Shown: positions 1 to 31,269 of the stretch, piece by piece | How the letters are laid out: each line of letters starts with the position of its first letter | Numbering within the stretch: the first letter of the stretch is position 1 | Virus record (IMG/VR): IMGVR_UViG_3300025483_000046 | Span: 1 to 31,269 of that record | From: a virus | Length of the DNA stretch: 31,269 nucleotides | Direction: 5' to 3' (one strand) | Notes under the pieces: model-generated | Seen by the model: only the letters and a program-made list of their open reading frames with translations | Database searches by the model: none | Told to the model about the DNA's origin: nothing | Made by a program: the position numbers and the translations under genes

Positions 1-1
1 G

Positions 2-3000
2 TTCTGTATCTTTACACAAGATGGTGTTCTTGCAGAAACTGGTGGATATGCATCCATTACAAACTCTGCTTCTAACTTTGGTACATATGCTCTTCGTGCA
101 ACTGGATTTAGAAAAGATGCATATACTTTTGATATTGGTACTATTCAAAACGTCAATCAGACGGCAACTGGAAGAACTATTTTCACAATCAATGGTCTTG
201 GTAGAGAACCACTTGAGCACTTTGTTGTTAAGGTTGAACAAGGTGGCATTGAGTACGTTAATGCCCAAGCAGGCACAGAATATACAATTGAGCAAGTAAC
301 TCCATTAACAACTGCTGCTCCATTTAGAGCAGAATGTGAATTAAGTGCGGCAATGGTTATCGAGAATCCATTAAGCGGATCTCCAGTTCCCGTTGGTGCA
401 AACTTAATCGGTGCTACTGTTAAATTACATAGACCATCTATTGTCAACTCTTCTTCCCACACTTGGGAATTTGTTGGTTCTGGTAATGACTACAACGCAC
501 TGCCAGAAAACGGTGGTGTTAAAGTAGAAGCGAATGAGCAAGTATCTCAAAATTTTGGTAGAGTTTATACTTCTGGTACTGATGAAGTTGGTGACTTTAA
601 GGTTGGTTACTTTGCAGAAATTGAGAACAGAACAGGTAATATTACATTCGCAGGTTCTGTTACCATCTCTGAAGTTGAATTCTTGAAACTGAAAGGTGGT
701 AGTGTTGTTGTTACTGGATTCTCTGCAGATAATACTTTGGGAGGAAGTTTTGCTTCTGACTCACTAATCCCAACACAGAAAGCAGTTAAAGATTATATTG
801 GAAATAACCTAGGTCAGTTCCTTAACAAACAGTATTCGACTAATGCTATTCCAAGAGCACTTGTAGAACTTACCGATTCTGGTAAGATCTCTATTGACCA
901 AATTCCTGCTCTACGTCCATTCACAGTTTTCTCTGTTAAAAATCAGTCTGGAAGACTTGCAATCGAAGGAGCACTTGCAGGTGATATTGCAGTTCAAGAG
1001 AACACAGAAGTTATTAATATTGCTCCAACTGATATTGATACCGCAACAGATTATATTAATAAAGTAGGACATGGTTATTCTACTGGGTTCAAGGCACTTT
1101 GGAATGAAGGATCTGCTGCTGCAACTCCTGCAATCGATGGAACTACGTATTATCTCTATGTAATTGATGCCGATAACTTCCAATTTGCTCCAACAGAAAC
1201 AGACGCTATCAATGGAACAAGTATACTAAACTTTAGTTCCCAAGGATCAGGAACACATACTTTAGAAGTTACTACTGGTTCTACTTCATTCATTCTTAAT
1301 AGTGATTTAAGCAGTCAGTATTTTGGCACTGATGCTACTACTTCATTCGATTTTCCTACAGGAAATATTGTAACTGGAAGTCTATCTGGTGCTCAAGGTG
1401 AAATTACTTCTTATACCGAAGGTCTAGTTTACCAAATTAATGTTACTGATGCTGGATCTGGATATACATCAGCTCCTTCTGTTCAAATTACTGGCGGTGG
1501 ATCTCCATCTGTTACGGCAACTGCAGAAGCAGCAATCGCAGGTGGACAAGTAACTACTATTACTATCACTAATAGAGGTGAAGGATATACATCTGCACCA
1601 AACGTTCAGATTGGTGCCGCTCCTGGTGGTGGTACTGATGCTACTGGACAGGCATTCATTGAATCTAGACTAGCAATTGATATTGTCAATACCAAGAAAT
1701 TTGAAGAAACTGATGATATTGAAGATTTTGATTCTTCAGCAGGAGTAATTAAGAGTATTAACATTGATAGTAATGGTTCAAATTATGCATCAGATACTTA
1801 CACCAATGTTGCTACAACTACAAATGGACTAGGATCTGGTGCAGAGTTAGACATTACTGTAGATTCTAACGGCAACGTTACTAGTGCATCTTTTGCATCT
1901 ACAAACAATGTTGAGCAGAGAGGAACTGGATATTCAGTTGGCGACACTCTTACAGTTGCAGCAGGAGCACTTAATAACAATTCAAATACTGGTCCTGCTG
2001 CAACTGTAACTGTTGGAAATAGTGGAACTGGATTAATTGATGGCACATTTACTGGTATTCAACTTCTAACAAATGGAACTGGAAGTGGTGTTGTTGGAAC
2101 TGTAGAAATTGCTGGAAATGCAGTGGTTTCTGTAACAATAACAGGTGGTGGATTAAATTATACCATTGGAGATTCTCTCTTTATTCCTGGTGGTTCTGGA
2201 CCAGATGCTAATGGAACACAATCTAATGTAGTTTTAAGTGTTGCTTCGGTTACTCTAGGAACAGGATTCCAATCATCTGTTACTGTTCTGCGTGGTGAAA
2301 TCGTTGACCTTTCACGAGTAGTTAATACTTCTGCATCAGTAAGTGCAAATTGGGTATCTCTTTCTAGCAGTACTGTTAATGCAAGTGATTTAATTGGTGG
2401 TCCAATTTCAACGGGTGTACTTGCAAGTAATTCTACTGTTGCTAACTCCTTTACATTCTTGAGAGGAGATCAAGCATATGCTGGTGCTGTACAATCAATC
2501 AAGAAAGCAGAACCAAGATTCTACGAGAGAACAAATGCTGCTGCAGCATACACTCCAATCGCATCTACATTCTTAACATTTGATGAAGTAGCTACCATCG
2601 AACCTGGGTATATTGTTTCTGGTACTGGTCTTGTTTCTTCTGTTCCTGGTCAAGTTATTTCGCTATTTGCTACTGGACAACCAGAAGGTATTCCGAACGT
2701 TGCTGGAACAGGATATCAAACAGGTATTTTTGAAACTTCAACCACTGGTGCTGGTGCAGGACTAACTGCCAATATTGCAGTTTCTGGTGGTGCAGTAACT
2801 TCAGCAATTCCATATCTACCTGGAGAAAATTATAATGTAGGCGATACAATTTACCTAGACACTCCACAGGGTGCATGGTTTGCTAATGGAAGTTGGAACG
2901 CAAACGATAGAATTTACTACAACACTTTAAGATACGATTCACTTACAACAGGCAATGACTTTGATGTCAATGGTCAAACACTATGGACTGCAAATGCATC

Positions 3001-6000
3001 ATTTGCTCAAGATGAACTTGTATATTACGGATTTAATGTTTACAAAGCAACTTCAGTAGTTGCTGACAGTGGAACAGTTGCTCCAACGCATATTACAGGA
3101 ACAGTTACAAATCTAGAGTTCATTAAACCTCTATCTGTACCACCACAACATTCTCAAGGAAATTCTATTCCAATGAAAGTTGTTGCAGATCCTGTAGCAA
3201 ATGGCAATTACACAGTTGGTGAGACTGTAACTGGTCAGACTTCAGGAATCACTGCGAATGTAATTTCGTGGGATTCGACAAACTATATTCTTGTTTGTAA
3301 CCAGTTCCAAAACTCTGGTGGATCTGCACTGACGGGAACAAATGGAAAGTTCCAAGCAGGCGAGCAGATTAATGGTGTTTCTGGTCAGTGGTCAATGGCA
3401 GACCAGACTGTTTGGGAGATCGTAGGTTTCCTTTCTTCTATAACAGTTCAGCAAACTATTTCTGGTGGAACAACAGTTCAAAGTGTTGTAACTGCAAACA
3501 ACGTTACAACTGTTAACCTTTCACAATCTATTATTAACCCAGGTGTTATTGACGGTCAAACAATTACGTTTACTAGACCAGAATCTCCTATTATTCTAGA
3601 CTCCACAAATATCCAGAACAACTTCATTGATCAAGTCATTATTCTTAATGCAGGTGGTGGATATACCGATGGAACATACAATGACGTTCCTCTATCGGGT
3701 GGTGCTGGAACTGGTCTTCGTGCCAATATCACAATTGGCGGTGTTGCTGGATCTAGTGGAAAAGTAACTGATCTTATTGTTACAAGTCAGGGCATAGGTT
3801 ATACAAATGACTTTACCGTTTCCGCTATTCCTAATGAATTAGGATCAGGTAATGGTCAAATTGTTCTAGAAGCAAAAGTTGCAACAGTTGTTAAACAACT
3901 TGCTAATGTAACTCTTGATATTCAACGTGTCAACGATGACACACTTTCTGCAGATCCATTTGGTAAAGTTGGTGTCGCAAGATTTGCAAAATCTGATTTT
4001 GGTGTCTTACCAAGAAGAGGACAATTTACTTTTGGAGATAACGGTGCGATCAGCATTGACCAAGGTGTTAATTCTGGTTTAGACGCAGACCAATTAGACG
4101 GACAAGAAGGTGCATACTACCTACAGGCAGGTAATATAGTCATTGGTTTTGCTTCTGGACAGGAAAATCAGGCAGGATTTAATAATGGATTTATGCCAAC
4201 CAACCTCCTGAATGGTCTATATCAAAACGCAAGTATTGGAGGTACTGCTGCTCAAGCAACTAACTTAAATGTAATTACAAATAACACATCAGGATACTTT
4301 AATCCTAATGCTACTGATAATGTTATTGAAGCGCAGTTATTCGATAATGATCCAACTTCAACTGATCCTCTTGCCGATGGAGGAACTACTCATGGCGTCC
4401 TTACTGCAAGATTCCTTGGATCTGGTGGAGATGCTGGAAAAGCACACCAACTTGGATTCACTGACAACGGTAACCTATGGTATAGAATTGCTACTACTGG
4501 AACTGCTTGGGGTAACTGGTATAAGTTCTGGAATCAAAATAACGACGGACAAGGTTCTGGTTTAGATGCAGACATTCTTGATGGAAAAGATTCTAGTTAT
4601 TTTGAAAATCCACTTAACTTAAGAAACAGAAAGTGGACATCAACCACTTTTGTAGAAAGAGAATACTTAAGTGATACTATTTTACCAGTATATCAAACTG
4701 AAAAATATATTGATAATGCCATTAATATTACATATTCACCAATCAGTTACTTTGATGTTTATGTTTCTGGTTATGATTTAACGCAGGCATCGCCAATCAA
4801 TTACGCAAGTACTTTCCAGATAGCTGGTTCGGTTGATCTTCTTGATCTAAATTCACAGAACGTAGGTGATGTTACGGTTGAAGCTGTAAGAGCGGAAGTT
4901 AACGTTAATGATCCATCACAAACTTACACGATTTTAACAGTAAGTATTGTTTCTGGTGGATTTGTTAAAACAGATAGCCAATCTGGTTTACCAGTTGCTG
5001 CTACAAGAATTGGTACTATTACACCTAATGTAAACGTTCCTTTCATTAATTATAGTCCGTCCTCACAAGGAACAGTAACTGCAATTAGTGCAAGTGTTGT
5101 TGGTGGCAACGCCAAAATGAAACTTGGTAGAGCAGATAATGTCAGTACACTTCCTGCATTAGACTTCCATTCTAGTGGTGCAACTAATAACTACGATTCC
5201 CGTATTCAAGGAGTTGGTGGTGCTGGTGGTACTCTATGGGCAACTGGAACTTCTTATTCATTAGGAAATAAAGTTTACTATGGAGCAAATCTTTATGATG
5301 TAACAACTGCTGGTACATCTGGTACTGCACCTCCAACTCATACTGCTGGTGCTGTCGTTGCTTCTGGTGGTACTGCAGTTTATACTTACCAAGGAAATGT
5401 TCAGGATGGTTTAGGAACCCTAAACATTATCGCCCAAGACGTTCAAATTGGCGGAAACCAAATTTGGACATCTCAAAATATCCAGTTCGTTACTGGTTTA
5501 TCAGGAAATGCATATGACTCTAATGCTAATAGCGTTGGTGTTATTAGAGACTCTAATGGTGATGTTGGATTCAATACTGTATATGCAGACCTAACTGGTG
5601 CTGCTTCTCTCAACGTATTGAAGACTGGCGATGATATGACTGGTCAATTGAAGATTTTCAACGATAACGGTCTTGGAATTTCTGAAACTGGTGCAACTAA
5701 TCCTAGACTCGTAATTAATTCTAGTAGTTCAGGTGCTTTCATCCAGCAAAATGATAATAGTGCTTTAATATTCAGAACAGACTCTGGAACTGAAAAGGTC
5801 AGAATGAGACCTGATAATCAAGGCGGACACACAGAAATTGTTGGAATGCTAGTTTCTTCTGGTAATCCAACTTTTGCTTCCAATGCTGGATCACAAAGAG
5901 GATCTACTGCTGGAACCATCATGCTTGCTGGTTATTATAATGGAAGTGATTATCTTACAACAATTGGTACTCGTTATTCTACTGGTGGAATGGTTCTTGG

Positions 6001-7456
6001 TTATGCTTGTGCTCCAAAGGCAGATGCAGGTGGTTATATTTCTACTGCAGCAAACTTTAGTGCATCCAGAACTGCTGTACATATCCAGGGTGGTGGTTCA
6101 ATTGAATTCTTTGGTGCTAGTGCCACAACTACAGCAGTTGGTAGCGATGTTACCATGGATCGTAGAATGTATCTTGACACCAATGGATTCCTTGCTGTTG
6201 GTGGAGCTGAAAATCCTCAAGGTGTACTTGACGTTGTTAAGACAAGATCTGGTGGTGAAATTGGTAGTGTTCTAATCAGACAGGGTGAGGGCAATACAAG
6301 TGGAACTGGTACAGGAATCTTTACCAGAGCATATGGCACGCAATATGCTACATCTAATGGTAGAACTTGTAAGTTATCTTGGGACTTCTACGGTAACATC
6401 AACTCTTCTATGACCTTCTACCGTGGTGGTAGTGTTACTGGTGGATCTATTGCATGGTCTACTAATAACGACACCGAGAGAATGTGGTTGTCATCTAACG
6501 GTACACTCGCAGTTGGTAATGTTGTTTCTTACCCAACTTCTGGAACACAACTTATCTCTTACAACACTTCCTACGGTTATGTTCAGGTCAATACTACTAA
6601 TGCTAGTAAGGGACTTGCTGTAAACTCCACCGCATCAACACAGCAGACGTACTTGCGCTTCCGAGATAATGGTGGTGACGTGGCGGATATGACAGATGCA
6701 AACGGTGGTAATACTTCTGGTGGATTGGTATTCAGAGTTAAGAGAAGAACCACAAATGCTGCATTGAGATTACAATCACAAAACGTAGTTGGAAACGGTG
6801 GTAGTAGTCCTTCCGAAGGAACGATGCAGTTCCAATCATACTCATATTCCAATAATGATTTTACTACTTTAACAAATCCAAGTACGACTTCCCAAAGAGC
6901 ATTTATGTTCATGAGTCATCGAAATGATGGCATTAGAAATATCTTCCAGATGTCTTCTTATGGATTCATTGGAACATATGGAATCGAGAATCCATCATCT
7001 GCTATTCATATACCAACTGCTAATACAGAATCTGGTCGTGGTAGATTTAAACTTGGATACAAGAACACCATTCAAATTGGTGGATATGCTGGATACTTTG
7101 GTGCTTCTAGAAGAGTTGCAAGATTCAAATTAAATGCTTGTAGTAAGAGAGCAATTATTACTGCCAGAGTATCACACGATGGTGGTGGTATGCACGGTGG
7201 TTGGGCACATTTCGATATTGCTTATAACTGCTATACTGCAATTCAGTATAATAGAAATGACGTTAGAAACTGGGGCGCTGGACAAAGTTGGAGTGTTAGT
7301 AGACCAGCTGATGGTAACAATGGTTATGGAAACACTTCCACACTACTTGACGTTACCTGGGGTGGAGCAACATCATTCAATTGTTGCGGTACGTGGACAA
7401 TTGAAGTTTCGACAGAACATCATGATGTTTATCTAATTCAAAATGATGCATTCTAA
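2..7456 (+). CDS. Giant fibre-like structural protein, 5' end outside window
   Basis: The reading frame is open from the first bases, so this is the C-terminal part (about 2,484 residues) of a larger protein; the ATG at 353 is internal. The sequence is rich in Gly, Thr, Ser, Asn and Val with short beta-strand-like repeats: GYTSAP boxes near 1460 and 1583, and repeated GYxxGD-type units between about 1,900 and 2,850. Two LDADxLDG motifs, common in phage tail fibres, lie near 4079 and 4560. The 5,640-6,990 part carries repeats of the type 'NPRLVINSSSSG', also usual in fibres. The last 130 residues are richer in Cys and His. In T4 the short fibre (12) and whisker (wac) genes lie just upstream of gene 13, so a baseplate- or neck-attached adhesin or fibre is the best inference. 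Which fibre it is cannot be told. A CTAAATA late-promoter core overlaps its stop codon. Confidence 0.85.
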   Translation, partial: FCIFTQDGVLAETGGYASITNSASNFGTYALRATGFRKDAYTFDIGTIQNVNQTATGRTIFTINGLGREPLEHFVVKVEQGGIEYVNAQAGTEYTIEQVTPLTTAAPFRAECELSAAMVIENPLSGSPVPVGANLIGATVKLHRPSIVNSSSHTWEFVGSGNDYNALPENGGVKVEANEQVSQNFGRVYTSGTDEVGDFKVGYFAEIENRTGNITFAGSVTISEVEFLKLKGGSVVVTGFSADNTLGGSFASDSLIPTQKAVKDYIGNNLGQFLNKQYSTNAIPRALVELTDSGKISIDQIPALRPFTVFSVKNQSGRLAIEGALAGDIAVQENTEVINIAPTDIDTATDYINKVGHGYSTGFKALWNEGSAAATPAIDGTTYYLYVIDADNFQFAPTETDAINGTSILNFSSQGSGTHTLEVTTGSTSFILNSDLSSQYFGTDATTSFDFPTGNIVTGSLSGAQGEITSYTEGLVYQINVTDAGSGYTSAPSVQITGGGSPSVTATAEAAIAGGQVTTITITNRGEGYTSAPNVQIGAAPGGGTDATGQAFIESRLAIDIVNTKKFEETDDIEDFDSSAGVIKSINIDSNGSNYASDTYTNVATTTNGLGSGAELDITVDSNGNVTSASFASTNNVEQRGTGYSVGDTLTVAAGALNNNSNTGPAATVTVGNSGTGLIDGTFTGIQLLTNGTGSGVVGTVEIAGNAVVSVTITGGGLNYTIGDSLFIPGGSGPDANGTQSNVVLSVASVTLGTGFQSSVTVLRGEIVDLSRVVNTSASVSANWVSLSSSTVNASDLIGGPISTGVLASNSTVANSFTFLRGDQAYAGAVQSIKKAEPRFYERTNAAAAYTPIASTFLTFDEVATIEPGYIVSGTGLVSSVPGQVISLFATGQPEGIPNVAGTGYQTGIFETSTTGAGAGLTANIAVSGGAVTSAIPYLPGENYNVGDTIYLDTPQGAWFANGSWNANDRIYYNTLRYDSLTTGNDFDVNGQTLWTANASFAQDELVYYGFNVYKATSVVADSGTVAPTHITGTVTNLEFIKPLSVPPQHSQGNSIPMKVVADPVANGNYTVGETVTGQTSGITANVISWDSTNYILVCNQFQNSGGSALTGTNGKFQAGEQINGVSGQWSMADQTVWEIVGFLSSITVQQTISGGTTVQSVVTANNVTTVNLSQSIINPGVIDGQTITFTRPESPIILDSTNIQNNFIDQVIILNAGGGYTDGTYNDVPLSGGAGTGLRANITIGGVAGSSGKVTDLIVTSQGIGYTNDFTVSAIPNELGSGNGQIVLEAKVATVVKQLANVTLDIQRVNDDTLSADPFGKVGVARFAKSDFGVLPRRGQFTFGDNGAISIDQGVNSGLDADQLDGQEGAYYLQAGNIVIGFASGQENQAGFNNGFMPTNLLNGLYQNASIGGTAAQATNLNVITNNTSGYFNPNATDNVIEAQLFDNDPTSTDPLADGGTTHGVLTARFLGSGGDAGKAHQLGFTDNGNLWYRIATTGTAWGNWYKFWNQNNDGQGSGLDADILDGKDSSYFENPLNLRNRKWTSTTFVEREYLSDTILPVYQTEKYIDNAINITYSPISYFDVYVSGYDLTQASPINYASTFQIAGSVDLLDLNSQNVGDVTVEAVRAEVNVNDPSQTYTILTVSIVSGGFVKTDSQSGLPVAATRIGTITPNVNVPFINYSPSSQGTVTAISASVVGGNAKMKLGRADNVSTLPALDFHSSGATNNYDSRIQGVGGAGGTLWATGTSYSLGNKVYYGANLYDVTTAGTSGTAPPTHTAGAVVASGGTAVYTYQGNVQDGLGTLNIIAQDVQIGGNQIWTSQNIQFVTGLSGNAYDSNANSVGVIRDSNGDVGFNTVYADLTGAASLNVLKTGDDMTGQLKIFNDNGLGISETGATNPRLVINSSSSGAFIQQNDNSALIFRTDSGTEKVRMRPDNQGGHTEIVGMLVSSGNPTFASNAGSQRGSTAGTIMLAGYYNGSDYLTTIGTRYSTGGMVLGYACAPKADAGGYISTAANFSASRTAVHIQGGGSIEFFGASATTTAVGSDVTMDRRMYLDTNGFLAVGGAENPQGVLDVVKTRSGGEIGSVLIRQGEGNTSGTGTGIFTRAYGTQYATSNGRTCKLSWDFYGNINSSMTFYRGGSVTGGSIAWSTNNDTERMWLSSNGTLAVGNVVSYPTSGTQLISYNTSYGYVQVNTTNASKGLAVNSTASTQQTYLRFRDNGGDVADMTDANGGNTSGGLVFRVKRRTTNAALRLQSQNVVGNGGSSPSEGTMQFQSYSYSNNDFTTLTNPSTTSQRAFMFMSHRNDGIRNIFQMSSYGFIGTYGIENPSSAIHIPTANTESGRGRFKLGYKNTIQIGGYAGYFGASRRVARFKLNACSKRAIITARVSHDGGGMHGGWAHFDIAYNCYTAIQYNRNDVRNWGAGQSWSVSRPADGNNGYGNTSTLLDVTWGGATSFNCCGTWTIEVSTEHHDVYLIQNDAF
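1442..1612 (+). repeat. Two GYTSAP-type repeat units in the fibre gene
   Basis: Two units, at 1442-1489 and 1565-1612, encode VTDAGSGYTSAPSVQI and ITNRGEGYTSAPNVQI, separated by a Gly/Ala-rich linker. A related unit is found in the neck protein gene at 11732-11779, where 35 of 48 bases match the first copy when aligned by codon. This looks like a mobile structural module of phage virion proteins. Confidence 0.8.
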
Positions 7457-7459
7457 ATA
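7453..7459 (+). promoter_or_regulatory. Putative late promoter core CTAAATA
   Basis: CTAAATA overlaps the TAA stop of the fibre gene. It matches the shortened core seen before genes 13, 17 and 18 in this window. A strong ribosome binding site (AAAGGAGG, 7461-7468) follows. A T4-type start about six bases downstream would fall inside that site, so either initiation is slightly earlier or the ribosome site serves read-through transcripts. Confidence 0.4.
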
Positions 7460-7480
7460 TAAAGGAGGATTTTAAATTCA

Positions 7481-7813
7481 ATGGAAGTTACAATAGAGTT
7501 GTTATCTGTAAAAACTAAAGATACAGATACCCAAAAAGATTTAATTACTGACACCACTTGGAAACTTGTAGTTTCCAAGACGGTTGGAGATAAGGTTTAC
7601 TCGGAATTCATGGAAATGACGAGTGGAATGTTTGAAGATGCTCCAGAAAAAGATTATGTTCAATATGATGATTTAACAGATGACCAAATTTTAGAATGGT
7701 CCAAGGCACAATTTTCAGATGAACTTTTCGCAGAATTTATTGCTTCACTAGAGGCATCTGTTGAATCTAGAATCGCTATCCGTCCAACTAGAATGAAGGT
7801 GAAAGCATCGTGA
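7481..7813 (+). CDS. Conserved-looking phage protein of unknown function, 110 aa
   Basis: It starts at an ATG 12 bases after a near-perfect Shine-Dalgarno (AAAGGAGG), one of the strongest in the window. The product is a soluble acidic protein with no signal peptide, membrane helix or cysteine cluster. It begins with a strand-rich stretch (VTIELLSVKTK, then WKLVVSKTVGDKVY), followed by an acidic helical part with DDLTDDQILEWSKAQF and a basic C-terminus. The TGA stop overlaps the GTG start of the next gene (GTGA), so the two are probably translationally coupled. Its place directly after the fibre gene suggests a late product, perhaps linked to fibre assembly; this is inferred from position only. 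I do not recognise the family. Confidence 0.75.
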   Translation: MEVTIELLSVKTKDTDTQKDLITDTTWKLVVSKTVGDKVYSEFMEMTSGMFEDAPEKDYVQYDDLTDDQILEWSKAQFSDELFAEFIASLEASVESRIAIRPTRMKVKAS

Positions 7814-8136
7814 CAACACATAATTTAGAATTCAAATCAAAAGAAGATTTAAAGCAAAGATTTACTTTTCCAGTAGACTTGAAGTTGTATGATTTGACTG
7901 TAAATATTACATCAAACTATGCTATGACAGGAAAACTCGGTCAATCTACTTATAAAGTAGTTGATCGTGACAACAATGTTGCAGATATTTTCTTTGATGT
8001 AAATGTCTTTGATAAAGATATCAAAGACACAAATATTAATTATGCGTTAGTTGGAGTAAAAAGATCTACATTAGATTTTAACCGAGAAGAATATGTAGAC
8101 GAAGTTTTATTTAAAGGAACTATCACCATTTCATAA
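7810..8136 (+). CDS. Unknown protein, 108 aa, GTG start
   Basis: The GTG at 7810 overlaps the stop of the preceding gene by four bases; no ATG lies nearby, and the coupling supports the GTG. The product is a small, probably beta-rich protein (TFPVDLKLYDLTVNIT, STYKVVDRDNNVADIFFDVNVFDKD) with no cysteines, signal peptide or membrane segment. Its end overlaps by 14 bases the end of the oppositely oriented cysteine-rich gene, so transcripts of the two strands converge here with no visible terminator between them. No family recognised. Pairing with the upstream gene suggests the two products act together. Confidence 0.7.
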   Translation: MTTHNLEFKSKEDLKQRFTFPVDLKLYDLTVNITSNYAMTGKLGQSTYKVVDRDNNVADIFFDVNVFDKDIKDTNINYALVGVKRSTLDFNREEYVDEVLFKGTITIS

Positions 8137-8332
8137 GGGGACAAGTTACTCTAACAATTCTTACTTTTACATCAAGAAAACATCCACATTCTCTACATCT
8201 TTTTGCTGGAACTTCTTCAAAGTGCTCACACGTCGAACAGATTTTAAGTCGTTGTGTGGGTACTTCTTCGTCTGTATAGACAGGATTAATATCGCCAACT
8301 TTTTTCTTTAATTTTTCCCAATCAATTTTCAT
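8123..8332 (-). CDS. Small cysteine-rich, probably zinc-binding protein (DUF6171-like)
   Basis: This is a 69-aa basic protein with the cysteine pattern CxxC (32, 35), CxxCxC (46, 49, 51) and a final CP (64) close to the C-terminal MKW. The spacing resembles a small treble-clef or zinc-ribbon family that I recall as DUF6171; this was not verified. The start codon overlaps the stop of the upstream minus-strand oxygenase gene by one base, so it is the last gene of a three-gene minus-strand operon. The role is unknown; metal or nucleic-acid binding is likely from the cysteines alone. Confidence 0.75.
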   Translation of the reverse strand: MKIDWEKLKKKVGDINPVYTDEEVPTQRLKICSTCEHFEEVPAKRCRECGCFLDVKVRIVRVTCPLMKW

Positions 8333-9084
8333 TAAAATTCAATCGCGATTTTGTGTAGTTCTTCTCTATTTTGAGATAGCATAATATGATCTCTTTTTGC
8401 ATAAATGTCAAATGCAACTGACACTCTCACGTCATCGCTACTATTTTTTGTAGTCCAATGAGGAACATATGATGGGAATAAAGTTAGATGTCCAGGACTA
8501 TTTTGAATTTGTATGTTTCCTTGAGCATATGGCATTTCGTAATGTGTTTCTGTGTTTGTTGCAGAAACACATATATTTCCACTAATAAATGCATTGCCTA
8601 GATTACTATGGACATGACGTTTAATATTTTGTCCTTTTCTTAAAACATTAAACCAACATACAATGTAAGGATCATAATACATTTTGTTTAGGAAGAAATC
8701 TGCTTGATCTTGATGGGCACCAAGTTCTTTCAAGAACAAATTAAAATTTAATTTTATTTGTTCTTTTAACATAGAAATGCATGGATCATTAAATGCCAAT
8801 AAGTTATATCTTGCAAATCTGGTTGTGACATCATCTTTTCCTAGTCCAGTTCCGCCATCATTATAATAATCAAAATTTGTTAAAATATCAACTTCTTTTC
8901 CGAGTAAGTAATATTTTAAATTATCAATTAGAGTTCCATTTAAGTTGATATTATTATTCCACATCGCCACTTCAAAATATGGAGCGAACGGAGTTAGTGG
9001 TTGAGTGGGACCATCAGTTGGTCCAAATACCATTAACTTATCGGTAAAGATGTCTTTTCTTTTTTCTACAATTGATTCAGTCAT
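8332..9084 (-). CDS. Putative 2OG-Fe(II) oxygenase
   Basis: This 250-aa protein has the layout of phage and marine-bacterial 2-oxoglutarate/iron(II) dioxygenases of the PF13759 type. Residues 157-159 (HVH, in RHVHSNLGNAFISGNICV) supply the first metal ligand, FPSYVPHW contains the distal His209, and Arg220 in DVRVSVAFDI is placed to bind the 2-oxoglutarate carboxylate. These enzymes couple decarboxylation of 2-oxoglutarate to hydroxylation of a substrate; the substrate cannot be deduced. The gene overlaps the upstream oxygenase gene by four bases (ATGA), so they form one translation-coupled unit. Its wobble positions look more AT-rich than those of the neighbouring capsid and tail genes. Confidence 0.75.
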   Translation of the reverse strand: MTESIVEKRKDIFTDKLMVFGPTDGPTQPLTPFAPYFEVAMWNNNINLNGTLIDNLKYYLLGKEVDILTNFDYYNDGGTGLGKDDVTTRFARYNLLAFNDPCISMLKEQIKLNFNLFLKELGAHQDQADFFLNKMYYDPYIVCWFNVLRKGQNIKRHVHSNLGNAFISGNICVSATNTETHYEMPYAQGNIQIQNSPGHLTLFPSYVPHWTTKNSSDDVRVSVAFDIYAKRDHIMLSQNREELHKIAIEF

Positions 9085-9812
9085 ATAATAAATCCAGCTA
9101 AACTATTTCTTGTTTTTTCAGAGAACCATTCTTTTTTGGTGTAAACAAAATGAAAACATGCTGCTGGATAGATGACCAGTCTATTTGGTTTCATTTCAGA
9201 AATTATTTTTATCTCCCATATAGAATCATCTATTTCAGAGTAATCAAAATCTGCTTTTTTTAATTTAAATTGCTCAAACGGAGTTTTCATGTCACTCATA
9301 ATTTTAGCAGATTTTACAATGTCTAGTGAAGGATTCAAATAATGTGAATTTGATTCTTTATGAATGCAAAATCCTGTTCCACCTTTACAGTCTTCTTCGT
9401 CATTAAACCAGAGATTGAAAGCATATGCACATGGATCCATGTGTGGTTGCACAGTAGAATATGGGCATTTGTTGCTAGTATCAAATATATTAGTCTGATA
9501 CTTTATCTCTTCTACGCGATTATCTTGATACACATTTGAGATAACATCAAAAATTTTATTAGTAATATTATCAAATCTGTAACTTAAGGTTGTATGATAA
9601 CCAGGAGCAAATCCATGTTCGTGATTAACTTCAAATCCAGCAGAAACATTTTTTTCTACGGGAATAGAAAGAACAAAATCTCTAAATTCTGAAAAATTTT
9701 CGATAAAGTTGTCAATCTCTACAATCGGTGTATAATTGTAGTTAATTATGTTATAATCTGATTGTTCGGATACTACGAACTTACTGGTGTCAATGACCTT
9801 CATCTGCGACAT
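9081..9812 (-). CDS. Putative 2OG-Fe(II) oxygenase-like protein (DUF6445-type)
   Basis: This 243-aa protein has an HxD motif (His124, Asp126 in VQPHMDPCAYAFNLWFND), a Gly-rich turn (CKGGTGF), and a distal His221 after RLVIYPAACFHF, followed by Arg235. This is the iron- and 2-oxoglutarate-binding order of the double-stranded beta-helix dioxygenases. It resembles the family I recall as DUF6445, not verified. It is first in the minus-strand operon. Two starts are possible: ATG at 9812 and ATG at 9803; neither has a clear ribosome site, and the longer is given. The 5' end is next to the late promoter for the divergent plus-strand gene. No promoter for the minus strand is convincing. Substrate unknown. 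Confidence 0.7.
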   Translation of the reverse strand: MSQMKVIDTSKFVVSEQSDYNIINYNYTPIVEIDNFIENFSEFRDFVLSIPVEKNVSAGFEVNHEHGFAPGYHTTLSYRFDNITNKIFDVISNVYQDNRVEEIKYQTNIFDTSNKCPYSTVQPHMDPCAYAFNLWFNDEEDCKGGTGFCIHKESNSHYLNPSLDIVKSAKIMSDMKTPFEQFKLKKADFDYSEIDDSIWEIKIISEMKPNRLVIYPAACFHFVYTKKEWFSEKTRNSLAGFII

Positions 9813-9820
9813 TATAAATA
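9813..9820 (+). promoter_or_regulatory. T4-type late promoter, exact TATAAATA
   Basis: This is a perfect match to the T4 late promoter core recognised by gp55-loaded RNA polymerase. It sits 36 bases before the ATG of the 75-codon coiled-coil gene and is the only plus-strand exact TATAAATA noticed directly before a gene here. The other sites are NATAAATA or CTAAATA variants. Confidence 0.75.
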
Positions 9821-9855
9821 ACCCATACTATATAGTTTACCATTTTTTAGTAACC

Positions 9856-10080
9856 ATGGCAATGAACACTGATGAACTTCGTAAAAATTTTGAAGACCAA
9901 CTGAAGACTACTGCTGGTCAAATTTCTGAATTGGAAGCAAACCTAACGAAGGCAAAAGAATACAGAACAAAACTAGAAGGTGGTCTAGAGACTCTCAACC
10001 TTCTAGAAGGAAAAGAAACTCCTCCCGAAGGATCTCCCCCTGAAGGAGAAGAAATTTCAGAAGAAACACTTACTGAATAA
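9856..10080 (+). CDS. Small acidic coiled-coil protein, unknown role
   Basis: The protein has 74 residues from the ATG at 9856 (alternative ATG at 9862). A longer in-frame start at 9787 would begin upstream of the late promoter and read through it, so it was rejected. Residues 3-45 form a heptad-like amphipathic helix (ELRKNFEDQL, QISELEANLTKAKEYRTKLEGGLETL). The tail is acidic and Pro/Gly/Glu-rich with a repeated PPEG unit. The gene is a stand-alone unit, with an exact TATAAATA promoter in front and a strong intrinsic terminator just after the stop. That arrangement suggests an abundant late protein, possibly a virion or assembly component. No family recognised. Confidence 0.8.
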   Translation: MAMNTDELRKNFEDQLKTTAGQISELEANLTKAKEYRTKLEGGLETLNLLEGKETPPEGSPPEGEEISEETLTE

Positions 10081-10087
10081 TCCAATC

Positions 10088-10122
10088 TCCCTTCTTACTA
10101 AATAGGTAAGAAGGGATTTTTT
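10088..10122 (+). terminator. Rho-independent terminator between coiled-coil gene and gp13
   Basis: An 11-bp perfect stem (10088-10098 with 10106-10116, core CCCTTCTTAC / GTAAGAAGGG) encloses a seven-base loop and is followed by six T residues (10117-10122). It starts seven bases after the stop codon of the preceding gene. The loop and last stem base contain the late core CTAAATA. Confidence 0.9.
10098..10104 (+). promoter_or_regulatory. Late promoter core CTAAATA in the terminator loop (gp13)
   Basis: CTAAATA occupies the end of the left stem arm and most of the loop of the terminator. With T4 spacing, transcription would start about six bases downstream, inside the right arm, so gp13 mRNA would lack an intact hairpin while upstream transcripts would form it. 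Confidence 0.6.
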
Positions 10123-10129
10123 GTGTGTA

Positions 10130-10930
10130 ATGGCGTCTCCAAATTCAAGAGCTGATCTTATCACATATTGTAAGAGGCAACTTGGTGAGCCTGTATTGCA
10201 AGTCAACATCGATGATGAGCAAGTAAATAATGTTATTGATGACACGTATCAGTTCTTCCAAGAGAATTGCTACAACGGCATGGAGAGATGCTATCTAGTT
10301 CATGAGATTACTGCTGCAGATAAAACAAGACTTTCCGAAACTACTACAAAGACCGTTGGAACAACCGAGTGGAAAGAATCCACAAATTATATTCCCATTC
10401 CAGATCATGTTGTAGGAATCAGTAAAGTATTTGGAATGGTTGGTAACTCAATTCGTTCAAATCTTTTTGGAGTTGAATATCAAATTTTCTTAAACGACCT
10501 TTATGCGTTTGGATCTCTTGATATTCTTAACTACTTTATGACCAAGCAACATCTAGAAACTTTGGATATGATTCTCAACAATGGATCTTTTCAACAGTTT
10601 AGATACACACAAAGACGTGACCGTCTTTACCTAGACATCAACAAAGACTTTTTACAAGAAGGTCAGAATCTGTTGGTTGAAGCACATAGACTCATTGATC
10701 CAACAGATGCAACAGAGATGAACAATGATTTGTTCGTCAAAAAATATGCTACTGCTCTAATGAAAAAACAATGGGGTCAGAACCTCATTAAGTATACTAA
10801 TGTACAACTGCCTGGTGGTATCACCCTTAATGGCAGAGAGATTTATACAGATGCACTCGCAGAAATCGAAAAGATTGAAAGCGAAGTATTGAGCAAGTAT
10901 GCAATCCCACCAATGGATTTAATCGGATAA
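10130..10930 (+). CDS. gp13: gp13-like neck protein
   Basis: This is the homologue of T4 gp13, which with gp14 forms the neck that joins the filled head to the tail. The N-terminus MASPNSRADLITYCKRQLGE and the following VNIDDEQVNNVIDDTYQFFQE are typical of the cyanophage version. The length (266 aa) is a little below T4 gp13 (about 309). The ATG at 10130 is chosen over a TTG at 10121 because it begins the conserved MASPNSR and the TTG lies in the terminator's T-run. Gene 14 follows after one base. The mRNA probably starts at the late promoter in the terminator loop. Confidence 0.9.
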   Translation: MASPNSRADLITYCKRQLGEPVLQVNIDDEQVNNVIDDTYQFFQENCYNGMERCYLVHEITAADKTRLSETTTKTVGTTEWKESTNYIPIPDHVVGISKVFGMVGNSIRSNLFGVEYQIFLNDLYAFGSLDILNYFMTKQHLETLDMILNNGSFQQFRYTQRRDRLYLDINKDFLQEGQNLLVEAHRLIDPTDATEMNNDLFVKKYATALMKKQWGQNLIKYTNVQLPGGITLNGREIYTDALAEIEKIESEVLSKYAIPPMDLIG

Positions 10931-10931
10931 G

Positions 10932-12059
10932 ATGCCTACTAGTCCCTATTTTCCAACGTATTACCAAGGTGATTCAGGCGAGCAAGGTCTGTATCAAGAC
11001 CTAGTGGATGAGCAGATCAAGTTATTTGGATCTGACATTTACTACTTACCAAGAACTATCTTGCAAGATTATACTCTAGATGACATCATCTATTCAAAGT
11101 ATGAATCCCAATTTCAGATAGAAATGCTTCTTCAAAACGTAGAAGGTTTTGGAGAAAATTCAGAATTTATTAGCAAATTTGGTTTACGTATCACAGACGA
11201 AGTAAAGTTTAGAGTATCAACTCGTCGTTGGGATGAGGCTTCTGCTGGGTACAATTTAACTGTTTCTCATAGACCCAATGAGGGAGATCTTTTATATTTC
11301 CCATTAACAAAAGATTTGTATGAAATTAAATTTGTAGAAAGAGAACAACCATTCTATCAGTTTGGTAAGATTCAATTCTACACAATGACTGCTGAAATTT
11401 ATGCTGTCGGCAACGAGGATATTGAAACTGGAGTTGATGAAATTGATGTCATAGAAACACAATTCTCTAGTGCTATCAAACTCTTTATGGATCCTGGTGG
11501 CACTGGTGACTTTACCGTGGGCGAGGAAGTTGTTGGTGATGAGTTCCTAGCAAAAGCAACTGCAAGCATTGATGGAAATGGTTCTGTAGATGGAACTACT
11601 ATTATCGATAGCGGTCTCCATTATAATTCTGCACTGCCACCCACAATAACTTTCTCTGCTCCTGCTTCAGGTGGAACAACTGCAATAGGAACAGCAGTTG
11701 TTTCTTCTTCAGGATTAATAACTGGTATTCTTGTAACTGATGCTGGTCAAGGATATGTAACAGCACCTTCTGTCACTATTGGATATTCACCTAAAGATAA
11801 TAGAGCAGAAGTTAAGTCTTGGGATAGTTCAACTAGAGAACTTCAAGTTATTAACAGAACAGGAACATTTACTACTGCCGAAACCATTACTGGTATAACT
11901 TCAGGTGCCAAGTGGAGTCCCGAGACATTTGACACTCTAAATAATACCAATAGCTCCTACGATCAAAATAGAGAGATCGAAGATTCCGCAGACACCATTA
12001 TTGATTGGACTGAAGGAAATCCATTTGGTGAGTTTGGTAACTATACGGATAGCATCTAA
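10932..12059 (+). CDS. gp14: gp14-like neck protein with inserted repeat domain
   Basis: This is the T4 gp14 homologue, the second neck component. Residues 1-180 (start MPTSPYFPTYYQGDSGEQGL, then LFGSDIYYLPR and the FKFRV/EIKFVEREQPFYQ part) and the end (about 345-375) look like the ordinary gp14 core. Residues of roughly 186-330 do not. They hold a VGEEVVG ... AEVKSWDSS ... LQVINRTGTF ... ETITGITSG module split by a GQGYVTAPSVTI unit, and both patterns also occur in the giant fibre protein. At 375 aa it exceeds T4 gp14 (256 aa) by about the size of this insertion. The stop overlaps the ATG of gene 15 (TAATG), implying coupled translation. Confidence 0.88.
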   Translation: MPTSPYFPTYYQGDSGEQGLYQDLVDEQIKLFGSDIYYLPRTILQDYTLDDIIYSKYESQFQIEMLLQNVEGFGENSEFISKFGLRITDEVKFRVSTRRWDEASAGYNLTVSHRPNEGDLLYFPLTKDLYEIKFVEREQPFYQFGKIQFYTMTAEIYAVGNEDIETGVDEIDVIETQFSSAIKLFMDPGGTGDFTVGEEVVGDEFLAKATASIDGNGSVDGTTIIDSGLHYNSALPPTITFSAPASGGTTAIGTAVVSSSGLITGILVTDAGQGYVTAPSVTIGYSPKDNRAEVKSWDSSTRELQVINRTGTFTTAETITGITSGAKWSPETFDTLNNTNSSYDQNREIEDSADTIIDWTEGNPFGEFGNYTDSI

Positions 12060-12862
12060 TGTTAGGACCACATTTTTACAACGAAATTACTCGTAAAAAT
12101 ATTATTGCTTTTGGTACACTTTTCAACAATATCACGTTGAGAAAACTTGATCCGAGTAATGGAAATGTGCTTGAGGAAGAAAAAGTTCCTTTGGCATATG
12201 GTCCAAAAAATAAATTTCTTGTTCGCATAGAACAGAATGCAGATCAAAACAGACAAGTAGCGATTACCTTGCCACGTCTCTATTTCGAGATGGTTGGCAT
12301 TGATTATGATCCTTCTCGTAAAACATCGCCAATTCAAAAATACAAAACAATCATTGATGATAATGGCAATGAAGTCAAATCTCAATATGTTCCTGTTCCT
12401 TATAATATGAGTTTTGAATTAGGAGCTATTGCTAAATCTCAAGATGATGCACTCCAAATTGTAGAACAAATTCTACCATATTTTCAACCATCTTTCTCGA
12501 TAACTCTTAATATGATTCCAGAAATGGATGAGAAAAAAGATGTTGCTATTGTTCTCAATAACATTAGTTATGAGGATGAATGGGATGATAGTTTTACGAA
12601 TAGGAGATACATAGTTTACACTATGAACTTTACTGCGAAGACATATTTCTATGGTCCTTACAGTCAGTCTGGTATTATTAAGAAATCTATTATCTACGAA
12701 ACTCTTGGAGATCCCTCTGTTAATCGTAGAGCAATAGAAAGAACGTATAGTCCAAAAGCAAAAGAAGATCTTAATACTGATGGATCTATTACTGCTGCAG
12801 ATGATGCACTACTAACATCAGATGATGATTTTGGATTTAATGAAGGTATCACTTACTATTGA
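12059..12862 (+). CDS. gp15: gp15-like tail sheath stabiliser / tail terminator
   Basis: This is the T4 gp15 homologue, which caps the tail tube and sheath and connects the tail to the neck. The evidence is position between 14 and 16, similar length (267 against 272 aa), and the gp15-like MLGPHFYNEITRKNIIAFG start, with FNNI, VPLAYGPKNKFLVRI and ITLPRLYFEM in order. The C-terminal 30 residues are odd: residues 237-248 (DLNTDGSITAAD) form a canonical EF-hand/dockerin calcium loop, followed by DDALLTSDDDFGFNEG. Calcium binding there is a prediction. Translation is coupled to gene 14 through TAATG. Confidence 0.88.
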   Translation: MLGPHFYNEITRKNIIAFGTLFNNITLRKLDPSNGNVLEEEKVPLAYGPKNKFLVRIEQNADQNRQVAITLPRLYFEMVGIDYDPSRKTSPIQKYKTIIDDNGNEVKSQYVPVPYNMSFELGAIAKSQDDALQIVEQILPYFQPSFSITLNMIPEMDEKKDVAIVLNNISYEDEWDDSFTNRRYIVYTMNFTAKTYFYGPYSQSGIIKKSIIYETLGDPSVNRRAIERTYSPKAKEDLNTDGSITAADDALLTSDDDFGFNEGITYY

Positions 12863-12867
12863 TTGCT

Positions 12868-13278
12868 ATGAGTTTAGAAGATAACATGGAAGAAATCCTC
12901 AATATTAGTGCTGAACCTGTTGAGGAATCTAAACCATCAAAACCACAACCACCAAAGGTTGATGAGGAAGATCGCGAAAAAGATTACAGATATACCAGAG
13001 GAGAACTCTACAGTCTCATAGATCACGGTCAGGAGGCAGTCAGAGGCGCTTTAGAGGTCGCACAGGAGTCAGGGCACCCAAGAGCGTATGAAGTCGCTGT
13101 AGCGGCAATGAAGCACGTTGCAGACATGACAGAGAAACTCCAAGATCTTCACAAGAAGATGAAAGATCTCGACGAAGAAAAGAAAGGTCCATCCAAGGTT
13201 ACCAACAATGCTATGTTTGTAGGATCTACAGCAGAGCTTCAAAAGATGCTTAAAGATATGAGTGGTGGCAAACGCTAA
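12868..13278 (+). CDS. gp16: gp16-like terminase small subunit
   Basis: This 136-aa protein is in the position of T4 gene 16 and has the expected helical layout. An acidic, Pro-rich N-terminus is followed by YRYTRGELYSLIDHGQEAVRGALEVAQESGHPRAYEVAVAAMKHVADMTEKLQDLHKKMKDL, a long helical hairpin like the oligomerising core of T4-type small terminases. These proteins recognise and feed concatemeric DNA to the large subunit gp17. The ATG at 12868 is chosen over a TTG at 12859 that overlaps the end of gene 15. The stop codon is part of a CTAAATA late-promoter core. Unlike T4, gene 17 is not adjacent but about 4.3 kb downstream. Confidence 0.8.
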   Translation: MSLEDNMEEILNISAEPVEESKPSKPQPPKVDEEDREKDYRYTRGELYSLIDHGQEAVRGALEVAQESGHPRAYEVAVAAMKHVADMTEKLQDLHKKMKDLDEEKKGPSKVTNNAMFVGSTAELQKMLKDMSGGKR

Positions 13279-13286
13279 ATAGTTTG
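13269..13286 (+). promoter_or_regulatory. Late promoter core CTAAATA inside a small dyad
   Basis: CTAAATA (13275-13281) overlaps the stop codon of gene 16 and is flanked by CAAAC (13269-13273) and GTTTG (13282-13286), a perfect 5-bp inverted repeat with the core in the eight-base loop. No T-run follows. It is placed 25 bases before the ATG of the next gene. Confidence 0.5.
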
Positions 13287-13305
13287 GTACACCCTTTCGT
13301 TTATC

Positions 13306-13752
13306 ATGAGAACATACGGAGAAATTAAAGATCTTGCCTCTCATGTTTTAGCAGAGCAGAAAGAAAAACAGAAAGAAGAACAGCGTTATTGTAAACTCTG
13401 CCAGAAACCAGAGACGCGAGAAGAATGTTCATACGGAGAAAAGGCTTGGGATCGTTTCGCAGTCCCAATCAAATCCGTTAAACGAGAGGAAACGGAACTA
13501 GAAGAAGGTGCAGCCTGGACAAAGAAGGCTGGCAAATCAAAGTCTGGAGGTCTTAATGAAAAAGGACGAAAGTCTTATGAAAAAGAAAATCCTGGAAGCG
13601 ACCTTAAATCACCAAGCAAAAAGGTTGGAAATTCCCGTAGGGCATCGTTCTGCGCTCGAATGAAGGGCATGAAAAAAAAGTTGACCTCAAAGAAAACTGC
13701 CAGCGATCCCGATAGTAGAATCAACAAATCACTCCGTGCGTGGAATTGCTGA
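13306..13752 (+). CDS. Basic protein with DUF6321-like C-terminus
   Basis: This 148-aa protein is very basic. The N-terminal part has a CxxC...C pattern (YCKLCQKPETREEC). The C-terminal 80 residues carry GGLNEKGRKSYEKENPG, then GNSRRASFCARMKGMKKKLT and the closing DPDSRINKSLRAWNC. This recalls a widespread phage domain that I know as DUF6321 (number not verified), often found near structural and packaging genes. The high Lys/Arg content fits nucleic-acid binding, but the function is not established. It has its own late-promoter core overlapping the end of gene 16. The stop codon overlaps the -35 element of the promoter for the next, metabolic genes. Confidence 0.8.
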   Translation: MRTYGEIKDLASHVLAEQKEKQKEEQRYCKLCQKPETREECSYGEKAWDRFAVPIKSVKREETELEEGAAWTKKAGKSKSGGLNEKGRKSYEKENPGSDLKSPSKKVGNSRRASFCARMKGMKKKLTSKKTASDPDSRINKSLRAWNC

Positions 13753-13778
13753 CATACTTGTTAAAAGTATGTTAAAAT
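13749..13778 (+). promoter_or_regulatory. Sigma70-type promoter with palindromic spacer (petE operon)
   Basis: CTGACA (13749-13754) and TTAAAA (13772-13777) are separated by 17 bases; TAAAAT at 13773 gives 18. The spacer is almost filled by a perfect 8-bp inverted repeat, ACATACTT (13752-13759) and AAGTATGT (13765-13772), with a five-base centre. No T-run follows, so it is better read as an operator or cruciform than as a terminator for the upstream gene. A second small dyad, TAAAAT / ATTTTA (13773-13790), follows. Confidence 0.55.
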
Positions 13779-13813
13779 AGAGCAATTTTACTCACACAAT
13801 CTATAATTATATT

Positions 13814-13981
13814 ATGAGTTCTGATATGACAATGCGTTTAAACGACTGCGACATCACACGCCTAATTACAGCTTGCCGTCTCTATCAAGAGAAGACAGGT
13901 TCTGAATACATGTGGGATGAATATAACGATTTAATTCAAAAACTCAATACTTACAAAGAACAATATTCTGTATCAAAATGA
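13814..13981 (+). CDS. Micro-gene of 55 aa upstream of plastocyanin
   Basis: The ORF starts at ATG 13814 and reads MSSDMTMRLNDCDITRLI, then CRLYQEKTGSEYMWDEYNDLIQKLNTYKEQYS, an amphipathic, probably all-helical soluble protein. Its stop overlaps the plastocyanin start (ATGA), so it is likely translated as the first gene of the petE operon. Function unknown. The tight coupling and protein-like composition support it despite its size. Confidence 0.65.
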   Translation: MSSDMTMRLNDCDITRLITACRLYQEKTGSEYMWDEYNDLIQKLNTYKEQYSVSK

Positions 13982-14301
13982 AAGCTTTAATCACGTTTCT
14001 GGTTGCGTTATTTTTTGCTGCTCCAGTGTGGGCAGTAGATGTATCAATGGGTCATAATGGCAACCTAGCATTCTCACCAAATGAGATCACAATCTCTGCA
14101 GGAGACACAGTTCACTTCATCAATGAATCACTACCTCCTCACAATATTATTGTTGAAGCACGTCCTGACCTGTCTAGAGAAGCATTGCTGTTTGCTCCAG
14201 GAGAATCACAAGACGTTGTATTTGCTGACGCAGGAGACTATAACTTCTTCTGTGGTCCTCACCAGGGCGCAGGCATGACTGGCGTTGTACACGTAAATTA
14301 A
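13978..14301 (+). CDS. petE: Plastocyanin
   Basis: This is a blue-copper electron carrier that moves electrons from cytochrome b6f to photosystem I in the thylakoid lumen; the copy here is a host-derived auxiliary metabolic gene. Residues 1-19 form a signal peptide (hydrophobic TFLVALFFAAPVWA, probable cut after Ala19). The type 1 copper ligands are all present: His55 in PPHN, and Cys92, His95 and Met100 in FCGPHQGAGM. The mature part, about 88 residues, is slightly shorter than the usual 97-105. It overlaps the upstream 55-aa gene by four bases and is followed after five bases by the gnd-like gene. A sigma70-type promoter at 13749 suggests early or host-polymerase transcription rather than late. 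Confidence 0.95.
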   Translation: MKALITFLVALFFAAPVWAVDVSMGHNGNLAFSPNEITISAGDTVHFINESLPPHNIIVEARPDLSREALLFAPGESQDVVFADAGDYNFFCGPHQGAGMTGVVHVN

Positions 14302-14306
14302 AAAAT

Positions 14307-14870
14307 ATGAAAGTTGGAATGATTGGACTTGGTAAATTGGGTGAGGGAATATCCCGTCGTCTGATTTCATCAGGTCATGAAGTGCATGGATACAGAAACA
14401 ATTATAATAAAGCAGAAGAACAATTTGAAAATGGTCACGTCAGTGGATGTACCACTTCAATTGAAAATCTTGTTTACGTAATTCATCAAAATAAAACTAC
14501 AGGTAAAACTCCTGGAGTCTTTCAAATTGCTACTCCCAAGGAATCAATCAGTGGAGTGATAGATGAGTTACTAAAATTTTGTACTGAAGGTGATATTATT
14601 ATCAACTATTCTAATTGTGATGTCAAAGATAATACATTGTGGTCAGAATACTTACAAAAACTAGGTGTACAATATATTGATGCTGGTGTTGTTGGTGGTG
14701 TTTCTGGTTTAGAACATGGATATGGTCTTGTAGTTACTGGAAGAAAGTATGCAGTTGATACATGCCGCACAATCTTCGATGCTATTGCACCTGGATTTAA
14801 AGTTTCTAGCAATAAAAATGATTATGTAATGTATCCTCAAGATTATGGTTGGATTCGTAGAAACTGGTAA
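14307..14870 (+). CDS. gnd: Truncated 6-phosphogluconate dehydrogenase-like protein
   Basis: The N-terminal Rossmann domain is clear: GMIGLGKLGEGISRRLISSGHEV has the GxGxxG dinucleotide motif. GDIIINYSNCDVKDNTLW aligns with the 6PGDH region GDIVIDGGNSNYKDD. DAGVVGGVSGLEHGYGLVVTG matches the family signature around GGVxGxxxGYxLMVGG. The protein stops at residue 187, soon after this domain, whereas complete enzymes have about 300 or 470 residues. The helical C-terminal domain and the catalytic Lys/Asn segment (HFVKMVHNGIEY in the family) are absent, and the downstream ORFs do not supply them. It may be an NAD(P)-binding protein of changed function, or a shortened gnd. Full 6-phosphogluconate decarboxylation is doubtful. 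Confidence 0.75.
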   Translation: MKVGMIGLGKLGEGISRRLISSGHEVHGYRNNYNKAEEQFENGHVSGCTTSIENLVYVIHQNKTTGKTPGVFQIATPKESISGVIDELLKFCTEGDIIINYSNCDVKDNTLWSEYLQKLGVQYIDAGVVGGVSGLEHGYGLVVTGRKYAVDTCRTIFDAIAPGFKVSSNKNDYVMYPQDYGWIRRNW

Positions 14871-14875
14871 AACAT

Positions 14876-15100
14876 ATGACTATTAATGTAGAAGCACCAA
14901 CTGACGAAAAGGTAGATAAGTGGGGGTTTACAATTAAACCTCCTATCAGTGATGATCTTTTGATGCTGAAATGTCTACATAATGCACCATGTGGTTCTGA
15001 CAAGAAGCAAGTCGAACGCCTTTGTCGTGTTATCGAAGCAAAACTTGCAGCTCCCACAGGACTTGCTAATATATTTCCACAACCCCTACCAGGAATATGA
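14876..15100 (+). CDS. Unknown soluble protein, 74 aa
   Basis: The ATG lies five bases after the gnd-like gene, so it probably shares the petE transcript. The product begins MTINVEAPTDEKVDKWGFTI and contains two cysteines (CLHNAPC) and a basic helix (KKQVERLCRVIEAKL). There is no membrane helix or recognised motif. The stop overlaps the start of the next small gene (ATGA), which begins a chain of overlapping genes running to 17021. Confidence 0.65.
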   Translation: MTINVEAPTDEKVDKWGFTIKPPISDDLLMLKCLHNAPCGSDKKQVERLCRVIEAKLAAPTGLANIFPQPLPGI

Positions 15101-15228
15101 CCCTAGCACATGTCCTACTTTTCGGATCACTACCCTTTATATGTGCCACCATATATTACGGGCACAGAAAAGGTGAGAATAACTATTACGAAACTGACGC
15201 CTATACAGGAAATGGAACAGCGCATTAG
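15097..15228 (+). CDS. Single-helix membrane micro-protein, 43 aa
   Basis: It starts in the ATGA that ends the preceding gene. The product has one hydrophobic segment (HVLLFGSLPFICATIYY) followed by a polar tail (GHRKGENNYYETDAYTGNG). It is too short for usual ORF cut-offs, but the four-base overlap and typical inner-membrane composition support it. It overlaps in another frame the 5' part of a longer ORF (15110-15424), whose first 34 residues are therefore less likely to be translated. Confidence 0.5.
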   Translation: MTLAHVLLFGSLPFICATIYYGHRKGENNYYETDAYTGNGTAH

Positions 15229-15424
15229 AATGAGATATGCGTTTGCCATGTCATCATTTGGTAGAATGTTTACCCCAGGCAACATATCAATTGAGATGAG
15301 AAAACTTTGTGATGATTGGTCTAAAAATATTGATGAAGGTCCTCCTAAAGGAGATCTATATCAAGTTGATCGTTATTTTTTAGAACTTTGGAAAAAAAGA
15401 AATGAACCTAAAGAAGAAAGTTAA
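15212..15424 (+). CDS. Unknown soluble protein, about 70 aa
   Basis: The frame is open from ATG 15110, but the internal start at 15212 (MEQRIRMRYAFAMSSF) or 15230 is preferred. The upstream part overlaps the membrane micro-gene that ends at 15228, and 15230 sits one base after that stop. The conserved-looking body includes RKLCDDWSKNID and VDRYFLELWKKRNEPKEES. It has no membrane helix and no recognised family. Its last 23 bases overlap the next gene. Confidence 0.6.
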   Translation: MEQRIRMRYAFAMSSFGRMFTPGNISIEMRKLCDDWSKNIDEGPPKGDLYQVDRYFLELWKKRNEPKEES

Positions 15425-15569
15425 ACATTTAGAACGTGAAAACCTTAATCTAAAATTAGAAGTTCTAAAATTAAAAATGGATATTCAACAAATGATTGAT
15501 CTTAAAGATTGGAAACATCCAAGATCCTGCCTTCACAATTCAGATCCATGGCCTAATCTATACCCATGA
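15402..15569 (+). CDS. Basic coiled-coil micro-protein, 55 aa
   Basis: It starts at ATG 15402 inside the end of the previous gene. The first 30 residues form a charged Leu-repeat helix (LKKKVKHLERENLNLKLEVL), probably a short coiled coil. The tail is DWKHPRSCLHNSDPWPNLYP. The stop overlaps the next start (ATGA at 15566). Function unknown. Confidence 0.55.
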   Translation: MNLKKKVKHLERENLNLKLEVLKLKMDIQQMIDLKDWKHPRSCLHNSDPWPNLYP

Positions 15570-15655
15570 ATCACTCAACTTTTTCTGCTTTAATTTTATT
15601 TTCTTTTATTGTAATGTTTATTAAATTTGGAATAGAAAATGCATACAACAGTTGA
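15566..15655 (+). CDS. Membrane micro-peptide, 29 aa
   Basis: This very short ORF starts in the ATGA ending the previous gene. It encodes one hydrophobic helix (ALILFSFIVMFIKFGIE). Size alone would not support it; position in the unbroken overlap chain and clear membrane character do. No counterpart recognised among photosystem or cytochrome b6f small subunits. Confidence 0.4.
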   Translation: MNHSTFSALILFSFIVMFIKFGIENAYNS

Positions 15656-15731
15656 ATACTTTCCATTCTTTTTAACAGGTGTAGTTTGCCTCTTTGGATT
15701 ATTTTTATTCATCCTATCTATTTTTGAATGA
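15639..15731 (+). CDS. Membrane micro-peptide, 30 aa
   Basis: It starts at ATG 15639, 17 bases inside the previous ORF. The peptide is one long hydrophobic helix (FFLTGVVCLFGLFLFILSIF) with a short charged start and end. The size and shape resemble low-molecular-weight subunits of photosynthetic complexes, but I cannot match it to any particular one. Its stop overlaps the ATGATGATG start cluster of the next gene. Confidence 0.4.
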   Translation: MHTTVEYFPFFLTGVVCLFGLFLFILSIFE

Positions 15732-15892
15732 TGATGTTACAATTTGCTAGATTTTGTGGAACGGTATTAAACAACCCATGGGGATGTGGACTATTGGCAT
15801 GGTGCCTAGTCTTCGTCCCCATTCTTGGTATGTGGGCAGTTCATAAATATGGGTGGGAACACTGGGAACCTTTTACGAGGAAACATAAATGA
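15728..15892 (+). CDS. Membrane micro-protein, about 54 aa
   Basis: It starts at one of three consecutive ATGs (15728, 15731, 15734). The central helix is CGLLAWCLVFVPILGMWAV, flanked by RFCGTVLNNPW and a basic, Trp-rich tail (HKYGWEHWEPFTRKHK). One membrane crossing is predicted, with positive charges favouring a cytoplasmic C-terminus. The stop overlaps the next start (ATGA at 15889). Family unknown. Confidence 0.6.
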   Translation: MMMLQFARFCGTVLNNPWGCGLLAWCLVFVPILGMWAVHKYGWEHWEPFTRKHK

Positions 15893-16098
15893 ATCCAGTA
15901 ATTTTAATCGGTTGCTTCACACCACTGGTTTTAATTTTTATAGTAATGAAACTTGCTGTTTGGGTATCTGCTGTAAACTCGGAAACCGATTATGTCAGAA
16001 AAGAACCTCTACGAAAACGAGGACCCTTCGTGGACAATGCATATGCAGACGTTGATGAAGAGGAAGAGGAATATGGAGATCGCACAGACTATAGATGA
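15889..16098 (+). CDS. Single-pass membrane protein, 69 aa
   Basis: It starts in ATGA at 15889. An N-terminal membrane helix (VILIGCFTPLVLIFIVMKLAVWV) is followed by a charged soluble tail, basic first (YVRKEPLRKRG) and then strongly acidic (DVDEEEEEYGDRTDYR). The acidic stretch is encoded by a purine-rich run that also provides the ribosome binding site for the next gene. Unknown function. Confidence 0.65.
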   Translation: MNPVILIGCFTPLVLIFIVMKLAVWVSAVNSETDYVRKEPLRKRGPFVDNAYADVDEEEEEYGDRTDYR

Positions 16099-16222
16099 TG
16101 CTCTCTATGAATACTACGTTCTAGAACGTGGACAAGAAGTCCCCAATTGGAGATATATCAAAGATCAAGATTGGTGGATAGAGTACCTTGAAAATTTAGG
16201 AATAGATCCCAGGAACCCATGA
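16073..16222 (+). CDS. Unknown soluble protein, 49 aa
   Basis: The body IAQTIDDALYEYYVLERGQE and WRYIKDQDWWIEYLENLGID is acidic, aromatic and probably helical. The start at 16073 is chosen because a purine-rich ribosome site (GAGGAAGAGGA) precedes it by a normal distance. The frame is also open from ATG 15992 (76 aa), which would overlap the previous gene by 107 bases. The stop overlaps the next start (ATGA). No family recognised. Confidence 0.55.
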   Translation: MEIAQTIDDALYEYYVLERGQEVPNWRYIKDQDWWIEYLENLGIDPRNP

Positions 16223-16428
16223 ATTTATTATTACGTCCGTTAGATAATGCCAACGATCCTGTGTGGTCGGTAATCATATGTGTAATACTTGCTGTTGCAG
16301 GAGCACTGTTTGTAGTCGTATACATACTACGACAAGCATTTGCAGAGTTAGAAAATGGGAGCAATGACACCACCGAGCAGAAAGAGCTGCTACAACTTCC
16401 GAGTGACGGAGATCAACCGTGTCCTTGA
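16219..16428 (+). CDS. Single-pass membrane protein, 69 aa
   Basis: It starts in ATGA at 16219. A short polar start is followed by one helix (VIICVILAVAGALFVVVYIL) and an acidic, Gln-rich tail. The final third overlaps the nuclease gene in another frame by up to 74 bases. Unknown function; it continues the series of small membrane proteins in this operon. Confidence 0.6.
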   Translation: MNLLLRPLDNANDPVWSVIICVILAVAGALFVVVYILRQAFAELENGSNDTTEQKELLQLPSDGDQPCP

Positions 16429-16813
16429 TGGTGATACTATCGATGTTACTATCGACCTCGGTTTTGATCTATACAAGAAAGAAAGAGTTAGAGTTGCAGG
16501 AGTTGATACGCCAGAGAAAAGGACGAAAAATTTAGAGGAGAAAGCACTGGGACTAGATGCTACCAACTGGATGAAGGAAAAACTAGAAGGAGCAATTGCT
16601 GGTGACGATGAACTCTCTGTCAGAACTGAATTGGTTGGCGGTATGGGTAAGTACGGTCGCCTTCTTGGTTGGTTATATATTGGAGATGAGGAAGTATCAT
16701 TGAACGAGCAGATGATCACTGAAGGTTATGCTCACGCATATGATGGCGGTACAAAGGATATGAACCTAGAAGTACTACGAGAAATTCGCAGGCAACATGG
16801 AACACTTACCTGA
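16355..16813 (+). CDS. Staphylococcal-nuclease-like (thermonuclease) protein
   Basis: This 152-aa SNase-fold nuclease has the catalytic set intact: Asp27 in LDGDTIDV, Arg46 and Asp51 in RVRVAGVDTPE, Glu54, and Arg102 in GKYGRLLGWLYI. These correspond to Asp21, Arg35, Asp40, Glu43 and Arg87 of the staphylococcal enzyme. Such enzymes cut DNA and RNA using calcium. There is no signal peptide, so it should act inside the infected cell. Two starts are possible, ATG 16355 and ATG 16364; the latter has GGGAG two bases upstream. Its end overlaps the next gene by 17 bases. It may help degrade host DNA or process phage DNA; the target is not shown by the sequence. Confidence 0.85.
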   Translation: MGAMTPPSRKSCYNFRVTEINRVLDGDTIDVTIDLGFDLYKKERVRVAGVDTPEKRTKNLEEKALGLDATNWMKEKLEGAIAGDDELSVRTELVGGMGKYGRLLGWLYIGDEEVSLNEQMITEGYAHAYDGGTKDMNLEVLREIRRQHGTLT

Positions 16814-17021
16814 CCCATCAGAAGAAGAATATGATTTTACGATGTTTATTCGTATTGAAGAAATAAGGATACTTTACAGTCATGTTTGTTATGCAATCGA
16901 AACATGGCCTGGTTCTCCCAGAAGACCAGCAGAAGAACAAGAGTATCTGAAAAGTTTTAAAAACCGTCTATTTGCAATGATTGCGGACTATTCATTTAGC
17001 GAACTTGACACAGATAAATAA
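16797..17021 (+). CDS. Unknown soluble protein, 74 aa
   Basis: It starts at ATG 16797 inside the end of the nuclease gene and closes the overlap chain. The product is an acidic helical protein (EEEYDFTMFIRIEEIRILYSHV, then AEEQEYLKSFKNRLFAMIADYSF), with no membrane helix. Its stop codon lies at the end of a GATAAATA late-promoter core. Family unknown. Confidence 0.65.
   Translation: MEHLPDPSEEEYDFTMFIRIEEIRILYSHVCYAIETWPGSPRRPAEEQEYLKSFKNRLFAMIADYSFSELDTDK
17013..17020 (+). promoter_or_regulatory. Late promoter core GATAAATA
   Basis: It matches NATAAATA and overlaps the TAA stop of the preceding gene. It is the first late-type core seen after the petE/micro-gene block and would serve the genes from 17093 onward. 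Confidence 0.5.
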
Positions 17022-17034
17022 ATCGTAACTAATC

Positions 17035-17066
17035 TTTACATTATTTTTTACCACATACGCTATAAT
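17035..17066 (+). promoter_or_regulatory. Possible early promoter (weak)
   Basis: A perfect TATAAT lies at 17061-17066, 26 bases before the ATG of the next gene. The best -35 candidate, TTTACA (17035-17040), is 20 bases away, longer than usual. A perfect TTGACA at 17005 is too distant. If real, the gene at 17093 would have tandem late and early promoters. Confidence 0.3.
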
Positions 17067-17092
17067 TACATTTGTAGCTGGATGTAACACAC

Positions 17093-17314
17093 ATGCTAGG
17101 CATATATGTAATCGTCACTCTCATTGTCCTCATGGTAGCGTATGCTGGCATGGAAGAAACTATTCGTTTATTCGCTTATGCTGATCTCGTAATTAGATAT
17201 CAGTGGGTTAAATTTAGAATGTTTATGATGAAACGTAAATTAGAACAACAACTAATAAAGGACCTACCCGATTACAATAAACTCATAAAGGAATTAAAAA
17301 ATGACCAACGATAA
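17093..17314 (+). CDS. Membrane-anchored helical protein, 73 aa
   Basis: An N-terminal membrane helix (YVIVTLIVLMVAYAGM) is followed by an amphipathic, very basic helical region (WVKFRMFMMKRKLEQQLIKDLPDYNKLIKELKN). This is the form of a small inner-membrane anchor with a cytoplasmic basic tail. It is preceded by possible late and early promoter elements, and its end overlaps the next gene by 14 bases. Function unknown. Confidence 0.7.
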   Translation: MLGIYVIVTLIVLMVAYAGMEETIRLFAYADLVIRYQWVKFRMFMMKRKLEQQLIKDLPDYNKLIKELKNDQR

Positions 17315-17600
17315 GGAACTGTCGGATCTCAAACTTGAGAGAAAAGAATGTCCTAAATGTGGTGCTACTTGGATTAACGGCAAGCATGTCTTTAGAGGCA
17401 CTGCCGCATCATATGACAAGAGTGAATTAGACCTTGCTGGTCTTGTTTGTAATAACTACGGAAACGATCAGTGCATCAATCCATCAAAAGGAAAAGATGG
17501 TGGAACTACTTGGGAATATAGAGCTGGTTACATTGATGGCATGATTAAAGAAAAAAAAGATTCCTTGAATGAACTAAACGATAAGTTTGGCGATCTCTAA
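17301..17600 (+). CDS. Zinc-ribbon-like protein of unknown function, 99 aa
   Basis: It starts at ATG 17301, overlapping the previous gene by 14 bases. CPKCG near residue 17 and two later cysteines (LVCNNYGNDQCIN) make a plausible four-cysteine zinc site. The C-terminus is a charged helix (YIDGMIKEKKDSLNELNDKF). No catalytic motif is visible. Its stop codon is part of a CTAAATA late core for gene 17. Confidence 0.7.
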   Translation: MTNDKELSDLKLERKECPKCGATWINGKHVFRGTAASYDKSELDLAGLVCNNYGNDQCINPSKGKDGGTTWEYRAGYIDGMIKEKKDSLNELNDKFGDL

Positions 17601-17619
17601 ATACTAGCAGTGAACTAGT
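17597..17619 (+). promoter_or_regulatory. Late promoter core and hairpin before gene 17
   Basis: CTAAATA (17597-17603) overlaps the stop codon of the preceding gene. Directly after it, ACTAG (17603-17607) and CTAGT (17615-17619) form a small hairpin with a seven-base loop, followed by TTTTG. It lies between the promoter and the GTG start at 17626, where a ribosome binding site would be expected but is not obvious. Confidence 0.5.
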
Positions 17620-17625
17620 TTTGTT

Positions 17626-19275
17626 GTGCCAACTAATGATGTATATTTGGGGAATCCCAACCTTAAAAAGGCGGGAACCCCAATTAGTTTTACAAAAAAA
17701 CAGATTGATGAATGGATCAGGTGTAAGAATGATCCCATCTATTTTGCAATGAATTATATTAAAATCATCTCGCTAGATGAAGGTTTGGTGCCTTTTAGCA
17801 TGTATGATTTTCAAAAAGAAATTCTAAAAGACTTCCATAATAATAGGTTTAACATTGCAAAACTTCCTAGACAGACTGGCAAATCGACCACTGTTGTTGC
17901 TTACCTGCTTTATTATGCTATCTTCTATGACAGTGTTAACATTGGTATTCTGGCTAACAAGGCATCTACCGCAAGGGAGCTACTGGGTAGGTTACAATTA
18001 GCATACGAAAATTTGCCCAAGTGGATGCAGCATGGTATCCTTGTATGGAACAAAGGTAATGTTGAACTTGAAAATGGATCAAAGATTCTGGCTGCTTCTA
18101 CATCTGCAAGTGCTGTCCGAGGCATGTCGTTCAATATCCTCTTCCTCGATGAGTTTGCCTTCGTTCCAAATCATGTTGCGGAGCAATTCTTTGCCTCTGT
18201 TTATCCTACTATTACGTCTGGTAAATCAACAAAAGTAATTATCATTTCTACGCCTAACGGCATGAATCACTTCTACAAGATGTGGGAGGATGCTAGACGT
18301 GGGAAGAATGATTATATCACAAACGAAGTACACTGGTCACAGGTCCCTGGAAGGGATACCAAGTGGAAAGAAGAAACAATTAAGAACACATCACCAAGAC
18401 AGTTTGCACAGGAGTTTGAGTGCGACTTTCTTGGATCTGCTGATACTTTAATCAGTCCATCAAAACTACAAACTATACCATTCGCTGATCCGATTAAATC
18501 TAATGCTGGACTTGATATCTATGAGAGAGTCGAAAAGGATCACGAATATATTATTACTGTTGATGTTGCCAGAGGAATTGGTGGCGACTATAGTGCTTTC
18601 GTCGTGTTTGATATCACCACGATGCCGTATAAGATCGTTGCAAAGTACAGAAATAATGAGATTAAGCCTGTACTGTTTCCCTCGGTAATTTTTCAAGTTT
18701 GTAAAGAATATAATAACCCATACGTTCTGGTAGAAGTAAATGACATTGGCGATTCTATTGCTGCTACTCTCAATTATGATCTTGAATATCCTAACGTCCT
18801 TATGTGTGCGATGCGTGGTAGAGCAGGTCAAGTCGTGGGTCAAGGATTCTCGGGATCTAAAACACAACTAGGTGTCAAGATGAGTGTAACGGTCAAGAAG
18901 ATCGGTTGCTCTAATCTCAAAGCTATTATTGAAGAAGACAAATTAATATTCAATGACTTTCAGATCTTCCAAGAACTAACTACATTTGTGCAGAAGAAGC
19001 AAGCATGGGAAGCAGATGAAGGATACCATGATGACCTTGTAATGTGTATGGTTCTCTTCGCATGGTTAGTCATGCAAGAGTATTTCAAGGAGATGACAGA
19101 TCAGGATATCCGAAGAAGAATTTATGACGAACAACGTAATCAAATAGAACAGGACATGGCTCCATTTGGTTTTGTTGATGACGGCATGGGTGATGACACT
19201 TTTATGGATGCAGATGGTGATCTATGGGCGTATGGGGATAAGCAAGAAGAAGTTGGATATATGTGGAACTACTGA
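17626..19275 (+). CDS. gp17: gp17-like terminase large subunit
   Basis: This is the packaging motor ATPase and headful nuclease, 549 aa (T4 gp17 has 610). The ATPase domain has Walker A at 82-88 (RQTGKST), Walker B at 171-177 (ILFLDEF) and the coupling motif at 207-212 (ISTPNG... as STPNG). The RNase H-like nuclease has Asp313 (TVDVARG), Glu370 (VLVEVND) and the late Asp pair at 469-470 (GYHDD). It starts with GTG; no in-frame ATG exists before residue 42, and the alternative would remove N-terminal sequence typical of the family. The final 30 residues are acidic. The stop overlaps the next ATG (TGATG). Confidence 0.95.
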   Translation: MPTNDVYLGNPNLKKAGTPISFTKKQIDEWIRCKNDPIYFAMNYIKIISLDEGLVPFSMYDFQKEILKDFHNNRFNIAKLPRQTGKSTTVVAYLLYYAIFYDSVNIGILANKASTARELLGRLQLAYENLPKWMQHGILVWNKGNVELENGSKILAASTSASAVRGMSFNILFLDEFAFVPNHVAEQFFASVYPTITSGKSTKVIIISTPNGMNHFYKMWEDARRGKNDYITNEVHWSQVPGRDTKWKEETIKNTSPRQFAQEFECDFLGSADTLISPSKLQTIPFADPIKSNAGLDIYERVEKDHEYIITVDVARGIGGDYSAFVVFDITTMPYKIVAKYRNNEIKPVLFPSVIFQVCKEYNNPYVLVEVNDIGDSIAATLNYDLEYPNVLMCAMRGRAGQVVGQGFSGSKTQLGVKMSVTVKKIGCSNLKAIIEEDKLIFNDFQIFQELTTFVQKKQAWEADEGYHDDLVMCMVLFAWLVMQEYFKEMTDQDIRRRIYDEQRNQIEQDMAPFGFVDDGMGDDTFMDADGDLWAYGDKQEEVGYMWNY

Positions 19276-19505
19276 TGGACATAGGAGATCAATTTTCATT
19301 AGAACATATACTGTTTAAGGAAAGAGTATGTAGAACATGTGGAGAAAGAAAAGACTTAATATCAGAATTTTATCTAACTAGAAAAACTAAAAGAGGACAT
19401 CCATCAGCATACGCATACGAATGCAAAGAGTGTACTGTCAAAAGGGTTATGGAATCTAGAAAAAAGAGAGATCCATTTCAAGATTGGGGATATCCAGATT
19501 GGTAG
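19275..19505 (+). CDS. Small zinc-finger protein, 76 aa
   Basis: The ATG at 19275 overlaps the terminase stop (TGATG) and is preferred to an in-frame GTG at 19263. The product has CRTCGERKDLISEFYLTRK and, about 30 residues later, YECKECTVKR, that is two CxxC knuckles. This is the zinc-binding pattern often attached to phage HNH endonucleases and Vsr-like proteins, here without any nuclease domain. It is basic after the second knuckle. It may be a stand-alone nucleic-acid-binding protein or a remnant of an HNH gene. Confidence 0.7.
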   Translation: MDIGDQFSLEHILFKERVCRTCGERKDLISEFYLTRKTKRGHPSAYAYECKECTVKRVMESRKKRDPFQDWGYPDW

Positions 19506-19539
19506 TTCATGTATTGTTCACCACCCTTGAAGAGTACGA

Positions 19540-19555
19540 AAATCTAAATAGATTT
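19540..19555 (+). promoter_or_regulatory. Late promoter core in palindrome before gene 18
   Basis: CTAAATA (19544-19550) lies at the centre of a perfect 6-bp inverted repeat, AAATCT (19540-19545) and AGATTT (19550-19555). A good ribosome site (AGGAG at 19577-19581) precedes the gene 18 ATG. Confidence 0.6.
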
Positions 19556-19587
19556 AGATAATTCGGAAATATCTAGAGGAGAAAAAC

Positions 19588-21549
19588 ATGGCAAGTCAAG
19601 TCTCGCCTGGTGTAGTCCTTAAGGAACGCGAACTTTCTAATGCCGTCGTTGTCGGCGCACAAGAAATAACCGCTGCTTTTGCCTCCACCTTTACGAAAGG
19701 TCCAATTGGGGAGATTACCACCATTGCATCAGAGCGTGAGCTCATCGCAAATTTTGGTCGTCCAGTTGATGCCAATGCACAAGATTGGTTGGTTGCTTCA
19801 GAATTTTTAAACTATGGCGGAAAACTCGCTGTAGTTCGTGCAGAAACTGGTGTACTAAATGCTGCTAATGGTGGCGGCGTACTTATTGCCAATGAAACTG
19901 CATGGGAATCTGGAGTAGGATCCGCTAAAGTTCTAGCAGCAAGATCTGCAGGAGCTCACGGCAATTCACTTAAGGTCGTCATTGTAGATAGGGGTGCTGA
20001 TCAAGTGATCACCCTCGCTTCTGCACCTACTACTGCACCTAGTGCTGGTGATGCAGTTGTATTTAACTTATCGGGTGGTGGTACTGCTAACGCAGAACTA
20101 GTCGCTATTAGCGGTGCTGAATTAACGGTTATCCTTGATGACCCAGCCAGACTAATCACAACTGCTGATGAATTTGAAGATGGTGCTACTGATCTAGCAG
20201 TTTCTTCAGTTGCTGATTGGTACACATCCACGACTATTGGAAGCACTGGTTTAACCCTTGGTGCTATTGCTCCACGTCCTGGAACTTCTGCATTCGCTGC
20301 ATCTAGAGGAGTTTCTTATGACGAAGTACACATTGCAGTAATCGATACCACTGGAGATGTCTCTGGTGCTGCAAATACAATTGTCGAGAGACTTACTTAT
20401 CTCTCCAAATTGTCTGATGCAAAGAGTGATGAAGGTGGTTCAATTTACTTCAAAGAAGTAATTAACGGAGAGTCGTCTTACATCTTCCATGGTGCTGCTC
20501 CAACTGTAACTCAAGAACCAGCATCTACTGGATCTGGTGTTGCATGGAATCAAGCAGTATCCGCTCTATCCAGTGGAGATAAGCATCTTCTCGCTATGTC
20601 ACTAGAAGTAGATCTTTCTGGTGGTGTTGACGATTATGCTTACACCTCTGGTGAAGTTGGTGCTGGATACGATCTATTTGGTGACACTGAAACTAGTTCT
20701 GTAAACTTCGTCCTCATGGGCGGATCAATGGGAACCGAAACTGATAGTATTTCAAAAGCACAGAAAGTTATCGCTATTGCAGCAGGAAGAAAAGATTGTG
20801 TAGCATTTGTATCACCACACAAAGGCAACCAAGTTGGAACTTCTACTGCATTAACAACTGGACAGCAGAAAGTAAATACGATTAACTTCTTCAATCAACT
20901 AGCGTCTACATCTTACGCTGTATTGGACAGTGGTTATAAGTATTTCTATGATCGTTTCAACGATAAGTATCGTTGGTTACCTTGCAACGCTGATGTTGCA
21001 GGTCTTTGCGTTGCAACTTCTGCAGCTCTAGACGACTGGTTCTCACCAGCAGGTCTAAACAGAGGTGCAATCAGAAATGCAATCAAACTTGCATATAACC
21101 CAACCAAGGCAGATAGAGACGAACTTTATCAAGTTAGAATCAACCCAATTATTACTCTTCCTGGAACAGGAACGGTTCTATTCGGTGATAAGACTGCTCT
21201 ATCTTCACCTTCTGCTTTTGACAGAATTAACGTCCGTCGCCTCTTCCTCAACATTGAGAAGAGAGTTGAGACTCTGGCAAAAGGAGTTCTATTTGAACTT
21301 AACGACACGACAACTCGTGCTCTGTTCTCAAGTGCAGTCAATTCTTACATGAACGAAGTTCAGGCAAGAAGAGGTGTTACCGACTACCTCGTAGTTTGCG
21401 ATGACTCTAATAATACCCCAGGGGTTATCGACAGAAATGAGTTTGTTGCTGAAATCTATATTAAACCAACACGCTCCATTAACTACGTAACAGTTACCTT
21501 TACTGCAACGAAGACTGGAGTTTCCTTCAGTGAAGTAGTTGGTCGATAA
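19588..21549 (+). CDS. gp18: gp18-like tail sheath protein
   Basis: This is the contractile tail sheath subunit, 653 aa against 659 in T4. The start MASQVSPGVVLKERELSNAVV and the C-terminal block LFLNIEKRVETLAKGVLFELND, with RSINYVTVTFTATKTGVSF, are characteristic of T4-type sheaths. The middle is Ala/Gly/Thr-rich and variable, as expected for the surface domains. A strong Shine-Dalgarno (AGAGGAG) lies six bases before the ATG, and a palindromic late-promoter site is upstream; both fit a very abundant virion protein. Gene 19 follows in the same transcript. Confidence 0.96.
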   Translation: MASQVSPGVVLKERELSNAVVVGAQEITAAFASTFTKGPIGEITTIASERELIANFGRPVDANAQDWLVASEFLNYGGKLAVVRAETGVLNAANGGGVLIANETAWESGVGSAKVLAARSAGAHGNSLKVVIVDRGADQVITLASAPTTAPSAGDAVVFNLSGGGTANAELVAISGAELTVILDDPARLITTADEFEDGATDLAVSSVADWYTSTTIGSTGLTLGAIAPRPGTSAFAASRGVSYDEVHIAVIDTTGDVSGAANTIVERLTYLSKLSDAKSDEGGSIYFKEVINGESSYIFHGAAPTVTQEPASTGSGVAWNQAVSALSSGDKHLLAMSLEVDLSGGVDDYAYTSGEVGAGYDLFGDTETSSVNFVLMGGSMGTETDSISKAQKVIAIAAGRKDCVAFVSPHKGNQVGTSTALTTGQQKVNTINFFNQLASTSYAVLDSGYKYFYDRFNDKYRWLPCNADVAGLCVATSAALDDWFSPAGLNRGAIRNAIKLAYNPTKADRDELYQVRINPIITLPGTGTVLFGDKTALSSPSAFDRINVRRLFLNIEKRVETLAKGVLFELNDTTTRALFSSAVNSYMNEVQARRGVTDYLVVCDDSNNTPGVIDRNEFVAEIYIKPTRSINYVTVTFTATKTGVSFSEVVGR

Positions 21550-21587
21550 TTTAAACGTAACGCAAAAATAAACAGGAGTAAATTCAA

Positions 21588-22163
21588 ATGGCGATCACAA
21601 GTAGTGTAAGTCAGTTTCTCGGTAAGATTCAGCAGGGTGTAAAACCAAATCTATTCTTGGTTGACATTAACTTTCCTGCTGGTCACCCAGATTCCCCAAC
21701 TGGCGAAGATAAAGAACTAGTAGACATGCTTTGCAAGTCTGCTGCACTTCCAGCATCCAGCATCGGTGTTATTGATGTTCCTTTCCGTGGAAGAACTGTC
21801 AAGATTGCAGGCGACCGTACCTTCGATACTTGGACTGTAACTTTCATTAACGATAGAGACTTCAAAGTCCGTGGTTATATGGAGCGTTGGTTAGAAGCAA
21901 TTAATGCTCATGAAGGAAACTTTTCTGAACTCTTTGTTCCCAATCAGTCAGCTGGTTATACCGCTGACCTTAAGGTCAAACAGTTAGAAAGAGATGAGAC
22001 TAGCAGCATCATCAGAGAGTACACCATTTATGGTGCTTTCCCAACTAGTGTTTCTCAAATCGATCTTTCGTATGATGCGAATGATCAGATTGAAGATTTC
22101 ACTGTTGAGTTCCAGTTACAGTACTGGAAAGTTGAGGGCGGAAACCTCGCTGTAAATAAGTGA
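21588..22163 (+). CDS. gp19: gp19-like tail tube protein
   Basis: This is the subunit of the rigid inner tail tube, 191 aa (T4 gp19 has 163). It follows the sheath gene, and the sequence has the tube fold pattern LFLVDINFPAG, AALPASSIGVIDVPFRGRTVKIAGDRTFDTWTVTF, FKVRGYMERW and IREYTIYGAFPTSVSQIDLSYD. AGGAG at 21574-21578 is its ribosome site. The stop is next to a GATAAATA late core and a terminator-like hairpin, so the 18-19 transcription unit probably ends here. Confidence 0.95.
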   Translation: MAITSSVSQFLGKIQQGVKPNLFLVDINFPAGHPDSPTGEDKELVDMLCKSAALPASSIGVIDVPFRGRTVKIAGDRTFDTWTVTFINDRDFKVRGYMERWLEAINAHEGNFSELFVPNQSAGYTADLKVKQLERDETSSIIREYTIYGAFPTSVSQIDLSYDANDQIEDFTVEFQLQYWKVEGGNLAVNK

Positions 22164-22192
22164 TAAATAGTTGAACGCTCAACTATATTTTT
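22162..22192 (+). terminator. Terminator-like hairpin fused to late promoter core (genes 19/20)
   Basis: GATAAATA (22162-22169) starts within the gene 19 stop codon. Its last bases are the start of a perfect 8-bp stem, ATAGTTGA (22167-22174) and TCAACTAT (22179-22186), with a four-base loop, followed by A and five T. The element can act as a terminator for the 18-19 transcript, and as the late promoter of gene 20 whose transcripts would start inside the hairpin. Confidence 0.6.
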
Positions 22193-22197
22193 AAATC

Positions 22198-23901
22198 ATG
22201 AGTCAGTTATTTGGCTTCCAAATTAACAGAAAAGAGGGGCAGCGAGGTCAATCTCCTGTCCCTCCTTCTGCTGATGATCCGATAGCGGTTGCCGCTGGCG
22301 GATATTATGGAACATATGTGGACACGGATAATCAAGCTCGCAATGAGTTTGAATTACTCCGTCGTTATCGTGACATGGCATTACATCCAGAAGTGGATAG
22401 TGCTATTGATGAAGTTGTAAATGAATTTGTTGTAAGTGATGCACATGATACCCCCGTTGAAATTGATTTAACAAATTTAGAAGTTGGTTCTGGAGTAAAG
22501 AAAAAAATTAGAGATGAGTTTGAATATCTCAAAAGACTTTTAAATTTTGATCATAGAGCACACGAAATTATTCGTAGTTGGTATATTGATGGGAAGTTAT
22601 TTTATCACAAAGTTATCGATTTAGATAACCCCAAGAAAGGAATTACGGAACTTCGTTATATTGATCCAATGAAGATCAAGAAGATCCGTCAAAAAATAGA
22701 CAATACTCCAAAAGATTCTCTAGCGCGTCAGGCAATTAAAGGGACTGCGCTTGAGTATGAATATGGAACATTTGTTGATTACTTTTTATATAACCCAAAA
22801 GGTTTTTATAAAGGTGGCACAATGGGACCGATTGGAGACATGTCATTGTCCCAAGGTGTAAAGATGGCAGTAGATTCTATTGCATATTGTCCATCTGGAT
22901 TACAAGATCTCAACAAAAGAATGACGTTGAGTTTCTTACATAAAGCAATTAAGTCACTCAATCAATTAAGAATGATTGAGGATAGTCTTGTTATCTACAG
23001 ATTGTCTCGTGCTCCAGAGCGTAGAATTTTCTACATTGATGTGGGCAATCTACCCAAAGTAAAAGCGGAACAATATCTTCGTGACGTGATGGCACGTTAT
23101 CGTAACAAACTAGTTTACGATTCTAGTACTGGCGAGATGCGTGATGACAAAAAGCATATGAGTATGCTTGAGGATTTCTGGTTGCCTCGTAGAGAGGGTG
23201 GACGTGGTACTGAAATTACTACGCTGCCTGGAGGACAGAACCTTGGAGAACTTAAGGACGTTGAGTACTTTAAAAAGAAACTTTATAACTCTCTCAATCT
23301 TCCTCCTTCCCGTCTCACAGACGACAATAAAGGATTCAATCTTGGTAAAACCACTGAAGTCCTCCGTGACGAACTTAAGTTCACGAAGTTCATTGGTCGT
23401 CTCCGTAAGAGATTTGGAGAATTGTTCCATGACATGCTCAAGACTCAACTCATTCTTAAAGGAGTAATCACTCCTGAAGATTGGGAAGATATGAAGGAGC
23501 ACATTCAATATGATTTCTTATTTGATAATCACTTCAATGAATTAAAAGAAATTGAAATGATGACTCAAAGAGTTAATATCGTTACTCAAATGGATCCATT
23601 TGTAGGTAAGTATTTCTCTATTGAATATGTTCGCCGTCATGTTCTTGGTCAAAAAGAAGCTGATTACAAGGAACTTGATAAGCAAATAAACAAAGAAATT
23701 GAGCAGGGTCTAATAATGGATCCAAAAGACGTTAATTCTATGGAACAAATGTCACAACAGAACTCTGCTTTTTCTCCAGAAATTGGAGAAATTCAAGCAC
23801 AAGATTCTGCAGAAAGAGAATCAGATTCTGCTGATGCAAATTTAGAAAGAGAACTTAAAAAAATGGGTTCCGCGTCTCAACAATCAGGATCTAATAAATA
23901 A
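22198..23901 (+). CDS. gp20: gp20-like portal protein
   Basis: This is the dodecameric portal vertex protein, through which DNA enters the head and on which head assembly begins; 567 aa (T4 524). Recognisable T4-type blocks include GGYYGTYVDTDNQARNEFELL, RYRDMALHPEVDSAIDEVVNEFV, SWYIDGKLFYHKVID, RLSRAPERRIFYIDVGNLPK and LPPSRLTDD. The C-terminal 60 residues are acidic and Gln/Ser-rich, probably disordered. It is transcribed from the GATAAATA element at 22162. Its stop codon overlaps the AATAAATA core for gene 67. This gene is the usual diversity marker for cyanomyoviruses. Confidence 0.96.
   Translation: MSQLFGFQINRKEGQRGQSPVPPSADDPIAVAAGGYYGTYVDTDNQARNEFELLRRYRDMALHPEVDSAIDEVVNEFVVSDAHDTPVEIDLTNLEVGSGVKKKIRDEFEYLKRLLNFDHRAHEIIRSWYIDGKLFYHKVIDLDNPKKGITELRYIDPMKIKKIRQKIDNTPKDSLARQAIKGTALEYEYGTFVDYFLYNPKGFYKGGTMGPIGDMSLSQGVKMAVDSIAYCPSGLQDLNKRMTLSFLHKAIKSLNQLRMIEDSLVIYRLSRAPERRIFYIDVGNLPKVKAEQYLRDVMARYRNKLVYDSSTGEMRDDKKHMSMLEDFWLPRREGGRGTEITTLPGGQNLGELKDVEYFKKKLYNSLNLPPSRLTDDNKGFNLGKTTEVLRDELKFTKFIGRLRKRFGELFHDMLKTQLILKGVITPEDWEDMKEHIQYDFLFDNHFNELKEIEMMTQRVNIVTQMDPFVGKYFSIEYVRRHVLGQKEADYKELDKQINKEIEQGLIMDPKDVNSMEQMSQQNSAFSPEIGEIQAQDSAERESDSADANLERELKKMGSASQQSGSNK
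23893..23900 (+). promoter_or_regulatory. Late promoter core AATAAATA
   Basis: It matches NATAAATA. It overlaps the gene 20 stop codon and lies 23 bases before the gene 67 ATG, a good distance for a short leader. Confidence 0.55.
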
Positions 23902-23922
23902 TCGTATATTGAATATTAAATA

Positions 23923-24135
23923 ATGACATCTGAAGTAAATCCATATCAAGGAGAAATTGAAATCATTGGAAAAATTTCTAATGATGATCGTTCTTCTGCT
24001 ATTGACGCAATTCAAGATCTTTTGTATGCAAAAGCATCTGATGCTATGACAGACTACAAACAGATTGTAGCGAAAACATTTTTTGATGAACCAACAGAAA
24101 CCGAAACCGATGAAACTGATAACGGAACAGATTGA
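23923..24135 (+). CDS. gp67: gp67-like prohead core protein
   Basis: This 70-aa protein lies between the portal and protease genes, as in T4. The helical part SAIDAIQDLLYAKASDAMTDYKQIVAKTFFDE resembles T4 gp67 (AI ... L ... A ... K ... IAK.F), and the tail is acidic (EPTETETDETDNGTD), as in gp67 though shorter. In T4, gp67 is an internal component of the prohead scaffold and is cleaved by gp21. The last 26 bases overlap gene 21. Confidence 0.75.
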   Translation: MTSEVNPYQGEIEIIGKISNDDRSSAIDAIQDLLYAKASDAMTDYKQIVAKTFFDEPTETETDETDNGTD

Positions 24136-24754
24136 AGACGTTAAAGTCCTCACCGAAGAAAGAGACGGAAAGAAACTTCTTTACATCGAAGGAGTTTTTC
24201 TTCAGTCTGAATTGACAAACCGTAATGGTCGTAGATATCCCTTTGAAGTTCTTGACCGTGAGGTTCAGAGATACAATGAGGAATATGTAAAAACCAAACG
24301 TGCGTTAGGTGAACTCGGTCACCCTGATGGTCCCACTATTAATCTTGACAGAGTATCTCACAGAATTGTAGAACTCCGCGCCGAAGGAAATAACTTCATG
24401 GGCAAGGCACAAATCCTTGACACCCCCATGGGAAAGATCGCCAAGTCTCTACTTGGAGAAGGTGTGCAACTAGGTGTTTCCTCTCGTGGTATGGGAAGCA
24501 TTGATAAACGTGAAGATTGTAATATGGTTCGTGATGATTTTATGCTTACCACCGCTGCTGATATTGTAGCAGATCCTTCCGCACCTGATGCTTTTGTTAA
24601 CGGTATTATGGAAGGCAAAGAGTGGATTTGGGATAACGGAATCCTTAAAGAAGCAAAAGCTACTAAATACCAGAAGTACATGAGTGAGGCAACTCGCCAT
24701 AGTCTGGAAGAAAGAACCCTCAAAGTTTTTGAGGACTTCCTTTCAAATCTTTGA
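24110..24754 (+). CDS. gp21: gp21-like prohead core protease
   Basis: This is the maturation protease that cleaves scaffold and capsid proteins, 214 aa (T4 212). The likely catalytic His71 is in ALGELGHPDGP and the Ser in GVSSRG (124-125), the order of the herpesvirus-like prohead protease fold. DTPMGKIAKSLL and DFMLTTAADIVADPSAPDAFV are other family-like blocks. The start MKLITEQIEDVKVL at 24110 is chosen over ATGs at 24083 and 24086, which lie deeper inside gene 67 and add a non-conserved peptide. It follows gene 67 with a 26-base overlap. Confidence 0.93.
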   Translation: MKLITEQIEDVKVLTEERDGKKLLYIEGVFLQSELTNRNGRRYPFEVLDREVQRYNEEYVKTKRALGELGHPDGPTINLDRVSHRIVELRAEGNNFMGKAQILDTPMGKIAKSLLGEGVQLGVSSRGMGSIDKREDCNMVRDDFMLTTAADIVADPSAPDAFVNGIMEGKEWIWDNGILKEAKATKYQKYMSEATRHSLEERTLKVFEDFLSNL

Positions 24755-24758
24755 ATTT

Positions 24759-24766
24759 AATAAATA
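24759..24766 (+). promoter_or_regulatory. Late promoter core AATAAATA before gene 22
   Basis: It matches NATAAATA five bases after the gene 21 stop and 44 bases before the gene 22 ATG. It is the last recognisable late core before the major capsid gene. Confidence 0.55.
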
Positions 24767-24809
24767 AATTTAGAATAATCCCCTATAGAAGTTACGAGGA
24801 AAATCTCAA

Positions 24810-25970
24810 ATGTCAGACATGTTAAACGAAAAGTTTGAGGAGCTTGTAAGCGAGCAGAACATTATTCTAGAGACTGGCGATCCTATGCCCACCGTCTCTG
24901 CTAGTGTAATCCCTGCTCCAGGCAAGGAACCAAGTGCGGTTTCAGATGCTCAAACTGCTTCGGCTGCTGGTGGTAAGGACCCAGCGCCTTCAGTTCCACC
25001 TACAGTTGCTCCAGGTCAATCAGCACCTGCCGATCTCGGCGGTACTGCTTCTGGTCCTCTTCATCCCGCAGATGATGATGGCGAAGAAAATCCTGGTGCT
25101 AAAGCAGCAGCACCCGTCTCTCAAGACGGTAGCGTAACTTCTACATCAGGCAAGCCTGGTAAAGATGCTGCTCCGTCAGTTGGTGCCGAAGTCGCATACG
25201 GAACCAAAATGGGTGGCAATGTCACCTATCCTATCAAGCCTTCCTTTGAAGATCTTGACATGTCTGACGACGTAAACGCTCTATTAGAGGGCACAGAACT
25301 CACCGAAGAGTTTACCGAAAAAGCAAAAACTATTTTCGAGGCTGCTGTTAAAGCAAAACTTTCGGAAGAGTATGACAGACTTGTAGAACACTTTGCTACT
25401 GAACTCGACAAACAGATCGAAGAAGCAAAAACCGAAATGGCTGAAGAAGTCAACGGCACTGTGAACTACGCCATTGGTCAATGGGTGGAAGAAAACCAAG
25501 TAGCCATCGACCGTGGAATCAAAAATGAGATCACTGAAGACTTCATTGCAGGTCTCAAAGGTCTCTTTGAAGAGCACTATATCGCAATCCCCGACGAGAA
25601 AGTCGATGTGGTTGAAGGTATGGCTGAATCAATTCGTGAAATGGAAACACGCCTTGACGAACAGGTCAAAGCAAACGTGAAATTACAATCCCGTCTCAAT
25701 GAGACTGCAAAAACAAATGTTCTGAACATTGTTTCAGAAGGACTTGCAGATACTCAAAAAGACAAACTCGCAGCACTTGCTGAAGGTCTAGAGTTTGTTT
25801 CCGAAGAATCATTCTCCGCGAAGGTAAAAACCATCAAAGAGGCATATTTCAAGGAAGCAACTGTAACTCAAAGTGAAGTTGCTGATGAAACTCCAGTCGA
25901 AGGAGCAGGCGAAGAGGTAACACCAGCAATGGCACAATACCTCAATGCTCTCAATCGCTGGTCTAACTAA
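24810..25970 (+). CDS. gp22: gp22-like prohead scaffold protein
   Basis: This is the main internal scaffold of the prohead, 386 aa (T4 269). Residues 25-130 are an Ala/Pro/Gly/Ser-rich low-complexity segment, longer than in T4. The rest is acidic and helical (EFTEKAKTIFEAAVKAKLSEEYDRLVEHFATELDKQIEEAKTEM), as expected for the core scaffold. In T4 it is degraded by gp21 during maturation. The C-terminus MAQYLNALNRWSN probably carries the capsid-contacting end. More C-ending codons occur here than in the neighbouring micro-genes, consistent with strong expression. Confidence 0.9.
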   Translation: MSDMLNEKFEELVSEQNIILETGDPMPTVSASVIPAPGKEPSAVSDAQTASAAGGKDPAPSVPPTVAPGQSAPADLGGTASGPLHPADDDGEENPGAKAAAPVSQDGSVTSTSGKPGKDAAPSVGAEVAYGTKMGGNVTYPIKPSFEDLDMSDDVNALLEGTELTEEFTEKAKTIFEAAVKAKLSEEYDRLVEHFATELDKQIEEAKTEMAEEVNGTVNYAIGQWVEENQVAIDRGIKNEITEDFIAGLKGLFEEHYIAIPDEKVDVVEGMAESIREMETRLDEQVKANVKLQSRLNETAKTNVLNIVSEGLADTQKDKLAALAEGLEFVSEESFSAKVKTIKEAYFKEATVTQSEVADETPVEGAGEEVTPAMAQYLNALNRWSN

Positions 25971-26005
25971 TATAACTATCCAATTTTTCAAACAAGAGCA
26001 AACAA

Positions 26006-27430
26006 ATGTTTAATTCACAAGCTCTAACCGAAAAGTGGTCACCTGTTCTAGGTCATGAGGGCGCTGGCTCCATCAAAGACAATTATAGAAAGGCTGTAAC
26101 CGCTGTTCTGTTAGAAAACACCGAAAGGACCATGCGCGAAGAGCGTGGCATGATCAACGAAGCATCCAACGGTGTTGGTGCTATCGGTGGTAACGCACTA
26201 TCTGGTAGTGGACTTACCACGCAAACTGGTGGACTTGCAGGTTTCGATCCTGTAATGATCTCCCTTATCCGTCGTGCAATGCCTAACTTGGTTGCATACG
26301 ACATCTGTGGCGTTCAACCCATGAGCGGTCCTACTGGACTTATCTTCGCAATGAAGGCTCATTACCAAGAAAATGGCGCTGCACTACGCGCTGGTTCAGA
26401 AGCGTTCTACAACGAGCCTGACACCAACTTCTCTGGTAACACCCAGGGTCCTGCTGCATACAACGATCCCGTATCTCCTCTTGGCGACGGCGGCACGACT
26501 GATGCTAACCCAGGTCTCCTTAACGATGCTACTGGTGGTGGTATCACCGCTGGTAACTACGAGCGTGCTGCAGGCAACATTGCACGCGAAGATGCAGAAG
26601 TTCTTGGATCGGGTGCAACCCTATTCAACGAAATGAGCTTCAGCATCGAGAAGACTGCTGTTACCGCGAAGACCAGAGCACTCAAGGCAGAATACACCTT
26701 GGAACTGGCACAAGACCTCAAGGCGATCCATGGTCTAGATGCAGAGCAAGAGCTCGCTAACATCTTGTCTAGCGAAGTCCTTGCTGAAATCAACCGTGAA
26801 GTCGTTCGTACCGTCTACACCGTTGCAAAGAGCGGCGCTCAAAACAACGTTGCTAACCAGGGCGTATTTGACCTCGACGTTGACAGCAACGGTCGTTGGT
26901 CGGTTGAGAAGTTCAAAGGACTCATGTTCCAAATCGAGCGCGATGCCAACGCAATCGCACAAGAGACTCGTAGAGGAAAGGGCAACTTCATGATCTGTTC
27001 TGCAGACGTTGCAAGTGCTCTAGCAATGAGTGGCACCCTTGACTATTCTTCAGGTCTAACTGGCGCTGGTGGTCCTTCCATCGGTGAAGTTGATGACACT
27101 GGTAACCTTCTAGTCGGCACCATGAACGGTCGCATTAAGGTCTATGTTGATCCTTACTCTGCTAACGTTTCCAACACCCACTACTACGTAGTTGGTTATA
27201 AGGGTTCTTCCCCTTATGACGCAGGACTATTCTACTGCCCCTACGTTCCCCTCCAGATGCTCCGTAGCATCGATCCAGGAACCTTCCAGCCCAAGATTGG
27301 ATTCAAGACCCGCTACGGCATGGTCGCTAACCCATTCGTCACCCAGGCAAACGGAACTCCTGATGCAGAGGCACTTACCTCCGCACGTAACCAGTACTAC
27401 AGACGTGTTCGCGTTGCGAACCTCATGTGA
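26006..27430 (+). CDS. gp23: gp23-like major capsid protein
   Basis: This is the main head shell protein, 474 aa before processing (T4 521). It closely follows T4 gp23: SLIRRAMPNLVAYDICGVQPMSGPTG, then ALKAEYTLELAQDLKAIHGLDAEQEL, EINREVVRTVY, GNFMICSADVASAL, and VPLQMLRSIDPGTFQPKIGFKTRYG. A likely gp21 cleavage site is MINE|A at residues 49-53, matching the position and (I/L)xE preference of the T4 site. The codon choice is strongly C-ending and the local GC content is the highest in the window, typical of the most abundant phage protein. No NATAAATA or CTAAATA core precedes it; it is probably co-transcribed with gene 22. A strong terminator follows. Confidence 0.97.
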   Translation: MFNSQALTEKWSPVLGHEGAGSIKDNYRKAVTAVLLENTERTMREERGMINEASNGVGAIGGNALSGSGLTTQTGGLAGFDPVMISLIRRAMPNLVAYDICGVQPMSGPTGLIFAMKAHYQENGAALRAGSEAFYNEPDTNFSGNTQGPAAYNDPVSPLGDGGTTDANPGLLNDATGGGITAGNYERAAGNIAREDAEVLGSGATLFNEMSFSIEKTAVTAKTRALKAEYTLELAQDLKAIHGLDAEQELANILSSEVLAEINREVVRTVYTVAKSGAQNNVANQGVFDLDVDSNGRWSVEKFKGLMFQIERDANAIAQETRRGKGNFMICSADVASALAMSGTLDYSSGLTGAGGPSIGEVDDTGNLLVGTMNGRIKVYVDPYSANVSNTHYYVVGYKGSSPYDAGLFYCPYVPLQMLRSIDPGTFQPKIGFKTRYGMVANPFVTQANGTPDAEALTSARNQYYRRVRVANLM

Positions 27431-27451
27431 TATAGGTCACGATATCAACAC

Positions 27452-27477
27452 AGGGACGCTGCGGCGTCCCTTTTTTT
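27452..27477 (+). terminator. Strong rho-independent terminator after gene 23
   Basis: The GC-rich stem GGGACGC (27453-27459) and GCGTCCC (27464-27470), extendable by an A-T pair, has a four-base loop and is followed by seven T. It is 22 bases after the gp23 stop and clearly ends the head-gene transcript. Confidence 0.95.
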
Positions 27478-27481
27478 GTGC

Positions 27482-27488
27482 TTAAATA
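27482..27488 (+). promoter_or_regulatory. Possible late promoter core TTAAATA
   Basis: TTAAATA differs by one base from the CTAAATA cores. It follows the gp23 terminator and precedes the 55-aa gene by about 22 bases. It is supported by position more than by sequence. Confidence 0.35.
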
Positions 27489-27510
27489 GTACTAGTTATT
27501 CCGTATCGTT

Positions 27511-27678
27511 ATGCCTCGTGGTAGTTTACATAAAACAGATATGCTTGCCAAAGTATACAAATTAAAAACTGAATTATATAATAAAGAAACTGATCGATTG
27601 ATGACAGGTCAATGGTATGACGGAGCTCATGATTCTCTAGATAAGATATTAGATATTATTAATGAATACGCACAATGA
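27511..27678 (+). CDS. Small protein of 55 aa after the capsid gene
   Basis: The ORF starts at ATG 27511 (MPRGSLHKTDMLAKVYKLKTEL). It contains a helical, mixed-charge region and a Trp/Tyr-bearing turn (MTGQWYDGAHDSLDKILDIINEY). The pattern looks like a genuine compact helical protein. It overlaps the next micro-gene by four bases (ATGA). Lying downstream of the gp23 terminator, it must have its own promoter or rely on read-through. Function unknown. Confidence 0.7.
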   Translation: MPRGSLHKTDMLAKVYKLKTELYNKETDRLMTGQWYDGAHDSLDKILDIINEYAQ

Positions 27679-27752
27679 ATAATAACACAATAGAAGACGT
27701 AACTGATTCACAAAAAGACTGGGAAGACTTCTGGTATAACGAGGATAAATAG
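27675..27752 (+). CDS. Acidic micro-peptide, 25 aa
   Basis: It starts in the ATGA that ends the previous gene and ends in TAG. The peptide, which includes TIEDVTDSQKDWEDFWYNED, is strongly acidic and Trp-rich. It is very short, but the coupled start and the position of a late-promoter core across its stop codon follow the pattern seen elsewhere in this genome. Confidence 0.4.
   Translation: MNNNTIEDVTDSQKDWEDFWYNEDK
27744..27751 (+). promoter_or_regulatory. Late promoter core GATAAATA before gp3-like gene
   Basis: It matches NATAAATA, overlaps the TAG of the acidic micro-peptide ORF, and lies 21 bases before the next ATG. With the following bases it forms a short dyad (GATA, five-base centre, TATC). 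Confidence 0.55.
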
Positions 27753-27772
27753 TATCAGCTTGGGAAGTTGAC

Positions 27773-28291
27773 ATGGCTGCTGATTGGTATAAAGAGCAAC
27801 CTAAAAATAGAAATTTTCTATCTCCTATTGGTTTCAAGTTAAAACTTGAAAACTTTGAGGGGGTAGATTTTTTCTGTCAAACTGCAAATATTCCAGACAT
27901 CCAAATGCCATTCACGGATGTTCCCACTAGATTTAGAAACGTACCCATTGTTCCTGGTGGTGGTGTAACGTTTGGAGATTTGAATGTAAGATTTATTATT
28001 GATGAAGATTTAGTAAACTACCATTCTATCTACAAATGGATTCGTCAGAACGGTAGAGCAGACAGAGATATAGATACCCCTGATGAACCCCAGTATTCTA
28101 ACGGTATTATTGAAGTCACAACTTCAAGTATGAATACTAACTTTGTGGTAGAATATGTAAATATGTTTCCAATTAATTTATCAAACATTGTATTTGATTC
28201 TTCAGTAGGCGACATTGAATACATCACAGCAGATGTAACATTTAAATATCAACAATTTAATTTAAGGAATAAGAACTCACAACTTCTATGA
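27773..28291 (+). CDS. gp3: gp3-like tail completion / tail tube-fold protein
   Basis: This is a 172-aa protein located after gene 23 and before the recombination genes, where cyanomyoviruses carry the T4 gene 3 homologue (tail tube terminator and sheath stabiliser). The sequence shows a tail-tube-like pattern: FLSPIGFKLKLENFEGVDFFCQTANIPDI, VPTRFRNVPIVPGGGVTFGDLNVRFIIDED, and a C-terminal strand pair (YITADVTFKYQQFNL). The call as gp3 rests mainly on gene order; a second gp19-like tube protein is the alternative. Its stop overlaps the UvsY start (ATGA). Confidence 0.7.
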   Translation: MAADWYKEQPKNRNFLSPIGFKLKLENFEGVDFFCQTANIPDIQMPFTDVPTRFRNVPIVPGGGVTFGDLNVRFIIDEDLVNYHSIYKWIRQNGRADRDIDTPDEPQYSNGIIEVTTSSMNTNFVVEYVNMFPINLSNIVFDSSVGDIEYITADVTFKYQQFNLRNKNSQLL

Positions 28292-28761
28292 ATTTTGAAT
28301 CTCTTCGTAATAAATTTGACAACTTAAGAGAGCAATGGGCAGAAGATTCTGCAGTTGACTTTCAATTTAAGAACAAACAGTATACCACAGATCTAGGGCA
28401 ACTCGCATTATCGATCCCTTTCCAACATAATAAATACTTAAACCATTACACTGACATCTCACAGATCAAAGCTTCACTTGAATTTGAGATCCGCAAATTG
28501 GTTAGAGAAAAGCGAGAGTATTACTCTGGCGAGGCAGACGCTAAAGTCTATGCCGCTAAACCATTTGGATCAAGCATTAAGACTTCCGAGAAAATGAAAA
28601 CTTACCTAGAGAGCGATGACGAGATCATCAATCTTGAGGCGAAGATCAAGTATCTAGATCAGATGTTGTACTGGTTGGATCAAGTCATGCGTCAAATTTC
28701 CAATAGAGGGTTTCAGGTCAAGAGTGCCATTGAGTGGGAAAAATTCGTAAATGGACAGTAA
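28288..28761 (+). CDS. uvsY: UvsY-like recombination mediator
   Basis: This is the loader of the UvsX recombinase onto single-stranded DNA coated with gp32, 157 aa (T4 137). Family-like points are the N-terminal MNFESLRNKFDNLREQWAED, the basic KLVREKREYYSGEAD block (T4 has ARLDYYSG), EKMKTYLESDDEII, and the C-terminal ISNRGFQVKSAIEW (T4 has IKSRGFAIKHI). It is coupled to the gp3-like gene by ATGA and to uvsW by TAATG, so the three are translated together. Confidence 0.88.
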   Translation: MNFESLRNKFDNLREQWAEDSAVDFQFKNKQYTTDLGQLALSIPFQHNKYLNHYTDISQIKASLEFEIRKLVREKREYYSGEADAKVYAAKPFGSSIKTSEKMKTYLESDDEIINLEAKIKYLDQMLYWLDQVMRQISNRGFQVKSAIEWEKFVNGQ

Positions 28762-30230
28762 TGACCCTCCTTTCAGTAAAAAAGAAAAACGAAGTCTACG
28801 TTACCATCCAGTCCGCAGAACCTCATGTTCATCATGAGCTCTCGGACTATTTTTCTTTTGAAGTTCCCGAAGCAAAATTTCTAAAGAAGAACCCCAGATA
28901 CAAATACTGGGATGGAACTATTCGTCTGTACTCTCCTGGTACAGGCGAACTTTATGGTGGGTTGATGAAACACCTACAAGTATGGGCAGATGAGAGACAA
29001 TATAAAGTTGAGTATGAAACTAATGACTGGTATGGGGAAGTCAAAGAAACTAATGACTTTGTTTCATACGCAGGCATTGAAACATTTATGAATAAAATTA
29101 CACGATCTGAAATCAAACCAAGGGTTTATCAGTATCGTGCAGTTTACGAAGCAATTAAAAATAATAGAAAGCTCTTACTTTCTCCTACGGGCAGTGGAAA
29201 GAGTTTGATGATCTATTCCCTCGTCCGATACTATACTGCTACCAACAAGAAAACGCTCATCATCGTTCCTACTACGTCCCTGGTGGAACAGATGGTTAAT
29301 GATTTTAACGACTACGGGTGGAATGCTGACGATCATGTGCATAAAATATATTCGGGCAAAGATAAAAATTCTGACAAACCAATTATTATTTCAACCTGGC
29401 AATCCATCTACAAGTTCCCCAAAAGATACTTTGATGATATTGACTGTGTTATCGGTGATGAGGCACACCTATTTAAGTCGAAGTCCCTCACAGGAATCAT
29501 GACTAAACTCCACAACGCCAAGTACCGTTTTGGTTTTACTGGAACCCTAGACGGGAGCAAGACTCACAAGTGGGTGTTGGAAGGATTGTTTGGTGATTGC
29601 GAGCAAGTTACTAAAACAGATGATCTGATCAAGTCTGGTTATCTTTCTAAATTTAGGATCAAAATTTTACTTTGTAAACATGCTCCGCAACACTTTGAAT
29701 CATATCATGAAGAGATTGATTACTTGGTAGAGCATCGTGGTAGAAATAATTTAATTAAAAATTTAGTAAAAGATATTGAAGGAAACACTCTTGTGTTGTT
29801 TAACTATATCGAGAAACATGGGGAACCACTTTACGAATTGATAAATAGCAGCATAGACCCCGAACGAAAAGTATTTTTTGTTCATGGTGGTACTGATGTA
29901 GAAGACAGAGAACAAGTCCGACAACTTACTGAAACCGAGAACAATGCTGTAATCATTGCTTCTTACGGCACATTCTCTACAGGTATCAACATCAAACGAT
30001 TGCACAACATTATTTTTGCATCCCCTAGTAAATCACGTATCCGCAACCTTCAGTCTATCGGACGTGTATTGAGAAAAGGCGAAGGAAAGGAAATGGCAAC
30101 CTTATACGATATTGCCGATGACATTGGTGGGCAAAATTATACACTTAAACATCTCAATGAAAGAGTTAATATTTACAATGACGAAAACTTTAAGTATGAG
30201 GTTATAAAAGTAAACCTACGAGCAAGTTAA
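28761..30230 (+). CDS. uvsW: UvsW-like DNA helicase
   Basis: This is a superfamily 2 helicase, 489 aa (T4 UvsW about 500). In T4, UvsW unwinds R-loops and branched recombination intermediates and causes the switch from origin- to recombination-dependent replication. Motifs: Walker A SPTGSGKS (141-148), LIIVPTTSLVEQM (motif Ia), GDEAH (232-236, DEAH box), FTGTLDG (259-265, motif III-like) and QSIGRVLRKGEG (motif VI). The N-terminal 100 residues (FEVPEAKFLKKNPRYKYWDGTIRLY) correspond to the UvsW DNA-binding domain. The ATG at 28761 overlaps the UvsY stop; an in-frame GTG at 28734 inside uvsY is rejected. Confidence 0.94.
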   Translation: MTLLSVKKKNEVYVTIQSAEPHVHHELSDYFSFEVPEAKFLKKNPRYKYWDGTIRLYSPGTGELYGGLMKHLQVWADERQYKVEYETNDWYGEVKETNDFVSYAGIETFMNKITRSEIKPRVYQYRAVYEAIKNNRKLLLSPTGSGKSLMIYSLVRYYTATNKKTLIIVPTTSLVEQMVNDFNDYGWNADDHVHKIYSGKDKNSDKPIIISTWQSIYKFPKRYFDDIDCVIGDEAHLFKSKSLTGIMTKLHNAKYRFGFTGTLDGSKTHKWVLEGLFGDCEQVTKTDDLIKSGYLSKFRIKILLCKHAPQHFESYHEEIDYLVEHRGRNNLIKNLVKDIEGNTLVLFNYIEKHGEPLYELINSSIDPERKVFFVHGGTDVEDREQVRQLTETENNAVIIASYGTFSTGINIKRLHNIIFASPSKSRIRNLQSIGRVLRKGEGKEMATLYDIADDIGGQNYTLKHLNERVNIYNDENFKYEVIKVNLRAS

Positions 30231-30232
30231 AT

Positions 30233-30625
30233 ATGGAAGAAGATTTTTTAGCAACTATAAAATTAGTATCTGGAGAGGAAATAGTAGCAAGGGTTTGTTA
30301 TTTACCTGATGAAGATAAACTCTTATTAGAGAATCCTCTTCAAGTTGAAAAAGCAAAAACAAAAAAAGGTTCGTTGGACATGGCAGGATTCACTTTAGTA
30401 GAGTGGATCACAGCAACGTTCGATGACCTTTTTGTTTTAAAAAGAGATCACATTTTGACAATGACGGAAACTGATTCCAAGATTGAAGAATTCTATAATA
30501 AGATGGTTAATAGATTAAATTCTGGTTCTCTTGTTGAGAATAAAAAGTTCTCAAAACAAATGGGGTATCTAGGATCAGTGACTGAAACTAGAAAGTTTTT
30601 AGAAAAAGTATTTAAGTTAAGCTAA
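30233..30625 (+). CDS. Possible Sm/LSm-like small protein, 130 aa
   Basis: It begins two bases after uvsW. Residues 5-38 (LATIKLVSGEEIVARVCYLPDEDKLLLENPLQVE) follow the Sm1 pattern, a strand, a Gly-containing turn, another strand, and an acidic turn with N and P. The second half is helical and charged (DSKIEEFYNKMVNRL). A one-domain Sm-like, possibly RNA-binding protein is a reasonable hypothesis but is based on pattern only. Its position between UvsW and the late sigma factor could indicate a role in the replication-to-late switch. Confident as a gene, uncertain in family. Confidence 0.75.
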   Translation: MEEDFLATIKLVSGEEIVARVCYLPDEDKLLLENPLQVEKAKTKKGSLDMAGFTLVEWITATFDDLFVLKRDHILTMTETDSKIEEFYNKMVNRLNSGSLVENKKFSKQMGYLGSVTETRKFLEKVFKLS

Positions 30626-30694
30626 AAGCTACAACCTCTCTTGAACCCTTACAGAGTTATTCTACTGGTATTTGTGAGGATTGTCAAGACCCCT

Positions 30695-30723
30695 TTGACA
30701 TATCACTGACAGAGTGGTATACT
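30695..30723 (+). promoter_or_regulatory. Strong sigma70 (early) promoter for gene 55
   Basis: TTGACA (30695-30700), a 17-base spacer and TATACT (30718-30723), with an extended -10 TGG, make the best host-type promoter in the window. Two inverted repeats overlap it: TGTCAA (30682-30687) with the -35 TTGACA, and CACT / AGTG inside the spacer (30704-30716). Confidence 0.8.
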
Positions 30724-30764
30724 TGTTATATGATAATACGGTAACAAACGTGGCATACACAGTA

Positions 30765-31259
30765 ATGGCAAAAAGAAAGCAAACCGAATACTACGTCAAT
30801 AACAAGGAGTTTCTCGCTGCCATTACGGAGTTTCGAGACAAAGTTATTAAAGCAAAAGAACAAGACAAACCTCGACCGCGTGTCACTAACTATATTGGTG
30901 AGTGCTTCCTTAAGATCGCAACACACTTATCATACAAACCAAACTTTGTCAATTACATGTTCCGTGAGGACATGATCTGCGATGGTATCGAGAACTGTCT
31001 TCAGTACATTGACAACTTCGATCCAGAGAAATCAAAGAACCCGTTTGCTTACTTCACTCAAATCATTTACTACGCTTTCTTGCGTCGTATCCAGAAAGAG
31101 AAAAAGCAACTAGAGATCAAAGGCAAGATCCTAGAGAGATCTGGTTATGATGAGGTTATGCATACTGACACCTATGATGGTACAATGTCTGGTATGAACG
31201 CTTCTTACTCTGACATGGGTAGTATCAAAGAAAACATTGAGACAAGAATGAACCGATGA
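30765..31259 (+). CDS. gp55: gp55-like late sigma factor
   Basis: This is the T4-type late sigma factor that directs host RNA polymerase to TATAAATA-like promoters, 164 aa (T4 185). Conserved-looking blocks are YIGECFLKIATHLSYKPNFVNYMFREDMICDGIENCLQYIDNFDPEKSKNPFAYFTQIIYYAFLRRIQKEKKQ, which correspond to sigma region 2 with the F-x-Y-F-x-x-I polymerase/promoter-contact helix. The ATG at 30765 is chosen. A GTG at 30750 is possible; the longer frame from 30714 would start inside the promoter. It is expressed from a host-type promoter, as a switch protein must be before late transcription. Its presence supports the late-core assignments made above. Confidence 0.93.
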   Translation: MAKRKQTEYYVNNKEFLAAITEFRDKVIKAKEQDKPRPRVTNYIGECFLKIATHLSYKPNFVNYMFREDMICDGIENCLQYIDNFDPEKSKNPFAYFTQIIYYAFLRRIQKEKKQLEIKGKILERSGYDEVMHTDTYDGTMSGMNASYSDMGSIKENIETRMNR

Positions 31260-31269
31260 ATTATGAATG
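31256..31269 (+). CDS. Start of a following gene, cut by the window edge
   Basis: An ATG overlaps the gp55 stop (ATGA) and opens a frame reading MNYE to the edge. Only four codons are visible, so the product cannot be named. A second ATG lies at 31267. Confidence 0.35.

Follow-up and report, generated by a model that had tools for sequence, protein, structure and literature searches.

Late promoters that lie inside RNA hairpins have been described for the T4 genes e, soc, I-TevI and segB and for mobE of phage Aeh1 (PMC3014915, PMC2988022). In these systems the late RNA is without the 5' arm of the hairpin and the hairpin masks the ribosome site. The T4-type late promoters themselves carry TATAAATA, with CTAAATA in Aeh1 and a degenerate -13 position in S-PM2; the late core is found at -13 to -6 in T4-like phages and the CTAAATA of Aeh1 begins at -12 (PMC1524935). 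No description was found of a terminator that holds a late promoter in its loop, within a literature that was open-licence only and available in part, and this absence is weak evidence. The preliminary description of the locus reported here knew of no such device but could not exclude one; within the same literature this holds for a terminator with a promoter in its loop but not for late promoters in hairpins as such, which have long been known in T4 as translation locks. It is likely that a 35-bp element immediately upstream of gene 13 in a T4-like cyanophage combines an intrinsic terminator with a late promoter, with termination, the start by gp55-polymerase and the benefit of insulation being inferred.

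The element between the PHROG 580 gene and gene 13

The window, that is the whole stretch of DNA that was analysed, is a virus record of 31,269 bases and represents a fragment of a T4-like cyanophage with genes for terminase, sheath, portal, scaffold and gp23. The features at and around the element are listed below.

9813..9820, + strand: late promoter of the small upstream gene, TATAAATA, with a predicted +1 at 9826 (from the sequence)
9856..10080, + strand: small upstream gene, 74 aa, PHROG 580, function unknown; stop codon at 10078-10080
10088..10099, + strand: left arm of the terminator hairpin (from the fold and from covariation in relatives)
10098..10104, + strand: late promoter core of the gp55 type, CTAAATA, at -12 to -6, spanning the loop and the top two stem pairs
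10105..10116, + strand: right arm of the terminator hairpin, GGTAAGAAGGGA (from the fold; GAAGGGATT is retained in relatives without the full left arm)
10110..10110, + strand: predicted late transcription start, a G in the right arm (inferred from the core-to-start spacing in PMC1524935; unmapped)
10110..10129, + strand: predicted 20-nt late leader of gene 13, GAAGGGATTTTTTGTGTGTA (inferred)
10117..10122, + strand: T6 run, both terminator U-tract and part of the gene 13 leader (from the sequence)
10130..10930, + strand: gene 13, neck protein / head-tail adaptor Ad2, 266 aa (PHROG 211; gp13 annotation in relatives)

The sequence of the element (10088-10122) is TCCCTTCTTACTAAATAGGTAAGAAGGGATTTTTT. 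Its RNA folds into a hairpin of 12 bp (10088-10099 with 10105-10116) around the loop AAATA at -17.9 kcal/mol (z -5.2), a stability that was reached by none of 200 shuffles, and it is the best among 15 terminator-like sites in the first 16 kb of the window. The stable GC-containing stem with T6 directly after it satisfies the sequence criterion for an intrinsic terminator, and CTAAATA, invariant in relatives and with a predicted leader of 20 nt, that for a T4-type late promoter. The right arm holds only a weak Shine-Dalgarno sequence (AAGG), ~15 nt from the ATG.

The preliminary description had given an 11-bp stem, the loop TAAATAG and a six-T tail, which is the same hairpin without its top U-G pair, and had placed CTAAATA across the loop, where it is indeed found. 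Its assignment of gene 13 is borne out by the match of the protein to PHROG 211 (head-tail adaptor Ad2; E 3e-44), with the start at ATG 10130 and not at the TTG 10121 of a mechanical ORF list. It had further expected late RNA to begin at 10108-10112, in the right arm, and to form no hairpin. The +1 of 10110 given by the spacing agrees with this range, as a prediction only, and because this G sits inside the right arm the late RNA would be unable to form the hairpin. The RNA from 10110 to 10160 was computed to have no stable structure (-4.5 kcal/mol, z +1.5), and read-through RNA contains the whole hairpin.

Gene 13 is followed by genes 14 (head closure Hc2) and 15 (tail sheath stabilizer). Each of the small PHROG 580 gene and gene 13 has a late promoter of its own as predicted from sequence, and among 134 relatives 100 carry a late core within the 60 nt preceding their homologue of the small gene. 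The window itself is a 31-kb fragment; the annotation of the related phage S-B43 includes a putative late sigma factor gene. Directly before the small gene the plus-strand late region is broken by two minus-strand genes (8332-9812), encoding a 2OG-Fe(II) oxygenase (PHROG 81) and a minor coat protein (PHROG 1644). Elsewhere in the window an ordinary strong terminator, AGGGACGCTGCGGCGTCCCTTTTTTT (27452-27477), stands directly 3' of the major capsid gene gp23, with TTAAATA at 27482. At three further places (7453-7459, 13275-13281 and 17597-17603) CTAAATA and the TAA stop codon of the preceding gene overlap, and the stop thereby also forms part of the next gene's promoter.

Conservation and covariation upstream of gene 13

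Two sets of gene 13 loci were taken from IMG/VR, one of 80 loci with a protein identity of 84-88% (set 1) and the other of 80 relatives of the S-RIM44 gene 13 protein (~50% identical to the window protein; set 2). Together they gave 159 usable upstream regions, the window included, with 62 distinct elements. The core, as [AC]TAAATA, was present in all 159, and the hairpin and T-run in nearly all, though the stems differ. The usual stem of set 1 is ATCCCTTCTT/AAGAAGGGAT, and those of set 2 are AGTCCCTGCCTG/CAGGTAGGGACT, AATCCCTACCTG/CAGGTAGGGATT, AATCCCTGCTTC/GAAGTAGGGATT or AAGTCCCTTCTTG/CAAGAAGGGATT; for the stems CCCTTCTT, CCCTGCCTG, CCCTACCTG, CCCTGCTTC and CCCTTCTTG the right arm matches each. 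At the gene 13 loci that were tabulated the core ends 24-30 nt 5' of the ATG. Named phages with the device at gene 13 are S-RSM4, S-WAM2, ACG-2014h, S-RIM44, S-RIM32, Sf-CH11, Sf-CH3 and S-PM2 (element near 66786-66820 of AJ630128). A variant at gene 13, ATAAATACCCTTAGGAAACTAGGGGTATTTTTTTATG (L257-L268), has the core as part of the left arm and its predicted start in the loop, which is a different geometry with the same consequence as in the window.

Among the 22 distinct elements of set 2, 96% of the stem cells pair and four pairs have two-sided changes, in 26 cells; the covariation score was 0.287 as against 0.154 +- 0.015 for shuffles and at most 0.117 for slid controls. Those stem cells that are not Watson-Crick are G-U and never A-C, with 16 and 0 respectively in the gene 13 inner stem and 10 and 0 in a second family of elements described below. 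Since selection on a DNA palindrome would favour neither, the structure acts in the coding-strand RNA, and a further criterion for an intrinsic terminator, a structure kept as RNA, is met by these exceptions and the covariation. The T-run is present on one side of the core only.

There were exceptions to the full arrangement. A minority of set 1 (the L030, L031, L048, L052 and L056 types) keeps CTAAATA and GAAGGGAT (or GGAAGGGAT) with a left arm that is short or broken and with no T-run, and in these types the upstream stop codon is inside the core or ends 3 nt before it. With the stop codon so placed, the left arm in these types is translated or covered by the terminating ribosome. Wherever the left arm or T-run was lost among the gene 13 relatives the core was retained. 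A T-run of at least 5 was found in 56 of the 57 distinct elements with a stop at least 15 nt upstream of the core and in one of the 10 whose stop overlaps or nearly reaches it. By element counts, with kinship ignored, this gives a Fisher value of 2e-9. On the gene 13 tree there were ~3 supported independent contrasts (5 on all branches) and none in the opposite direction. As only some three contrasts are supported, the link is not significant with relatedness counted, and the association is suggestive, no more than a hint. No device was present at gene 13 in S-CAM1, Syn9 or S-B43. The device is thus useful and not essential, given that some relatives are without it and that others keep the core and right arm without a T-run.

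Recurrence at other loci

The anatomy of the element, its conservation and its covariation are matters of observation, and so is its recurrence. A whole-genome scan found a second site in S-RIM44 (144840), ACG-2014h (139299), S-WAM2 (143172) and S-CAM1 (164558), which by annotation lies downstream of the gp41/mazG replication-gene cluster and upstream of a large hypothetical gene; a similar element was found by pattern in S-RSM4 (44456). The layout of this second family is ACCTCCC-CTAAATA-...-GGGAGG-TTTTTT-ATG with a perfect Shine-Dalgarno sequence in the right arm, and a scan of IMG/VR revealed ACCTCCC(CT)CTAAATAGTTAGACGGGAGGTTTTTTCAT-ATG in many contigs. The GGAGG is mostly 6-10 nt 5' of the ATG and usually 0-3 nt downstream of the predicted +1, and all five Shine-Dalgarno bases were paired with the left arm in 67 of 80 folds. 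The scanner also flagged, as a positive control, the leader of T4 gene 49 (AATAAATACCCTTATCTATTTAAGGTAAGGGTTTATTATG), which has the same hairpin/late-promoter layout and which we take to be a member of the T4 lock group.

Blind scans of the collection for a core followed by GC and T6/T7 were meant for new families and as controls. They matched gp13-like (L605, L625, L659) and gp5-like (L559, L572, L592) genes in other T4-like viruses, where the stems are unrelated and the ATG follows the T-run directly or almost directly. At least two matches (L699, L705) stand before genes other than T4-like late genes, and the background is high, with GC-then-T7 patterns being terminators in about half of unrelated viral contigs (66/120 and 65/103); single blind-scan cases can therefore be chance. 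A caveat that follows from the same background is that left-arm complementarity is weak evidence if the pattern already has a T-run, as about half of the matches in unrelated viruses are ordinary terminators. For the second family a pattern demanding neither left arm nor T-run was used instead. Left-arm complementarity was 6/6 in 76 of 78 cases and a T-run of at least 4 was present in 77 of 78; the genes downstream have at least 28 different N-termini. Among 96 other GGAGG-led genes without the core, a T-run of at least 4 after the Shine-Dalgarno sequence was found in one. A search of IMG/VR for relatives of the second-family protein P0005 gave only two partial matches because the downstream proteins differ between phages.

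It is also apparent that at the variable site after mazG a near-identical terminator/late-promoter/Shine-Dalgarno element precedes many different proteins of 340-580 aa (L325-L404 and L467-L497 in IMG/VR and the sites given above for S-WAM2, ACG-2014h, S-RIM44 and S-CAM1), an arrangement that resembles a fixed expression slot with exchangeable cargo. The proteins belong to PHROG 1462, PHROG 8438 and PHROG 13937, others being without a family; Pfam gave no match for three of them, and motifs such as NPADIW...GVSLKK are nuclease-like by eye only. A further type, TAAATACCTCCATATGGAGGTTTTTT, found in S-PM2 (AJ630128, 115171-115196) after an nrd gene and at L353 and L393, has its hairpin immediately after the core; transcription is predicted to start in the loop or at its edge, and the right arm contains the Shine-Dalgarno sequence. 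Other terminators with TAAATA at the loop occur in S-CAM1 (157663, after regA) and ACG-2014f (56164, upstream of gp25).

Proposed mechanism, alternatives and known systems

Polymerase arriving from the PHROG 580 unit would copy both arms and the U6 tract, the hairpin would form and transcription would stop near 10122. Polymerase carrying gp55, the phage late sigma factor, would read the CTAAATA in the loop and start near 10110, beyond the left arm. Late RNA begun there would have GAAGGGA-U6 only and no hairpin, and would continue into genes 13, 14 and 15. Within ~35 bp upstream RNA would be ended and gene 13 given its own start. In the second family (GGGAGG-T6-ATG) the start point may also free the ribosome site held in the right arm, and because that arm holds the Shine-Dalgarno sequence the read-through RNA would be both terminated and untranslatable. 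The element most likely separates two late units, with no RNA ends mapped and termination unmeasured; that termination occurs, that the start depends on gp55, exactly where it lies and that unit separation is the selected benefit are all inferred. To our knowledge the cyanobacterial hosts are thought to lack Rho. The wider proposal is of a portable module of 35-40 bp in T4-like viruses, a terminator with a gp55-type promoter in its loop and, in one family, a Shine-Dalgarno sequence in its right arm, from which new RNA escapes termination and masking while read-through is stopped and locked. It would have been built repeatedly, as unrelated stems at orthologous gp13 and gp5 genes suggest, and would provide a fixed slot for interchangeable genes after mazG; for this the balance of acceptance and doubt is about even.

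Of the alternatives the one that survives best, though improbable, is a translation lock of the kind seen in T4 (e, soc, 49, I-TevI), in which the hairpin mainly masks the ribosome site on read-through RNA, the late promoter is so positioned that late RNA is without the 5' arm, and there is little or no termination. Such locks are established in T4, the leader of gene 49 is laid out in the same way and has hardly any U-tract, some gene 13 relatives have a weaker hairpin without a T-run, and in the second family the GGAGG lies in the right arm 6-10 nt before the ATG, fully paired with the left arm. A lock alone, however, has no need of a U-tract, and the window has T6 and the T-run is conserved. 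It is kept where a terminator could work (the 56 of 57 elements above) and follows the Shine-Dalgarno sequence in just 1/96 of the core-less GGAGG-led genes, and at gene 13 in the window the right arm offers a ribosome site that is both weak and distant from the ATG.

It is very unlikely that the element merely terminates the upstream gene in the ordinary way, with CTAAATA in its loop by chance and with gene 13 transcribed from elsewhere. Bare CTAAATA is admittedly not enriched in the window (7 found vs 6.75 expected, all seven on the + strand), and terminators with TAAATA in the loop also occur in unrelated viruses. Several of the window copies precede genes with a predicted leader of 16-38 nt, and some overlap the preceding TAA stop. 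When core, enclosing stem and T-tail were scored together the element reached 16, and none of 1500 first-order resamplings of the window matched it, the best of them scoring 12. The preliminary description had proposed a scan of related cyanophages for the core within terminator loops. Strong terminators, 416 in all, were catalogued in 16 complete or partial T4-like genomes (T4, the window and 14 other cyanophages). TAAATA lay in or within 3 nt of the loop in 14 of them, as against 0-4 for each of the other 14 orderings of A4T2; the 14 terminators are not independent events, since some are orthologous. One case that had been named as refuting, relatives that keep the hairpin and lose CTAAATA, is the opposite of what was found. 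No part of the element is more conserved than the core, which is invariant in the 159 loci and survives loss of the left arm or T-run; it is the stem that varies, with compensation. The core also keeps its distance of 24-30 nt from the ATG at the tabulated gene 13 loci and recurs at other late genes. A chance loop motif was rejected on the conservation in relatives together with the window resampling. The earlier proposal that a single element terminates the upstream unit and initiates that of gene 13 has thus gained support from the invariant core, the compensated stems and the recurrence, the RNA ends being unmapped.

Least credible is an ordinary late promoter whose palindrome works as DNA, either as a cruciform or as the operator of a dimeric protein, and not as an RNA signal. 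The S-RIM44-like group does show symmetry of the arms about the core, but the arms vary in sequence between lineages, the T-run is one-sided, and the reading was rejected on the G-U-only exceptions, which a DNA palindrome would not tell apart from A-C. An N4-type DNA hairpin promoter, as used by a virion RNA polymerase on single-stranded DNA, likewise does not fit, the element having a T4 late-type core, variable arms and RNA-specific G-U exceptions.

If the element is a terminator and late promoter in one, a very short sequence marks both the end of one transcription unit and the beginning of another, and polymerase gets past it only by starting within it. Phages with compact genomes could then keep adjacent genes apart at no cost in intergenic DNA, and the classical idea of the T4 translation lock would be extended to transcription termination. 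There would also be a simple rule for locating the borders of transcription units in cyanophages, and synthetic constructs could use the element as an insulated promoter just as it stands.

Three known systems bear comparison with the element. It resembles T4-type late promoters in its core sequence and in the distance of the core to the gene (PMC1524935), and differs from the ordinary ones in that its core is framed by a terminator stem. Like intrinsic (Rho-independent) terminators it has a GC-containing stem, a short loop and a U6 tract directly after a stop codon, but unlike ordinary ones it holds a conserved promoter core in the loop, and its right arm opens the leader of the next unit. 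The third group is that of T4 e, soc, 49, I-TevI and segB and Aeh1 mobE, where, as here, a late promoter lies in or at a hairpin just 5' of a gene. The hairpins of the T4 locks mask the ribosome site, most of them on read-through RNA of the early or middle period, and the available accounts of them do not call them terminators. In the window, by contrast, there is a U-tract terminator with the core in its loop, and the upstream unit is itself late. What is new relative to the T4 translation locks, as far as those accounts extend, is that an intrinsic terminator is used as the hairpin.
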